64,000 nt of DNA, from assembly GCF_000165465.1 (NCBI RefSeq), contig NC_017455.1, positions 1,798,001-1,862,000 on the forward strand. The letters run 5' to 3'. The notes below the pieces were generated by a model. The model searched no databases and was not told the DNA's origin. It was given only the letters and a program-made list of their open reading frames with translations. The DNA is from Halanaerobium praevalens DSM 2228 (GTDB taxonomy: Bacteria > Bacillota > Halanaerobiia > Halanaerobiales > Halanaerobiaceae). Of this stretch, positions 1 through 64,000 are shown piece by piece. Both the position numbers and the translations under genes were made by a program. Positions within the stretch are counted from its first letter, which is position 1. Every line of letters begins with the position of its first letter.

Positions 1-1144
1 CTAAACCAAATTCTGAGCCATCTGTAAAACGAGTTGAAGCATTAATATAAACTGCTGCTGCATCAATATCATCTAAAAATGAGAGGGCAGTAGTATAATT
101 TTCAGTTATTATAGCCTCAGAGTGTTTAGTTCCATAAGAATAAATATGTTCTACAGCTTCTTCATAATTATCTACAATTTTAACAGCCATAATATAATCT
201 AAAAATTCTTTTTCATAATCTGCTTCAGTTGCTTCTTTAATCTTCGGTACAAGTTCTCTAGTTTTTTTACAACCTCTTAATTCAACCTCACTTTCAGCAA
301 AAATACGGGCCATCTCAGGTAAAAAATCAGCTGCAATCTCTTGATCAATAAGCAATGTTTCAGCTGAATTACAGACGGCGGGGCGAGAATATTTAGCATT
401 AAATACTATTTTTTTAGCTTTAGTAAAATCTGCCTCCTTATTTACATAAACATGGCAATTACCCACTCCAGTTTCAATTACAGGTACTTTTGATTCATTA
501 ACTACTTTTTGAATCAAACCGGCTCCACCACGAGGAATTAAAACATCTAAATAATCATTTAAAGTAAATAAAATATCTACTGCCTTCCGATCAGTTGTCT
601 CAATCAACTGTACAGCTTCTTGAGCCAAACCAGCAGCTTTTAAACCAGACTGAATAATCTTAGTTAAAATTTTATTTGAATTGAAAGCATTTGAGCCTCC
701 GCGTAAAATAACACTATTACCTGATTTTAAACACAGACCAGCTACATCAACTGTAACATTAGGGCGCGCCTCATAAATAATTCCGATTACACCTAAGGGA
801 ACTCTTTTCTTTCCTATTTGCAATCCATTTGGTCTTTTCCACATTTGAGGTATTTCTCCAATTGGATCTTCTTGAGCAGCAACTTCTCTGAGACCTAAAG
901 CCATTGACTCAATTCTAGCTTCAGTTAATTTAAGCCGATCTAAAAGTGCCTTTGTTAAACCATTATTTTGACCCTTAATCATATCTTTTTCATTAATTTC
1001 TAGTATTTCATTTTTCCTTGCCAAAAGTTTATCAGCAATCAAATTTAAAGCTTTATTTTTCTCTTTAGTTCCAGCTTTTGCTAACTGACGCGAACTTATT
1101 TGAGCTGCTTTGGCCTGTACAATCAAATTTTCTCTAAGACTCAC
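1..1144 (-). CDS. proA: Gamma-glutamyl phosphate reductase (glutamate-5-semialdehyde dehydrogenase), C-terminus cut off
   Basis: Second step of proline synthesis: NADPH reduces gamma-glutamyl phosphate to glutamate-5-semialdehyde in the cytoplasm. About 381 codons are readable and run off the left edge; the family is about 415 residues, so only the last 30 or so are missing. Recognisable segments are GVIGIIYEARPNVTVD, LRGGSNAFNSN, LIPRGGAGLI and the catalytic-cysteine region (NAKYSRPAVCNSAETLL). I chose the GTG at 1142-1144 because a GGGGGAGA ribosome-binding site lies about seven bases upstream and the reading frame fits the family N-terminus. It overlaps the end of proB by 11 bases, so the two are probably translationally coupled. 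Confidence 0.95.
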   Translation of the reverse strand, partial: MSLRENLIVQAKAAQISSRQLAKAGTKEKNKALNLIADKLLARKNEILEINEKDMIKGQNNGLTKALLDRLKLTEARIESMALGLREVAAQEDPIGEIPQMWKRPNGLQIGKKRVPLGVIGIIYEARPNVTVDVAGLCLKSGNSVILRGGSNAFNSNKILTKIIQSGLKAAGLAQEAVQLIETTDRKAVDILFTLNDYLDVLIPRGGAGLIQKVVNESKVPVIETGVGNCHVYVNKEADFTKAKKIVFNAKYSRPAVCNSAETLLIDQEIAADFLPEMARIFAESEVELRGCKKTRELVPKIKEATEADYEKEFLDYIMAVKIVDNYEEAVEHIYSYGTKHSEAIITENYTTALSFLDDIDAAAVYINASTRFTDGSEFGL

Positions 1145-2270
1145 TTTTATCTCCCCCTACAACCATATTATCTCGATGAATAACTTCACTTTTATTAAAA
1201 TAACCTAAAATCTCTTCAATCTTATTTGAATGAGCACCTTTAATCTTTTTTATTTCTTGAGCACTGTAATTAACAATACCCTTAGCAATTTTTTCTCTGC
1301 CTTGATTAATCAGAACTGGATCACCAGCTTTAAAATCACCCTCAACTTCAGTAATTCCACCAGGAAGTAAACTTTTTCCTCTTTTAAGCAAAGCTGCAGC
1401 TGCTCCCTGATCAATAATCAATTTTCCTGCTGCTGGTAAATTAAAATTTAACCATTGCTTTCTTTTAGACAACCGCTCTTGAGCAGTTAAAAAAGTTGTC
1501 CCAATATTAGATTCATTATTTTCAGCCATCTCAACTATTTTTAAAAGTGAATTTTTTTTCGCTCCAGGACCAATAATCATCATTACCCCTGAGTTAATAG
1601 CAATTTTGGCAGCCTCAATTTTAGTCTCCATACCTCCAGTTCCAACTTTACTTCCTTTACCACCTGCCATTTTCTCTATTTCAGCAGTGATATTTTCTAC
1701 CTTAGAAATAAGTTTTACATTCTCATAATCTCCATTTGGATTAGCATTATAAAGTCCATTAACATCAGATAAATTAATCAATAAATCAGCTTCTACTAAG
1801 CCAGCTACTCTAGCTGATAAAGTATCATTATCACCAACTTTAATCTCATTTGTAACAATAGTATCATTTTCATTAATAATTGGAATTACTTCATGCTCAA
1901 TTAAATTTTCTAAAGTATTAAAAGCATTTAAATAACGATTTCTATTTTCAAGATCACTTGAAGTTAATAAAATTTGAGCACATTTTGCTCCATATTGTCT
2001 AAAAAATTTATTATAAATTCCAATTAAAAGACCCTGCCCTACAGCTGCACAAGCCTGTTGTTCTGGGATAGAAGCTGGCTTTGTCAAATATCCAAGCTCA
2101 CCCATTCCAGCAGCAACTGCTCCTGAACTAACTAAAATAATTTCTTTTCCCTGATTTTTAAGATCCACCAGCTGTCTACTTAAAGAATCTAATTGACTAA
2201 AGTTTAATTTCCCATTTTGATTAGTCAAAGTACTACTACCTACTTTAACTACAATTCGATTAAATTTCAT
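1134..2270 (-). CDS. proB: Glutamate 5-kinase
   Basis: First, feedback-regulated step of proline synthesis: ATP phosphorylates L-glutamate to the unstable acyl phosphate passed to ProA. The 378-residue protein has the two-part layout of the long form. Residues 1 to about 255 form an amino-acid-kinase domain, with KVGSSTLT near residue 9, the SSGAVAAGMGELG stretch, and the INENDTI and VGDNDTLSA nucleotide/glutamate motifs. The C-terminal PUA domain (about 275-360) contains GAAAALLKRGKSLLPGGI. It ends inside proA. Proline is a common compatible solute, which fits a salt-adapted host, but that link is inference. The upstream region has a TATAAT-like box (2326-2331) but no convincing -35. Confidence 0.97.
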   Translation of the reverse strand: MKFNRIVVKVGSSTLTNQNGKLNFSQLDSLSRQLVDLKNQGKEIILVSSGAVAAGMGELGYLTKPASIPEQQACAAVGQGLLIGIYNKFFRQYGAKCAQILLTSSDLENRNRYLNAFNTLENLIEHEVIPIINENDTIVTNEIKVGDNDTLSARVAGLVEADLLINLSDVNGLYNANPNGDYENVKLISKVENITAEIEKMAGGKGSKVGTGGMETKIEAAKIAINSGVMMIIGPGAKKNSLLKIVEMAENNESNIGTTFLTAQERLSKRKQWLNFNLPAAGKLIIDQGAAAALLKRGKSLLPGGITEVEGDFKAGDPVLINQGREKIAKGIVNYSAQEIKKIKGAHSNKIEEILGYFNKSEVIHRDNMVVGGDKSES

Positions 2271-2336
2271 ATTTTATCATCCTGTTCTTAAATTAAAAAT
2301 AAATCTTTCTTTTTTATTATATCAAATATGAACAAA

Positions 2337-2376
2337 GATAAAAAGGGAATAACTGTCTAAATAAACAGCTATTCCC
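2337..2376 (-). terminator. Intrinsic terminator after the PTS EIIA gene
   Basis: Arms 2345-2356 and 2365-2376 form a 12-bp stem with one G-U pair and an 8-base loop. Read on the minus strand it is followed by a run of T. It ends the glcT-ptsG-EIIA unit and separates it from proBA. Confidence 0.88.
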
Positions 2377-2404
2377 CAACATAACTTTTTAATTGTTATT
2401 TAAT

Positions 2405-2884
2405 TTAGTCTAATTCAATTTTTAAAACTTCTGCTCCAGATTCAACTTTCCCCTTTTTAACAATCTCCATTTTCTTTACTTTTTCCATATTAGTAATAAT
2501 TACAGGAGTAGTAATTGAAGGAGCATTTTCTTTAATAAAATCTAAATCTACTTCAATCAGTGGAGTTCCAACTTTAACTTGATCACCATTTTTAACTAAT
2601 TTTGTAAAACCTTCACCATCTAATTTAACTGTATCTATTCCAATATGAATCAAGACTTCTAATCCTTTTTTAGTTTGAATACCAACTGCATGGCCAGTAG
2701 AAAATATCTGAACAATTTCTCCTGCACATGGTGCTTTCACTACATTTTCTTCTGGAATAATCGCAAAACCATCACCTAACATTTTTTGAGCAAAAGCCTC
2801 ATCAGGAACCTGACTTAATTCAACAACTTCTCCAGCAAAAGGTGCAGCTAAATGTTTTTCTTTTTTCTTAAAAATATTAAACAT
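2405..2884 (-). CDS. crr: PTS glucose-type enzyme IIA component
   Basis: Cytoplasmic phosphocarrier that accepts phosphate from HPr and passes it to the IIB domain of the glucose permease. The 159-residue protein is a complete, stand-alone IIA(Glc) domain. The two active-site histidines are H65 (STGHAVG) and H80 (IHIGIDTV); H80 is the phosphorylated one by homology. The N-terminus keeps the APFAGEVVELSQVPDEAFA pattern. The gene lies 59 bases after ptsG in the same direction. In Bacillus the IIA domain is fused to PtsG, whereas here it is separate. Whether it also controls other transporters, as in enterics, cannot be told from sequence. Confidence 0.93.
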   Translation of the reverse strand: MFNIFKKKEKHLAAPFAGEVVELSQVPDEAFAQKMLGDGFAIIPEENVVKAPCAGEIVQIFSTGHAVGIQTKKGLEVLIHIGIDTVKLDGEGFTKLVKNGDQVKVGTPLIEVDLDFIKENAPSITTPVIITNMEKVKKMEIVKKGKVESGAEVLKIELD

Positions 2885-2943
2885 AAAATTTCCTCCTCTT
2901 AATAATTATATAAATTAGATTTTTGAATATACTTAAATTAAGA

Positions 2944-4368
2944 TTAATCCATTATTTTCTTTATTTTATCTTTTAAAGCATCTGATTCAGGTCCAAAAAC
3001 TACTTGAACACTACTTCCTGATTTCATAACTCCAGAAGCACCATATTTTTTCAACTTCTGTTCTTCAATCTTAGAATTATCTACTACTTCTAACCTTAAT
3101 CGAGTTATACAAGCATCAACACTTTCTAAGTTTTCACTTCCTCCTAAAGCAGCAAGAATATTTTCTACTCGCTGATTTTTATCAACTACAGCCTCTTTTT
3201 CGGGATCATCAGATTCAGATTCTCTACCTGGAGTTTCGAAATTAAATAAAGGAATAGCAAAATAAAAAACAGTAAAGTAAAGTACTGCCATTATAGGACC
3301 AACAACAAACCAAAACATCATTGGATTACCAAGGTTAGAAAGACTTAAAACATAATCAATAGCACTAGCTGAAAAAGTATAACCTATTCTAACATTAAAG
3401 AAATTAGTTAAAAGTCCAGAAATAAAAGCACCAATTACATGAAACAAATAAAGTGGTGGTGCTACAAATATAAATGAAAATTCAATTGGTTCTGTAATTC
3501 CAGTTAAAAATGAAGTAATAGCAGCTGTAGTTAACATACCTGCTACTTTAACTTTATTTTTAGCTCTCAAATACATTGCTAAACAAGCTGCAGGTAAAGC
3601 AAATAACATAATTGGAAATTCTGCTGCCATAAAGCGTCCAGCACTTGGATCACCAGCAAAAAATCTAGCAGTTTCTCCTCTTAAAACTTGACCAGCTTCA
3701 GTTGTAAATCTACCAAATTCATATAAAAATGGTGGATAATAAACATGGTGTAAGCCAACAGGAATTAAAGCTCTTTTCCCGGCTGCATATAAAGCAGGAC
3801 CAATAGCAGAATTCATTGCAAAACGAGCAAATTCATTAATTTGAACTTGGATTGGTGGCCAAATAAAAGAAAGAGCAACTCCTGCAAAAACAGAACAAGT
3901 AGCTGTTACAATTGGTACTAATCTTTTACCCGCAAAAAAACCTAAATAAGGGGGTAATTCTGTCTGATGAAATTTTTTATACATTTGTGCAGCTATTATA
4001 CCAACTATAATACCACCAAAAACACCTGTGTTAATTGATTCAACACTACCACCTGTCTTTTCAGAAATATTAATTATAGAAGCCATTACTTCTAAAACTT
4101 TAGCATAAACTGTAAAACCAACTCCAGCTGCCAAAGCTGCCACTGCATCTCCAGCAAAACCAATAGCTACTCCAATAGCAAAGATTAATGGTAAGTGCTC
4201 AAAAATAGAAATACCACTATTAAACATTACATTACCTACATCATAAACTAATCCATTCTGTTCTTGCAGTAATCTTCCAATTGCTACTAAAATACCAGCA
4301 GCTGGCAAAACAGAAACTGGGGTCATTAAAGCCTTTCCAACTTTTTGTAACTTTTTAAAACCTTTCAT
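2944..4368 (-). CDS. ptsG: PTS glucose permease, IIC-IIB subunits
   Basis: Membrane permease that transports and phosphorylates glucose or a close analogue. Residues 1 to about 375 are the IIC channel with many hydrophobic segments. Signature pieces are KVGKALMTPVSVLPAAGIL, PVGLHHVYYPPFLYEFG, LTGITEPIEFSFIFVAPP and the TPGRE linker. The C-terminal IIB domain (about 400-474) carries the phosphocysteine C420 in DACITRL. The closest family memory is Bacillus PtsG (glucose), rather than GlcNAc NagE, but specificity is not certain. There is no IIA domain; that is the next gene. Expression is probably controlled by the RAT/terminator in its leader (4420-4505) through the adjacent antiterminator. 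Confidence 0.93.
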   Translation of the reverse strand: MKGFKKLQKVGKALMTPVSVLPAAGILVAIGRLLQEQNGLVYDVGNVMFNSGISIFEHLPLIFAIGVAIGFAGDAVAALAAGVGFTVYAKVLEVMASIINISEKTGGSVESINTGVFGGIIVGIIAAQMYKKFHQTELPPYLGFFAGKRLVPIVTATCSVFAGVALSFIWPPIQVQINEFARFAMNSAIGPALYAAGKRALIPVGLHHVYYPPFLYEFGRFTTEAGQVLRGETARFFAGDPSAGRFMAAEFPIMLFALPAACLAMYLRAKNKVKVAGMLTTAAITSFLTGITEPIEFSFIFVAPPLYLFHVIGAFISGLLTNFFNVRIGYTFSASAIDYVLSLSNLGNPMMFWFVVGPIMAVLYFTVFYFAIPLFNFETPGRESESDDPEKEAVVDKNQRVENILAALGGSENLESVDACITRLRLEVVDNSKIEEQKLKKYGASGVMKSGSSVQVVFGPESDALKDKIKKIMD

Positions 4369-4419
4369 AAATAAAATCCTCCTTTTTAAATTATAATAAT
4401 TATAAGTACTTATCTATAA

Positions 4420-4482
4420 AAATTAAAAAGCCGACTAGATAGAATAAAGCCTTAACTAAGCTTATCTATCTAATCGGCTTTT
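4420..4482 (-). terminator. Conditional terminator in the ptsG leader
   Basis: On the minus strand AAAGCCGATTAGATAGA pairs with TCTATCTAGTCGGCTTT (about 17 bp with a G-U pair), and T-rich sequence follows. The 5' arm abuts the RAT motif, so antiterminator binding would prevent this hairpin from forming. It lies between glcT and ptsG. Confidence 0.88.
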
Positions 4483-4505
4483 GCCTGATTTAACAGTTAC
4501 ACGCC
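4482..4505 (-). promoter_or_regulatory. RAT (ribonucleic antiterminator) site for GlcT before ptsG
   Basis: The minus strand reads GGCGTGTAACTGTTAAATCA followed by GGCA. This closely follows the GlcT-class RAT of Bacillus ptsG (CGTGTTACTG...ATCAGGCA). It overlaps the terminator 5' arm at 4471-4482, the standard geometry for BglG/GlcT antitermination. Confidence 0.85.
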
Positions 4506-4538
4506 AAATTAATATGAAATTAATATCTTATTTAATAA

Positions 4539-5390
4539 TTATAAATCTCTTTTTAAACGATGTAAATGCAAAGCTAAATAGCCTTTTTCGGAATCTGGTA
4601 CATGATAATCGAATTTATTCTCTATGATTTGAGCCAGCTTTTTAGCTAAAGCAAAAGATTCTTTAAAATTTTCTTTTATATTGCTTAACAATGGATTAGG
4701 ATTATCAGCCTCAGTTTCAATTCTCTCTAAAGCAAAACGAAGATGATTAACTAAACGAGCATAGTTTAAACTTTCATAGGCAAGTTTTTGGCCAAGCTCA
4801 GACTCAACTTTGTTAACAAGCTCCTGAATAAGAGAGGTATTTTTTAAAGTTTTAGAAATTCCCCGCTCATTTCTAGCCCCATGAATATGCAGAGTAATAA
4901 AACCAATCTCACTCTCTGGTATTTCAAGTTCAAAACGCTCAGAGATCATTTGAACAGCTTTTTCTGCCAATTTATATTCTTGACTATAAAGTGTTCTTGT
5001 CTCTGCTAAAAATGGATTTAAAACTTCTATTCCTGCTTGAATTCTTTTTAAAGAAAAAGCTATATGATCAGCAAGACCAATTCTAATATGCGGATCTAAA
5101 TTTTCATTTAGATTATCACTAACCATTGCAATTATTTCTTCAGTTATTCCAATTACTCTGCTATCTACTTCTTCTAAAAGCTTAATATAATTTTTTCTTT
5201 TGGCTCCTTCAATTGGAGCGAACTCTTTTTCAAAATTAATTTCAGATTTTAAAAATTGATCATTTTTTCTCCTAGAAAAACCAATACCCTTACCAATGAA
5301 TATTAATTCTTTTTCAGTTTCAGCCTCTATTGCTAAAATAACGTTATTGTTAAATATCTGTTTGATAATATATTTTCCAGCTGTAACCAT
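4539..5390 (-). CDS. glcT: BglG/GlcT-family transcription antiterminator
   Basis: RNA-binding regulator that stabilises RAT hairpins so that transcription passes the adjoining terminator when the PTS sugar is present. The 283-residue protein has an N-terminal CAT RNA-binding domain (about 1-60, KGIGFSRRKND typical). PRD1 follows (about 65-170; H109, H168, H170), then PRD2 (about 180-283; H216, H275, H277). These histidines are the usual phosphorylation sites for PTS proteins. The start follows AAGGAGG closely. GlcT-like RATs before both this gene and ptsG suggest autoregulation. I call it GlcT rather than LicT because of the ptsG neighbour and the RAT sequence. Confidence 0.92.
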   Translation of the reverse strand: MVTAGKYIIKQIFNNNVILAIEAETEKELIFIGKGIGFSRRKNDQFLKSEINFEKEFAPIEGAKRKNYIKLLEEVDSRVIGITEEIIAMVSDNLNENLDPHIRIGLADHIAFSLKRIQAGIEVLNPFLAETRTLYSQEYKLAEKAVQMISERFELEIPESEIGFITLHIHGARNERGISKTLKNTSLIQELVNKVESELGQKLAYESLNYARLVNHLRFALERIETEADNPNPLLSNIKENFKESFALAKKLAQIIENKFDYHVPDSEKGYLALHLHRLKRDL

Positions 5391-5451
5391 ATAGGCCTCC
5401 TTGGAGATACCAAAAACGCAAAAATAAGTATCTAATTAAAATTTAAAGTAG

Positions 5452-5517
5452 CTAATAAAAAAATCTAGCAAAAAGATAGATTAATCTTCAAAACATCACT
5501 TATCTTTTTCTAGATTA
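5452..5517 (-). terminator. Conditional terminator in the glcT leader
   Basis: On the minus strand AATCTAGAAAAAGATA pairs with TATCTTTTTGCTAGATT (one bulge) across a 23-base loop, followed by T6. The 5' arm directly follows the RAT at 5518-5540. Confidence 0.85.
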
Positions 5518-5540
5518 TGCCTGATTCAACAGTTACACTC
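5518..5540 (-). promoter_or_regulatory. RAT antiterminator site in the glcT leader
   Basis: The minus strand reads GAGTGTAACTGTTGAATCAG then GCA. It is nearly the same as the site before ptsG (4482-4505), with the GTGTAACTG...ATCAGGCA core conserved. It should make GlcT control its own synthesis. Confidence 0.85.
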
Positions 5541-5560
5541 TAAAAATTATTATTTATTTA

Positions 5561-5589
5561 ATAATATCAGTCTTTACTTTAATTTTCAA
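5561..5589 (-). promoter_or_regulatory. Sigma-A promoter for glcT-ptsG-EIIA
   Basis: The minus strand has TTGAAA (5584-5589), 17 bases, then TATTAT (5561-5566), placed just upstream of the RAT. The hydrogenase operon terminates immediately before it. Confidence 0.75.
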
Positions 5590-5602
5590 GTCTTTTTGAA
5601 AT

Positions 5603-5640
5603 AAAAAATCATTCTGGTATAATACCAGAATGATTTTTAA
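5603..5640 (-). terminator. Intrinsic terminator of the hydrogenase operon
   Basis: AAAATCATTCTGGTA and its complement flank a 4-base loop at 5605-5638, with T tracts on both sides. It lies 14 bases past the hydA stop and could also work in the other direction. Confidence 0.93.
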
Positions 5641-5653
5641 ATTTAATGAAAAG

Positions 5654-7375
5654 CTAATTCTTAGGTCTTGCCTTATATTTAGTGTGTAATAAATGATGTG
5701 ATTCTCCACCTAAAGGTTCACCTAAAAACTCTTCGTATAATTTTATAATTTGAGGATTTTCATGTGATTTTCTAATTTTACTTGAATCATCAATATTTGA
5801 AAGTCCAGAACCTCTCTTTTCTTTTTTCTCATTTGTAGCTGGACGAGGCTGCCCACCTCCACCAACACAACCGTGAGGACAAGCCATTACTTCAATAAAA
5901 TCTAAATCACTTTCTCCTTTTCTTACTTGCTCCAGTATTTTAGAAGCATTACCTAGACCATTTGCAATTCCAACTTTAATCAAACGATCTCCAATTCTTA
6001 CTTCAGCTTTATTGATGCCTCTAAAACCTAAATCTAATCTTTCTAAAGGTTCTCCAGTTAATTTTTCTTTAACAGTTCTAACTGCTGCTTCTGCAACTCC
6101 ACCTGTAGTTCCAAAAATTGTTCCAGCACCAGTTGATTTCCCCATTAAAGCATCAAAATCTTCTTCTGGCAGTTTATTGAAATTAATTCCCATTTCTTTG
6201 ATCATTCTAGCAAATTCTCTGGTAGTTAAAACTGCATCTGTATCTTTAAAATCTGAACCATTAATTTCTTCTCTATCTTTTTCAAATTTTTTGGCTGTAC
6301 AAGGCATCACCGCTACTGTATAAATCTTTTCAGGATCAACTCCAGTTTGATCTGGATAATAAGTTTTACCTAGAGCTGAAAACATCTGCATTGGTGATTT
6401 AGCTGAAGATAAATGTTTTAATAAATCTGGAAAATTATGCTCAGCAAATTTAACCCAACCAGGACAACAAGAAGTTATATGAGGAAGTTCACCTTCACCA
6501 TTTAATTTCTTTAAAAATTCACTACCTTCTTCTAAAATAGTTAAATCAGCTGCAAAATCAGTTGAAAATACTTTATCAAAACCCATTCTTTTAAGAGCTG
6601 CAACCATTTTACCTGTAACTATTGTGCCAGTTTCCATTCCAAATTCTTCTCCCAAAGTTGCCTGAATAGAAGGAGCTGTCTGAACTATAACATGTCGATC
6701 ATCATCTTCTAAGGCAGCCCAAACTTTATCTATTTCATTAATTTCTGTAATTGCTCCAACTGGACAAACTGTTGCACACTGGCCACAATTTGCACAATTA
6801 ATTTCAGCTTGAGGTAGATCAAAAGCAGTAGTTACAATTGAATCAAAACCACGCTCAGTAAATTGAAGAGCAGAAACTCCCTGTACTTCTTCACAAATTC
6901 TTACACAACGACCACATAAAATACATTTATTAGGATCTCTTTTTAAAGCAGGTCCTGTTGTATCTAGTTCTAATTCTCTTTTAGCACCAGCAAACTTGGC
7001 TACTTCTTCTGATTTAATACCTAAATTATAGGTTATATCCTGAAGTTCACAGTGGTTATTTCGATCACAACCTAAACAATCATTTGGGTGATTTGCTAAT
7101 AAGAGTTCTACATTTCTTCGCCTAGCTTTTCTAGCTTTCATACTTCTAGTATTAATTTCCATCCCATCTCTAACAGGTGTTGCACATGAAGCAAGTAAAT
7201 TACCACTTTCTTCATCTTCAACTACACAAACCCTACAAGCACCATGTAAACTTAAATCTGGATGATAACATAAAGTAGGAATATCAATTCCAACTTCTTT
7301 AGCTGCATCTAAAACTGTACTATCTTCTTCAACTTCAATAGTTTGTTTATCTATAGTTAATTTAACTTTATTCAT
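5654..7375 (-). CDS. hydA: [FeFe] hydrogenase catalytic subunit of the HydABC/HndABCD type
   Basis: Catalytic subunit that makes or oxidises H2 in the cytoplasm using electrons from ferredoxin and NAD(P)H through its partners. In order, the 573 residues hold a [2Fe-2S] domain (C36, C47, C50, C64), the His-Cys3 cluster site (H96, C100, C103, C109), two [4Fe-4S] sites (C151/154/157/161 and C194/197/200/204) and the H-cluster domain. The H-cluster motifs are TSCCPGW (C303 proton relay, C304 ligand), MPCTAKK (C359) and MACPHGCVGGGGQP (C499, C503). All ligands are present, so it should be active. It is the last gene of the operon, 24 bases after hydB. Maturases HydE/F/G are not in this window. Confidence 0.97.
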   Translation of the reverse strand: MNKVKLTIDKQTIEVEEDSTVLDAAKEVGIDIPTLCYHPDLSLHGACRVCVVEDEESGNLLASCATPVRDGMEINTRSMKARKARRRNVELLLANHPNDCLGCDRNNHCELQDITYNLGIKSEEVAKFAGAKRELELDTTGPALKRDPNKCILCGRCVRICEEVQGVSALQFTERGFDSIVTTAFDLPQAEINCANCGQCATVCPVGAITEINEIDKVWAALEDDDRHVIVQTAPSIQATLGEEFGMETGTIVTGKMVAALKRMGFDKVFSTDFAADLTILEEGSEFLKKLNGEGELPHITSCCPGWVKFAEHNFPDLLKHLSSAKSPMQMFSALGKTYYPDQTGVDPEKIYTVAVMPCTAKKFEKDREEINGSDFKDTDAVLTTREFARMIKEMGINFNKLPEEDFDALMGKSTGAGTIFGTTGGVAEAAVRTVKEKLTGEPLERLDLGFRGINKAEVRIGDRLIKVGIANGLGNASKILEQVRKGESDLDFIEVMACPHGCVGGGGQPRPATNEKKEKRGSGLSNIDDSSKIRKSHENPQIIKLYEEFLGEPLGGESHHLLHTKYKARPKN

Positions 7376-7399
7376 TAATTTACCTCCTATTATAAGAGT

Positions 7400-9205
7400 T
7401 TAAGCCTGTGCTATTGCATCTACAGGACATTCTGGCTCACATGCTCCACAAGCAATACAAACATCGGGATCTATTTTAAATGGATTTTTAATTTCTCCAC
7501 TTATAGCATCTACAGGACATACTTTAGAACATTTACTGCAGCCAATACAAGCTTCTTCATCGATAATATAATAATCACTTGTTAGCTCATCACAAACACC
7601 TGCTGGACAATTTTGATCTTTAATGTGTGCTTCATATTCATCTCTGAAATATCGAATTGTACTTAAAACAGGATTTGGGGCTGATTGACCTAAACCACAT
7701 AAAGAAGTGCTCTTAATATGGTCTCCTAATTCTAATAAAAGCTCAATATCTCCTTCTTTTCCTTCACCTTCAGTAATTCTGTTTAAAATTTCTAACATTC
7801 TCTTTGTTCCTTCACGACAAGGAGTACATTTACCACATGATTCACTTTGAGTAAAGTTAAGGAAAAATCTTGCTACATCAACCATACAAGAATCCTCATC
7901 CATTACCACCATACCACCAGAACCCATCATTGTTCCAGCATCAAGTAAAGAATCATAATCAATTGGTAAATCTAGATAATCCTCTGGTAAACATCCACCT
8001 GAAGGACCACCAGTTTGAACAGCTTTAAACTTTTTACCCTTATTTAAGCCGCCGCCAATCTCGTAAATAACCTCTTTTAAAGTTGTACCCATTGGTACTT
8101 CTACTAAACCAGTATTATTAATTTTACCAGTTAAAGCAAAAACTTTAGTTCCTGAACTACCTTCTGTTCCAATTTTAGAAAATTCAGCTGCTCCTTCATT
8201 AATAATAAAAGGAATATTAGCATAAGTTTCTACATTATTGATATTAGTAGGTTTACCCCAAAGTCCTTTTTTAGCAGGATAAGGTGGTCTAGGAATAGGC
8301 ATTCCCCTTTTTCCTTCAATAGAATTCATTAAAGCAGTTTCTTCACCACAAACAAAAGCACCTGCACCTTTTTTAATGTGTAATTTAAAATCAAAATTAC
8401 TACTAAAAATATTTTTACCCAATAGACCATACTCTTCTGCATCTTTAATTGCTTTTTCTAAACGCTTAATTGCCAAAGGATATTCTGCTCTAGCATAAAC
8501 ATAGCCCTCATCTGCTCCAATTCCATAAGCTGCAATTAACATTCCTTCTATTACTCGGTGAGGATCTCCTTCTAAAATACTTCGATCCATAAAAGCTCCT
8601 GGATCCCCTTCATCTGCATTACAGATTACATACTTTTTATCTCCATCAGAGTTTTTAGCAAATTGCCATTTGAGACCTGTTGGAAAACCTCCACCACCAC
8701 GGCCGCGAAGACCTGAATCTTTAACAGTATCTACAACCTCTTGTGCATCCATTTCAGTTAAGACTTTACCAGCTGCTTCATAACCACCTAAAGCTATATA
8801 TTCATCTATAGCTTCTGGATCAATTTGACCACAGTTAGCTAAAGCAATTCTTTGCTGTTTTTTATAAAAATCAATATCTTGATAAGATGGAATTTGCTCA
8901 TCTGTCATAGGTTCTTTAAAAAGTAATCTTTCGACTGTTCTCCCTTTTAAAAGATGTTCTTCAACTATTTCAGGAACATCTTCTGCCTGAACTTCACAGT
9001 AAAATACACCTTCAGGATAAACAATCATAATTGGTCCCTTTTCACAAAAACCATGACAACCAGTTTCTACAATTTTTATTTCTCCACTCAAATCTTTTGC
9101 TGCTAACTCTTCTTCAAGTGATTCTTCTAAAGTCTTAGCTCCAGATGATACACATCCGGTTCCTGTACAGATTAAAACATGGGAACGATAAATAGAATCT
9201 TTCAT
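7400..9205 (-). CDS. hydB: NADH-binding flavoprotein subunit of the bifurcating hydrogenase (NuoF/HndC-like)
   Basis: Soluble NuoF-type subunit that carries FMN and NAD(H) and is the likely bifurcation module. Residues 1-90 form a thioredoxin-like [2Fe-2S] domain (C13, C18, C50, C54). The FMN/NADH core starts near 115, with GRGGGGFPTG at 168-177 and CNADEGDPGAF near 195. An SCGKCTPCREG iron-sulfur motif follows. The last 55 or so residues hold two ferredoxin-like CxxCxxCxxxCP clusters. The length of 601 fits HndC/HydB. It sits between the small ferredoxin gene and hydA, which is the usual order in Clostridia and Thermotoga relatives. Confidence 0.95.
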   Translation of the reverse strand: MKDSIYRSHVLICTGTGCVSSGAKTLEESLEEELAAKDLSGEIKIVETGCHGFCEKGPIMIVYPEGVFYCEVQAEDVPEIVEEHLLKGRTVERLLFKEPMTDEQIPSYQDIDFYKKQQRIALANCGQIDPEAIDEYIALGGYEAAGKVLTEMDAQEVVDTVKDSGLRGRGGGGFPTGLKWQFAKNSDGDKKYVICNADEGDPGAFMDRSILEGDPHRVIEGMLIAAYGIGADEGYVYARAEYPLAIKRLEKAIKDAEEYGLLGKNIFSSNFDFKLHIKKGAGAFVCGEETALMNSIEGKRGMPIPRPPYPAKKGLWGKPTNINNVETYANIPFIINEGAAEFSKIGTEGSSGTKVFALTGKINNTGLVEVPMGTTLKEVIYEIGGGLNKGKKFKAVQTGGPSGGCLPEDYLDLPIDYDSLLDAGTMMGSGGMVVMDEDSCMVDVARFFLNFTQSESCGKCTPCREGTKRMLEILNRITEGEGKEGDIELLLELGDHIKSTSLCGLGQSAPNPVLSTIRYFRDEYEAHIKDQNCPAGVCDELTSDYYIIDEEACIGCSKCSKVCPVDAISGEIKNPFKIDPDVCIACGACEPECPVDAIAQA

Positions 9206-9222
9206 TTACAAGTGCCTCCTTA

Positions 9223-9597
9223 TTATTTATGTTTTGATTCATGTCTTGCAATTACTAAATCAGAAACTACTTGGCCATTAACTAAATGCTCAGTTATTAT
9301 TTTTTGAACATCAGCTGGATTAAGATTACCATAAGTAATTCTTTCCTTGCCTGGCAATTTAACATCCATTAGTGGTTCTTTTTCACACATTCCAATACAT
9401 CCAGTTTGAGTTACTCTAACATCTAAATCTCGTTTTTCTACTTCTGCTAAAACTGCTTTTAAAATTTCTCTAGCTCCTGCTGCAATTCCACAGGTTCCCA
9501 TCCCAACTATAATTTCAGCTCTAGTTCCTTGATCACGTTTTTTCATTTCTTTTTGAACTTTATTTCTTAACTCTTTTAATTCTGCTAAAGATTTCAT
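9223..9597 (-). CDS. Thioredoxin-like [2Fe-2S] ferredoxin, HndB-like
   Basis: Small subunit resembling HndB of NADP-reducing hydrogenases. The 124 residues begin with a charged helix (1-25), followed by a thioredoxin-like ferredoxin fold. Visible cysteines are C36 (GMGTCGIAAGA) and C67/C71 (TGCIGMCEKEP). The first motif has only one cysteine where NuoE-like domains have two. A classical four-cysteine [2Fe-2S] site is therefore incomplete unless another ligand is used; HndB relatives, as I recall them, share this. The start codon is adjacent to the stop of the ATPase-like gene upstream, so translation is probably coupled. It likely shuttles electrons among hydrogenase subunits or has a structural role. 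Confidence 0.85.
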   Translation of the reverse strand: MKSLAELKELRNKVQKEMKKRDQGTRAEIIVGMGTCGIAAGAREILKAVLAEVEKRDLDVRVTQTGCIGMCEKEPLMDVKLPGKERITYGNLNPADVQKIITEHLVNGQVVSDLVIARHESKHK

Positions 9598-10154
9598 TAA
9601 AACGCTTCACCTCCACGAATTTGTGCTAAATGTTCTTCAATATATTCTCGAATCCAAGCTATTATTTGTCTTGATTGAATTGAAAGATCCTCTAATTCTG
9701 ATTTAACTTCTTGACTATCAAATTCAAAACTTTTTTTTGCAAAATAATGGTTATAAATAATATCTACTTGATCACCATTAGCGGCCAGAAAATTACTGAT
9801 TGTAGTTGTCATATCACCTAAAGGTGCTCGATCTATATGATTATATTTAAATTCAGCCTCAACTTTAGTTCCTTTATTCAGCTCAGAGTTAATTATTAAA
9901 TTACCACCACAATTCTCTGCTGCTGCTTTAAATAAAGCTAAACCTAAGCCAACATCTCTAGTTGTTCTACTAGTAATAAAAGGATCAGTAATTGAATTCA
10001 ATTTCTGAGCATCTATACCTTGACCATTATCCTCAATCATAATTTTGAGTAAGTTATTAGCTGGTTGTTCGTTAATAACTATCTTAATTAAATCTGCCTC
10101 TGCCCGACGAGAATTTTCAATAATATCTAAAATATGAAGAGATAATTCTCTCAT
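9597..10154 (-). CDS. HATPase-domain protein (histidine-kinase-like ATPase) of the hydrogenase operon
   Basis: The 185-residue protein has the GHKL/histidine-kinase ATP-binding fold: N box around ENSRRAEA (residue 13 on), G1 DNGQGI (about 62) and G2 GLGLAL (about 88). There is no dimerisation/phospho-acceptor domain and no membrane segment. The C-terminal 75 residues are acidic and helical and I cannot assign them. Relatives are found beside hndA/nuoE genes in Clostridia. It lies directly between the NuoE-like gene (1-base gap) and the HndB-like gene (1-base overlap), so it is made with the hydrogenase. A regulatory or assembly ATPase role is inference. Confidence 0.85.
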   Translation of the reverse strand: MRELSLHILDIIENSRRAEADLIKIVINEQPANNLLKIMIEDNGQGIDAQKLNSITDPFITSRTTRDVGLGLALFKAAAENCGGNLIINSELNKGTKVEAEFKYNHIDRAPLGDMTTTISNFLAANGDQVDIIYNHYFAKKSFEFDSQEVKSELEDLSIQSRQIIAWIREYIEEHLAQIRGGEAF

Positions 10155-10155
10155 C

Positions 10156-10638
10156 TTATTTATATTTAGAAATGATCTCAGGGATGCTTTCAGGAGTCAG
10201 TCGGCCATGTGTATCATCATTGATCATAATAACTGGTGCTAAGCCACAAGCTCCTATACAAGCTACAGATTCTAAAGTGAATTCTAAATCTTCTGTTGTT
10301 TGACCAGCTTCAATTTTAAGTTCATCTTTAATTGCATTTAAGATTTCTTCTCCACCTCTAACATGACAAGCCGTTCCCATACAAACTCTGATAATATTAT
10401 TCCCACGGGGCTCTTGGTGGAATTGACTATAAAAAGTTACAACTCCATAAACCTGACTTAAAGATAAATTCAAACCAATTGCTATTTCCTTTAATACCTC
10501 TTCTGGCAAATATCCATATTCCTCTTGTGCTTCCTGTAAAACAGGAATCAAATATCTTTCTTTTTTTCCATAACGAGCTAAGATTTCAGCTACTGGTTTT
10601 AAAAATTCTGCTAATTTTTCTTCTGTCATTTCAGCCAT
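10156..10638 (-). CDS. hydC: NuoE-like [2Fe-2S] subunit of the bifurcating hydrogenase
   Basis: Thioredoxin-like [2Fe-2S] subunit that contacts the flavoprotein subunit. The 160 residues match NuoE/HndA: an N-terminal helical bundle (LIPVLQEAQEEYGYLPEEVL, VYGVVTFYSQF), then the cluster ligands in CMGTACHVRGG and VACIGACGLAP, four cysteines in all. Length and motifs are normal. It is the first structural hydrogenase gene in transcription order, preceded by regulatory genes. Confidence 0.95.
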   Translation of the reverse strand: MAEMTEEKLAEFLKPVAEILARYGKKERYLIPVLQEAQEEYGYLPEEVLKEIAIGLNLSLSQVYGVVTFYSQFHQEPRGNNIIRVCMGTACHVRGGEEILNAIKDELKIEAGQTTEDLEFTLESVACIGACGLAPVIMINDDTHGRLTPESIPEIISKYK

Positions 10639-10659
10639 TAATAATTACCTCCTTGAAAT

Positions 10660-11400
10660 TTAGTCTACAATTAATTCAATTTTTCTTTTATCTTTTTTGA
10701 ACACAGCTTTTTTAAATTCTAAAAAAGAAAATTCTTTAACTATTAAATTTTGATATGCCTTTATTTCTTTTAAATAATGACTATCAGAGTTTTGCATAAA
10801 TTGAAGTTGCTTTAAGTCAGGGAATTCATTTATTAGCTTTTGAGTTGAAGTATTTTTAGATATTTCAGCAGTGACTAAGTCTAATTCTGGTGGAATAAAA
10901 CCCAATTGTGAAATAATACTGTGTTTGCGATCTAAATGAGAAGGAACAACTATCCCATCTAATGCTTTAACTTTTTTAAAACACTGTTCTAAACTCAAAC
11001 TAATAGCTCCAGCTAATAATTTTTTGATCTTTGATTGATAATCATCACTTAAATCACACTTTATTTGCGGACCAAAAAAATCTTCATCATTTTCCTGCTC
11101 TGGTAAGCAACTATAAACAATTTCTTGCCATTTAAAAAGTTTTTTCAAATTTGGGAAATAACATAAAATATGAATTTCCTCTTTTGTTTCAGTTTCCATA
11201 GCTGGGATAAATTTTAAATTATACTTTTCACAATAATATTTAAACACTTCTGCATTTTCAGCACTATTATGATCTGTTAAAGCTAAAACATCTATTCTTT
11301 TTGCTTTTGCCTTTTTTATTATTTGAGCTGGAGTCATTAATAAATCTCCACAAGGTGACAAAACAGAATGAAGATGAAGATCAGCTTTTAATTTTTGCAT
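10660..11400 (-). CDS. PHP-domain metal-dependent phosphoesterase
   Basis: The 246-residue protein opens with the PHP metal motif DLHLHS (D7, H9, H11) and continues with ALTDHNS (D42, H43), METET (about 87) and later H residues (PSHLDRKH, NSDSHYL). It is a predicted phosphoesterase with two or three metals. The substrate is unknown; PHP proteins include histidinol phosphatase and nucleotide 3',5'-phosphatases. It lies 21 bases upstream of hydC and next to the DRTGG gene. PHP genes recur in hydrogenase regulatory clusters of anaerobic Firmicutes, so a signalling role is more likely than metabolism, but this is inference. Confidence 0.88.
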   Translation of the reverse strand: MQKLKADLHLHSVLSPCGDLLMTPAQIIKKAKAKRIDVLALTDHNSAENAEVFKYYCEKYNLKFIPAMETETKEEIHILCYFPNLKKLFKWQEIVYSCLPEQENDEDFFGPQIKCDLSDDYQSKIKKLLAGAISLSLEQCFKKVKALDGIVVPSHLDRKHSIISQLGFIPPELDLVTAEISKNTSTQKLINEFPDLKQLQFMQNSDSHYLKEIKAYQNLIVKEFSFLEFKKAVFKKDKRKIELIVD

Positions 11401-11730
11401 TTAAATATTATTCTCACATAAAGAGCAGGCTAAATCATAACTTTTATGCTTAGTTTTAAGGAGATTAACTCCTTTTGCATTTGCTTTTTCAATAGCATTT
11501 TTTTCATAATCAAAATCTTCAACAAGAATCACAGCTGCTAACTCGACCAATAAAGCTACTGCTACTACATTTTGATGACCCTGAACAGTTAACCACAAAT
11601 TTTCTTTTTCTGCTCTTGCCATTACATTGCTCAAAAGATCTCCAATATATACTCCATCTATTTCTTGTTCTAAATTTGGACCAGCAACAATTTCCAGCTC
11701 AAATTGCTCAGCTAATTCTTTAACTGTCAT
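11401..11730 (-). CDS. DRTGG-domain protein (second copy in operon)
   Basis: Small 109-residue cytoplasmic protein with the DRTGG fold pattern: LEIVAGPNLEQEIDGVYIGDLLSNVMARA, then WLTVQGHQNVVAVALL. The domain also occurs in phosphotransacetylase-linked and CBS proteins, where it is thought to have a regulatory or ligand-binding role. Three cysteine/acid-rich residues at the end (ACSLCENN) are unusual but do not form a clear cluster site. Its start lies inside the end of the H-cluster-like sensor gene (11-base overlap), so the two are coupled. Confidence 0.8.
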   Translation of the reverse strand: MTVKELAEQFELEIVAGPNLEQEIDGVYIGDLLSNVMARAEKENLWLTVQGHQNVVAVALLVELAAVILVEDFDYEKNAIEKANAKGVNLLKTKHKSYDLACSLCENNI

Positions 11731-13057
11731 TTTCTGCCTCCTCTTTTTTAGATCCCATTACAGGTGGTAATTCATTTGCTAATGCTGAAAGATTATCAGC
11801 TAATTGACCTAATTGTTTTCTTAACATAAATATACAATCAGATCTATTTGCTCTCCCATGAATCACATCTTCAGCAAAAGTTTTACAATCTGGAGCACCA
11901 CAAGCAGCACAATCTAGACCAGGCAAAAGTTCAATTTCTTTTTGTAATTTTTCTAATTTTTCCATTGCTTTTTTAAAATCATTATCAAGTTTAGATAGGT
12001 TATCTGCTTTAATAGCTTGAGATAAGGAAAAATTATAATATTCATCATCTTTATTAGATTTTTCTAAATTTTTTGTTTGGCTTTGTTTTACGATTTTCTT
12101 TATTCTCTGTTCCAAATTAAAATGAGCCTGAAAAGAATTAATTACATTTAATACTCCACTAATACAACCATCACTACAAGAAGTAAGTTCAAAATATCTA
12201 ATTGAATCAGGAATATTATTTCTCTCTATCTCATTCAATAATTTCTTAACTTCTTTAATACCAGAAACACTTAAAGTATTAATCTCCTGCCAAGATTTCA
12301 AAATGCTTTCTTCTCCACCTTCACTTCCCCAAATAGTAGCCATAGTTATCAAATCTTGGGATTCCAACTCAACTTCTATCTCAGAAAGTGATTCATATAT
12401 TTCTTGATAAATATTTTCAACCCCTATAGCTCCACTCAAAAAACTAGACTTTTGGCCAATTGCTCTTTCAGTAGTAGTTAATTTAGCTGGACAAGGAGTT
12501 AAAAAGAAAATATCAGCTTTAATATTTTTTTCTTGTTTAATTTTTTTTTCAACTCTTTCTGCCATTAATTCTACTGGCGATTTTAAAGGAATAAGCATTT
12601 CAATTAAATCAGGAAATTGTAACTTAATTAATCTTACAATAACTGGGCAAGAAGTAGAAATATAACTGCCGGTATTATTATTTAAAAATGAAAGTGTTTT
12701 TCTAGATAAAGCAGCTGCTGCATCTGCTACATCAAAAACTGCTTTAAAACCTAAATTTTTAATTGATTTTTTTATTTTAGCAGCTGAAATATTGGCAGAA
12801 AATTGACCATAAAAACTGGGTGGAATTAATAAAACAGGATATTTTTTCTTTAAAATTTGTGAAAGATGATCTGTCTGAGTATATTTAGCATGATACTCAC
12901 AAGCTCTGATACATTCTGCACAATCAATACATAAATCTTCTTTAATCCAGGCTTTACCTTGATGAACTCTAATTGCTTTAGTTGGACAACCTTTAACACA
13001 ATTAGTACATCCTTCACACTTTTCTTCTTTTAAAAGCACAGAATGCTTTCTGGTCAT
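11720..13057 (-). CDS. HydS-like H-cluster-containing sensor protein (non-catalytic [FeFe]-hydrogenase homologue)
   Basis: The 445-residue protein has two N-terminal [4Fe-4S] sites (C14/17/20/24 and C43/46/49/53), then a shortened H-cluster domain and a C-terminal extra [4Fe-4S] motif CAACGAPDC (C383, C386, C391, C408). H-cluster motifs are degenerate relative to HydA: TSCP (C137, one Cys instead of TSCCP), LTPCPAK (C189) and CSDGCISG (C294, C298). The four cysteines needed to hold the cluster remain, but the proton-relay cysteine is lost. This pattern matches putative sensory hydrogenases (HydS/HsfB-like). It is co-transcribed with ATPase and DRTGG genes, which supports sensing H2 or redox state. 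Confidence 0.88.
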   Translation of the reverse strand: MTRKHSVLLKEEKCEGCTNCVKGCPTKAIRVHQGKAWIKEDLCIDCAECIRACEYHAKYTQTDHLSQILKKKYPVLLIPPSFYGQFSANISAAKIKKSIKNLGFKAVFDVADAAAALSRKTLSFLNNNTGSYISTSCPVIVRLIKLQFPDLIEMLIPLKSPVELMAERVEKKIKQEKNIKADIFFLTPCPAKLTTTERAIGQKSSFLSGAIGVENIYQEIYESLSEIEVELESQDLITMATIWGSEGGEESILKSWQEINTLSVSGIKEVKKLLNEIERNNIPDSIRYFELTSCSDGCISGVLNVINSFQAHFNLEQRIKKIVKQSQTKNLEKSNKDDEYYNFSLSQAIKADNLSKLDNDFKKAMEKLEKLQKEIELLPGLDCAACGAPDCKTFAEDVIHGRANRSDCIFMLRKQLGQLADNLSALANELPPVMGSKKEEAENDS

Positions 13058-13095
13058 TATTATCCCCCTGCCATAATTAGTTAATTGAATCTAAT

Positions 13096-13530
13096 CTATA
13101 ATTCAATTATTACTCTAACATGAGTTCCATTTTTTGAAGAAGATTTAACATCAATTTGATCAGCATATCTTTTAACATTAACTAAACCCATTCCAGCTCC
13201 AAATCCCATTTCTCTAATTTCTTCACTAGCAGTAGAATAACCTGCAGTAAAAGCTTTATCTAAATCCTCAATTCCTGGGCCACTATCATCTACTCTTATT
13301 TCTAGTTCATTTTCAGAAATTAAAGCAGTTAATTCTCCTCCACAGGAATGAATCACAACATTCATCTCTAGTTCATAGGTAATAATTGCTGTTTTTCTAA
13401 CTGTTTTTGCTGGAACTCCTAATTTGCGTAAAATATTTTTTAAATTACTTGAGGCTTCACCTCCACTTTGAAAATCAAAACTTGCAATTTCTTTATTTAA
13501 AATTTTCTGTTTTTTCAAAGACGAAATCAA
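13096..13530 (-). CDS. Anti-sigma-factor-like ATPase (RsbT/SpoIIAB-type HATPase)
   Basis: The 144-residue single-domain GHKL kinase has the N box (YELEMNVVIHS), G1 DDSGPGIED and G2 MGFGAGMGLVNVKRYAD. This layout is typical of RsbT/RsbW serine kinases that phosphorylate anti-anti-sigma proteins, although no STAS partner is encoded nearby. The start is uncertain: a GGAG lies directly before the TTG at 13530, and an alternative TTG four codons later (13518) gives better spacing. It sits between DRTGG and HydS-like genes, and probably transmits a redox signal. That role is inference. Confidence 0.85.
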   Translation of the reverse strand: MISSLKKQKILNKEIASFDFQSGGEASSNLKNILRKLGVPAKTVRKTAIITYELEMNVVIHSCGGELTALISENELEIRVDDSGPGIEDLDKAFTAGYSTASEEIREMGFGAGMGLVNVKRYADQIDVKSSSKNGTHVRVIIEL

Positions 13531-13541
13531 CTCCTGCTAAG

Positions 13542-13916
13542 TTATTTGGAGGTTTCAATATAATTCATTTCTTCTGGACCAATTCCATTTTTATATAAAA
13601 GACCACACGCTTCAAATAATGGCTTTTCTGTAGAATATAGAAAAATATTCAACTGATTTGCCAGGGAAATTGTTTCAATTTGTGGTTTTTTACCTCTAGC
13701 AAAAATAATTACTTTTAAACCAATCATCTCTGCTGTTCTAACTACTTGAGGATTAGTTAAACCAGTCAATAAAAGTGTTTTATGATTAGAAAAAGCAAGA
13801 ACATCACTCATCAAATCGGCTCCACAAGCATTTTTTATTTCAAGTTCTTCACTTTCAGCAGCATCTTCATAAATAACCTCTGCTTCAAGCAAAGTCTTGA
13901 CAGTTTTTAATTTCAT
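13542..13916 (-). CDS. DRTGG-domain protein (first gene of hydrogenase operon)
   Basis: The 124-residue protein has the DRTGG-like pattern NACGADLMSDVLAFSNHKTLLLTGLTNPQVVRTAEM, where GADLMSDVLA is the core. The second half (KVIIFARGKKP, LNIFLYSTEKPLFEACGLLY) looks like an alpha/beta regulatory subdomain and is longer than in the second copy at 11401-11730. It is the promoter-proximal gene of the ten-gene operon, with GGAGG before the ATG and a promoter/operator just upstream. Confidence 0.8.
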   Translation of the reverse strand: MKLKTVKTLLEAEVIYEDAAESEELEIKNACGADLMSDVLAFSNHKTLLLTGLTNPQVVRTAEMIGLKVIIFARGKKPQIETISLANQLNIFLYSTEKPLFEACGLLYKNGIGPEEMNYIETSK

Positions 13917-13991
13917 TTTCTACCTCCATAAATAAATAATATCTTATTTTTGTCATTTTTGCAATTTGTAAAATATTCCCGCAAATAAAGG

Positions 13992-14011
13992 ATAGTGATT
14001 AAATTCACTAT
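13992..14011. promoter_or_regulatory. Candidate operator palindrome before the hydrogenase operon
   Basis: ATAGTGATTAAATTCACTAT has perfect 7-base arms and a 6-base centre, about 24 bases downstream of the -10 box. The AGTGA-N6-TCACT spacing fits a CRP/FNR-family site, and the sequence also resembles variants of the Rex redox-repressor box. The regulator is not encoded here. Confidence 0.55.
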
Positions 14012-14034
14012 TTTAATTAAAAATAACTAATAAA

Positions 14035-14063
14035 ATTATATGATATTTTTTTCACACTGTCAA
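14035..14063 (-). promoter_or_regulatory. Sigma-A promoter of the hydrogenase operon
   Basis: The minus strand has consensus TTGACA (14058-14063), 17 bases, then consensus TATAAT (14035-14040). The leader to the first gene is about 115 bases and holds the palindrome at 13992-14011. Confidence 0.9.
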
Positions 14064-14106
14064 GATAAATAATGTCAGAAATAATAACTAAATAATTTAT
14101 AAAAAA

Positions 14107-14457
14107 TTATAGATCTATTAAACCTAAACTTATTTCTATAGACTGATTAACATCTTCAATTACATCTTCCTCTAAATGGGCGATATGTCTTTGTAATCTT
14201 TTTTTATCTAAAGTTCTTATCTGTTCTAATAAAATAACAGAATCTTTATCTAAATTTGTATAATCACCTGTAATTTCAACATGGGTTGGTAGCTTAGCTT
14301 TTTTAATTCTAGAAGTAATTGCAGCTACAATTACTGTGGGACTGTATCTGTTTCCAATATCATTTTGGATTACCAATACTGGTCTTACTCCACCTTGTTC
14401 AGAACCAACTACTGGATTTAAATTTGCATAATAAACATCACCCCTTTTTACTTTCAA
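14107..14457 (-). CDS. mazF: MazF/EndoA-family mRNA interferase toxin
   Basis: Sequence-specific endoribonuclease of the PemK/MazF fold. From the chosen start it is 116 residues, the same length as Bacillus EndoA (NdoA), and keeps [34 protein letters not shown] and [13 protein letters not shown]. The longer open frame begins at 14526, but I prefer the TTG at 14455-14457. It gives the family N-terminus (LKVKRGDVY) and has GGTGGAG about ten bases upstream. It overlaps the antitoxin gene by 20 bases. Bacillus EndoA cuts at U^ACAU; specificity here is unproven. Confidence 0.92.
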
Positions 14458-14734
14458 TTTTTTCACACTCCACCAGTCGCTGCTCATAACACAAATAGGA
14501 ATAACATTCACTTGATAACCCCTCATCAGCTAACTGCTGGTTTAGACCGGCCATTTTTTGATATCCATCCCGCAAATGATTACGTACTTCTTCTTTTTTT
14601 AATTCTTTTAAATAAAATTTAATTGCCTTGTTTAAAAAATTTGTACAATCTTGTTCATCACTTTTACAATATTTTTTAATTTCCTCTATTAAATAAACAG
14701 GAAGTTCAAATTTTAAATTTTTGCTTTCTGGCAA
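14438..14734 (-). CDS. mazE: MazE-like (EndoAI) ribbon-helix-helix antitoxin
   Basis: The 98-residue partner of MazF has an N-terminal ribbon-helix-helix DNA-binding part ([17 protein letters not shown]...[10 protein letters not shown], about 7-50). A toxin-binding tail resembles Bacillus EndoAI ([19 protein letters not shown], compare MRRGYMEMAKINLNIASE). The start is TTG at 14732-14734, chosen because GGAGGTGG at 14740-14747 is correctly spaced for it; the upstream TTG at 14749 overlaps the ribosome-binding site. The tail motif GYQKMA recurs in the orphan micro-gene just upstream. It probably represses its own operon. Confidence 0.88.
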
Positions 14735-14811
14735 AAAAACCACCTCCAATATTTTTTCAAATTATCTTAATTTAAAAGTTAAACATTTAAGAAAAAACTA
14801 ACAAAATTAAG

Positions 14812-14842
14812 AAAAAAGATGGAACTAATTAGTCCCATCTTT
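14812..14842 (-). terminator. Terminator of the orphan antitoxin-like micro-gene
   Basis: The minus strand AAAGATGGGACTAATTAGTTCCATCTTT stem is followed by T-rich sequence. The micro-gene stop codon (14825-14827) is inside this hairpin, so gene and terminator overlap. Confidence 0.8.
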
Positions 14843-14971
14843 AAGTAGAGAAACATCTTGAGCATAGTTGTCGTTTGCAGCAGCCATTTTTTGATATCCT
14901 TTAACCATTCTTTCAACTATTTCTTCTCTTTCATTTTTAGTGAAATTAGTTTTACGGCGCAGCCTCTCCAC
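14825..14971 (-). CDS. 48-residue orphan antitoxin-tail-like protein
   Basis: A short frame begins at GTG (14969-14971), seven bases after GGGGTGG, and ends at a TAG inside the terminator. The protein is highly charged: a basic start (VERLRRKTNFTKNERE) then EEIVERMVKGYQKMAAANDN. The GYQKMA-xN segment matches the toxin-binding tail of the MazE-like antitoxin encoded 90 bases downstream, but the ribbon-helix-helix strand is missing. It has its own near-perfect promoter, ribosome-binding site and terminator, so it is likely expressed. It could be an anti-toxin decoy, an extra antidote or a decayed antitoxin. The function is not known to me. Confidence 0.6.
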   Translation of the reverse strand: MERLRRKTNFTKNEREEIVERMVKGYQKMAAANDNYAQDVSLLKDGTN

Positions 14972-15022
14972 TGTTTAACCACCCCATTATAAAATGATTT
15001 TTAAACTTTTATAACCAATTTA

Positions 15023-15051
15023 ATTATATCTCAATTTTAATTAAGTGTCAA
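15023..15051 (-). promoter_or_regulatory. Consensus sigma-A promoter for the micro-gene
   Basis: The minus strand has TTGACA (15046-15051), exactly 17 bases, then TATAAT (15023-15028). Transcription would start about 45 bases before the GTG at 14971. Confidence 0.88.
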
Positions 15052-15118
15052 TAAAAATATCTGCTCTAAATGGTGTCAGATTAACTTCTACAATATTATT
15101 TACTATTAATGTAAATAT

Positions 15119-17368
15119 CTATAATTTATAATAAAAACCACTCTTTTTTATATATTTTAACAATTTTTCATAAACATTATATTTACAAATTGTACTGCTA
15201 TCACCAACAAATATCATCTTTCTTTTTGCTCTAGTTAAAGCTACATTCAAACGTCTTAAATCTCTTAAAAAACCAATATTATTATCTTGATTACTTCTAA
15301 CAGCAGAAAAAATTATCATTTCTTTTTCTCTACCCTGAAAAGCATCTACTGTATCTATTTCTACATTTTTAAATTTATTGTGTTGATTTATAAAATCAAC
15401 TTGATCTTTATAAGCAGCTATCACAGCTATTTCTTCTTCTTTTAATGAACTTTTAAGAGCTCGATCAAGCAAATCCAAAACAATTTCAGCTTCAACAGGA
15501 TTATCATAAGAATTAGAACCAGCAAAACTTCTTTCTTCAGCCTTCATTTCTTTAGTATCTAAAAAAACCATTGGATATTCAGCTTTTAAAGATTTATCTG
15601 GAAAGCAACTTTTATTTTCTAATTGAAATCCTAAGTCACTTAAAGTATTTTTAGCGACTGAATCAGCTGCTTTCAAATAATTATTATAAAAATAAATACT
15701 AGAAAAACCCATTATTTTTCTATGCATCCGATATTGGATTTTAAGTAATGAACTAAAATCATTTTGATAAGTTTTAATTAACTTTTCAAATAAAGAAATT
15801 TTCAAACCATTTTTAGCAGCTTCTTGATTAACAACTGTTGGAGGAAGTTGCTGCTGATCTCCAATCAAAATAGTTTTTTTAGCCTTTAAATAAGGAATTA
15901 AAGCTGCAGGCTGAGTTGCTTGTGTTGCTTCATCAATTATACTTAAATCAAATTGCTGATTTTCTAAAATCTCAGCTCCAGCAGTAATATTTGTTGTACA
16001 AATAACATCTGCTGCTGTAATTAATTCTTCTACAGCCTTATTTTCTAAACTCTCTATTTTTTTAAAGTATTTATCAATTTTTTCTTGTAACTCAATCCAA
16101 CTAGCCATTTCTTCAATTACTTCTGGACTAATACCTCTTACATGCTTTTCTAAATCTTTTTCAGCATAATTTTTGATTTCTTGGTCTGATAAACCCCTTC
16201 GATATTTACCTGAAGGATAAATATAAGCTTCTTGTTTATTAATTAAATCAGAAACTTGATCTCTTAATTTTTCTGCTTTCAAATAATCTTGGTGCTCAAG
16301 CACTATCTCATCTAAAGTATGCTCTCTTAATTTTTTATTGACTCGAATTGGATGACCAATTCTAATTACTTTTAAGTTATTAGCTGCCAGAAGCTCTAAT
16401 AAATTATCTACAGCTGTATTAGAATCAGCAGTTGCTAAAACTTTATCTCCATTCTTTACAGCTTGCTGAATAATTTCCACTGCAGTTAAAGTTTTACCTG
16501 TACCAGGAGGACCCTGAATTAAATATAGTTTTTTAGCTTGCAAAGAATTTTTTATAGCATTTTTTTGAGAATGATTAAAATTTTCAATTTCTAAATCAAA
16601 TTCTGATTTGAATTCAGGTTTTTTTCTATTTAATAAAATATCTCTTTTGCTTTTCTCAATTTCATTTGCTGGATGTTTTATTTTTTCTAAAGCACTAAAC
16701 ATTCTTTGAAAACTGGTATCATTAACAAATAAATCTAATCTGACACCTCTATTATAAATGAAATTTGGAGGGCTACTTTCAAAAGCAACTGTGATAGAAT
16801 AAGCAGTTTTTTCTATCACAGTTCCAGTTGGATTATTTTTATTTAATGGTTTATTTAAACTAATCATTACTAAATCACCAGGAGTGATTTGAGTTTCAGC
16901 TAATTTTTCTCCTTGGTATTTAGATTTAAATTTAACTAAAGGACGATGACCAAAAGTATTACCATTATCTTTTCCTCTTAAATTTAATAATGCTCTTCCT
17001 TTAGCCTGTCTTGCCCGAGCAGATAAATATTTTATTTCTAATTTATGTCTATCAATTTCTTCATTTCTTTCAAGATCTACTAATTGATAAAATTTATTAT
17101 AATAATTAATAATTTCTTTATCAATTAAATCATCTGGATTTTTAGCAGCTATTTGAACTTTAACTCCTCCAATTTGATTATTATCCATAGCTTCTATAAT
17201 TTTAGGAGCTAATTCCCATTTAACTTCTACTTCTGCTTTCTTAGCCCTTTGATTTATATTAATTTTACCTATATTATCACTATCTGCTCCTGCTTCATTA
17301 ATAAAAGCACCAACAATATCACCAGGACCAATACTTTGATCAATTCCTGAAATAACTAAAGTAACCAT
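15119..17368 (-). CDS. SF1 (Upf1/DNA2-like) helicase with DbpA-type RNA-binding N-terminus
   Basis: The 749-residue ATP-dependent helicase carries all SF1B motifs: Q-like FNHSQKNAI (264 on), Walker A GPPGTGKT (286-293), DEAT (479-482), GDQQQLPPTV (503-512), QYRMHRKIMGFSS, DAFQGREKEM and NVALTRAKR. Its first 75 residues (IGPGDIVGAFINEAGADSDN then IGKI...VEV) look like the DbpA C-terminal RNA-binding domain found in DEAD-box rRNA helicases. A beta-barrel-like OB part (about 110-215) follows, as in IGHMBP2/SMUBP2 relatives. Cytoplasmic; an RNA or ribosome-associated role is inferred from the N-terminus. It follows dcd by 16 bases, with GGAGG before the start. Confidence 0.9.
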   Translation of the reverse strand: MVTLVISGIDQSIGPGDIVGAFINEAGADSDNIGKININQRAKKAEVEVKWELAPKIIEAMDNNQIGGVKVQIAAKNPDDLIDKEIINYYNKFYQLVDLERNEEIDRHKLEIKYLSARARQAKGRALLNLRGKDNGNTFGHRPLVKFKSKYQGEKLAETQITPGDLVMISLNKPLNKNNPTGTVIEKTAYSITVAFESSPPNFIYNRGVRLDLFVNDTSFQRMFSALEKIKHPANEIEKSKRDILLNRKKPEFKSEFDLEIENFNHSQKNAIKNSLQAKKLYLIQGPPGTGKTLTAVEIIQQAVKNGDKVLATADSNTAVDNLLELLAANNLKVIRIGHPIRVNKKLREHTLDEIVLEHQDYLKAEKLRDQVSDLINKQEAYIYPSGKYRRGLSDQEIKNYAEKDLEKHVRGISPEVIEEMASWIELQEKIDKYFKKIESLENKAVEELITAADVICTTNITAGAEILENQQFDLSIIDEATQATQPAALIPYLKAKKTILIGDQQQLPPTVVNQEAAKNGLKISLFEKLIKTYQNDFSSLLKIQYRMHRKIMGFSSIYFYNNYLKAADSVAKNTLSDLGFQLENKSCFPDKSLKAEYPMVFLDTKEMKAEERSFAGSNSYDNPVEAEIVLDLLDRALKSSLKEEEIAVIAAYKDQVDFINQHNKFKNVEIDTVDAFQGREKEMIIFSAVRSNQDNNIGFLRDLRRLNVALTRAKRKMIFVGDSSTICKYNVYEKLLKYIKKSGFYYKL

Positions 17369-17384
17369 TATAAGACCTCCAGTT

Positions 17385-17927
17385 TTATCTATTTTTATTT
17401 TCTGGATCTTTAAAAACTCTGGTACCTACTGTATTTTTTTGACCTTGATATTTACCGGAATAAGGATTATCAGCTGCATTATCCATAGCCGCAAATACAA
17501 GTTGACAAATTCTACGATCAGATTCTAATTTAATAGGCAATCTATTTGCATTATATAACTCTAGAGTTATTTGCCCTTCAAAACCAGGATCAACCCAGCC
17601 AGCATTTTGAATAAAAAGCCCCATTCTACCAATAGAACTTCTACCTTCAACAAAAGCAGTTAAGTTATCTGGTAATTTTATATATTCTTTTGTTGTAGCT
17701 AATAAAAAAGAATGAGGAGGAATAATAATTTCTTCTCCTTTAACCTCTTCATAATTAACTTCATCATTCAAAGTCATTAATGGTAAAGTATTTTCATCTA
17801 CTTTTAAAAAATCATTACCAAGCCTCATATCAACTGAAGCTGGCTGAATCTGCATTTCATCAATCGGATCTATAATAAGTTCTTTTTCTTTTAACATTTT
17901 TTTGATTGTTTTATCTGATAATATCAT
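17385..17927 (-). CDS. dcd: dCTP deaminase
   Basis: Deaminates dCTP to dUTP (or, in bifunctional relatives, to dUMP) in thymidylate supply. The 180-residue trimeric Dcd/dUTPase-fold protein has [29 protein letters not shown] and [13 protein letters not shown], the last with the catalytic Glu of Dcd. The sequence alone does not tell me whether it also hydrolyses dUTP. It is preceded by nnr-acpS and followed by the helicase gene, all in the same direction. Confidence 0.93.
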
Positions 17928-17981
17928 TTTTTTCTCCTTAAATTTATTTATTTTTATTTAAATCAAAATCATTTTTTAGTT

Positions 17982-19544
17982 TTATTGTAATTCTTGATAC
18001 ACTTTTTTAAGATTAGCAATTATATCAGAGGCAATCATTGCATAATCACTATTTGCTTGAGCAGCAAATTCTCCTGCTCTACCATGAATATAAACCGCTA
18101 GAGCAGCTGCTCTAAAATTATCTGATTCTTGAGCCATTAAAGCAGCTATCAGTCCAGTTAAAACATCACCACTCCCAGCAGTAGCTAAGCCATTAGAACC
18201 ACTCAGATTAATATAAGCTCTACCATCAGGAGCTGCTGTAATAGTTGCTGCACCTTTTAAAACTAAATTTAACTGATATTTTTGAGCAAATTTGCGTGCA
18301 ATATCTATTCGATTATTATTTATTTCCTTAATACTAAGTCCTGTTAAAGCTGCCATTTCTCCTGGATGCGGAGTTAAAGTTAATTTACCTTTATAATTTT
18401 TTAAAAGCTCTAAATCGGATATAACATTAAGAGCATCTGCATCTAAAATAAGATCTAAACTGGATTCTTTTAAAATATTTTCAATTAAAGTTTTTACACC
18501 TTTATCCTGACCAAGACCTGGGCCAGCAGCTATCAGATCCACTTTTTCTGTAAATTTAAGTATTTTAGCAGCCGCTGTTTCCTTAATAAGTCCAGCTTGA
18601 CTAGGAAGAGCAACACTTACTAATTCTGGCAATTGAGCTGCAGTCATCTCTGCAATTTCAGCTGCAGTTAAAAGATAGACTAAGCCTAAGCCTCCCTTAA
18701 GAGCAGCTTTTGCTGTCAAAATTGGAGCCCCAGTCATTCCAGGTGAACCGGCCAAAAGCGCTAGTTTGCCAAAACTTCCTTTATGACTATTATTTTTTCT
18801 AACTGGAAGAGATTTTTTGGCTTCTTGTTGATTGAAAACCTTTAGCTGATCACTATTTTCTTGAATAGTTTCAGACTGAATACCAATCTCCACGACTTTT
18901 ATTTTACCGGCATAATCTTTACCAGGATATAATAATAGTCCTCTCTTATAAGCTGCCATTGTAACTGTATAATCAGCTTTAAGAGCATCACCAGCTAAAT
19001 TGCCATTTGCAGCAATAATTCCAGAAGGAATATCAACAGCTAAAGTTAAAGGCTTTTTAACTAGTTGTTGATTAATTAAAGTAATTATTGATTTCACACT
19101 TCCTCTAATTTGACCTTTAATCCCAGTCCCTAAAAGTGCATCAACTATTAAATCGCTCTGCTTAATTAAACTAATAAATTCTTTTGTTTTTAACTGCTCA
19201 AATTGATAAATTTCAATTTTGTTTAAAACTGCTAATTTGAAATTAAGAGCATTAACTCCACTTAGCTCTGAAGGAGAACAAGTTAAAACAATTTGAGGTT
19301 GATAACCCCAATTTTTTAAAATTCTAGCTGCTGCCAGACCATCTCCTCCATTATTACCTTGACCAATTAAAAAACTAAGTTTTAGTTCAGATTTATACTC
19401 AAAACTAATTTCTTTTTCTATTATTTCTTCTGCCATTTTAGCAGTGGCTAGAGCAGCAGATTCCATTAATAAAATTTCAGGATAAGCTGCTTTGATAGTT
19501 GCTTGATCACATTTTTTCATCATTTCTGGAGTTAAAACCTGCAT
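17982..19544 (-). CDS. nnr: Bifunctional NAD(P)H-hydrate repair enzyme (epimerase + ADP-dependent dehydratase)
   Basis: Repairs damaged, hydrated NAD(P)H. The N-terminal half (about 1-215, YjeF_N) is the epimerase, with GQGNNGGDGLAAARIL and VDALLGTGIKG. The C-terminal half (about 235-520, ribokinase-like) is the ATP/ADP-dependent dehydratase, with KGSFGKLALLAGS, AAGPGLGQD, LTPHPGEMAAL and GLATAGSGDVLTG. The 520-residue length is normal for the fused form. The start is directly before the acpS stop (no gap), the usual acpS-nnr pairing. Confidence 0.95.
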   Translation of the reverse strand: MQVLTPEMMKKCDQATIKAAYPEILLMESAALATAKMAEEIIEKEISFEYKSELKLSFLIGQGNNGGDGLAAARILKNWGYQPQIVLTCSPSELSGVNALNFKLAVLNKIEIYQFEQLKTKEFISLIKQSDLIVDALLGTGIKGQIRGSVKSIITLINQQLVKKPLTLAVDIPSGIIAANGNLAGDALKADYTVTMAAYKRGLLLYPGKDYAGKIKVVEIGIQSETIQENSDQLKVFNQQEAKKSLPVRKNNSHKGSFGKLALLAGSPGMTGAPILTAKAALKGGLGLVYLLTAAEIAEMTAAQLPELVSVALPSQAGLIKETAAAKILKFTEKVDLIAAGPGLGQDKGVKTLIENILKESSLDLILDADALNVISDLELLKNYKGKLTLTPHPGEMAALTGLSIKEINNNRIDIARKFAQKYQLNLVLKGAATITAAPDGRAYINLSGSNGLATAGSGDVLTGLIAALMAQESDNFRAAALAVYIHGRAGEFAAQANSDYAMIASDIIANLKKVYQELQ

Positions 19545-19925
19545 TTATTTTACTCCTTCCATAATAACTTGAGCAATACTATATTCTTTTTCATGAGCAA
19601 TCGATAAAAAAATATTACTAATCTTAAGTTCAGTAGCTCTTGTTTTAGTTTTACCAAAAAGTGAAATTTCAGGCTTGCCAAGCTGATTATTTAAAATTTC
19701 AATCTCCTGCCAACTATTATTTCTCATACCTGTACCTAAAGCTTTTAAAACTGCTTCTTTAGCAGCAAAGCGAGCAGCAAAAGAAGCTGCATAATCTTTT
19801 TTTGCTTGACAATAACTAATCTCAGCTTTAGTATATACTTTTTCTAAAAAGTGAGCTTCATATTTTTGAATTAAAACTTTAATTCTATTATTTTTAACTA
19901 TATCTACTCCAGTTCCTATAATCAT
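19545..19925 (-). CDS. acpS: Holo-[acyl-carrier-protein] synthase
   Basis: Transfers 4'-phosphopantetheine from CoA to the serine of acyl carrier protein, switching on fatty-acid synthesis. The 126-residue length and motifs are standard: GTGVDIVKNNRI (metal-binding Asp) and FAARFAAKEAVLKALGTG. It is the first gene of acpS-nnr-dcd-helicase, lying just after the glmS terminator. The 123-base upstream gap holds that terminator and a TATAAT-like box without a convincing -35. Confidence 0.95.
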   Translation of the reverse strand: MIIGTGVDIVKNNRIKVLIQKYEAHFLEKVYTKAEISYCQAKKDYAASFAARFAAKEAVLKALGTGMRNNSWQEIEILNNQLGKPEISLFGKTKTRATELKISNIFLSIAHEKEYSIAQVIMEGVK

Positions 19926-20002
19926 TGTTTTCCTTTCTGAACAGTTAATATAAATTTAAAATAAGACTACATTATAATTATATTAAAATTATCACTTAAA
20001 TG

Positions 20003-20035
20003 CAAAAAAACCGAACCTAAAATTAGGTTCGGTTT
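20003..20035 (-). terminator. Intrinsic terminator of glmS
   Basis: Perfect 13-bp stem AAACCGAACCTAA / TTAGGTTCGGTTT (20008-20020 and 20023-20035). It ends in a T7 run on the minus strand, 14 bases past the glmS stop. Confidence 0.95.
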
Positions 20036-20048
20036 AACTAATCAAAAT

Positions 20049-21881
20049 TTATTCAACTGTCACACTTTTAGCAAGGTTACGAGGTTGATCTATATCCTCA
20101 CCACATTCTAAAGCAGTATAATAAGCTAAAAGCTGTAAAGGAATAATTGCTAATAAACCAGCAAAATCTTGATTTAAGAGAGGTAATTCAATTAAATGAT
20201 CAATACTTTCCTCTTTAAAATTTTGTTTTGCTTCAGTAATCAATAGAGTTTCTGCTCCTCTAGCTTTAACTTCTTCTAAATTACTAAATAATTTAGCAAA
20301 AACATCACTTCTGCTAGCCAAAGCTATCACTGGAATTCCTTTTTCAATCAAAGCTAAAGTTCCATGTTTTAATTCTCCAGCAGGATAAGCTTCTGCATGA
20401 ATATAGGAAATTTCTTTTAATTTTAAAGCTCCTTCTAGGGCCAAAGTATAATCTGTATTCCGGCCAATAAAAAATATATTATCTTTTAATGCATATTTTT
20501 CTGCCAATAACTTAATTTGAGCTTTAGAATTATCAATTAACTTTCTTATCATTTCCGGAAGTTTAATTAAATCAGAAGTATATTTTTTAATAGTTTGCTG
20601 CTTGATTTCAGATCTTTGCTTCATTCCATCGATTAATAAAAGATAAAAAGCAGCTACCATATTAGTATAAGCTTTAGTTGAAGCAACAGCTATTTCAGGG
20701 CCAGCCTTAAGATAAATAATCATATCTGATTCGCGAGCAATACTGCTATCACGAGAATTAGTTAAAGCTAAAACATCAGCTCCCTCTTTTTTAGCCAAAC
20801 GCAAAGCTGCTAAAGTATCTGCAGTTTCCCCTGATTGACTAACTACAATCATCAAAGTACTGCTATCAACAATTGGTTTCCGATATCTATATTCACTAGC
20901 AACTTCAACCTCAACTGGAATTCTTAACTTATCTTCTAATAAATATTTAGCCAGGGCACCTGAATGATAAGCAGTTCCACAAGCTACAATATGTATTTTA
21001 TCATAATCAGCTAACCAATCTTTATTTAAACCATTTTGCCTCAAATTTATTGATCCATCTTTTAAATTAGCTTCAAGTAATCTTTTTAATGACTCAGGCT
21101 GTTCATAGATTTCTTTAAGCATAAAATGTTTATAACCCTGTTTTTCAGCCATTTCTGCATCCCAATCAATTTTAGTCTTATCTTTATTAGCAATTAATTG
21201 ATTAGCAAAAGAATAAATATTTACTTCATTTTTGGTTATATCTGCTATTTCTCCATCTTCTAAAATATAAAATTCATCTGTATATTCAAGATAAGCTGGT
21301 ATATCTGAAGCTAAGAAATTTTGACCTTCACCAAGTCCTACTATTAATGGACTATCTTTGCGGACTGCAATAATTCTATTCTTCTCTTTTTTAGACATTA
21401 CTGCTAAGGCAAAAGAACCTTCTAATCTTTTTACAGCTTTATTCACTGCAGTTCTTAAATCATTTGCTTGATAATAACTTGCAATTAAATGAGCTATTAC
21501 CTCTGTATCAGTTGCAGATTTAAATTGATGACCCTCTTTTAATAATTCTGCTTTTAATTCTCTAAAATTTTCAATAATCCCATTATGAACAATTACTACT
21601 TCACCCTGAGTAGAACTATGAGGGTGAGAATTGATATCAGATGGTTTTCCATGAGTAGCCCACCTTGTATGACCTATACCACTAACTCCCTTAAATATTT
21701 CTTGACTAACAGCTTTCTGCAATTTATTTAATTTACCATTTTTTTTGCTAATTTTAATATAATCTTTTTCTTGAACAGCAATCCCAGCTGAATCATAACC
21801 TCTATATTCTAGTTTTTTTAAACCAGAAAGCAGTATTGGTGCTGCTTTCTTTTCTCCAATATAACCAACAATTCCACACAT
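20049..21881 (-). CDS. glmS: Glutamine-fructose-6-phosphate aminotransferase
   Basis: Makes glucosamine-6-phosphate from fructose-6-phosphate and glutamine, the entry to UDP-GlcNAc and peptidoglycan. The 610-residue enzyme has an N-terminal class II glutaminase (MCGIVGYIG; C2 is the nucleophile after Met removal; GHTRWATHGKPSDINSHPH) and two SIS sugar-isomerase domains (CGTAYHSG, SQSGETADTLAAL). It ends with DQPRNLAKSVTVE as expected. Its 5' leader is a glmS ribozyme (21925-22076), so the product glucosamine-6-phosphate should repress it by mRNA cleavage. GGAGGT lies upstream of the start. Confidence 0.98.
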   Translation of the reverse strand: MCGIVGYIGEKKAAPILLSGLKKLEYRGYDSAGIAVQEKDYIKISKKNGKLNKLQKAVSQEIFKGVSGIGHTRWATHGKPSDINSHPHSSTQGEVVIVHNGIIENFRELKAELLKEGHQFKSATDTEVIAHLIASYYQANDLRTAVNKAVKRLEGSFALAVMSKKEKNRIIAVRKDSPLIVGLGEGQNFLASDIPAYLEYTDEFYILEDGEIADITKNEVNIYSFANQLIANKDKTKIDWDAEMAEKQGYKHFMLKEIYEQPESLKRLLEANLKDGSINLRQNGLNKDWLADYDKIHIVACGTAYHSGALAKYLLEDKLRIPVEVEVASEYRYRKPIVDSSTLMIVVSQSGETADTLAALRLAKKEGADVLALTNSRDSSIARESDMIIYLKAGPEIAVASTKAYTNMVAAFYLLLIDGMKQRSEIKQQTIKKYTSDLIKLPEMIRKLIDNSKAQIKLLAEKYALKDNIFFIGRNTDYTLALEGALKLKEISYIHAEAYPAGELKHGTLALIEKGIPVIALASRSDVFAKLFSNLEEVKARGAETLLITEAKQNFKEESIDHLIELPLLNQDFAGLLAIIPLQLLAYYTALECGEDIDQPRNLAKSVTVE

Positions 21882-21924
21882 ATATCATTTTACCTCCATT
21901 TATAGTTTAAATTCAATTTTGACT

Positions 21925-22076
21925 GTTATTTATTCCCTTTGTCTTAGCAATTACCTGCTAATTTTAAGAAATAAACTAAGACAGAACAGTCACTGTCTGA
22001 AGGCATCCGCCGAATTTTCGATAACCTTCTTCCTCGTCCACCTGTATAATTTTCCGTTCAGATCAGGTTCAGGCGC
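21925..22076 (-). ncRNA. glmS ribozyme (GlcN6P-activated self-cleaving riboswitch)
   Basis: On the minus strand the cleavage segment reads AAAAAGCGCCTGAACCTGAT, with predicted cut between A (22077) and G (22076). Downstream come GGACGAGGAAGAAGGTTATC and GAAAATTCGGCGGATGCC, the conserved catalytic core. Next come a P4-like hairpin (AGACAGTGACTGTTCTGTCT) and TTAGCAGGTAATTGCTAA. It lies directly upstream of glmS in the sense orientation. The 3' boundary is approximate. Confidence 0.93.
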
Positions 22077-22103
22077 TTTTTAAAAAATCTTGCTGAAATT
22101 TCT

Positions 22104-22125
22104 AAAAACAAACTTAAGCTTTGTT
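22104..22125 (-). terminator. Weak terminator between glmM and the glmS ribozyme
   Basis: The minus strand AACAAA / TTTGTT stem with a 7-base loop is followed by T-rich sequence. It may partly separate cdaA-ybbR-glmM from glmS. The stem is short and AT-rich. Confidence 0.4.
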
Positions 22126-22169
22126 CAGAGACTTTAAATTATATCACCTCCTTTAAAATAAATTTAAAC

Positions 22170-23522
22170 TTAATTTAATTCTAAATTAATAATTTGAGTC
22201 AATTCATTTTCCCATTTTTGTAATAAATCTTTATCTTTACTTTCTAGCATAACTCTAATTAAAGGTTCTGTTCCAGAGGCTCTAACAAAAACTCTACCTT
22301 CTGCCCCAATTTCTTTTTTAGCTGCCTTTATTTTATTAGCTATTTTTTTATTTTGCTCCCATTTTTCTTTTGCTTGAACTTTAACATTAGCTAAAGTTTG
22401 GGGCCAATAAGTCATTACTTTTTTTAACTCAGATAAACTTTTTTTTCTCTTTTTAATTATAGAAGCAATTTTAACTGCTGTCAAAATTCCATCTCCAGTA
22501 GTATTATATTGACTAAAAATAATATGGCCTGATTTTTCTCCACCTAATTTATAATCATTTTTTAACATCTCTGCCAGCACATAACGATCTCCATTTTTAG
22601 TAATTATTAATTCTGCTCCCACTTCAGCTAAACTTTCTTTAAGCCCTAAATTACTATATTTAGTTGTAACTACTGTTTTTTTATTTAATTTATTTTCACT
22701 AATCATATCTCTGGCAACAACTGCCATTATATTATCACCTTCTACAATCTGACCTTTTTCATCAACTAAAATAACACGATCAGCATCCCCATCATGAGCA
22801 ATACCTAGATCAGCACCACTTTCAACTACCTTTTTAGCTGCTAATTGAGGTGCAGTTGAACCACAATTAACATTAATTTCTTCTCCATTTGGATGATTAT
22901 TAATTACAACAACTTCTGCTCCCAGAGCTTTAAAAACTGCAGGTGAAGCCTGATAAGCAGCCCCATTAGCACAATCAATCACTACTTTTAAACCTTTTAG
23001 CTTTTGCTCTGAACTTTTAATTACAAAATTAATGTATTCATCAATCCAATTATATTTTTCTTCAATTAAGCCAATTTCTTTATCAATTGGATATGGTAAT
23101 TCTTCAGAATGATTATCAAAAATCAATTTTTCAATTTCCAATTCTGCTGTATCACTCAACTTAATTCCAGCTTTATCAAAAAATTTAATTCCGTTATCAG
23201 CTGTTGGATTATGAGAAGCAGAAATCATTATACCACCAGCTACTGCCTTAGTTCTACTTAAATAGCAAACTCCTGGAGTTGGAATAATTCCTAATCTATA
23301 AACATCAATTCCAACTGAAGTTAAACCTGCCATTAAGGCTGCTTCTAACATATCTCCTGAAAGCCTTGTATCTTTACCAATTACAACTACTGGTCTTTTT
23401 TGTTTAGAATTTTTGATTAGATGATAACCGCCAATTCTACCTAACTTAAAAGCTAACTCTCCTTTTAATTCATGATTTGCTACTCCTCTGACTCCATCAG
23501 TTCCAAATAATTTTTTTTGCAA
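22170..23522 (-). CDS. glmM: Phosphoglucosamine mutase
   Basis: Converts glucosamine-6-phosphate to glucosamine-1-phosphate, the step after GlmS. Motifs are KLFGTDGVRG near the start, the phosphoserine loop ISASHNP (S103 from the chosen start), the metal loop DGDADR, GGEKSGH and the sugar-phosphate loop VRASGTEPLIRVM. I set the start at TTG 23520-23522 because the family begins at KxFGTDGVRG and AGAGGTGG precedes it. The frame is open for three more codons. It follows the ybbR gene in the conserved cdaA-cdaR-glmM order. Confidence 0.95.
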   Translation of the reverse strand: MQKKLFGTDGVRGVANHELKGELAFKLGRIGGYHLIKNSKQKRPVVVIGKDTRLSGDMLEAALMAGLTSVGIDVYRLGIIPTPGVCYLSRTKAVAGGIMISASHNPTADNGIKFFDKAGIKLSDTAELEIEKLIFDNHSEELPYPIDKEIGLIEEKYNWIDEYINFVIKSSEQKLKGLKVVIDCANGAAYQASPAVFKALGAEVVVINNHPNGEEINVNCGSTAPQLAAKKVVESGADLGIAHDGDADRVILVDEKGQIVEGDNIMAVVARDMISENKLNKKTVVTTKYSNLGLKESLAEVGAELIITKNGDRYVLAEMLKNDYKLGGEKSGHIIFSQYNTTGDGILTAVKIASIIKKRKKSLSELKKVMTYWPQTLANVKVQAKEKWEQNKKIANKIKAAKKEIGAEGRVFVRASGTEPLIRVMLESKDKDLLQKWENELTQIINLELN

Positions 23523-23570
23523 ATTTTCCACCTCTAATTTGTTTAATCAACATTAATTTTTATATTTTAG

Positions 23571-23972
23571 TTATTTATCTTTTTCTTCAATTTTTTTAGC
23601 AATATTAACAATCATATATCCAGGATCAACTCCTAATAATTTAGCCGAAGCTGGTAAATCAACTTCAATTATTTTCATATTATCACCTGGCTCTACCTGC
23701 TGCAAATCAATATAGGCCTTAATCTCACTTTTATTTATTTTAGTAAAATAAGAAATATAATCAATTCTAACTACAGCTCTTTCAACTGATTTTGATTTAA
23801 TTTCATATTTTTGCGGTAAATTTTTAGTTTCTACATCTACTAAAAAAGAAGCTGCTTGTTCTTCTACATAGTTTAAAAAATTAGCAGTTTGATTACTAGC
23901 ATAACCCCAAAGTAAAACAGCAATGAAAAAAGCTAAAATTAACTTTTTTTGATTTTCAGTTAGAGAAAACAT
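23571..23972 (-). CDS. YbbR-domain protein, short form (CdaR-like)
   Basis: Membrane-anchored extracellular regulator of the diadenylate cyclase. A single transmembrane segment lies near residues 11-30 (LILAFFIAVLLWGYAS). About 90 extracytoplasmic residues follow with one YbbR repeat (VDVETKNLPQKYEIKSKSVE, then VRIDY). It is 133 residues long, whereas typical CdaR has three or four YbbR repeats, so this is a minimal version. There is no frame break downstream that would suggest decay. The ATG directly abuts the cdaA stop with a GGAGG before it. Confidence 0.88.
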   Translation of the reverse strand: MFSLTENQKKLILAFFIAVLLWGYASNQTANFLNYVEEQAASFLVDVETKNLPQKYEIKSKSVERAVVRIDYISYFTKINKSEIKAYIDLQQVEPGDNMKIIEVDLPASAKLLGVDPGYMIVNIAKKIEEKDK

Positions 23973-24749
23973 TTAGAAATGCCTCCTCATAAAAGATTTT
24001 TCTTTTGATCTAGCAAAAATATGGGAAAGCTTCTCTCTTAATTCAGATTTATCAAGGTGACGACTTAATTGTCCTTCTTCTGCAACTGAAATTACTCCTG
24101 TTTCTTCTGACACTACTAAAGCTAAGGCATCAGAATCTTCAGTAATCCCAATCGCAGCTCGATGTCTCGTTCCTAATCTTGGATTAATATCAGAACGGGT
24201 AGAAAGATTTAAAAAGCAACTAGCTGCCTTAATTTTTGCATTTTCAATAATTAAAGCTCCATCATGTAAAGGAGATTCATGTTGAAAAATACTATATAAT
24301 AATTGCTTACTAATTTTTGCTTCAAGCTGAATTCCTGTTTCAATATAATTTTTTAAGCCAACCCGACGTGAAACAACAATTAGAGCTCCAATTTTTTGTT
24401 CAGACATTTCTGCTATTGCCAAAACAATTTCATTAATTTCTTTTGGACCCCAGTTTTGCCAAAATTGTTCTTTGAGAAAACCACCTCTTCCAATTTGTTC
24501 AAGTGCCCTTCTTAATTCTGGCTGAAAAACTATTGGTAAGGCTACCATAATGATAGTTAAAAAACTATCTAAAAACCAATTAACAGTATTTAATTCTAAA
24601 AGTTGTGAAAATAATGCTACTAAAAAAATTAAGCCTAAGCCTTTAATTAATTGTACTGCCCTTGTTCCTGAAATAATATTAAGTAAATAATAAATAATAA
24701 AAGTTATTATAAAAATATCTAACAAACTAGTTATAATTTTCCAGGACAA
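23973..24749 (-). CDS. cdaA: Diadenylate cyclase CdaA (c-di-AMP synthase)
   Basis: Membrane enzyme that joins two ATP into c-di-AMP, a second messenger for potassium, osmotic and cell-wall balance. Three N-terminal membrane helices (up to about residue 75) are followed by the DAC domain, with DGA (163-165) and RHR (195-197) catalytic motifs counted from the TTG start. I preferred the TTG at 24747-24749, with GAGG eight bases upstream, over the in-frame GTG at 24758, which overlaps that site. Relation to salt stress is plausible in a halophile, but inferred. Confidence 0.95.
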   Translation of the reverse strand: MSWKIITSLLDIFIITFIIYYLLNIISGTRAVQLIKGLGLIFLVALFSQLLELNTVNWFLDSFLTIIMVALPIVFQPELRRALEQIGRGGFLKEQFWQNWGPKEINEIVLAIAEMSEQKIGALIVVSRRVGLKNYIETGIQLEAKISKQLLYSIFQHESPLHDGALIIENAKIKAASCFLNLSTRSDINPRLGTRHRAAIGITEDSDALALVVSEETGVISVAEEGQLSRHLDKSELREKLSHIFARSKEKSFMRRHF

Positions 24750-24875
24750 TTTTACCACCTCTTATCTTTAACATTCTGCAAAAGATAGTCCAAAACCTTC
24801 TTCTTATCTTTAAATTTTAATATTTTTAAAGGATTTAAATACTTTTAAGAGAAAATATATGTGGGAGGTGATAGT

Positions 24876-25598
24876 TTGAATAATATTTTTAAAGATCAAA
24901 GATTAAACTATAAAGACTTTTTAATAATTATAGCTAGCTGGTATTTTATTAGAATTAGTAGTTATTACATAATTGAAAAAGATTTTGTCAATTTAATTTA
25001 TATTAATCAAATTTTGAGTTTTACAATTAGTATTTTATCCCACATTGTTTTTTTATTAATAATTTATAGTTATTTTAATTTGCTTTATGACCTTAAATTT
25101 TCTGATTTAGGTTTTAAATTAAATAAAGAACAAATCAGACTAAAACTCTTATCAATTATTTTTATAATTTTAACTAGTGGAGTTATTTTATTTAATTTTA
25201 ATTACTCAAATGCAACCAAAAGCAGCTTTTTTCCAATTTATTTAACTAAGAATTTTTTAAAAATTATTTACAGTAATTTACCTTTAATAGTAATTATTTT
25301 TTTAACCCTTATTTTCACAGCCAGTGTAGAACAATTTTTAATTAATAAAATAACATTTTCTCTCTTTGATCTTTATTTACCTTCTTTTATAGCAATTATT
25401 TTAAATTCTTTATTTGCTTCAATTTTACTTTTAGAATTCGAGCCAGCCTTTATTTTAATTAATTTTTTTGCTTTACTAATTAGCAATTATCTATATCTTA
25501 TTAGTGATTATACTTTATTTAATTCAATTATATTTTATAGTTATTTTTTAACTATTTATATTGTTTTTATTTACGGCTTTCAATTTATCATTATTTAA
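24876..25598 (+). CDS. Degenerate CPBP-like intramembrane protein (probably non-catalytic)
   Basis: The only convincing plus-strand gene. About 240 very hydrophobic residues form seven or eight predicted membrane spans, and codons are extremely AT-rich. The arrangement resembles CPBP/Abi (type II CAAX) proteases: a FSDLGFKLNK linker, then TASVEQFLINKITF where active enzymes have EExxxR. LFASILLLEF stands at the place of the FxxxH motif, and the histidine is absent. It is thus likely a dead or adapted family member, or an unrelated membrane protein. The start TTG at 24876 follows GGGAGGTGATAG; the in-frame GTG at 24861 overlaps that site. No clear promoter was seen. Confidence 0.7.
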   Translation: MNNIFKDQRLNYKDFLIIIASWYFIRISSYYIIEKDFVNLIYINQILSFTISILSHIVFLLIIYSYFNLLYDLKFSDLGFKLNKEQIRLKLLSIIFIILTSGVILFNFNYSNATKSSFFPIYLTKNFLKIIYSNLPLIVIIFLTLIFTASVEQFLINKITFSLFDLYLPSFIAIILNSLFASILLLEFEPAFILINFFALLISNYLYLISDYTLFNSIIFYSYFLTIYIVFIYGFQFIII

Positions 25599-25644
25599 AA
25601 AAATAAAACTAAATCAAAAAATTATGAATATAATTTATAATAAT

Positions 25645-25671
25645 TAAAAAGGGTCGACCATAGGCCGACCC
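25645..25671 (-). terminator. Terminator of the zinc-ribbon gene
   Basis: GGGTCGACC and GGCCGACCC (25651-25659, 25663-25671) form a strong stem with one mismatch and a 3-base loop, followed on the minus strand by CTTTTTAATT. It may also stop the convergent plus-strand gene. Confidence 0.88.
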
Positions 25672-25688
25672 CTGATTTATTATTTGCT

Positions 25689-25850
25689 TTATTTCCATAG
25701 TTTAAATAGACTATTTATCTGATCAAATTTAGCGGCACTTTTTTGTGCATTTTGATTATGAAATAAATCTCCACTACATTTTTCACAGTAAAGTTCACCA
25801 GACCAATTTTTGCTTCCACAAAATTTACATTCTACATTTTTATTTTTCAT
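25689..25850 (-). CDS. Small zinc-ribbon protein
   Basis: A 53-residue protein from ATG 25848-25850, chosen because GGAGGGC is just upstream; the frame is open for seven earlier codons that overlap that site. It has one four-cysteine ribbon, CKFCGSKNWSGELYCEKCSG (two CxxC pairs), then a polar tail ending FDQINSLFKLWK. No family assigned. It has its own promoter and terminator, so it is a one-gene unit downstream of the AmmeMemoRadiSam genes. Confidence 0.75.
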   Translation of the reverse strand: MKNKNVECKFCGSKNWSGELYCEKCSGDLFHNQNAQKSAAKFDQINSLFKLWK

Positions 25851-25898
25851 TATTAAGCCCTCCTTATTCATCTTATAGTATTATATGAGCTTAATTAG

Positions 25899-25927
25899 AG
25901 TATAGCAGTACTAATAATTAGTGTCAA
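25899..25927 (-). promoter_or_regulatory. Sigma-A promoter for the zinc-ribbon gene
   Basis: The minus strand has TTGACA (25922-25927), 17 bases, then TATACT (25899-25904). Confidence 0.82.
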
Positions 25928-25999
25928 GTTAATTGTTAAAATAATAAAATTTGAAATTATTTGATAATATTTGCTAAAAGTACTTAGCTAAATTTAGAT

Positions 26000-26989
26000 T
26001 TAAAATTCACCCCAAAGTTCAGTTCTACAAATTGGACATTTATTAGCTTTTAATAAATTTTCGAATTTAATTTTATTTCTATCTATTAACTTTTCTCCAC
26101 AGTTGTTACAAAAAGTTGAAGCTGTTTTTTTAAAATTAAGATTACCAAGATAAACATGGTCTAAATATCTTTTTGCTAATTGATAGGCTTTTTTCATCTT
26201 GTTTTCAGCAGTCGGAGCTTTTTTTAAGTTATAAGCAGGATAATACCTACTTAAATGTAAAGGGATTTGCTTATTAACTTCTGCTAACCAGCTAAATAGT
26301 GCTTCTAATTCAGCTAAATTATCATTTAGATCTGTTATAACTAAAGTAGTAATTTCCAAATGAATTTTTTTAACCAATAATTTAATAGTCTTTTTTACAG
26401 ATTCTAAATTAGCATTACACTGTTCTTGATAAAAATCATTATTAAAAGCCTTTAGATCAATATTAGCAGCATCTAAATAAGGAACTAGCTGTTCTAAAGG
26501 CTTTGGCTCAATTAAACCATTACTAACCATTATATTTTTTAAACCCTTTGCAGTAGCTAATTGAGCTGTTTCAAGCATAAACTCATAAAAAACTGTTGGC
26601 TCAGAATAAGTATAAGCTAAAAGATCTATATTTCTATTTATTGCTATCTCAATAATTTCTTCTGCATTAAAATTTTTAAGTTGTGGTTTTTCTTGACTAA
26701 TCTGCCAATTTTGACAAAATATACAACTCATATTACAACCCCAACTACCAAAAGAAAGAACTTTTTTTTGGGGATAAAAATGATATAAAGGCTTTTTCTC
26801 AACTGGATCAATACTTAAAGCAGAAACTTTTTGATAGTTGAGTGAGTATAATTTAGAATTGATATTTTTACGAACTTGACAAAGGCCAGTTTTATGATTA
26901 TCAATTTTACAATTATGAGGACATAAATTACATTTTATTAAATTGTTTTCTTCTTTTTGATAAAACTTAGCTTCTTTTTTTTTATTCAT
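26000..26989 (-). CDS. AmmeMemoRadiSam-system radical SAM protein
   Basis: Radical S-adenosylmethionine enzyme of unknown reaction, usually next to AMMECR1 and MEMO genes. The 329 residues hold an N-terminal cysteine cluster (C20, C23, C27, C37). The CxxxCxxC radical SAM site is C85/C89/C92 (GCNMSCIFC), with the GE/GYN-type barrel following. A C-terminal zinc ribbon has two CxxC pairs (about 294-297 and 318-321). The family resembles pyruvate-formate-lyase activating enzymes (PflA-like), but no glycyl-radical partner is nearby. The start overlaps the AMMECR1 gene by eight bases. Confidence 0.9.
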   Translation of the reverse strand: MNKKKEAKFYQKEENNLIKCNLCPHNCKIDNHKTGLCQVRKNINSKLYSLNYQKVSALSIDPVEKKPLYHFYPQKKVLSFGSWGCNMSCIFCQNWQISQEKPQLKNFNAEEIIEIAINRNIDLLAYTYSEPTVFYEFMLETAQLATAKGLKNIMVSNGLIEPKPLEQLVPYLDAANIDLKAFNNDFYQEQCNANLESVKKTIKLLVKKIHLEITTLVITDLNDNLAELEALFSWLAEVNKQIPLHLSRYYPAYNLKKAPTAENKMKKAYQLAKRYLDHVYLGNLNFKKTASTFCNNCGEKLIDRNKIKFENLLKANKCPICRTELWGEF

Positions 26990-27509
26990 TTTCTTTAAAC
27001 CTACTTACAGTAAATCGATAAATATCCACCTCAATACTTCCTTTTAAGCCAGCTTTTCTTTTAGCAATATCTAATTGTTTTTCTACAGTATCTATACCTT
27101 CTAAATTAGGAAGCAAAAGACCTGTTTGATGGCCACCTTTAACTAAAATTCCATATTTTTGTGGATCTAATTGTTCTTGATCATTAACTAACTCTGGTTC
27201 AGATAAAATATCAACTGAAATGGAGATTTCAGTTAATTCTTCTTTTCTTAATTCTGGAAATCGAGGATCATTTTCAGCTGCTGTCATTGCATTACTTATA
27301 ATTTCATAAGCTGCATTTTTTTGAACTGGTCTAAAAGTCCCCATACATCCTCTTAAATTGCCATCTTTTTTTAAAGTGACAAAGACTCCTGCTTCTTTTT
27401 TTAAAATTTCTGGTAATTGTTTTTCATTAATTTCAAGTTCTTCTCCAGAAATAATATATTTTTCTACAGCTTTTCTTGCTAAATATAAAATAACTTTTTT
27501 TTCATTCAT
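26982..27509 (-). CDS. AMMECR1-domain protein
   Basis: The 175-residue protein contains the AMMECR1 fold with GVFVTLKKDGNLRGCMGTFR, including the conserved LRGCxG, and ENDPRFPEL. The family spans bacteria, archaea and humans (mutated in a human syndrome), but its biochemical role is unknown. It is the middle gene of three. It overlaps the radical SAM gene by eight bases and follows the MEMO gene by 21 bases, indicating a tightly coupled operon. Confidence 0.92.
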   Translation of the reverse strand: MNEKKVILYLARKAVEKYIISGEELEINEKQLPEILKKEAGVFVTLKKDGNLRGCMGTFRPVQKNAAYEIISNAMTAAENDPRFPELRKEELTEISISVDILSEPELVNDQEQLDPQKYGILVKGGHQTGLLLPNLEGIDTVEKQLDIAKRKAGLKGSIEVDIYRFTVSRFKENE

Positions 27510-27530
27510 TTTGATCTCTCCTTAAATCTT

Positions 27531-28358
27531 TTATTCTGTTCTTATAAAAATTGTTCCATAACCAACCCCAAAAGGAGCTTGATAAGAGTTAAGTTTTAGT
27601 TTTATATTAGTCTCAGATAAAGCACCTAACATAGTTATTATAGGTCTCAAACCACACTCACCGGCTTTTTCTACTAAATCCGAATCAAAGTTCAAAATTG
27701 ATTCAAAATCTTTTTCTTTAAAATATTTAAGTAACTTTTCATCAAAAATATGAGCATCTGAATTATAGCCAGCTGGTGCTCCCTTTTCTAATCGATGTGA
27801 TAAATCACCACTTGCTATAACTGCTATATTATAATTAAGTTCTTGAGCTGTTTGGGCAATTTCCTGTCCTATTTTATATAAATTTTGATAAGAAATAAAG
27901 CCAATTGAAATTGGAATTATTTCTTTATTTAATCCAGCTTTTTTTAAATAATGTAAAGGAACCATAATCCCATGATCAAGTTCTTGTTTAATATCATAGT
28001 TTTTTAAGTCTTTTTTTCTTAAAGCTTGTAATTTTAAAGATTTTTCTTTAGCATTTTGAATTAATTTTTCAGAAAAATTAATATCTGATTTTTCTCTAAA
28101 TTCAAGTTGAGGAAAGCCAAATTCTCTGAAATCTCCTTTTAACTCTTCCTGAATAATAATCGAGGCAGCAGATTTAAATAATGGACCATGTGGGGTAATA
28201 AAAACAACTAAATCAATCTCTTGCTTTAAATTAGCTAACTGATTACTTGTCTTTTTAAATCCCTGAACAGTCTTTTTAGCTTTTTCGAGTTCTGGACCAC
28301 CGATATCTTCGATTAAAATTGGGGGATGTGGTAATAAAGAAGCAGATACAACTCCCAT
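27531..28358 (-). CDS. MEMO/LigB-fold protein (AmmeMemoRadiSam system)
   Basis: The protein belongs to the class III extradiol dioxygenase-like (MEMO/YgiD/LigB) superfamily. Markers are LPHPPILI with the first His, FITPHGP, DHGIMVPLHYL, IASGDLSHRL and GYGTIFIR, so metal-binding histidines are present. Whether it has dioxygenase activity is unknown; the human MEMO1 homologue binds metal. The ATG at 28356-28358 follows GGAGGTG at correct distance, whereas the frame is open three codons further. It is the first gene of the trio. Confidence 0.9.
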   Translation of the reverse strand: MGVVSASLLPHPPILIEDIGGPELEKAKKTVQGFKKTSNQLANLKQEIDLVVFITPHGPLFKSAASIIIQEELKGDFREFGFPQLEFREKSDINFSEKLIQNAKEKSLKLQALRKKDLKNYDIKQELDHGIMVPLHYLKKAGLNKEIIPISIGFISYQNLYKIGQEIAQTAQELNYNIAVIASGDLSHRLEKGAPAGYNSDAHIFDEKLLKYFKEKDFESILNFDSDLVEKAGECGLRPIITMLGALSETNIKLKLNSYQAPFGVGYGTIFIRTE

Positions 28359-28581
28359 ATATTTCACCTCCAGCTTAATTTGAGCTTTTAAAATAAATAA
28401 ATTTATTTTTAAAAAATGAATATTTCAAAAATAATTCTCCATTATTTATATTATACAACAAATTAACTGATAAAAAAACACCTAAGCACAGAAGACATTT
28501 TTTTATTTTATTGATAGCGAAAATTATAAACTTAAAATATTATTTATATAAACCATTAAACATAATTTTTGGCTATTAACA
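28359..28581 (-). other. Intergenic region upstream of the AmmeMemoRadiSam operon
   Basis: About 220 AT-rich bases. A consensus TATAAT (28450-28455, minus strand) marks a probable promoter, but no good -35 stands 17 bases upstream. I see no conserved leader or operator. Confidence 0.4.
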
Positions 28582-28610
28582 AAGAAAAAAGCAGAGCTTG
28601 AGCTCTGCCT
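28582..28610 (-). terminator. Terminator of rplM-rpsI
   Basis: GCAGAGCT / AGCTCTGC stem (28591-28598, 28601-28608) with a tight loop and a T-rich tail (TTTTTTC) on the minus strand. It lies 20 bases past the rpsI stop. Confidence 0.92.
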
Positions 28611-28631
28611 GTAATAAAATAAAAATAAATA

Positions 28632-29027
28632 TTATCTTTTTGAGAACTGTGGACTTTTTCTCGCTTTTTTGCGACCGTATTTTTTTCTTTCAACCATACG
28701 GGAGTCTCTAGTTAAGTAACCAGCTTTTTTAAGTGGTCCACGATAATCTTTATCAACTTCTAGTAATGCTCTAGCAATACCATGACGAACTGCTCCAGCT
28801 TGACCAGAAAGTCCACCACCCTTAACATTTACTAATACATCTAAAGTTCCATCTGTATTTGTTAATTCTAAAGGTGACATAATATCTTTAATTAAAGATT
28901 TTCTGTTAAAATAGTTATCGATTTCAACATCATTGACTAAAAATTTACCATCTCCAGGTAATAGGCGCACACGTGCAGTAGAAGTTTTTCTACGTCCTGT
29001 ACCTCTATATTGTACTTCAGAAGCCAT
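28632..29027 (-). CDS. rpsI: 30S ribosomal protein S9
   Basis: Small-subunit protein near the P-site tRNA. At 131 residues it has [14 protein letters not shown] at the start and ends with [14 protein letters not shown]; the family C-terminal SKR tail is intact. It pairs with rplM in the usual order, 23 bases downstream, and both end at the hairpin at 28582-28610. Confidence 0.98.
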
Positions 29028-29050
29028 CTATTAAATTCCTCCTTTCAGAA

Positions 29051-29479
29051 TTAAAGTTCTAATTTTTTAGGCTCTTGAGCCTGATGTGGATGATTTGATC
29101 CACTATATACTTTTAATTTCTTAATCATTTGTCTACCTAATTTATTATGTGGTAACATACCTTTTACAGCCTTTTCTATAATAAACTCAGGATCTTTATC
29201 ACGAAGTTCTCTATAAGTAACTTCTTTAATACCACCAGGGTAATTAGTGTGACTATAATGTTTTTTATCATCCCATTTTTTACCAGTCAATTTTACTTTT
29301 TCAGCATTTATAACTACTACATAATCTCCCATATCTACATGAGGAGTAAAAGTAGGCTTATGCTTACCTCTAATATATTGAGCAATTTCAGATGCTAGTC
29401 TTCCTAAAGTTTTTCCAGCAGCATCAACAACATACCAGTTGCGATCTACAGTTTCATTTTTTGCCATATATGTTGACAT
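29051..29479 (-). CDS. rplM: 50S ribosomal protein L13
   Basis: Early-assembly large-subunit protein. It has 142 residues with [42 protein letters not shown] and [19 protein letters not shown]-type motifs. The preceding leader forms an L13-type structure (29480-29560) behind its own promoter, so S9-L13 is made from a separate unit that may respond to free L13 protein. Confidence 0.98.
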
Positions 29480-29560
29480 AACTATACCTCCTTAGTTAAA
29501 TACATTCTATAATTACATGAAATTATTCTCAACGGGGCTTGTTGTTGGATAGAATAATTC
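29480..29560 (-). ncRNA. L13 (rplM) 5' leader structure
   Basis: The minus-strand leader pairs GAATTATTCT with AGAATAATTTC (one bulge) and CAAC/GTTG around AAGCCCC, and an outer ATTAC/GTAAT arm brackets the stem. This resembles the L13 leader described in Bacillus, thought to bind L13. It lies between promoter 29567-29595 and the rplM start. Confidence 0.72.
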
Positions 29561-29566
29561 ATAGTA

Positions 29567-29595
29567 ATTTTAATACAATCTTCTGCTTTTGTCAA
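29567..29595 (-). promoter_or_regulatory. Sigma-A promoter of rplM-rpsI
   Basis: The minus strand has TTGACA (29590-29595), 17 bases, then TAAAAT (29567-29572), just past the truA stop. Confidence 0.88.
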
Positions 29596-29611
29596 GTAAA
29601 ACAAAAATAAA

Positions 29612-30358
29612 TTAATCATAAAACACTTCCATTAGAGTTAAACCTTGAGCCGGAGCAGTAAAACCAGCATTTTTTCGATTACAACTCTGTAAAATCACTT
29701 CTAATTCTGACAGAGTTTTTTTTCCCATTCCGGTTTCAATAAATGTACCGGCTAAAATTCTTACCATATTATATAAAAAACCATTACCAACAATATCAAG
29801 CCAAATTTCACTATCATCTACTGCATAAATATCTATAGAACGAATTGTTCTTACAGTTGATTCGACTGAAGATCCCGCAGCACAAAATGAAGCAAAATCA
29901 TGAGATCCTTCAAAAATTTTAGCTGCTTTCTGCATCATCTTTAAGTCGAGTTTTTTATAAACATTATAAACAAAATTGCGGACAAAAACTGAATTAAAAT
30001 TACTGTTCAAAATTCTATATCTATATTTTTTGCCCCTTGCATCATAACGAGCATGAAAATTTTGATTCACTTTTATTGCTTTTTTACAAATAATATCATC
30101 AGGTAATTCAGTATTTAAGGCAATCGGAATTTTAGTAGGTGGAATTTCTACATCTAGAAAAAAGTTTGCTGACTGACCAGCCGCATGAACCCCAGCATCT
30201 GTTCTTCCAGCACCATCAATTTTTACCTGAGATTTATTAATTTTTGTTAAAGCTTCTTCTATTTTTTGCTGTATTGTCTGTTCAGTATTTTTTTGTCTCT
30301 GCCAGCCGCTATAATTACTACCATCATATTCAACTATAATTTTGTAATTTTTTCTCAT
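29612..30358 (-). CDS. truA: tRNA pseudouridine(38-40) synthase
   Basis: Makes pseudouridine at positions 38-40 of many tRNA anticodon arms. At 248 residues it has YDGSNYSGWQRQ, the catalytic Asp in GAGRTDAGVHAAGQ, and RYRIL. It follows ecfT by 12 bases in the usual Firmicute order (ecfA-ecfA-ecfT-truA-rplM-rpsI). Confidence 0.97.
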   Translation of the reverse strand: MRKNYKIIVEYDGSNYSGWQRQKNTEQTIQQKIEEALTKINKSQVKIDGAGRTDAGVHAAGQSANFFLDVEIPPTKIPIALNTELPDDIICKKAIKVNQNFHARYDARGKKYRYRILNSNFNSVFVRNFVYNVYKKLDLKMMQKAAKIFEGSHDFASFCAAGSSVESTVRTIRSIDIYAVDDSEIWLDIVGNGFLYNMVRILAGTFIETGMGKKTLSELEVILQSCNRKNAGFTAPAQGLTLMEVFYD

Positions 30359-30370
30359 TTTAAAAAGCTC

Positions 30371-31162
30371 CTAGAAAAATGATACAGCAACCGCTAAGAT
30401 AATTATAATTATTAAAGCAACAAAATCATAATATCTAAATTCTAGTTGATGGAGACGAGTTCTACCCTCTCCTCCACGATAACATCTTGACTCCATTGCT
30501 AAAGCTAAATCATCAGCCCTTCTAAAAGCACTTATAAATAAAGGCACTAAGAGAGGAATTAGACTTTTAGCTCTTTGAATTAAATTACCCGATTCAAAAT
30601 CAGCACCCCTAGCTTGTTGAGCTTTCATAATTTTATCAGCTTCTTCTAATAAAGTTGGTATAAATCTTAAAGCAATTGTCATCATCATTGACAGTTCACT
30701 TGCTGGTACACCAAATCTTTTTAAAGGAGATAAAATATATTCTATCCCATCTGTTAACTGAAGTGGAGAAGTAGTTAAGGTTAAAAGTGAGGTAAATAAA
30801 ATTAAAATAAAAATTCTACTAACCATAAAAAAACCAGTATATACTCCCTCTGCTTCTATAGAAATAAATTTCCAAGACCAGAGAACTTCTCCCCCTTTAG
30901 TTAAAAAGATATGAATAAAAAGGGTAAATAAAACTAAAATCAAAATTGGTTTTAATCCTTTTAAAACTTTTTTCACTGAAATCTTAGATAATAAAACAAC
31001 TAAAAAAACAAAAGCAGCAAACATACCAAAACCACTAAAACTATCAATAGTAAATAAAGCAATTATCAAAATTGTAGTAATTATAATTTTAATCCGAGCA
31101 TCTAAAGCATGGATAATAGAGTCACGAGCAATATACTGACCAATTGTTATATCTTTTAGCAT
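30371..31162 (-). CDS. ecfT: Energy-coupling factor transporter transmembrane protein EcfT
   Basis: Membrane scaffold linking the two ATPases to interchangeable vitamin-binding S components. The 263-residue protein has several hydrophobic segments and the cytoplasmic coupling motifs KAQQARGADF and ALAMESRCYRGGEGRTRL (two Ala-Arg-Gly-like motifs). S components are not encoded here, as in typical group II ECF transporters. Confidence 0.95.
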   Translation of the reverse strand: MLKDITIGQYIARDSIIHALDARIKIIITTILIIALFTIDSFSGFGMFAAFVFLVVLLSKISVKKVLKGLKPILILVLFTLFIHIFLTKGGEVLWSWKFISIEAEGVYTGFFMVSRIFILILFTSLLTLTTSPLQLTDGIEYILSPLKRFGVPASELSMMMTIALRFIPTLLEEADKIMKAQQARGADFESGNLIQRAKSLIPLLVPLFISAFRRADDLALAMESRCYRGGEGRTRLHQLEFRYYDFVALIIIIILAVAVSFF

Positions 31163-31165
31163 AGC

Positions 31166-32014
31166 TTATTTACTCCTCAATGCTTTAATTATTTCTGCAG
31201 ATGCTTCAGATATCGAAAATAAATTAGTATCTATTTCCAATCCTCTTTCTTCTAAACGGTGCAGAATTTCCGTTACTTGGGGAAGATCAAGTGATAATTT
31301 ATGTAATTTCTGTTCCCGCGAAAAAACTTCCACAGGATGATCATCAATTACAATCTCTCCCTGATGCATTACTATAACTCGATTTGCTAGTTCAGCAATT
31401 TCTTCCATACGATGAGAAATTAAAATAATTGTCATTTCAAGTTCTTGATACAGATATTGCAGTAAATCCGCAAGCTGTTTTCTTCCTTTTGGATCTAGAC
31501 CAGCACTAGGCTCATCTAAAACTAAGACATCTGGTTTTAAAGCCAGAACTCCAGCTATTGCAACTTTACGCTGCTGACCTCCACTTAAATTAAATGGTGA
31601 TCTATCTTTAAAAGTTTCATAATCAAGTCCTACAAGTTCCATAACTTCTTTAACTCTTATTTTAATTTCATCTTTATTTAGACCTAAATTTTTAGGACCA
31701 AAAGCTATATCTTGATAAACACTTTCTTCAAATAGCTGATGTTCTGGATACTGAAAAACTAAACCAACATGACGTCTAGTTTCTTTTAAATTACTTTTTT
31801 CATTAGTAATATTTTTTCCATTAACTTTAACAGTTCCAGAACTTGGAATAATTAGACCATTAAAAAGCTGAACTAAAGTTGATTTACCAGAGCCTGTATG
31901 TCCTACAACTCCAATAAATTCGCCTTTATTTATTTCCAAATTAATGTTTTTTAGTGCTTTAACATTATTTTCATCCTGGTAAACATGGCTAACACTATCT
32001 AATTTAATTAACAT
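31166..32014 (-). CDS. ecfA2: ECF transporter ATPase EcfA2
   Basis: ABC ATPase powering vitamin uptake. The 282-residue protein has Walker A GHTGSGKST, a Q-loop in FQYPEHQLFE, signature LSGGQQRKVAIAG and Walker B VLVLDEPSAGLDP with the H-loop SH. It overlaps the end of ecfA1 by seven bases. The assignment A2 versus A1 follows operon order and Walker-A wording (HTGSGKST). Confidence 0.95.
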   Translation of the reverse strand: MLIKLDSVSHVYQDENNVKALKNINLEINKGEFIGVVGHTGSGKSTLVQLFNGLIIPSSGTVKVNGKNITNEKSNLKETRRHVGLVFQYPEHQLFEESVYQDIAFGPKNLGLNKDEIKIRVKEVMELVGLDYETFKDRSPFNLSGGQQRKVAIAGVLALKPDVLVLDEPSAGLDPKGRKQLADLLQYLYQELEMTIILISHRMEEIAELANRVIVMHQGEIVIDDHPVEVFSREQKLHKLSLDLPQVTEILHRLEERGLEIDTNLFSISEASAEIIKALRSK

Positions 32015-32829
32015 AATGCTTCCACCAACTCATCTATGCTCAAAATATCAGGAACCTTAATTCCTTCCTCTCGCAAAAGTTGAGCAACCTCAACTGCAAC
32101 AGGTATATCTAAATTTACATCCTTTAACTGCTTAACTAATCTAAAAATGGACTTGGGACTACCTTGGCGTAAAATTTCCCCTTGATTCATAACCACAACT
32201 TTATCTGCTTCAACTGCTTCTTCCATAAAATGAGTTATATGAACAACAGTAATACCTTTTTCTTTATTTAAATATTGAACTGTCTCCATAACTTCTTTTC
32301 TACCTTGAGGATCAAGCATTGCAGTTGGCTCGTCTAAAACTATACAGTCTGGTTCCATGGCAATAACCCCAGCAATAGCTACTCTTTGCTTTTGACCTCC
32401 AGATAATTTATGAGGAGCAAATTTTTGAAAACCAGCCATTCCTACCATTTCTAGAGATTTATCAACTCTATGGCGAATTTCTTCAGTTGGAATACCTAGA
32501 TTTTCAGGTCCAAATGCTACATCATCCTCTACCATAGAAGCAACAAGTTGGTTATCTGGATTTTGAAAAACCATCCCAACTTTTTGTCTTATCTTCCAGG
32601 TGTTATCAGGATCAAGAGTATTTAAACCATCAACAAAAATTTTTCCTTTACTTGGAGTCAAAAGTACATTTAATAACTTTGCCAGGGTAGATTTGCCTGA
32701 ACCATTTGAACCAATGACAACAGCAAAATCACCGGCTTCAATCTGCAAATCAATATTTTGCAGAGCCGGTCGATCACTATCATCATTTGCATAAAGAAAA
32801 TCTACCCCATTTAGTTCTATCAGGCTCAT
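32008..32829 (-). CDS. ecfA1: ECF transporter ATPase EcfA1
   Basis: ABC ATPase partner of EcfA2. The 273-residue protein has Walker A GSNGSGKST, FQNPDNQLVA, signature LSGGQKQRVAIAG, Walker B CIVLDEPTAMLDP and H-loop ITHFMEEA. It is the first gene after rplQ, with a short gap. Confidence 0.95.
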   Translation of the reverse strand: MSLIELNGVDFLYANDDSDRPALQNIDLQIEAGDFAVVIGSNGSGKSTLAKLLNVLLTPSKGKIFVDGLNTLDPDNTWKIRQKVGMVFQNPDNQLVASMVEDDVAFGPENLGIPTEEIRHRVDKSLEMVGMAGFQKFAPHKLSGGQKQRVAIAGVIAMEPDCIVLDEPTAMLDPQGRKEVMETVQYLNKEKGITVVHITHFMEEAVEADKVVVMNQGEILRQGSPKSIFRLVKQLKDVNLDIPVAVEVAQLLREEGIKVPDILSIDELVEALC

Positions 32830-32849
32830 ATTAACACCTACATTCAGTA

Positions 32850-33191
32850 TTATTCTACGAGTTCAATTATCGCTTGCTTAGCTGCATCGCCTCTACGAGG
32901 ATACATCTTTAAAATTCTTGTATAACCACCAGGTCTTTCTGAATACTGAGGTGCGATTTCATCAAAAAGTTTAGTAACTACTTCTTTATCTTGAATTTTG
33001 CTCATTACTTTACGTCTTGAAGCTAAATCATTAGTTTTAGCAGTAGTAATAAGTTTCTCAGCATATGATCTTAATTCTTTAGCCTTAGGTAGTGTAGTCT
33101 GGATTCTTCCTTCACGAAAAAGTGATGTTGCCATATTTTTGAACATCGCTTGACGATGAGAAGATCTTTTCTGTAATTTACGCTTAGCCAC
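32850..33191 (-). CDS. rplQ: 50S ribosomal protein L17
   Basis: The 113-residue large-subunit protein starts [23 protein letters not shown] and ends [24 protein letters not shown], typical of bacterial L17. It closes the alpha operon proper, 13 bases after rpoA. Confidence 0.98.
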
Positions 33192-33204
33192 CTAAAATCC
33201 CTCC

Positions 33205-34152
33205 TTAAATTTCATTCTCTTTTAAATCTAGTTCAAGTTCATCTAATTTCTTTTCTATTTCTTTTAATGATTTTTTACCTAGATTACGAACTTTCATTAA
33301 ATCATCTTCAGTTCTGCTTACTAATTCTTCAACTGTATTAATTCCAGCTCTTTTTAAACAATTAGAAGAACGAACAGAAAGTTCTAATTCTTCAATTGTT
33401 GTATCTAGGATTTCATCTTTTTCTTCTTCTTCTACTTCTACCATAATTTCAACATCTTCAATTTCATCAGTTAAATTAATAAATAATTCAAGATGCTCTA
33501 CCATGATTTTAGCAGCAAGACTGATAGCATCATCAGGATGAATACTACCATTAGTATTAACTTCTAATACCAAACGATCAAAGTCAGTTACTTGACCAAC
33601 TCTGGTGTTTTCAATATTAAAATTAGCTCTTTCAATAGGACTATAGGCAGAATCAATTGGAATTAAACCAATTACATTATTTTCAAACAGCTTTTCATTC
33701 TCTTCTGCAGTATGATAGCCTCTACCTTTATCTACAGTTGCTTCTAAAACTAATCTTCCACCTTCAGCAAGTGTCGCTACATGATGCTCTTTATTAACAA
33801 CTTCTACATCGCCAGCAGAAATAAAGTCACCAGCAGTTATTTCACCTTCACCTTCTGCTTCTAAACGAATAGTTGTTTGTTCTTCTCCTGAATATTTAAC
33901 AACTACTTCTTTCAGGTTCAAGATTAAATCAGTCATATCTTCAACTACTCCAGGAATAGCCGAAAACTCATGTTTTACTCCTTCAACCTTAACTGAAGTA
34001 AGTGCAGCTCCAGGTAAAGAAGAAAGTAAAATACGACGTAATGAATTACCAAGAGTAGTACCATAACCTCTTTCTAAAGGAGAAATTTCATACCGACCAT
34101 AATTCTCATCACTTCCAAGTCTTTCCACACGTGGTTTTTCGATTTCTATCAT
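33205..34152 (-). CDS. rpoA: RNA polymerase alpha subunit
   Basis: Assembly platform and UP-element binding subunit. It has 315 residues: the N-terminal dimerisation domain (GYGTTLGNSLRRILLSSLPG near residue 29) and the C-terminal HhH domain (LELSVRSSNCLKRAGINTVE, KVRNLGKKSLKEIEKKL). The linker is acidic (VEVEEEEKDE), consistent with a salt-adapted host, though weak evidence. Confidence 0.98.
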   Translation of the reverse strand: MIEIEKPRVERLGSDENYGRYEISPLERGYGTTLGNSLRRILLSSLPGAALTSVKVEGVKHEFSAIPGVVEDMTDLILNLKEVVVKYSGEEQTTIRLEAEGEGEITAGDFISAGDVEVVNKEHHVATLAEGGRLVLEATVDKGRGYHTAEENEKLFENNVIGLIPIDSAYSPIERANFNIENTRVGQVTDFDRLVLEVNTNGSIHPDDAISLAAKIMVEHLELFINLTDEIEDVEIMVEVEEEEKDEILDTTIEELELSVRSSNCLKRAGINTVEELVSRTEDDLMKVRNLGKKSLKEIEKKLDELELDLKENEI

Positions 34153-34204
34153 CTTATCAGCTTACCCTCCTTAAATTAACAATTTTATGACTGAGGGTAT
34201 TCAT

Positions 34205-34831
34205 TTACCGTGAATAATACTCGACAATCAGGTGTTCTTCTACCGGATAATCGATATCTTCCCTCTCTGGTAATGCAATAATAGTTCCTTCAGCTTTTTC
34301 AAGATCAGAATTTAACCATTCTTGACTAGCAAAGTCCGCATTATATTCAAAGATTTCTTTAAAACGCTTGGACTTACGGCTTGAGTCTTTAACTTTAATT
34401 TCATCATCAATATCAATCTGGTATGATGGAATATCAACTTTACGACCATTAACTGTAATATGTCCATGTAATACGAATTGTCTTGCTTCATTACGAGAAC
34501 TAGCAAAACCCATTCTGTAAACAACATTATCTAATCTTCTTTCTAATAATTGAAGGAAGTTTTCACCTGTAACTCCAGCAATATTTTCAGCCTTTTCAAA
34601 GTAATTACGGAACTGCTTTTCCATAATTCCATAAATTCTTCTTACTTTCTGCTTTTCTCTTAACTGTGTACCATATTCAGATACTTTGTGACGACCTTGA
34701 CCATGCTCACCAGGAACATATGGTCTGCGATCAAAAGAACACTTATCACTATAACAACGGGCGCCTTTTAAATATAATTTTTCACCTTCACGCCTACATA
34801 ATTTACAAACTGAACCTGTATATCTTCCCAT
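34205..34831 (-). CDS. rpsD: 30S ribosomal protein S4 (zinc-binding form)
   Basis: Primary 16S-binding protein of 208 residues. The N-terminal zinc site uses C9, C12, C26 and C31 (VCKLCRREG...CYSDKC), so it is the C+ form. An S4 RNA-binding fold follows ([33 protein letters not shown]). It lies between rpsK and rpoA in the alpha operon. In other Firmicutes rpsD is often elsewhere and self-regulated; no S4 leader is apparent in the 28-base gap. Confidence 0.98.
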
Positions 34832-34859
34832 ATTTACACCTCAACTTTCTATTATATAA

Positions 34860-35255
34860 TTATATACGTCTTCTTTTTGGGGGTCTACATCCATTATGTG
34901 GAATAGGAGTAATATCTTTGATTAAAGTAATATTTAAACCTGCAGATTGTAAAGTTCTAATTGCAGATTCTCTACCTGAACCAGGACCTTTAACAAAAAT
35001 TTCTACTTCTTTTAGACCCATTTCTTTTGCTTCATCAGCAGCATTTTCGGCAGCTAATTGAGCAGCAAAAGGAGTACTTTTTCTTGAACCTTTATAACCA
35101 ACTTTTCCAGCACTTGACCAAGCAATTACTTTACCTTCTTCATCTGTAATTGAAATAATTGTATTATTAAAAGTTGATTTAATATGTGCCTGACCTTTTT
35201 CTATATTACGCTTAACTTTTTTTCTTCTGCGTTTTTTCTTCTTATTTTTAGCCAT
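34860..35255 (-). CDS. rpsK: 30S ribosomal protein S11
   Basis: The 131-residue platform protein has the conserved [36 protein letters not shown] and the C-terminal [15 protein letters not shown]. The basic N-terminal [14 protein letters not shown] is typical. It lies between rpsM and rpsD. Confidence 0.98.
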
Positions 35256-35271
35256 TAATTAAATTCCCTCC

Positions 35272-35652
35272 TTACTTAACTGCTTTTGTTTTTGTTACAC
35301 CAACAGTTTTCTTAGGACCTTTACGTGTACGTGCATTTGTTTTAGTTCTTTGACCACGTACTGGTAAGCCTCTGCGGTGACGAAGACCACGGTAACAACC
35401 AATATCTTTTAATCTCTTAATATCAGCTCTTTTTTCTCTTCTTAGTTCACCCTCAACAATATAGTTCTCATCAATTTCTTTTCTTAAATCTGAAATTTCA
35501 GCTTCAGTCAAGTCTTTTATTCTGGTATCAGAATTAATGCCTGTATTTGCAACAATACTTTGAGCAGTAGTTCTACCAATACCATAAATATATGTCAATC
35601 CAATCTCTACTCTTTTATTTCTAGGAAGATCAACACCTTCAATTCTAGCCAT
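35272..35652 (-). CDS. rpsM: 30S ribosomal protein S13
   Basis: The 126-residue head protein has [20 protein letters not shown], HhH-like [11 protein letters not shown] and the basic tail [20 protein letters not shown]. It follows rpmJ with a short gap. Confidence 0.98.
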
Positions 35653-35672
35653 GATTTCACCTCCAGTATTTT

Positions 35673-35792
<120 letters not shown>

Positions 35793-35809
35793 TCACCCCT
35801 TATGGTAAT

Positions 35810-36034
35810 TTATTTCGCTTTATGTCGATAGGTAATTCTGCCACGACTCAAGTCATAGGGAGAAAGTTCTACTGTTACCTTATCACCAGGTAAGATTCGT
35901 ATAAAATTCATCCTCATTTTTCCTGAAACATGTGCCAGAACTTTATGTCCATTTTCTAATTCAACTCTAAACATTGCATTTGGTAGTGGTTCTACTACCG
36001 TACCTTGGACTTCAATAGGATCTTCTTTTGCCAT
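35810..36034 (-). CDS. infA: Translation initiation factor IF-1
   Basis: The 74-residue OB-fold protein binds the ribosomal A site during initiation. It has the standard [39 protein letters not shown] and [12 protein letters not shown]. It is preceded by a 200-base leader with its own promoter and followed by rpmJ. Confidence 0.98.
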
Positions 36035-36195
36035 AAATTATTTTACCTCCTCTTTGCTGAGATAATCAATTAAATTAATCTAAATCCTTCACTAAGGACT
36101 TGCTCACAATTAAATTATATTAACAAGCCTCAAATAATAGCTATCTTTTGGCTTACTAGCTTTGTTTTAGATTATTAAACAACTTTTAACAGGCA
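36035..36195 (-). promoter_or_regulatory. infA leader with hairpins
   Basis: The minus strand contains AAGCC...GGCTT around a TAGCTA core and TCCTT-AGTG-AAGGA. These would give two hairpins between promoter 36202-36231 and infA. No family recognised; it may be a leader for autoregulation of the alpha operon, or simple spacing. Confidence 0.4.
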
Positions 36196-36201
36196 TTGTC
36201 C

Positions 36202-36231
36202 ATTATACCATAGATAAGATAAACTCTGCAA
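36202..36231 (-). promoter_or_regulatory. Promoter for infA and downstream alpha-operon genes
   Basis: The minus strand has TTGCAG (36226-36231), 18 bases, then consensus TATAAT (36202-36207). It lies just past the map stop. Confidence 0.65.
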
Positions 36232-36237
36232 TAAAAG

Positions 36238-36987
36238 TTAAAGTTTACTTAATATTTCAACTCCATTTTTAGTTATTGCAATTGTATGCTCAAAATGAGC
36301 AGATTTAGTTCTATCTTTAGTTACTACTGTCCAGTCATCTTCTAGTGTCTCAACTTCATAACCACCAATGTTAACCATTGGTTCTATAGCAAGAGTCATA
36401 CCTTCTTTTAATTTCGGTCCTTTTCCTGCTGGACCAAAATTAGGTATCTGTGGATCTTCATGCATATCACGACCAATGCCGTGACCTACATAACTACGAA
36501 CCACAGAAAACCCATTTTTTTCAACATATTCCTGTACTGCATGTGAAATGTCAAATAATCTATTACCAATAACTGCTTTTTCTATTCCCTTAAGAAGAGA
36601 TTCTTCTGTTACTTTTAATAATTTACTGGCTTTATCAGAAATTGATCCAACAGCATGTGTTCTGGCTGCATCACCATTAAAACCTTCATAAAAAGTTCCA
36701 ATGTCAATACTAACTATATCACCAGCTTCTAAATACCGATGCTTAGAAGGGATACCATGCACAACTTCGTCATTAATTGAAATACAGACAGAAGCAGGAA
36801 AACCTTGATAACCCTTAAAGGAGGGCACAGCCCCTTTATTTCGAATAAATTCATCTGCTAGCTGATCAAGTTCAGCAGTAGAAATACCAGGCTTAATATT
36901 TTCAGATAAATAAGCATGTGTTTCTGCAACTATCTGATTAGCTTCTCGCATTATATCAATTTCACGCCTTGATTTCAAAATAATCAT
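36238..36987 (-). CDS. map: Methionine aminopeptidase (type I)
   Basis: Removes N-terminal Met from new proteins. The 249-residue enzyme has the metal-binding pattern: [37 protein letters not shown] (Asp pair), [15 protein letters not shown] (His), AIEPMV (Glu) and a final HFEHTI. It overlaps adk by one base and comes before the infA promoter. Confidence 0.97.
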
Positions 36988-37637
36988 TATTTATTCGCCT
37001 CAATTAATTTCATAAGTTTTTGTTGCACTTGATCAATTCCACCGATACTTTCAACTTCATGCAGTATTTCTTTTTTTTGATAATATGCTGCAAGTTTAGA
37101 TGTTTTCTCTTTATTTACTTCAATTCTTTTCTTAACGGTTGCTTCTTGATCATCACTCCGTTGGATAACATCTCCACCACATTTATCACATACTCCTTCA
37201 CTTTGAGGAGGATCATTTTTAATATGATAGGTTGCTCCACAATCAACGCAAACCCTACGTCCAGCCAATCTTTTAACTAAAGTATCAATTTCAGCTTGTA
37301 AATAAATAGCTAGATCAAGTTCTCTATTTTGCTCAGCTAAAATTTTATCTAAGGCTTCTGCTTGTACAATTGTACGAGGAAAACCATCTAAAATAAAACC
37401 AGCTTCACAATCAGATTCTTTTAATCTTTCATCTACAATACCAATTGTTACTTCATCTGGAACTAATTCTCCAGCATCAATAAAAGATTTTGCTTTTTTT
37501 CCTAAAGGTGTTTTATTTTTAATTGCTTTTCTAAAAATATCACCTGTAGCAATGTGAGGGATTTCTAAACTTGCTTCTAATTTTTTAGCCTGGGTACCTT
37601 TACCAACACCAGGTAAACCCAGTAAAATCATATCCAT
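36987..37637 (-). CDS. adk: Adenylate kinase (zinc-LID type)
   Basis: Interconverts ATP, AMP and ADP. The 216-residue enzyme has the P-loop [10 protein letters not shown] (7-16), the AMP site TGDIFRKA and DGFPRT. The LID domain has a zinc site C130, C133, C150, C153, typical of Gram-positive enzymes. It lies between secY and map. Confidence 0.97.
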
Positions 37638-37652
37638 TTTAGTTCCTCCTTT

Positions 37653-38921
37653 TTATTTCATGAAACCTTCATAATGTCTCATCAGGAGATGTGATTCAAT
37701 TTGTTCCATAGTTTTTAAAGCTACACCAACCATAATGATCAGAGATGTACCTCCAAAACTAATTGTTACACCAGTAAGTGGCTGCATAGCAAAAGGAAGT
37801 AAAGCCACTATAGTTAAGAAAATTGCTCCTGCAAGTGTAACTCTCATTAAAACTTTATCCAAATAATTAATTGTAGGTCTTCCAGGTCTAATTCCTGGAA
37901 TAAAACCACCATGTTTTTTCATGTTGTCCGCTACTTCTTCTGGATTAAAAGTAATAGCAGTGTAGAAATAAGTAAAGAATAAAATCATCAGACCATATAA
38001 TACCATATAAAGTCCAGAACCAGGACTGATTGCATTAGCTAAACCAGCAGCCCAATCATAAGGTAAAACTTGAGCTATAATTCCTGGGAATAAAAGTACT
38101 GAAGAAGCAAAAATAACAGGAATAACTCCAGCTTGATTGATCTTCATTGGGATATGAGTACTTCTACCACCATATACTCTACGTCCTACAACTCTTTTTG
38201 AATACTGAACTGGAATTCTTCTTTCTCCTTGTTGAACAAAGATAATCCCTGCAATAATAATTATTGCTAGCACAGCAAACATAAGCACATTTAAAATAGA
38301 AATTGTACCTGCTTCTAATAATTCATATGTGTTATACATATCTGATGGAAAACGAGAAATAATAGAGGTAAAAATGATAATTGAAATACCATTTCCAATA
38401 CCTTTATCAGTAATCTGCTCACCTAACCACATTAAAAAAGCTGTACCTGCAGTTAAACTTACTATAATTAAAGCAAAATCAAATGCACTTGCATTTGGTA
38501 CTGCCCCAAATCTTTGAATATAAAGGGTAATACCTACTGCCTGAATTACAGCGAGTACTATTGTTCCATATCTAGTATATTGAGCAATTTTTTTACGGCC
38601 CTCATTACCCTGTTTAGAAAGTTCTTCTAATTTAGGAATAACTACAGTTAATAACTGTAAAATAATCGAAGCAGTAATGTAGGGAGTAATGCTCATCGCA
38701 AAAATTGTAAAATTACTTAAAGCACCACCTGCAAATAAATCTAAAAAATCAAGTGCTCCGCCAAAGTTACCACCAAAGAGCCTTTCTTGAAGTAATGCAA
38801 CATCTACTCCAGGAACCGGAATATGTGCTCCCAGGCGGTAAACTGCCATCATAGCAAGCATAAATAAAACTTTATTTCTAAGTTCTTTTACTTTAAAAAC
38901 ATTACCGAGAGCCTTGATCAA
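37653..38921 (-). CDS. secY: Preprotein translocase subunit SecY
   Basis: Ten-helix protein-conducting channel of 422 residues. Conserved parts are the plug/TM2 region (FAMSITPYITASIILQLL), the TM7-TM8 RIPVQYSKRVVGRR, GVIPVIFASS and the C-terminal QIESHLLMRHYEGF. It partners SecE (62787-62990). It lies between rplO (1-base gap) and adk, as expected for the spc operon. Confidence 0.98.
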   Translation of the reverse strand: MIKALGNVFKVKELRNKVLFMLAMMAVYRLGAHIPVPGVDVALLQERLFGGNFGGALDFLDLFAGGALSNFTIFAMSITPYITASIILQLLTVVIPKLEELSKQGNEGRKKIAQYTRYGTIVLAVIQAVGITLYIQRFGAVPNASAFDFALIIVSLTAGTAFLMWLGEQITDKGIGNGISIIIFTSIISRFPSDMYNTYELLEAGTISILNVLMFAVLAIIIIAGIIFVQQGERRIPVQYSKRVVGRRVYGGRSTHIPMKINQAGVIPVIFASSVLLFPGIIAQVLPYDWAAGLANAISPGSGLYMVLYGLMILFFTYFYTAITFNPEEVADNMKKHGGFIPGIRPGRPTINYLDKVLMRVTLAGAIFLTIVALLPFAMQPLTGVTISFGGTSLIIMVGVALKTMEQIESHLLMRHYEGFMK

Positions 38922-38922
38922 G

Positions 38923-39366
38923 CTAAATCACCTCTGACTTTCCGCCAGCAGCTTCTATCTTCTCTCTGGCAGAAGCAGTAAAAGCATTTGCCTTAACTTC
39001 TAAAGCGATATTAACTTCACCTTTACCTAATATTTTTACTCCATTTTTTGCTATTTTATCAATAATTCCCTTTTCTAATAAAGATTCTGGTGTTACACTT
39101 GCATCAGCAGAGAATTTGTTTAATTGATAAACATTTACTTCATTAAATTCTTTTTTAAATTTATTGTTAAATCCTCTTTTAGGAAGACGTCTAAACAATG
39201 GTGTTTGACCACCTTCAAATGTTAAGCGTACTTTTCCTCCTGCACGAGAATTTTGTCCATTTGCACCTCTACCGGAAGTATAACCGCGACCAGAGCCAGT
39301 ACCACGACCAACTCTTTTACGATTCTTTTTATATCCGGCAGCAGGTTTAAGATTATTTAATTTCAT
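38923..39366 (-). CDS. rplO: 50S ribosomal protein L15
   Basis: The 147-residue protein has [20 protein letters not shown], then [20 protein letters not shown] and [17 protein letters not shown]. It directly follows rpsE; the L30 gene (rpmD) normally found between them is absent. Confidence 0.98.
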
Positions 39367-39385
39367 CCTTACACCTCCTTAGTAA

Positions 39386-39886
39386 TTATCCAATTAATTC
39401 TTCTACAGATTTACCTCTTAATTTAGCAACTTCTTCAGCACTTTTAAGTTCTTTAAGTCCTGTAATTGTAGCATTAATCATATTAATCGGATTAGATGTT
39501 CCCAGAGATTTAGTTAAAATATCACTAATACCTGCAAGCTCGATTACCGCACGTACAGGACCACCAGCAATAACACCAGTACCAGGAGCAGCAGGCTTAA
39601 GTAGTACTCTACCAGCACCAAAAACTCCAGTCTTCTCATGGGGAATTGTAGTATCCACAATTGGAACTTCTATTATTTCTTTTTTAGCTGCATCAATACC
39701 TTTTCTGATGGCTTCAGGTACTTCATTTGCTTTACCAATACCTGCACCAACATGGCCTTCTCCATCCCCTACAACTACTAGGGCACTAAAGCTAAATCTA
39801 CGGCCACCTTTTACAACCTTAGAAACACGATTAATATTTACAACTCGTTCATCAAGGTTGAGTTTATCAGCGTTAATTTTACTCAT
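39386..39886 (-). CDS. rpsE: 30S ribosomal protein S5
   Basis: The 166-residue protein is important for decoding accuracy. It has [39 protein letters not shown] and [13 protein letters not shown]. Unusually it is followed at 19 bases by rplO with no rpmD. Confidence 0.98.
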
Positions 39887-39902
39887 TAAATTACCTCCTT
39901 AG

Positions 39903-40259
39903 TTAAAACTTTAGCCCTTCTTCACGGGCAGCATCAGCCAGAGCTTTCACTCGGCCGTGATATTTGTATCCACTTCTATCAAATACTACTGTATCTATCC
40001 CTTTTTCCAATGCTCTACTAGCAGCTAACTCTCCTACCATTTTAGCAGCTTCTTTATTACTTGCCACTTCAATTGAATCGCGAAGAGCTGGATCAAGAGT
40101 AGATGCAGAAGCAATAGTTTCTCCAGATAAGTCATCAATAATTTGCACATGCATATTCTTTAAACTGCGGGTTACATTCATTCTTGGACAATTTGGTGTT
40201 CCCACAACTTTGTTTCGAATTCTTTGATGGCGTTTTTGTCTAGCTTCTCTTTTACCCAT
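39903..40259 (-). CDS. rplR: 50S ribosomal protein L18
   Basis: 5S-rRNA-binding protein with [10 protein letters not shown]-type N-terminus ([20 protein letters not shown]) and [20 protein letters not shown] at the end. The start is the ATG at 40257-40259 rather than the GTG nine bases earlier, because AAGGAG then sits eight bases upstream. Confidence 0.97.
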
Positions 40260-40277
40260 CACATTCACTCCTTTCTA

Positions 40278-40811
40278 TTAACCAGTTTTACCAACCTTAC
40301 GTCTAATATGTTCTCCAACATATTTAATTCCTTTTCCTTTATAAGGTTCTGGTTTTCTTACTTCACGAATCTTTGCTGCTGTATCACCAACACGTTGTTT
40401 ATCTATACCTTTAACTGTGATATTTGTACTCTTTTCAACTTCAAAAGAAATACCACCTTCAGCTTCAATAATAACTGGGTGGGAATATCCTACTTCAAGC
40501 TTAAGTTTATCACCCTGAACTTGAGCATTATACCCTACACCTACCATTTCTAACTTCTTTTCAAAACCGTTGCTAACACCCTCAACCATACCTTCAACTA
40601 AACTTCTAACTAAACCGTGCATGGAGCGAGCTTCAATATCTTCACTGTTACGTTCAACTATAATTTCATTTTCAGCAACTTTAATATCAATACCAGCTTT
40701 GAAAGTTCTTTCTAATTCACCTAATGGTCCTTTAACTTTAACAGTCTGGCCATCAACATTAACTTCAACTTTTTCTGGTATTTCTATAGGTAAATCACCA
40801 ATACGTGACAT
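40278..40811 (-). CDS. rplF: 50S ribosomal protein L6
   Basis: Two-domain large-subunit protein near the factor-binding site. It begins MSRIGDLPIEIPEKVEVNVD (ATG 40809-40811, GGAGGTG before it; a GTG three codons earlier overlaps that site) and ends with PEPYKGKGIKYVGEHIRRKV, the usual L6 tail. The 190-base gap before it contains the structured element at 40853-40989. Confidence 0.97.
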   Translation of the reverse strand: MSRIGDLPIEIPEKVEVNVDGQTVKVKGPLGELERTFKAGIDIKVAENEIIVERNSEDIEARSMHGLVRSLVEGMVEGVSNGFEKKLEMVGVGYNAQVQGDKLKLEVGYSHPVIIEAEGGISFEVEKSTNITVKGIDKQRVGDTAAKIREVRKPEPYKGKGIKYVGEHIRRKVGKTG

Positions 40812-40852
40812 AAATTTCACCTCCGTATATTTTCTCTTTAAGAAGATCTCCC

Positions 40853-40989
40853 AAGTAGAAGTCAGTAATTTAATGCACTCGAAATGCTAATATAAATTTA
40901 ACTTTATTAATTAAAGTAAATCTAATCTGCTAAGATTGAGCTTTTTTATTAAGATAAACCAGCTCAATATTAGCTCTGACTTCCTACTT
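40853..40989. repeat. Inverted-repeat-flanked structured segment between rplF and rpsH
   Basis: Terminal repeats AAGTAGAAGTCAG (40853-40865) and CTGACTTCCTACTT (40976-40989) are imperfect inverted copies (one insertion). Inside, GCTAAGATTGAGCT (40929-40942) pairs with AGCTCAATATTAGC (40961-40974), 13 of 14 positions, with an 18-base loop. The right end holds heptamer-like GAAGTNN units that continue to about 41000. There is no reading frame and no T tract. It may be a small non-autonomous (MITE-like) element or an mRNA structure. Confidence 0.55.
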
Positions 40990-41000
40990 CTTACTTCTGA

Positions 41001-41399
41001 TTACCAGACGTAACAGAGAACTTCTCCACCAATACCTTTATTTCTTGCTTCTTTATCACTCATAACTCCTTGAGAAGTAGAAATCACAGCGATTCCTAAA
41101 CCACCAAGTACTTGAGGTACTTCATCATTACCTGCATAAACTCTTAAACCAGGCTTACTAATTCTCTTGATTCCACTAATAACTTTTTCGTCATTATCAC
41201 CATATTTTAAATATACCCGAATCATGTTCTGAGGCTTTCTTTCAACTAATTTTACATCATTAATGAAACCTTCAGCTTTCAAAAGTTCACCAATGCTGGT
41301 TTTAACCTTAGAAGCGGGAATATCAACTCTGTCTTTCCCAACACTATTAGCATTGCGAATCCGGGTAAGCATATCTGCTATTGGATCTGTTAAATTCAT
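41001..41399 (-). CDS. rpsH: 30S ribosomal protein S8
   Basis: The 132-residue 16S-binding protein has [18 protein letters not shown] and [20 protein letters not shown], ending GEVLCYVW. In enterics it represses the spc operon; here that is unknown. The structured segment at 40853-40989 follows its stop. Confidence 0.98.
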
Positions 41400-41419
41400 T
41401 TACAAACCTCCTTCCAGTT

Positions 41420-41605
41420 TTACCAGCTTGCTTTTTTAACTCCAGGAATTTCGCCTTTGTGGGCTAATTCTCGGAAACAAATTCTGCATAAATCAAATTT
41501 TCTCATATATCCACGTGAACGTCCACATCTATTGCAGCGATTCACTTTTCTTGTTCCATATTTAGGCTCTTTATTGGCCTTTTCGATTAGAGCTTTACGT
41601 GCCAA
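41420..41605 (-). CDS. rpsN: 30S ribosomal protein S14, type Z (zinc)
   Basis: 61 residues with [20 protein letters not shown] and zinc ligands C24, C27, C40, C43, followed by [18 protein letters not shown]. It is the short, zinc-binding form, and lies between rplE and rpsH. Confidence 0.98.
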
Positions 41606-41633
41606 ACTAAACCCCCCTTAAATTTATAGGTCT

Positions 41634-42173
41634 TTACTTCTTATAAGGCATTCCCATCATTGATAACAATTCAAATGCTTCTTCATCGGTTTCAGCAGAA
41701 GTTACAATTGTAATTTCCATACCATGAACATTATCAACATCATCAATATTTATTTCTGGGAAAACAGTGTGCTCACTTATTCCTAAACTGTAATTACCGC
41801 GACCGTCAAATGATTTAGGAGATACACCTCTAAAATCTCGGATACGTGGCATTGTAATATTAACTAATTTATATAAAAACTCAAACATTTGCTCACCGCG
41901 AAGAGTAACTTTTACTCCAACCGGCATACCTTCTCTAATTTTAAAATTAGCAATGGATTTCTTTGCCCTAGTTACAGTAGGACTCTGTCCTGTTATTCTA
42001 GCGATTTCATCAACAACAGTATCCAGAAGTTTAGTATCTTCTTTAGCGTCTCCCAAGCCAACATTTACAACAATTTTATCTAATTTTGGTGCTTCCATAA
42101 CATTGTTGTAATCAAATTTTTCCATTAGTTGGGGTAGAATTTCTTCTTTATAGTTTTGAGCTAATACTGACAT
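41634..42173 (-). CDS. rplE: 50S ribosomal protein L5
   Basis: 5S-rRNA-binding protein of about 179 residues. It starts [20 protein letters not shown] and has [20 protein letters not shown] and [20 protein letters not shown] chose the ATG at 42171-42173, since the upstream codons (a GTG start at 42191) would put the GGAGG inside the gene. Confidence 0.97.
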
Positions 42174-42195
42174 TTCTGGACCTCCTTCCACTTAT

Positions 42196-42510
42196 TTATT
42201 TATCAACAACTTCATCACATTGTTTGCATTTTCTTACTTTATTACCATTCTCTAAACGTTCTGCGCCAACCCTTGTTTTTTCGTCACAACGGGGGCAGAC
42301 GAGTTGAACATTTGAAGCATGAATTGCTGCTTCATTTTCTATAATTCCACCCTGTGGCATATCTTGAGTAGGACTTACATGACGGTGTACAATATTAACA
42401 CCTTCAACAATTACGCGATCTTTTTTAGGAATTACTTTTAAAATCTCACCGCGTTTTCCTTTATCCTTACCTGATATAACTTCCACAGTGTCACCTTTTT
42501 TAATTCTCAA
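42196..42510 (-). CDS. rplX: 50S ribosomal protein L24 with C-terminal zinc ribbon
   Basis: Assembly-initiator protein of 104 residues. The KOW domain (KKGDTVEVISGKDKGKRGEI) and NIVHRHVSP are standard. The C-terminal third carries C72, C75, C95, C98 in CPRC...CKQC where the usual sequence has VMLVDPKTGKPTR-like residues. This makes a predicted zinc ribbon. It lies between rplN and rplE. Confidence 0.96.
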   Translation of the reverse strand: MRIKKGDTVEVISGKDKGKRGEILKVIPKKDRVIVEGVNIVHRHVSPTQDMPQGGIIENEAAIHASNVQLVCPRCDEKTRVGAERLENGNKVRKCKQCDEVVDK

Positions 42511-42525
42511 TCTAATCCCCTCCTT

Positions 42526-42894
42526 CTATAATACCTCCGGTGCAAGGGAGATAATTTTCATATAATTCTTTTCCCTTAATTCACGGGTCACAGGACCAAA
42601 AATACGTGTACCCTTAGGATTATTATTATCATCTATAATTACTGCTGCATTTTCATCAAATCTAATATAGGTGCCGTCTTTGCGTTTTAAGGATTTTTTG
42701 GTTCTAACAATTACTGCTTTAGCAACCTCACCTTTTTTCACCATTCCGTCAGGAATAGCTTCTTTTACGCTGACTACTATTTTGTCTCCAACTTTAGCAT
42801 ATTTCTTTTTGGAGCCTCCAAGTACCTTAATACATAAAAGTTCACGGGCACCTGAATTATCCGCTACCTTTAAACGGCTTTCAGATTGTATCAT
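42526..42894 (-). CDS. rplN: 50S ribosomal protein L14
   Basis: The 122-residue universal protein begins [20 protein letters not shown] and has [13 protein letters not shown] and [18 protein letters not shown]-like motifs; it ends [10 protein letters not shown]. Located between rpsQ and rplX as usual. Confidence 0.98.
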
Positions 42895-42923
42895 TTTCAG
42901 GCCCTCCTTTCTACTTCCAAGAC

Positions 42924-43178
42924 TTATTTTGCTTTTTCAATAATTTCTACTAAACGCCATCTCTTTGTTTTGCTTAAAGGACGGGTTTCCATAATTGTTA
43001 CAATGTCACCTTCATTACAAATGTTTTCTTCATCATGTGCTGTATATTTCTTTGTTTTCTTAACAATTCTTTTATATTTAGGATGCTGTGTTCTACGTTC
43101 AACTGCGACAGTAATAGTTTTATCTCTTTTGTCACTAACTACAACACCTTTACGCTCTTTACGATTATTTCTTTCCAT
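42924..43178 (-). CDS. rpsQ: 30S ribosomal protein S17
   Basis: The 84-residue OB-fold protein has [40 protein letters not shown] and [20 protein letters not shown]. It lies 23 bases after rpmC. Confidence 0.98.
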
Positions 43179-43201
43179 GAGAAACCTCCTTTCAAAAAGA
43201 A

Positions 43202-43405
43202 TTAAGCCCTTTCTATTTCTAACTCTTTTTCCCGCAAAACAGTTTTTATTCGGGCAATAATTCTTTTAACCTCTTTAATCCGCATTGGATTATCCAACTG
43301 TGCTGTTGCATGCTGAAAACGAAGATTAAATAATTCTTCTTTAAATTCGCGGGCTTTTTGTTCTAACTCTGCTTCTGTTAAATTTCTTAATTCATCAGCT
43401 CTCAT
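43202..43405 (-). CDS. rpmC: 50S ribosomal protein L29
   Basis: Two-helix protein at the tunnel exit. From [20 protein letters not shown] it is 67 residues, ending [11 protein letters not shown]. The ATG at 43403-43405 matches the family start, and overlaps the rplP stop by 11 bases; the frame is open four codons further (ATG 43417) and that start is possible. Confidence 0.94.
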
Positions 43406-43829
43406 CGGCCTCACCATCCATTCCCTCTCTTGCTACAAATTTAGTTTTAATAGGCAGTTTATGAGACGCAAGGCGCATCGCTTCTCTAGCAACCTCTTCC
43501 GGTACACCAGCCAACTCAAACATAATTCTACCTGGTTTTACAACAGCTACCCATTTCTCAGGTGCTCCTTTACCACTACCCATTCGGGTTTCAGCGGGCT
43601 TTGCAGTTACAGGCTTATCTGGAAAAATCTTAATCCAAACTTTACCTCCACGCTTAATACTTCTAGTAAGGGCAACACGAGCAGCCTCTATCTGTCTATT
43701 GGTAATCCAAACGGGTTCTAAGGCTTGTAGGCCATATTCACCAAAAGTGATTTTATTTCCCCGATGAGCTTTACCTTTCATTCTTCCTCTCATTTGCTTA
43801 CGATGTTTTACTCTTTTAGGTACTAACAT
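43395..43829 (-). CDS. rplP: 50S ribosomal protein L16
   Basis: Large-subunit protein near the A and P sites. It begins [20 protein letters not shown] and has [38 protein letters not shown] and [20 protein letters not shown] chose ATG 43827-43829 with GGAGG seven bases upstream; the frame begins one codon earlier at a TTG. Confidence 0.97.
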
Positions 43830-43858
43830 CAAAGAGCCTCCTTTCCTGCATAATCTAT

Positions 43859-44503
43859 CTATTCATCATCAATTTCTGGAAGTATTTCTCCCTTGTTGAT
43901 CCAAACTTTAACTCCAATTGTTCCGTATGTTGTAGCTGCCTCTGCAAATCCATAGTCAATATCAGCTCTAAGAGTATGCATTGGAACACTACCTTCACTA
44001 TAACCTTCACGTCTAGCCATTTCAGCTCCACCTAGGCGGCCACTGCTCTGAACTTTAAATCCTTCTACTCCCATGCGCATTGCACGGTTCATTGCCTGTT
44101 TCATTGCTCTACGAAAAGAAACTCTTCTAACTAACTGAGAAGCAATATTTTCAGCAACTAATTGAGCATTTTTTTCTGGATCTTTTACCTCTACAACATT
44201 AATCTGTACAGTTTTACCAGTCAAAGCCTCAACATCATTTCTTAAAGCTTCAACTTCAGATCCACCGCGTCCAATAACCATTCCTGGTCTAGCAGTATAG
44301 ACATCTAACTTTAATCTATTAGCAGCTCTTTCAATTACAACTTTAGAAATTCCAGCTTCAAACATCTTTTCCTTAACATGACTTCTAATCTCGCGGTCTT
44401 CATTTAAAAGCTTAGAATAGTCTTTCTTATCCGCATACCATTTTGCATCCCAATCTTTTATAACTCCAACCCGGAGACCATGTGGATTTATTTTATTACC
44501 CAA
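43859..44503 (-). CDS. rpsC: 30S ribosomal protein S3
   Basis: The 214-residue protein lines the mRNA entry site. It has [20 protein letters not shown], the KH domain [14 protein letters not shown] and [20 protein letters not shown]-like sequence. It lies just upstream of rplP and after rplV (3-base gap). Confidence 0.98.
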
Positions 44504-44506
44504 ATT

Positions 44507-44848
44507 TTATCCCTCCTTTGTATCGCTTAGAACGACTGTGATATGGCTTGTTCTTTTATTAATAGGGCTTGCCGATCCCTGTGCACGTGCTTTCCATCTT
44601 TTCATTGTAGGACCTTCATCTACAAAAGCTCTTTTAACATAAAGATCATCTACAAACATATCATGATTGTTTTCAGCATTTGCTGTAGCTGAATTCAATA
44701 CTTTCTCTACAATTTTAGCAGCCTTTTTCGGTGTGCTTTTTAAAATTGCAACTGCTGTGTCAACATCCTTACCCTTAATTAAATCTGTAACTAAACGAGC
44801 TTTACGGGCAGTAATGCGCAGATGCTTTGCAACTGCTCTTGCTTCCAT
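44507..44848 (-). CDS. rplV: 50S ribosomal protein L22
   Basis: The 113-residue protein lines the exit tunnel. It starts [20 protein letters not shown] and has [40 protein letters not shown] and [11 protein letters not shown]. No macrolide-resistance-like insertion was noticed in its loop. Confidence 0.98.
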
Positions 44849-44878
44849 TTTAAAACCCCCTTGCTATCAAAAAATTTC

Positions 44879-45163
44879 TTATTTAAGTGCTGTAGAACGT
44901 TCTGTATGGCGGCTGTGACCTCTAAAGATTCTGGTTGGAGCGAATTCTCCTAATTTATGTCCTACCATTTCTTCAGATATATATACTGGTACATGCTTAC
45001 GACCATCGTGGACAGCAACTGTATGTCCAACCATTTCAGGGAAAATGGTTGAGCTTCTTGACCAGGTTTTAACAACCTGCTTTTTTCCACTCTTATTCAT
45101 TTCTCTGATTCTGGCAATTAATTTCTCTGAGACGAAAGGTCCCTTTTTTATAGATCTAGCCAT
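44879..45163 (-). CDS. rpsS: 30S ribosomal protein S19
   Basis: Head protein of 94 residues: [60 protein letters not shown] and [17 protein letters not shown]. The start is the ATG at 45161-45163 (a TTG codon precedes it). Confidence 0.97.
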
Positions 45164-45181
45164 CAATAATCCTCCTTTCTA

Positions 45182-46018
45182 CTATTTGCGCTTCTTAGAG
45201 TGACGTGAACGAATAATATACTTATCTGAGCGCTTTGGTTTACGTGTCTTTTTACCCATAGTAGGTTTACCCCACGGAGTTACAGGATGTCTACCAGCAG
45301 GTGATTTACCTTCTCCACCACCGTGTGGATGGTCATGAGGATTCATAACTACACCACGTACATGAGGTCTTTTACCTTTCCAGCGGCTACGTCCAGCTTT
45401 ACCAATTGTAATATTTTCATGTTCAATATTACCAACCTGTCCGACAGTAGCTTTACATACATTGTGAATTAATCTTACTTCACCAGAAGGCATTTTTAAA
45501 TGTACAAACTTACCTTCTTTAGCAAGAATTTGTGCCATAGAACCAGCAGAGCGTGCAATTTGACCACCTTTTCCTGCTTGCATTTCAACATTGTGTACTA
45601 TTGTACCAACAGGAATATCTTTTAATCTTAATGCATTACCGGCAGTAATATCTGCATCTAAACCAGTATCTAAAACATCACCAACTTCTACTTTATTTGG
45701 AGCAAGAATATATCTTTTTTCTCCATCAACATACTGTAATAAAGCAATTCTTGCAGAACGATTTGGATCATATTCTATAGTCTTAACTGTAGCAGGAATT
45801 CCATCTTTATCCCGCTTAAAATCTATAATACGATAGCGGCGCTTATGTCCACCACCCTGATGACGGCTGGTAATTCTACCATTTGCATTCCGGCCACCTT
45901 TTCTTTTAATTGGAGCCAATAGGCTCTTTTCAGGCTTATCTGTTGTAATTTCATCAAAACTAGCAACAGTCATATAACGCCTGGAAGGTGTGGTTGGTTT
46001 AAAACTTTTAATCGCCAT
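45182..46018 (-). CDS. rplB: 50S ribosomal protein L2
   Basis: The 278-residue core protein near the peptidyl-transferase centre has [40 protein letters not shown] and, near the end, [20 protein letters not shown] (with the conserved HGGGEG) and [15 protein letters not shown]. Confidence 0.98.
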
Positions 46019-46046
46019 CTTTTTTCCCTCCTTTATTAATTATTTT

Positions 46047-46337
46047 TTAGAGGCCTTCGTAAACTTCTATTTCATCGTCCTCAGCAAGCTTAACTAAAGC
46101 TTTTTTCCAATCTGGTTTTTTTCCAGTATGGAAGCCGAGTCTTCTTTTTTTACCTCTAACATTTATTGTATTAACATTTACTACTTTTACAGAGAAAATT
46201 TCTTCTACTGCATTTCTAACTTCTATTTTATTTGCATTTTTAGCTACTTTGAATGTATAAGTATTATTTTCTTGCATTTGACTCATAGTATTCTCAGAAA
46301 TAATAGGTGCTATGATGATATCTCTTGCATCTTTCAT
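46047..46337 (-). CDS. rplW: 50S ribosomal protein L23
   Basis: The 96-residue tunnel-exit protein serves as a docking site for trigger factor and SRP. It has DIIIAPIISENTMSQMQENN, TYTFKVAKNANKIEVRNAVE and RRLGFHTGKKPDWKKALVKL. It overlaps rplD by four bases. Confidence 0.98.
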   Translation of the reverse strand: MKDARDIIIAPIISENTMSQMQENNTYTFKVAKNANKIEVRNAVEEIFSVKVVNVNTINVRGKKRRLGFHTGKKPDWKKALVKLAEDDEIEVYEGL

Positions 46338-46963
46338 TCGCCCAGCACCTCCTCAACCATTTTAACCGCTTCTTCGATGAAAATAACCATTTCATTATCT
46401 AAAAGATCATATGCATTGATTGAACCGGCAAGCAGTGTTTTGACTTTAGGAATATTTCTAGCTGAAAGATATAAGTTTTTATCCTTTTCAGGCATTACTA
46501 TAACAACTTTTTTATCTTCTAAATTTAAATCAGCTAAAATATTAACTACTGCTTTAGTTTTTGGTTGATCAAGCTCAAGTTTGTCAACTAAAATTAATTC
46601 ATCCCTCTCAACTTTATCAGTTAAAACAGATCTTAAGGCTAATCTTCTCATTTTTTTAGTTAACTTTTTATCATAACTACGAGGAGAAGGACCAAAAGTA
46701 ATTCCTCCACCTACCCATAATGGAGAACGGATACTTCCATGACGAGCACGACCAGTACCTTTTTGTCTCCAAGGCTTACGTCCACCACCGCGAACTTTAC
46801 CTCTTGTTTTAGTAGATGCATTTCCACCTCTGCGAGCAGCTAATTGAGCATTAACTACTTGGTGAACAACATGCTTATTTATTTTATCATTAAAAACAGA
46901 TTCATTTAATTCTACTTTTTCGAGTTCTTTTCCACTCTGATTGAATTTTGTTACCTGCGGCAT
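46334..46963 (-). CDS. rplD: 50S ribosomal protein L4
   Basis: Large-subunit protein whose loop reaches the tunnel. It has KFNQSGKELEKVELNESVF, GNASTKTRGKVRGGGRKPWR, QKGTGRARHGSIRSPLWVGG and GPSPRSYDKKLTKK. Start is the ATG at 46961-46963 with GGAGG before it (the frame begins one TTG codon earlier). In enterics L4 represses the S10 operon; not evident here. Confidence 0.97.
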   Translation of the reverse strand: MPQVTKFNQSGKELEKVELNESVFNDKINKHVVHQVVNAQLAARRGGNASTKTRGKVRGGGRKPWRQKGTGRARHGSIRSPLWVGGGITFGPSPRSYDKKLTKKMRRLALRSVLTDKVERDELILVDKLELDQPKTKAVVNILADLNLEDKKVVIVMPEKDKNLYLSARNIPKVKTLLAGSINAYDLLDNEMVIFIEEAVKMVEEVLGE

Positions 46964-46988
46964 CAAAAATCCTCCTTTCTAAACTTAT

Positions 46989-47609
46989 TTAATTTTTAAC
47001 AGATTTGATTTCAAGCACTGCTTTTTTAGCTCCTGGTACAGGACCAGCAATTAATAAAACATTACGCTCTAAATCAACTTTTACGATTTCTAAGTTTCTT
47101 TCAGTTACTCTATCATGCCCCATTCTTCCTGGCATTTTAAAGCCTTTATATACTCTTCTTGCATCAACAGCACCGATTGAACCAGGTGCACGATGGAAAT
47201 GGGAACCGTGTGTCATTGGTCCTCTGTGGTGATTCCATCTTTTGATATTACCAGCAAATCCTTTACCTTTGGAAATACCACTAACATCAATCTTTTCGCC
47301 AACTTCAAAGATATCAGCTTTAATTTCACTGCCTTCACTTAATTCCATATCTAAACCTTTAAATTCTCTCAAATGTTTTTTAGGTTCAAGATTACGACTT
47401 TCAAATTGTCCAAGTTCCGGTTTGTTAAGTCTGTGCTTTTTAACTTCACCAAAACCAAGCTGAACTGAATTATATCCATCTTTTTCTGTAGTTTTGATCT
47501 GTGTTACAACACAGGGACCGGCCTCAACTACAGTTACAGGTACCAGCTCTCCATTGTCTTTAAAATACTGAGTCATACCCAGCTTCTTTCCTAATATAGC
47601 TTTCGCCAT
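46989..47609 (-). CDS. rplC: 50S ribosomal protein L3
   Basis: The 206-residue early-assembly protein has MAKAILGKKLGMTQYFKDNG, then VSGISKGKGFAGNIKRWNHH, RGPMTHGSHFHRAPGSIGAV and GFKMPGRMGHDRVTERNLE. The W and H loop that contacts the peptidyl-transferase centre is present. Confidence 0.98.
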   Translation of the reverse strand: MAKAILGKKLGMTQYFKDNGELVPVTVVEAGPCVVTQIKTTEKDGYNSVQLGFGEVKKHRLNKPELGQFESRNLEPKKHLREFKGLDMELSEGSEIKADIFEVGEKIDVSGISKGKGFAGNIKRWNHHRGPMTHGSHFHRAPGSIGAVDARRVYKGFKMPGRMGHDRVTERNLEIVKVDLERNVLLIAGPVPGAKKAVLEIKSVKN

Positions 47610-47630
47610 GGCCTAATACACCTCCTGACA

Positions 47631-47942
47631 TTAAAGTTTAATTTCTATATTTACTCCTGCGGGCAAATCAAGCCTCATCAGTGAGTCTACAGTTTTTGAT
47701 GTAGGATCGAGAATATCGATCAGTCTTTTATGTGTTCTCATTTCAAATTGTTCTCTTGCATCTTTATGAACATGAGGTGAGCGAAGTACTGTAAATACCT
47801 CTTTTTCTGTTGGTAGAGGTACTGGACCAGATACATCTGCACCAGTTCTTTCAGCAGTAGCAACAATCTTTTCTGCTGATTGATCTAAGAGCTCATGTTC
47901 AAAAGCTTTCAGGCGAATCCTAATTTTTTCATGTTTTGCCAT
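47631..47942 (-). CDS. rpsJ: 30S ribosomal protein S10 (NusE)
   Basis: The 103-residue protein also takes part in antitermination with NusB. It has [40 protein letters not shown] and [20 protein letters not shown]. It is the first gene of the S10-spc-alpha run. No clear promoter lies in the 48 bases before it apart from a poor match overlapping the tuf terminator (see rejected list). Confidence 0.98.
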
Positions 47943-47990
47943 TTGCTTACCTCCTTAATCTTTACGATTCAAGCTCAGTTAGGAGCATAG

Positions 47991-48023
47991 AAAAAGCGAG
48001 GAGACTGTCTCCTCTGCTTTTTT
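47991..48023 (-). terminator. Terminator after tufA
   Basis: The AAAGCAGAGGAGA / TCTCCTCGCTTT stem (one bulge, 3-base loop) is followed by T-rich sequence on the minus strand. It separates the str operon from the S10 operon. Confidence 0.9.
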
Positions 48024-48027
48024 ATAC

Positions 48028-49220
48028 TTACTCAATAATTTCAGTTACAACTCCAGCTCCTACTGTGTGACCACCTTCACGGATTGCAAAACGTAGTCCT
48101 TCTTCCATAGCTATTGGAGTAATTAGCTCTCCTGTCATTTCAATGTTATCTCCAGGCATTACCATGTCTACTCCTTCTGGTAATTGAATGTTTCCTGTTA
48201 CATCTGTTGTACGGAAATAGAACTGTGGTCTATATCCATCAAAGAATGGAGTATGTCTTCCACCCTCATCTTTACTTAATACATATACTTCAGCATAAAA
48301 CTTAGTATGTGGAGTAATACTTCCTGGTGCTGCTAGAACTTGACCTCTTTCAATGTCTTCTCTTTTTACACCTCTTAATAATGCTCCAATGTTATCTCCT
48401 GCTTGTGCTTCATCTAACATCTTACGGAACATTTCTACTCCTGTTACTACTGTTGTTTCTGTATCTTTAATTCCTACTAATTCTACCTCGTCTTGTGGGT
48501 GTAGCACTCCTCTTTCAATTCTTCCTGTTGCTACTGTTCCACGTCCTGTAATTGAAAATACATCCTCTACAGGCATTAAGAATGGTTTGTCTGTATCTCT
48601 TTCTGGCTCTGGAATATAGCTGTCTACATTGTCCATAAGCTCAATAATCTTCTTACCCCATTCTCCTTCTGGATCTCCATTTTCTGCAGCTTTAAGAGCT
48701 GATCCTACTACTACAGGAATGTCATCTCCAGGGAAATCGTATTCGTCTAAGAGTTCTCTTACTTCCATTTCTACAAGTTCGATTAACTCTTCATCGTCTA
48801 CCATATCTGCTTTGTTTAAGAAGACTACGATTGAGGGTACTCCAACCTGTCTTGCTAATAGAATATGCTCTCTTGTTGAGGCATTGGTCCATCTGCTGCA
48901 GATACTACTAGGATTGCTCCATCCATCTGAGCTGCACCTGTAATCATATTCTTTACATAGTCAGCGTGTCCTGGGCAATCTACGTGAGCATAGTGTCTTG
49001 ATTCTGTTTCATACTCTACGTGAGAGGTTGCGATTGTAATTCCTCTCTCTTTTTCTTCTGGAGCATTATCAATTGTATCAAATGCTCTTACTTCTGCTCC
49101 ACCATAGTTTGCTAACACATTTGTGATTGCTGCTGTTAGTGTTGTTTTACCATGGTCAACATGTCCTATTGTTCCTATGTTAACATGTGGTTTATTTCTC
49201 TCAAATTTTTCTTTTGCCAT
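48028..49220 (-). pseudogene. tufA: Elongation factor Tu, copy 1, broken by a one-base frameshift
   Basis: EF-Tu delivers aminoacyl-tRNA to the ribosome. Both parts are clear: [20 protein letters not shown] with GHVDHGKT and DCPGH in the 5' part (49220 down to about 48877), and the rest of domains 1-3 downstream ([11 protein letters not shown] to [10 protein letters not shown]). After residue Q115 (DGPMPQ) one A of a short run is missing near 48876-48877 (the copy would read CAAACAAGAG). The frame then runs into a stop two dozen bases later. Restoring one base gives a full 397-residue EF-Tu. Either the gene is truly inactivated (copy 2 remains) or it is a sequencing or assembly error. Confidence 0.9.
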
Positions 49221-49244
49221 TTTCTTTTCCTCCTTAAAATTTAT

Positions 49245-51311
49245 CTATTCTCCAATAATTTCTTTTGCAATACTTTTTGGTGCTTGTTCATAATGTGAGA
49301 ACTGCATTGTATAAGTTGCTCTACCCTGAGTTTTAGAACGAAGATCTGTTGAATAGCCAAACATCTCAGAAAGTGGGACGTGAGCACTAACAACTTGAGC
49401 ATTACCTCTTGGCTCCATACCTTCTACTTTTCCACGACGTCCATTAAGGTCACCCATAACATCTCCCATATATTCTTCAGGAGTTACAACTTCAACAGCC
49501 ATTATAGGTTCTAAAATAGAAGGTTTAGCTCTTTTAGCACCTTCTCTAAAGCCCATTGAACCAGCAATTTTAAATGCCATTTCAGATGAGTCAACATCAT
49601 GATAACTACCATCATTCAATGTTACTTTAACATCAACAACTGGATAACCAGCAATAATACCATTTTCCATAGCTTCTACAATTCCATCTTCAACAGAAGG
49701 AATATATTCGCGAGGAATTGATCCACCAGTAATTTTATCTTCAAATTCAAACCCAGCTCCTGCTTCTTGTGGTTCAATATCAATTACAACATGACCATAC
49801 TGACCACGTCCACCAGACTGACGGATGAACTTTCCTTGTACATTAGTAACTTTTTTAGTTACAGTTTCACGATAAGCTACCTTAGGTTTACCAATATTAG
49901 CATCAACTTTAAATTCTCTTAAAAGGCGGTCAACAATAACTTCTAAGTGTAATTCTCCCATACCTTCAATAATAGTCTGTCCTGTTTCTTCATCAGTATG
50001 AACTCTGAAAGTAGGATCTTCTTCTGCTAATCTTTGTAAAGCTTCACCAAGTTTATCCTGATCTGCTTTACTCTTAGGCTCAATTGCAACACCAATAACT
50101 GGTTCTGGAAATTCCATTGCCTCTAAAACAATTGGATTATCCTGATCACAAATTGTATCACCTGTACTTGTATTCTTAAGACCAACTAAAGCTCCTAAGT
50201 CACCAGCATAGATTACATCTCTTTCTTCACGACGGTTAGCGTGCATCTGTAAGATACGACCCACTCTTTCGCGAATATCAGCTGTTGCATTATAAACATA
50301 AGAACCTGCTTCTAAAGTTCCAGAATAAGATCTAAAGAAAGCTAATTTACCAACATATGGATCAGACATGATTTTAAATGCTAAACCAGAAAATGGAGCA
50401 TCATCATCAGCTTCTCTAATTTCAGTTTCTTCTGTATCAGGATTAAAACCTTCAATAGCTGGTACATCAGTAGGAGATGGTAAATAATCAAGAACTGAAT
50501 CTAGCAGCATCTGAACACCTTTATTTTTAAAGGCAGTTCCACATAAAACTGGAATTACATTTACATTTAATACTGCTTGACGTAATAAATTTTTAATATC
50601 TTCAGTACTCACTTCACCTTCTAAGTACTTCATCATAAATTCATCATCTTCTTCAGCTAAAGCTTCCATTAAAGTTTCTCTATATTCAGCTGCTTGTTCT
50701 TGCATATCTTCTGGGATCTCAACTCTATCAAAATTAACACCTAAATCATCTTCATAAACAATAGCATCCATTTCAACTAAGTCAACAACACCATCAAATT
50801 TATCTTCACTTCCAATTGGAAGTTGAATTGGTACTGCATTCGCACCAAGTCTATCTTTCATCATATCTACAGCTCTAAAAAAGTCAGCTCCCGTTCTATC
50901 CATTTTATTAACAAATGCGATTCTGGGAACTCCATATTTGTCAGCCTGTCTCCATACAGTTTCAGATTGTGGTTCAACACCACCTACAGAACAGAATAAA
51001 GCAATAGCTCCATCTAAAACTCTTAAAGATCTTTCCACCTCTACTGTAAAGTCCACGTGTCCGGGCGTATCTATAATATTAATTCGATTTTCTTTCCATT
51101 GACAAGTGGTTGCAGCAGAAGTAATTGTAATACCTCTTTCCTGCTCTTGTTCCATCCAGTCCATAACAGATGCACCATCATGAGTTTCACCCATTTTATG
51201 AACTCGACCTGTATAATAAAGAATTCTTTCTGTTGTAGTTGTCTTTCCTGCATCAATATGTGCCATAATACCAATGTTACGTGTTTTTTCTAGTGGAAAT
51301 TGTCGGGCCAC
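49245..51311 (-). CDS. fusA: Translation elongation factor G
   Basis: GTPase of 688 residues driving translocation. G1 is AHIDAGKTT (residue 17 on), G2 is GITITSAA, G3 is DTPGHVDF and G4 is NKMD. Domain IV and V motifs are [12 protein letters not shown] and [14 protein letters not shown]. It lies between rpsG and tufA in the str operon. Confidence 0.98.
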
Positions 51312-51356
51312 TATTCTCCCCCCTTATATAAAAATTATATACATCACGCAACTAAA

Positions 51357-51824
51357 TTACCATCTGTAATGGGCAAAAGCTCTATTTGCTTCAGCCATAC
51401 GATGAACTTCTTCTTTCTTTCTAACTGCGCCGCCTGTATTGTTGTATGCGTCTGTAATTTCTCCAGCAATTCTTTCTCTCATTGTTCTTTCATTACGAGC
51501 TCTAGCTGCAGTTACTAACCAACGCAAAGCTAAAGTTCTTTTTCTATCCTCATCAACTTCTACTGGTACCTGATAGTTAGAACCACCAACACGTCTTGAT
51601 TTAACTTCAAGCGCTGGTTTTATGTTTTCTAAAGCTTCAGTTACAACTGTTAAGCCATCTTCACCAGTTTGTTCGGAGATGATATCGAGAGCACTGTAAA
51701 ATGCTTTTTCCGCCAATCCTTTTTTGCCATCTAACATTAATTTGTTAATAATTCTGCTGACAACAACATTGTCATATACTGGATCTGGCAGAACATCTCT
51801 TTTTTCTGCTCTATTTTTACGCAC
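51357..51824 (-). CDS. rpsG: 30S ribosomal protein S7
   Basis: The 155-residue 16S head-assembly protein has [37 protein letters not shown]-type and [21 protein letters not shown] motifs. It lies between rpsL and fusA. Confidence 0.98.
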
Positions 51825-51838
51825 TATAATCCCCCCTT

Positions 51839-52210
51839 TTATTTAGGTTTTTTTACACCATACTTGGAACGTCCCTGTTTTCTGTCTTCAACACCAGCTG
51901 TATCGAGTGCTCCTCGTACAATATGATATCTAACACCTGGTAAATCTTTTACTCTTCCACCTCTTACTAATACAACAGAGTGTTCCTGTAAGTTATGTCC
52001 AATTCCTGGAATATAGGCTGTAACCTCTTTTCCATTAGTTAAACGTACACGAGCTACTTTTCTTAAAGCAGAGTTAGGCTTTTTTGGAGTAGCAGTATAT
52101 ACTCTAGTACAGACACCCCTTTTTTGTGGAGAACCCTCCAAAGCAGGAGCGGAAGTCTTCTTTTTAGTCTTTTTACGTCCTTTACGGATTAACTGACTAA
52201 TTGTCGGCAT
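51839..52210 (-). CDS. rpsL: 30S ribosomal protein S12
   Basis: Decoding-site protein, 123 residues: [39 protein letters not shown] and [20 protein letters not shown]. The streptomycin-site lysine in [10 protein letters not shown] is unaltered. A GGAGGTGGG precedes the ATG. Confidence 0.98.
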
Positions 52211-52229
52211 GCAATCCCACCTCCTTCCA

Positions 52230-52472
52230 TTATTTCAATAATACTGCAGAAGCTGCAGATACATCGATCCCACAAATTCTGCCCAATTCATTTTTGTCTT
52301 TTACAATTTTAAAAGGAATATTATTATTATTAACAGCCTCAAATATTTCTTTTTTTAAAGGCTGGTCAATATCTTTAGCTAAAAATATCATTTTCACCTG
52401 ATTATTTGCTATAGCTTTTAAACTTTGCCTGCTACCGACAAGTAAGTCAGCACCAGATTTATCGCTTAGCAT
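52230..52472 (-). CDS. rplGB: L7Ae-family RNA-binding ribosomal protein (YbxF-like)
   Basis: About 80 residues: [40 protein letters not shown] and [13 protein letters not shown], the pattern of the L7Ae/YbxF group. In Bacillus YbxF binds kink-turns. The start is ATG 52470-52472, with GGAGGT nine bases upstream. It is the first gene of the str operon behind promoter 52517-52545. Confidence 0.92.
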
Positions 52473-52516
52473 TTTAACCAAACCTCCAGATTAAACTTTG
52501 TTGAGCACACTTAAGT

Positions 52517-52545
52517 ATTTTAACAGCTTTAATCTTCTATGTCAA
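52517..52545 (-). promoter_or_regulatory. Sigma-A promoter of the str operon
   Basis: The minus strand has TTGACA (52540-52545), 17 bases, then TAAAAT (52517-52522). It lies between the rpoC terminator and the L7Ae-like gene. Confidence 0.88.
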
Positions 52546-52551
52546 GTAAAA

Positions 52552-52645
52552 ATTAAAAAGAGTTTCACCTTTTTTTGATATTGTAAACTAAGAACAATTA
52601 ACTCTTAATCTTAATTCAGTTACCAATAAAGGTGAAACTCTTTTA
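52552..52645 (-). terminator. Long-loop terminator of rpoBC
   Basis: The minus strand AAAAGAGTTTCACCTTT (52628-52644) pairs with AAAGGTGAAACTCTTTTT (52555-52572), followed by AATTTTT. The intervening 55 bases can partly fold further (TTGGTAACTGAA against TTAGTTTACAA), making a long stem. Confidence 0.85.
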
Positions 52646-52694
52646 AGCTTATTTTATTTTAAGTAGAATTTATAAAATATTTAATCAAACAAAC

Positions 52695-55600
52695 TTATTC
52701 TACTTCTGTTAAATCTTCTGTTAAATCTCCAAACATTGTTCCATCTTCTTTGAGTACATCAATGTCTCTGTAATATTTCATCCCAGTACCAGCTGGAATT
52801 AACTGACCAATTATTACATTTTCTTTGAGACCTCTTAAAGGATCTACTTTCCCATCCAATGAAGCTTCAGTTAGAACTCTTGTTGTTTCTTGGAATGAAG
52901 CAGCAGATAAGAAAGAATCTGTAGCCAATGAAGCTTTAGTAATACCTAACAATTCTGGTTGAGCAACAGCCGTTTCATTATTATTTTTAACTGCTTCTTT
53001 ATTAGATTCACGATAATCATATCTATTAACTAAACTTCCAGGTAATAAATTGGTATCACCAGGTTTAACAATTTTTAATTTTTTCATCATCTGGCGAATA
53101 ATAACCTCAATGTGCTTATCATTAATTTCAACACCCTGAGAACGATAAACGTTTTGGACCTCTTCTAAAAGATAATTTTGGACAGCTTTTTCACCTTTTA
53201 CTTTTAAAAGTACATTTGGATCAAGAGGACCCTCAGTTAATTTATCACCAGCTGTTACATAGTCATTATCTTTGACAATCATTTTAGAGCCGTAAGGGAT
53301 TTTATATGTTTTCTTTTTCCCTTCTTCATTTTCAACTACTACTCGTTTTGAGTTCTTTTTCTCAACAATAGTGACATAGCCATCTCTTTCAGTCATGATT
53401 GCTTGACCTTTAGGAGTTCTACCTTCAAAAAGCTCTTCAACTCTAGGTAAACCCTGAGTAATATCATCACCTGCAACACCACCTGTATGGAAAGTACGCA
53501 TTGTAAGCTGAGTTCCAGGTTCACCAATTGATTGAGCTGCTACAATACCAATTGATTCTCCAATATCAACTTGTTTACCAGTAGCAAGGTTGCGTCCATA
53601 ACATTTACGACAAACACCATGCTGTGCTTCACAAGTTAAATTAGATCTAATTTTAACTTTATCAATACCAGCAGCTTCTATTTTAGCCATCTGCTTTTTA
53701 TTAATTAAAGTATTATTTTCAAGAACAAGCTCTCCATTTTCAGGATCAATAATTTCTTCAGCAGTATAACGGCCAAGACAGCGTTCTGATAAAGGCTCAA
53801 CTGCATTTTTGCCTTTAGGACCAATTGCCTCAACGTAAATTCCGTGTTCTGTACCACAATCATCTTCGCGAACTATAACATCTTGTGATACATCAACTAA
53901 ACGTCTAGTTAAATAACCAGAGTCAGCAGTTCTTAAAGCAGTATCTGCCAGACCCTTACGTGCACCATGAGTAGATAAGAAGTACTCTAATACATCAAGC
54001 CCTTCACGGAAACTAGAACGAATTGGAACATCAATAATTCGCCCAGATGGATCAGCCATCAAACCACGCATTCCTGCAAGCTGAGAAATCTGAGATGTAT
54101 TACCACGAGCACCTGAGATAGCCATAATATAAATATTATTACTTTCATCAAGGTTAGCTAAAAGCGCATCTGTAACATCATCTTTTGCTTGATTCCAAAT
54201 ATCTACCACTTTATGATAACGCTCATCTTCAGTAATCGCTCCTCGACGGTAGTGATTTTCTATTTGATGAACTTCATCTTCTGCTTTAGATACAATTTCA
54301 GGCTTAGAGGGAGGTATTTCAGCATCACTAACAGCAATAGAAATACCAGAGCGAGTTGCATAATCATAACCCATTGCTTTAATATTATCTAAAGTTTCAG
54401 CAGTTTTATCATTACCTACTTCTTCGTAAAGATCAGTAATTAAATCTCCTAAACCACTTTTTCCAATTCGATCATTAAAGAAATCTACTTCTTCTGGTAA
54501 AGCCTCATTAAAGATAACTCTACCAATAGATGTTTCAATGATTTCTCCATCTAATCTAACTTTAACTGGAGCCTGTAAGTGGACTCGATCTGTATCATAA
54601 GCTTTAATTGCTTCATTAGCATTAGCAAATATCTTGCCAGCACCTTTCCGTTCCTCTTTAATAGTAGTTAAGTAAAAGATTCCTAAAACCATATCCTGAG
54701 TAGGAATAGTTATTGGCCCTCCATCTGAAGGGTTAAGAATATTTGTTGGTGCTAACATTAAAAGTCTACATTCTGCTTGTGCTTCTACCGATAAAGGTAA
54801 GTGGACAGCCATTTGATCACCATCAAAGTCAGCATTATAAGCTGGACAAACTAAAGGATGTAATTTGATGGCTTTTCCTTCTACTAATACTGGTTCAAAA
54901 GCCTGAATACCAAGTCTATGCAAAGTAGGAGCTCTATTTAAAAGTACAGGGTGATCTTTAATTGCTTCTTCTAAAATACCCCAAACAGCTTCATCTACGT
55001 CTTCAACCATTTTTTTAGCATTTTTTATATTATGAGCGTGACCTTCTTCAACTAATCCTCTCATTACAAATGGTTTAAATAATTCTAAAGCCATTTTTTT
55101 AGGTAGACCACACTGATGCATTTTAAGATCTGGACCAACAACAATAACTGAACGTCCAGAATAATCAACACGTTTACCAAGTAAGTTTTGACGGAAACGT
55201 CCCTGTTTACCTTTTAGCATATCACTTAAAGATTTAAGTGGTCTATTTCCAGCTCCAGTAACAGGTCTTCCCCGACGTCCATTATCAATTAAAGCATCTA
55301 CTGATTCTTGCAACATTCTTTTTTCATTACGAATAATGATTTCAGGTGCTCCAAGATCAAGCAGTCGTTTCAATCTATTATTTCGATTAATTACTCTTCT
55401 ATATAAATCATTTAAATCTGAAGTAGCAAAACGTCCTCCATCTAACTGAACCATTGGTCTCAAATCAGGTGGAATAACTGGAATCGCATTTAGAACTAAA
55501 TTGGCAGGGTTTAAACCTGAATCTAATAACCCATCCATAACTTCTAACCTACGTACAGCTCTTTTTCGTCTTTGCCCACTTGCTTCCTTAATTTCTGTTT

Positions 55601-56174
55601 TTAATTCTTCGACTTCACCTTTGACGTCAATTCGTCCCAGCAGTTTCTTAATCGCCTCTGCTCCCATTGCAGCTTTAAAGGTATTACCATATTTATTTCT
55701 GGCTTCCCTGTACTCACTTTCGGCCAGCAGTTGTTTTTCACTTAATGGTGTATCACCAGGTTCAGTAACAATATAATGAACAAAATAAATTACTTTTTCT
55801 AAAGCCCTTGGTGACATATCCATTATTAAACCCAGACGACTGGGGATGCCTTTGAAATACCAAATGTGTGTGCATGGTGCAGCTAGTTCTATATGCCCCA
55901 TTCTTTCTCTTCTCACTTTGGATCTTGTTACCTCTACTCCACAGCGGTCACACACAACACCTTTGTAACGGACCCGCTTATATTTACCACAGTGACACTC
56001 ATAATCCTTAGTGGGACCGAATATTTTTTCACAGAAAAGCCCATCTTTTTCTGGCTTTAAAGTTCTATAATTAATTGTCTCCGGCTTTTTTACCTCACCG
56101 CGGGACCAATCACGTATTTGTTCTGCAGAAGCAACTCCAATCCTCATTGAATCGAAATTATTCACATTTAACAA
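52695..56174 (-). CDS. rpoC: RNA polymerase beta' subunit
   Basis: The catalytic subunit of transcription has 1159 residues with the N-terminal zinc site ([20 protein letters not shown]) and active-site NADFDGDQM. It also has the trigger-loop region ([19 protein letters not shown]) and a second zinc site (CRKCYGRNL). TTG start (56172-56174) gives the family beginning [12 protein letters not shown] with GGGGAGAG before it. Length and lack of large inserts fit Firmicutes. Confidence 0.98.
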
Positions 56175-56200
56175 GGGTCTCTCCCCTTTCTATATTGGAA

Positions 56201-59200
56201 TTATTCGTCTTTATCATCATTATCACGACTTAATTTTAAGTCTGTATCTAAACCAAGTTTTTGTGCAGTTTCCATCATTTCATCCTCATTTTCAGCAACT
56301 TGCAATTCTTCTTCATCAGAAGTAAAGATTCTAGCATCAAGACCAAGACTCTGCATCTCTTTAATCAATACTTTAAATGACTCTGGAATACCAGGATCAG
56401 GAACATTTTCACCTTTTACAATTGCTTCATATGCTTTTACTCTTCCTACTACATCATCAGATTTAATAGTCAGCATTTCTTGTAAAGTATAGGCTGCTCC
56501 ATAAGCTTCTAAAGCCCAAACTTCCATTTCACCAAAACGCTGGCCTCCAAATTGAGCTTTACCTCCAAGTGGCTGCTGTGTAACAAGCGAATAAGGACCA
56601 GTTGAACGGGCATGTAATTTATCATCAACTAAGTGATGTAATTTAAGAATATACATAACTCCAACTGTTACTCTTTCTTCAAATCTTTCTCCAGTTCTAC
56701 CATCATATAAAACTGTTTTACCATCACGAGACAAACCAGCTTCTTCTAAAATATCTTCTACTTCAATTTCGGTTGCACCATTAAAGACAGGAGTCTCAGT
56801 ATAAATCCCTAATGCTCTAGCTGCCATTCCAAGGTGTGTTTCCAGCACCTGTCCAATATTCATTCTTGATGGTACTCCAAGTGGATTAAGCACAACTTCA
56901 ACTGGTTCTCCATTAGGTAAAAATGGCATATCCTCTTCTGGTAAAATCCTTGAAATAACACCCTTATTACCATGACGGCCTGCTAATTTATCTCCTACAG
57001 ATATTTTTCTTTTAGTAGCTACATAAACCCGAACTAAACGATTAACCCCAGGTTTTAAGTCATCTCCCTGTTCTCGAGAAAAGACTTTAACATCAACTAC
57101 TATTCCAACTTCTCCGTGGGGAACTTTAAGTGATGTATCTCTTACTTCACGTGCTTTTTCACCAAAGATTGCTCTTAAAAGTCTTTCTTCAGCAGATAAT
57201 TCTGTTTCCCCTTTTGGAGTAACTTTACCTACTAAAATATCTCCTTCTTCAACTTCAGCCCCAACTCTAATAATTCCTCTTTCATCAAGGTTTTTAAGTG
57301 AACTTTCACCCACATTTGGAATATCACGAGTTATTTCTTCAGGACCAAGTTTTGTATCTCTAGCTTCTGCTTCATGTTCTTCTATATGAATTGTAGTAAA
57401 TGCATCTTCTTTAACTAGATTTTCACTAATTAAAATAGCATCCTCATAGTTATATCCTTCCCAAGGCATAAAAGCAATTAATGAATTACGTCCTAAAGCC
57501 ATTTCACCTTTTTCAGTTGAAGGACCATCAGCAATAATATCACCTTTTTCAATTGTATCACCTTTAGCTACAATTGGCTTTTGGTTCATACAACTACCCT
57601 GGTTCGATCTTTTATATTTCATTAAATGATAGCTATCAATTAAACCTTCATCATTCTTTACCATTATTTTGTTAGAGCTTACACTAACAATTTCTCCACC
57701 TTTTTCAGCAACAATAACTGCTCCTGAATCTTTGGCAGCTTTATATTCCATACCAGTTGCAACCATTGGTGCATCAGTAATCATTAGTGGTACAGCTTGA
57801 CGCTGCATATTCGCTCCCATTAAAGCTCTGTTAGCATCATCATTTTCTAAGAAAGGTATCATTGCTGCAGATACCCCTACCATTTGTTTAGTTGAAACAT
57901 CCATATAATCTAAGTCTTCTGGGTGAACTTCCAGAATATCTCCTCTTTTACGAGCAATAACAAATTCACTAGTGAAATTACCATCTTCATCAATTTCAGC
58001 ATTTGCCTGTGCGATTATATGTTTATCTTCCTCATCAGCAGTTAAGTAATCAATGTCACTAGTAACTCGACAATCAACAACTCTCCGATAAGGAGTCATA
58101 ATAAATCCAAATTCATTTGTCTTTGCATAAGTTCCCATTGTACCAATTAAACCAATATTTGGCCCCTCAGGAGTTTCAATTGGACAAATTCGTCCATAAT
58201 GTGAATGGTGAACATCACGTACATCAAAACCTGCTCTTTCTCTACTTAAACCACCAGGTCCTAAAGCAGATAATCTTCTTTTGTGAGTTAACTCAGACAT
58301 TGGATTAGTTTGGTCCATAAACTGTGACAACTGTGAACTACCAAAGAATTCCTGAATAGAAGCTACAACAGGTCTAGTATTAATTAAAGCCTGTGGTGTA
58401 ACTACATCAATATCTTGAATGGTCATTCTCTCTCTAACTACTCTTTCCATTCTTGATAAACCAATTCTAAATTGATTTTGTAAAAGTTCACCTACTGTTT
58501 TTAAACGTCTATTTCCTAAATGATCAATATCATCAATATATGCTTCTGGATCATTATAAATCAATTTAATCATATATTTTACAGTTGCTGCAATATCATC
58601 AATATGCAGATATTTGCGATCTTTATCAACATCTACCTCTAATTTTTTATTTAATTTATAGCGACCTACGGCAGCCATATCATATCTTTTGTGATCAAAA
58701 AATAAAGAATCTAAAAGATTTGTAGCACTTTCTACTGTTGGTGGTTCACCAGGTCTCAATCTTTTATACAATTCAATTAAGGCTTCTTCTTTTGAATCAG
58801 TATTATCTCTTTCTAAAGTATCATGTAAAACTTCAGAATCACCAAATTCATCTGTAATTTCTGCATCTGTACCAAAACCAAGTGCGCGTAACAAAACAGT
58901 TGATGGAAGTTTTCTTGTTCTATCAACTCTTACAGAAACTATTCTTTTTTTATCGTATTCAAATTCTATCCAAGCACCACGGTTAGGAATTATACTACCT
59001 GTAATTAGTCGGCGCCCATCTTTTGTTCTTTCATCACTAAAATAAACACCCGATGATCGAACCAGCTGATTAACCACTACCCTTTCGGCACCATTAATAA
59101 TAAATGTTGCCTTTTCAGTCATTAGTGGAAAGTCACCCATAAACACTTCTTGTTCTTTGACTTCTCCTGTTTCTTTATTAATCAAACGAACTTTAACCTG

Positions 59201-59458
59201 CAAAGAAGCCGAATAAGTAGCATCTCTATCACGACACTCTTGCACTGTGTATTCAGGGTCTTCTAAATAATAATCTACAAATTCAAGTACTAGATTTTCA
59301 GAAAAATCTTCAATTGGAGATATTTCATTAAATACCTCATGCAGTCCCTCTTCTAAAAACCATTGGTATGAATTTAATTGTGTATAAATCAGATCTGGCA
59401 AGTCCATCGCGTCATCAATTTTACTAAAACTATATCTTTTCCTTGCCGTTGACATCAT
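56201..59458 (-). CDS. rpoB: RNA polymerase beta subunit
   Basis: The 1085-residue subunit has the rifampicin region [20 protein letters not shown] with wild-type-like residues, [17 protein letters not shown], the Lys-containing catalytic loop [20 protein letters not shown] and [20 protein letters not shown]. It precedes rpoC by 26 bases and has its own promoter (59539-59567). Confidence 0.98.
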
Positions 59459-59538
59459 TGCACCCCCAGGAATTTCTAATAATTAGCTGAAACTATCCCA
59501 TAATAATCATCTTTTATTTACCTTATAGACATCTAATA

Positions 59539-59567
59539 ATGATAGCACAGGAATTTCGTCTTGTCAA
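59539..59567 (-). promoter_or_regulatory. Sigma-A promoter of rpoBC
   Basis: The minus strand has TTGACA (59562-59567), 17 bases, then TATCAT (59539-59544). Together with terminator 59744-59786 it makes rpoBC a unit separate from rplJL. The rest of the 354-base gap (about 59568-59743) is AT-rich and holds nothing I recognise. Confidence 0.85.
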
Positions 59568-59743
59568 GAGAAAATATATGAAATTATCTAATTTAAAAAC
59601 TTTAACTTACTCATTACCTTCATAATTAATATAAGAAACAAATTAATGATTAAACCCAATTTATTAAACTAAATAATTATATGAATAATGAAAATAATAA
59701 ATAAATCTATAAAAAAGATAATTTCATATTCTAGTTCTATCAT

Positions 59744-59786
59744 GAAAAAATAGTCCCACTGCATAAAATTATACAGCGGGACTATT
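59744..59786 (-). terminator. Terminator of rplJ-rplL
   Basis: AATAGTCCC / GGGACTATT arms with additional pairing (CTG/CAG) across an AT loop, then T6 on the minus strand, 26 bases past the rplL stop. Confidence 0.92.
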
Positions 59787-59812
59787 CAATAATTCCTATA
59801 CTAAAAACCTAA

Positions 59813-60181
59813 TTACTTAAGTTCTACAGTTGCACCAGCTTCTTCTAATTTTTCTTTCATTTCTTCTGCATCTTCTTTGCTTAATCCTTCTTTTACATTA
59901 CCTGGAGCATCATCAACTACACCCTTAGCTTCTTTAAGTCCTAAACCTGTTAATTCACGCACAGCTTTAATAACTTTAATTTTCTTACCACCAATATCAG
60001 CTAAGAAAACATCAAATTCAGATTTTTCTTCTGCTGCTGCTCCAGCTCCAGCTGCTCCACCAGCTACTGCTACAGGTGCAGCTGCACTTACACCAAACTT
60101 TTCTTCTAAGTCTTCAACCAACTCGGATAATTCTAAAACACTCATTTCTTCAATTGCGCTCATGATTTCTTCTTTATTCAT
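59813..60181 (-). CDS. rplL: 50S ribosomal protein L7/L12
   Basis: Stalk protein of 122 residues that recruits translation factors. N-terminal dimer helix ([17 protein letters not shown]), the Ala-rich hinge and the C-terminal domain ([20 protein letters not shown]) are intact. It follows rplJ by 23 bases. Confidence 0.98.
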
Positions 60182-60204
60182 TATATTAATCCTCCTTATT
60201 TTTT

Positions 60205-60720
60205 TTAAGCTTTTTCTTCTTTAATTTGATTTAATACTTGTACTAAGCCGCGGATATTACCCTGCAATACGTTGACCAATCCAGTAAGGGGTGCTTTCAT
60301 ACTTGCAAAAGCTTTTGCGAGTAGTTCTTCTCTGGATGGAATTTCTGCTAAGGATTCCACTTTCTCTTTACTTATGATTTCACCATTTAAAAGACCAGCT
60401 TTAATCTCTAAAACTTCATGATCTTTAGCGAATTCTACTAAAACTTTAGCAGGAGATACAGCATCATCTTCACCAAATGCTATAGCTGTAGGACCTGAGA
60501 AATATTCAGTCATTTCTTCCATTTCAACATCATTAGCAGCAATAGTAGCCAAAGTATTTTTTACAACTTTAAACTCTACTCCAGCTTCCCTTAACTGACT
60601 TCTTAATTCTGTCATTTCAGCAACATCTAAACCTAAGTAATCAGTAACTACAAGTGATTTTGCGCTGCTAAATTTATCAGTAAGTTCTTTAACAACTGCT
60701 TCTTTTTCTGGTCTTGCCAC
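60205..60720 (-). CDS. rplJ: 50S ribosomal protein L10
   Basis: The stalk base, 171 residues, holds L12 dimers through its C-terminal helix ([19 protein letters not shown]-like). N-terminal [20 protein letters not shown] is standard. GTG start at 60718-60720 after GGGGGG. Its leader (60770-60890) is an L10-type autoregulatory structure ending in a terminator. Confidence 0.97.
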
Positions 60721-60769
60721 ATTTTCACCCCCCTTAAAATATCTGCTTGAAAATAATTAATTTATAATT

Positions 60770-60890
60770 GAAAAAACCTCCTGTAGACAGTCAGGAGGTA
60801 TAAATGCAAAATTAATTTCGCAAAAATTTACCTCGGTAGGAAATTTAAGCATTTAGCCCCTACTGTCTTCGGATAGGTTATTTTCTTGTC
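60770..60890 (-). ncRNA. L10 leader (rplJL autoregulation) with terminator
   Basis: The minus-strand leader has CCGAAGACAGTAGGGGCTAA...TTTCCTACCGAGG, the conserved L10 leader core. It is followed by the hairpin ACCTCCTGACTGTCTACAGGAGGT (60777-60800 region) and T6. Binding of L10-L12 is expected to favour termination or block read-through. Confidence 0.9.
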
Positions 60891-60896
60891 TCAATA

Positions 60897-60925
60897 AATA
60901 TAACATAAAAAATTTAACAGGTCAA
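60897..60925 (-). promoter_or_regulatory. Sigma-A promoter of rplJL
   Basis: The minus strand has TTGACC (60920-60925), 17 bases, then TATATT (60897-60902), a few bases beyond the rplA stop. Confidence 0.8.
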
Positions 60926-60932
60926 ACTTTTT

Positions 60933-61637
60933 TTATTCCTCTAAATAATTCATAGTAGCTGCTGGATCAATTTTAACTCCAGGCCCCATGGTTGGAGAAA
61001 TAGTTAAGGATCTTAAAAATCTACCTTTAGCTGCTGCAGGACGTTCTTTTGCTAAAGTATCCATAATTTTACGGTAGTTATTTAAAAGCTCTACTTCAGT
61101 AAAAGATGCTTTACCAATTGGTAAGTGAACAATACCAGTTTTATCAACACGGTACTCAAGCTTACCTGCTTTAAATTCAGCTACTGCTTTTTCTAATTCA
61201 AAAGTTACAGTACCTGCTTTAGGATTAGGCATTAAACCTTTAGGTCCTAATACTCTACCTAGACGACCAACAACACTCATCATATCAGGTGTAGCAATAG
61301 CTAAATCAAAATCTAACCAGCCACCTTCAATTTTTTCTGCTAGTTCTTCGCCACCTACAAAATCAGCTCCAGCTTCTTCAGCCTCTTTAGCTTTTTCGCC
61401 TTTAGCAAATACTACTAAAGTCACTTCCTGACCTGTACCTTCCGGTAAAACAACAGTTCCTCTAATATTTTGATCAGCATGCTTAGGGTCTACTCCCAAT
61501 CTTGCTGAAAGCTCAATTGTTTCGTCAAAGTTTGCAGTTGCAAGTTCTTTAACTAATTCAAAAGCATTTTGAGGGCTATATAATTTTTCTAGCTCAACTT
61601 TCTCTAATGTTTCTACATAACGTCTACTTTTTGCCAT
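60933..61637 (-). CDS. rplA: 50S ribosomal protein L1
   Basis: L1-stalk protein of 234 residues. It has [51 protein letters not shown] and [13 protein letters not shown]. It follows rplK by 64 bases, just before the rplJL promoter. Confidence 0.98.
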
Positions 61638-61701
61638 TATTTTTCCTCCTTTGTGGTATTAACGGAATTTCCTCCCACTAAATCAACTATAATTATAAAC
61701 T

Positions 61702-62124
61702 TTAGTCTACTAAGATTCCCATGCTTCTTGCAGTACCTTCGATCATGCTCATTGCCGCTTCTAAACTACCAGCATTTAAGTCTTGCATTTTAGTTTCAGC
61801 AATTTTTTGTACAGCATCTTTGCTTACTGTAGCAACCTTGTTTATATTTGGTTCTCCAGAAGCAGTATCAATTCCTACAGCTTGCTTTAATAATACAGCA
61901 GCAGGTGGAGTTTTAGTAATAAAATCGAATGAACGATCTTGATAAACTGTGATTTCCACTGGAATTAATGTTCCTTGGTTATCTTTAGTTTTAGCATTAA
62001 ATGCTTTACAAAATTCCATAATATTCACACCATGTTGTCCTAAAGCAGGACCTACAGGTGGTGCTGGATTAGCTTGACCTCCAGGAATTTGCAATTTAAT
62101 AGTTGTCATAATCTTTTTAGCCAT
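61702..62124 (-). CDS. rplK: 50S ribosomal protein L11
   Basis: The 140-residue GTPase-centre protein has [37 protein letters not shown] and [10 protein letters not shown] at the end. It lies between nusG and rplA. Confidence 0.98.
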
Positions 62125-62180
62125 TTAAAACACCCCTTTCTTTTGTCTTTTAAAATTATTATCTATATAAATAAAACAAA

Positions 62181-62750
62181 CTAGTGTTTTTCGAATTGAT
62201 CAAACTCTAGTTCAACAGGAGTTTCACGTCCAAACATTGAAACTAAAATTTTAGCTTTACCCTGTTCTGGATGAATTTCTTTAATAACTCCATCAAAATC
62301 TTCAAAAGGACCATGTTTTACAGTTACTTGATCCCCAATTTCAAAGTCAACAGAAACTTTTTTAGCTTTTTCACCCATACTACTTAAAATTGCATCAACT
62401 TCTTCTTTAGCAACGGGTAAAGGTTTAGTACCTCCACTAACAAAACCAATAACTCCAGGTGTATTTTTGACAACATACCAAGATTTATCGTTCATTTTCA
62501 TTTGCAATAAAATATAGCCGGGAAAAATCCTTTTTTTAACAACTTCATCTTTCCCTTTTTTCTTTTCAATCTTTTTTTCAGTTGGAACTAATATTCTAAA
62601 AATACTATCTTCCATACCTGTACTGGCTATTCTTTTTTCAAGATTTGCCTTAACTTTTCTTTCATGACTTGAGTATGTATGAACAACATACCAAGGAATA
62701 TCATCTTTTCCTTTTTCCATTTCTTGATTAAACTTACTTTCTTCACTCAT
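62181..62750 (-). CDS. nusG: Transcription termination/antitermination protein NusG
   Basis: Elongation factor of 189 residues. The NGN domain starts near DIPWYVVHTYSSHERKVKAN and has FPGYILLQMKMNDKSWYVVK; the KOW domain is at GDQVTVKHGPFEDFDGVIKE. It follows secE by 36 bases. Confidence 0.98.
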   Translation of the reverse strand: MSEESKFNQEMEKGKDDIPWYVVHTYSSHERKVKANLEKRIASTGMEDSIFRILVPTEKKIEKKKGKDEVVKKRIFPGYILLQMKMNDKSWYVVKNTPGVIGFVSGGTKPLPVAKEEVDAILSSMGEKAKKVSVDFEIGDQVTVKHGPFEDFDGVIKEIHPEQGKAKILVSMFGRETPVELEFDQFEKH

Positions 62751-62786
62751 ATTTAAGGATTCACTTAAGAATCCTCACCTCCTCAA

Positions 62787-62990
62787 TTAGGAAATTAATG
62801 GAGTAATTATATTAGCCAGTGCAAAATCTATGACACCAATAAATGATATTAAAGCAACTACTGTTACAATTACAACTAAAGTATTTGAAGTAATATCTTC
62901 TTTATTTGGCCAGTTAACTTTTTTTAATTCAGATTTAACTGATTTAAAAAATTTGGATATTTTACCAAAAAAACCGAGTTCTTTTGCCAT
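62787..62990 (-). CDS. secE: Preprotein translocase subunit SecE
   Basis: The 67-residue protein stabilises SecY. It has the amphipathic FFKSVKSELKKVNWPNKEDI and one transmembrane helix (TLVVIVTVVALISFIGVIDF). The tRNA-Trp gene often found next to it was not seen. Confidence 0.96.
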   Translation of the reverse strand: MAKELGFFGKISKFFKSVKSELKKVNWPNKEDITSNTLVVIVTVVALISFIGVIDFALANIITPLIS

Positions 62991-63025
62991 CTTTAAATCA
63001 CTTCCTCAGCTAAAGTATTAATAAT

Positions 63026-63175
63026 CTACTTTGTTTCACGATGGAGTGTGTGTTCTTTACAAAACTTACAATATTTTTTTAATTCTAATCTATCACGAGT
63101 ATTTTTTTTATTTTTTTTGGTAGAATAATTGCGGTTTTTGCATTCTGTACATTCAAGTGTAATAATCTCTCTCAC
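63026..63175 (-). CDS. rpmG: 50S ribosomal protein L33 (zinc form)
   Basis: 49 residues from GTG 63173-63175 with GGAGGTGG upstream. Zinc ligands C9, C12, C36, C39 ([17 protein letters not shown]...[11 protein letters not shown]). First gene of the rpmG-secE-nusG unit. Confidence 0.95.
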
Positions 63176-63263
63176 CGTAAATCCACCTCCTCAATCAAAC
63201 AGCTACTGCTTGAAAATTATATATTTAAAATCAAATTATTATTTTAGATTGTTAACCTTAATT

Positions 63264-63292
63264 AATTTACCACATTTCAGAACTAATGTCAA
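63264..63292 (-). promoter_or_regulatory. Sigma-A promoter of rpmG-secE-nusG-rplK-rplA
   Basis: The minus strand has TTGACA (63287-63292), 17 bases, then TAAATT (63264-63269). It lies between the tufB terminator and rpmG. Confidence 0.75.
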
Positions 63293-63302
63293 TGTTTTTT
63301 TA

Positions 63303-63338
63303 GAAAAAAAGCACGTGCAGTCTGTTCTGCACATGCTT
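63303..63338 (-). terminator. Terminator of tufB
   Basis: GCACGTGCAG / CTGCACATGC arms (63311-63320, 63327-63336; one G-U pair), then T7 on the minus strand. Confidence 0.92.
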
Positions 63339-63384
63339 ATGGAATTAAATTTAAGTTTTTATAAACTAAAATTTAAAGCTTAAC

Positions 63385-64000
63385 TTACTCAATAATTTCA
63401 GTTACAACTCCAGCTCCTACTGTGTGACCACCTTCACGGATTGCAAAACGTAGTCCTTCTTCCATAGCTATTGGAGTAATTAGTTCTCCTGTCATTTCAA
63501 TGTTATCTCCAGGCATTACCATGTCTACTCCTTCTGGTAATTGAATGTTTCCTGTTACATCTGTTGTACGGAAATAGAACTGTGGTCTATATCCATCAAA
63601 GAATGGAGTATGTCTTCCACCCTCATCTTTACTTAATACATATACTTCAGCATAAAACTTAGTATGTGGAGTAATACTTCCTGGTGCTGCTAGAACTTGA
63701 CCTCTTTCAATGTCTTCTCTTTTTACACCTCTTAATAATGCTCCAATGTTATCTCCTGCTTGTGCTTCATCTAACATCTTACGGAACATTTCTACTCCTG
63801 TTACTACTGTTGTTTCTGTATCTTTAATTCCTACTAATTCTACCTCGTCTTGTGGGTGTAGCACTCCTCTTTCAATTCTTCCTGTTGCTACTGTTCCACG
63901 TCCTGTAATTGAGAATACATCCTCTACAGGCATTAAGAATGGTTTGTCTGTATCTCTTTCTGGCTCTGGAATATAGCTGTCTACATTGTCCATAAGCTCA
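63385..64000 (-). CDS. tufB: Elongation factor Tu, copy 2 (5' part beyond window)
   Basis: C-terminal 204 residues or so of EF-Tu, from the [20 protein letters not shown] region to [10 protein letters not shown]; the start lies past the right edge. Over the visible part it differs from tufA at only two silent positions (63478-63484 region and about 63912), so the proteins are identical here. It is followed by its own terminator (63303-63338), apart from the str operon. Confidence 0.95.

Follow-up and report, generated by a model that had tools for sequence, protein, structure and literature searches.

AMMECR1 and MEMO1 are conserved as far as humans and are linked to disease. In prokaryotes their relatives accompany a radical SAM enzyme (rSAM) in the set known as AmmeMemoRadiSam; to our knowledge, MEMO1 has no rSAM partner in humans. 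The main comparative study (Burroughs et al. 2019, J Biol Chem) is said to have connected, by comparative genomics, the Memo domain with the modification of bases and isoprenoids, and may already describe secreted forms. In the literature searched, 'AmmeMemoRadiSam' appears in passing mentions only, no paper joins AMMECR1, MEMO1 and radical SAM, and no use of the term for an extracytoplasmic radical SAM enzyme was found. A previous sequence-only reading of the locus described here was right in stating that two of its members have human relatives and that the reaction of the system is unknown. The iron ligands of human MEMO1, H49, H81 and C244, correspond to H12, H61 and E242 of LigB, and the primary molecular function of MEMO1 was still given as unknown in 2024 (PMC11081632).

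The window, that is, the whole stretch of 64,000 nucleotides of Halanaerobium praevalens DSM 2228 that was analysed, contains on its minus strand the genes rpsI, LigB/MEMO-type, AMMECR1, rSAM and zinc ribbon, in this order (Table 1), and in the window ORFs the start of the rSAM gene overlaps the AMMECR1 gene by 8 bases. All three core proteins exceed the NCBIfam cut-offs, the rSAM with 304.8 bits against TIGR04337 (cut-off 220), AMMECR1 with 139.8 bits against TIGR04335 (cut-off 99) and protein B with 42.4 bits against TIGR04336 (cut-off 26), which bears out the earlier identification of the three-gene system. Beyond the zinc ribbon lies an opposite-strand membrane-protein ORF, followed by cdaA-ybbR-glmM, and the arrangement truA-rplM-rpsI-memo-AMMECR1-rSAM-...-cdaA or glmM is held across much of the phylum. 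We identify the locus as an AmmeMemoRadiSam operon of the cytosolic form and an ordinary member of the family; the three-gene set and its kept order are far beyond chance expectation. The hydrophobic product of the ORF placed between the zinc ribbon and cdaA has no match in Pfam or NCBIfam. In one related genome the whole operon, zinc ribbon included, is present in two equal-scoring copies separated by about 98 kb (G017:C1:157523-158500 and 255707-256684; L106 and L098), the result of either duplication or an assembly artefact.

Table 1. Features of the window and groups of loci in relatives
Feature	Position or loci	Strand	Length
LigB/MEMO-type protein (AmmeMemoRadiSam protein B)	27531..28358	-	275 aa ORF
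AMMECR1 (AmmeMemoRadiSam protein A)	26982..27509	-	175 aa ORF
Radical SAM enzyme (rSAM)	26000..26989	-	329 aa ORF
Zinc-ribbon protein	25689..25850 (alternative start 25871)	-	53-residue ORF
Hydrophobic ORF	24861-25598	+	245 aa
Loci of the proposed exported branch	L346-L358, L149, L159, L160, L175, L185, L197, L205, L109, L003-L015		
rSAM with isoprenoid/flavin-type genes	L146, L147, L153, L183, L171, L142, L158, L182, L201		

Alignment of 163 family members showed that the SAM-cluster cysteines C85, C89 and C92 of the rSAM are invariant, as are the N-terminal C20, C23, C27 and C37, and that each of the C-terminal C294, C297, C318 and C321 is absent from at most one member. Given this conservation, the two extra cysteine sites pointed out beforehand are real, but they are features of the whole family and not peculiar to the window protein. 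Residues D178xK180 and H245 are conserved as well. The nearest solved fold to the structure model of the protein (pLDDT 95.6) is that of the pyruvate formate-lyase activating enzyme (PFL-AE; 3c8f, E 7e-14, TM 0.80 by target), with TYW1 and RlmN among the folds ranked after it, while a search of the PDB with the sequence gave no match. The model thus predicts a PFL-AE-like radical SAM fold, as in the glycyl-radical activases. The protein, starting MNKKKEAKFYQKEE, carries no export signal, and since a search of its genome gave a single rSAM over the cut-off, without signal, no exported copy was found there.

Protein B, the least secure of the three assignments, scores 139 bits against LigB (PF02900) and 47 against Memo (PF01875) in Pfam. 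These scores, together with the fold of a homologue (Z 24-30 for class III extradiol dioxygenases), argue against a classical Memo, and the protein is best assigned to the LigB type, with a predicted class III extradiol dioxygenase fold. The homologue is the fused LigB-AMMECR1 protein of Thermovorax, whose structure model (pLDDT 90.6) matched TK2203 with Z 29.8 and an aminophenol dioxygenase with Z 27.9, its AMMECR1 half matching PH0010 with Z 21.3. Numbered in the 278-aa frame starting at 28367, residues H14, H60, H132, H191, E237 and C238 are invariant or nearly so in the phylum, with the metal-site residues H14, H60 and E237 kept in 53 to 55 of 55 sequences; judged by its residues, the two-His-one-Glu metal site of class III extradiol dioxygenases appears to be present. 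In alignments, E237, which is invariant here but absent from classical Memo, falls on the Glu of a LigB-type dioxygenase, and C238 falls on the Cys of Memo. The protein thus seems to retain both the carboxylate of the dioxygenases and the cysteine of Memo, in hosts that are presumed anaerobic from their clade. In AMMECR1, the motifs LRGC55xGT and DPRF are invariant, and the Gly-Cys pair is so throughout the phylum alignment.

The system had been described as tightly coupled and as occurring in both bacteria and archaea. The latter holds, the rSAM-bearing genomes coming from many phyla including archaea. As to the coupling, co-occurrence is strong: of 50 rSAM-bearing genomes, 46 encode AMMECR1 and 47 a Memo/LigB protein, which is Memo (PF01875) in 45 of them and strongly matches LigB in the other two. 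However, only 21 of 74 diverse loci place the rSAM together with Memo or AMMECR1, a count made with LigB-type models that may miss some classical Memo genes, and AMMECR1 and LigB/Memo can be kept without the rSAM. Four genomes of one family keep the LigB-AMMECR1 fusion intact without any rSAM over the cut-off. In two of them rSAM fragments lie next to the fusion (L101:7702-8075 in G057, and G053:C4:336340-336501), which we read as decay of the rSAM alone. In one archaeal phylum, where 40 genomes were picked to contrast divergent with typical AMMECR1, 19 have a divergent AMMECR1 without rSAM or Memo and the 21 others have all three genes. The persistence of AMMECR1 and of LigB-AMMECR1 without rSAM points to rSAM-independent roles of these parts. 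Moreover, fusion of LigB/Memo to AMMECR1 is common, being seen in many genomes, and the rSAM is mostly non-adjacent and sometimes lost, so that Memo/LigB and AMMECR1 form the tighter pair.

Some other genes were observed beside rSAMs of the family. A gene of 438-492 aa (MGAAGRDFHNFN...), with a weak CobW/MeaB-type nucleotide-binding match in Pfam, is placed directly after or near the rSAM at L078, L081, L091, L093, L094, L096, L156 and L179. Small ferredoxin-like genes directly upstream of the rSAM at L168:1120-1302 and L212:1425-1643 are possible electron donors.

Relatives outside the window include a set of rSAMs with predicted export. A convincing signal anchor or twin-arginine signal precedes the first Cys in 33 of 166 distinct rSAMs (for example TRRDFLKKSALVALGG, MDRREFLKTLAILPF and MERRDFLKITISGCAL), export having been read from hydropathy and motifs rather than with a trained predictor, in hosts that are mostly metagenome-assembled genomes; the N-terminal hydrophobic stretches of L176, L203 and L214 were attributed to wrong starts and left out of this count. 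In a tree built from 117 of these rSAMs the exported label changes 5 times, against a mean of 28.9 when shuffled, and the exported rSAMs are therefore close to one branch, outside which the window copy lies. The catalytic residues are retained in 32 or 33 of the 33 predicted-exported proteins. Of the 50 genomes, 14 with readable genes show a signal peptide or lipobox on Memo-AMMECR1; by predicted signals, 13 of these also have an exported rSAM, but only 4 of the 32 others do (Fisher p 3e-7, kinship ignored and genomes with cut-off gene starts excluded). An Atribacterota genome (G073) encodes signal peptide, Memo and rSAM in a single chain of 650 aa (L358:4919-6871, minus strand). Of the exported loci, 21 of 31 also encode a membrane protein that contains a spermidine-synthase-like domain and, in most copies, about 10-14 predicted membrane helices; none of the 116 cytosolic loci does (p 3e-18, kinship ignored). 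Both p-values overstate independence because the loci share ancestry. In several other exported loci there are DsbD-like membrane proteins, some with FMN-binding and 4Fe-4S domains.

We consider it rather probable that these loci (Table 1) represent an extracytoplasmic branch, composed of a signal-anchored or Tat-exported, catalytically complete rSAM, a Memo-AMMECR1 fusion that is secreted or a lipoprotein, and the spermidine-synthase-like membrane protein, sometimes with a DsbD/FMN/4Fe-4S protein. A working rSAM outside the cytoplasm, if true, would be surprising, and raises the question of supply, as both SAM and low-potential electrons would have to reach such a system across the membrane. 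The spermidine-synthase-like domain is predicted to bind a SAM-type ligand, and the DsbD/FMN/4Fe-4S membrane protein could bring electrons outward.

Taking into account that: (i) LigB/Memo and AMMECR1 are frequently fused, which suggests that they function as one enzyme; (ii) in the exported branch export signals are predicted on rSAM as well as on Memo-AMMECR1, which implies a shared compartment and a substrate not confined to the cytosol, and (iii) the hosts are presumed anaerobes, which argues for chemistry free of O2, we tentatively propose, with somewhat less than even confidence, that the rSAM and Memo/LigB-AMMECR1 act jointly, in two steps, on one substrate in the same compartment. In the model, the PFL-AE-like rSAM would generate a radical on the shared substrate. 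LigB-AMMECR1 would then finish the conversion by bond cleavage or rearrangement without O2, using a first site formed by the two-His-one-Glu metal centre with the adjacent invariant Cys, and a second one around the invariant Cys of AMMECR1. A substrate not confined to the cytosol in the exported branch makes a protein, a peptide or an envelope molecule likelier than tRNA, and among envelope molecules a quinone or an isoprenoid would be candidates. The common substrate probably does not have to be a nucleic acid of the cytosol. The two branches, exported and cytosolic, might differ in substrate, and our confidence in any specific substrate does not rise above low.

The neighbourhood of some rSAMs invites a more definite proposal, namely that the target is an isoprenoid or quinone-linked envelope molecule, whose polyprenyl chain or quinone would be functionalised by the rSAM and then processed by LigB-AMMECR1. 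Some or all of polyprenyl synthetase, ApbE, NusG_II and heptaprenyl-diphosphate-synthase component I recur beside the rSAM in nine loci (Table 1), from Deferribacterales, Thermotogae, Cloacimonadota, Spirochaetota and others. The presence of isoprenoid and flavin-type genes is in line with an envelope target, and an exported branch suits a substrate accessible from the membrane. However, such neighbours are absent from the window locus and from most loci, and they may form an independent flavin or electron-transfer set, so that we hold this proposal to be rather unlikely.

Modification of a nucleotide base, for instance in tRNA, is unlikely in our view. It would agree with the link of the Memo domain to base modification reportedly made by comparative genomics in 2019, and with the rank of TYW1 and RlmN next to PFL-AE among the folds resembling the rSAM model. 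Yet the radical SAM fold is common to many chemistries, and the exported branch, including the secreted Memo-rSAM chain, lies out of the reach of tRNA.

Another alternative, which we judge very doubtful, takes the MEMO/LigB protein as mainly concerned with iron and copper handling and the rSAM as its accessory. Human MEMO1 binds iron and copper and alters iron homeostasis (PMC11081632; see also PMC9477392). However, the window protein has the residues of a full dioxygenase-type site including both His acid/base positions, and metal storage leaves unexplained the co-inheritance with a radical enzyme.

The PFL-AE-like fold with its conserved D178xK180 and H245, and the invariant Gly-Cys of AMMECR1, could also suggest that the rSAM is a glycyl-radical activase and that AMMECR1 is activated at its RGCxG motif. 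This is highly improbable, as AMMECR1 is retained in genomes without rSAM and is present in aerobic eukaryotes, where a glycyl radical would not survive.

The small zinc-ribbon gene does follow the rSAM in the window, as had been noticed before. Its inner ATG at 25850 sits after a AAGGAGGG ribosome-binding site, which makes 53 residues the likely length of the protein. The gene is present in 30 of 61 related genomes, often away from the operon and in many of them among unrelated neighbours. Within the genus it occurs in 8 of 12 genomes, the window's included, directly downstream of the rSAM in 7 of the 8 carriers and on a separate contig in the other (G001), where adjacency is not seen. Searches of the PDB gave chance-level matches only, and the 53-aa ORF after the Thermovorax rSAM (L137), considered as a counterpart, is unrelated and lacks the CxxC pair. 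The earlier suggestion that the zinc-ribbon protein is a substrate or partner of the rSAM is hardly credible, since, despite its place directly after the rSAM in much of the genus and in four further genera of the order, the gene is missing from half of the relatives in which the operon is retained, sits in unrelated places in others and was found beside no rSAM outside this order. Occurrence and neighbourhood likewise reject it as a core part; being optional and often elsewhere, it is a neighbour outside the conserved set and a poor substrate candidate.

Joint action of rSAM and Memo/LigB-AMMECR1 on one substrate is thus the reading we retain. By putting both proteins together outside the cytoplasm, the exported relatives speak against tRNA or a cytosol-only metabolite as common substrate and point to envelope or protein targets, and the puzzle becomes testable.

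Compared with known systems, the window locus agrees with the AmmeMemoRadiSam family in gene order, invariant residues and curated scores; its protein B is LigB-type, as in other Halanaerobiales and in Clostridia, whereas most other phyla sampled have classical Memo. PFL-AE is the closest solved fold to the rSAM, yet identity is about 14%, the rSAM has two additional Cys4 sites at its N- and C-terminus, and no glycyl-radical enzyme was found as operon partner among the identified neighbouring genes. The class III extradiol dioxygenases (LigB, DesB, aminophenol 1,6-dioxygenase) share the fold, with Z 24-28 for the Thermovorax homologue, as well as the two-His-one-Glu residues and the catalytic His of the window protein. 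The latter differs from them in the extra invariant Cys beside the Glu, in its linkage to AMMECR1 and rSAM and in hosts presumed anaerobic. Human MEMO1 (7kq8) belongs to the same superfamily, with Z 18.9 against the Thermovorax fusion model, and has its metal-site Cys at the aligned place; in MEMO1, however, this Cys replaces the Glu ligand, whereas the window protein carries both residues side by side.
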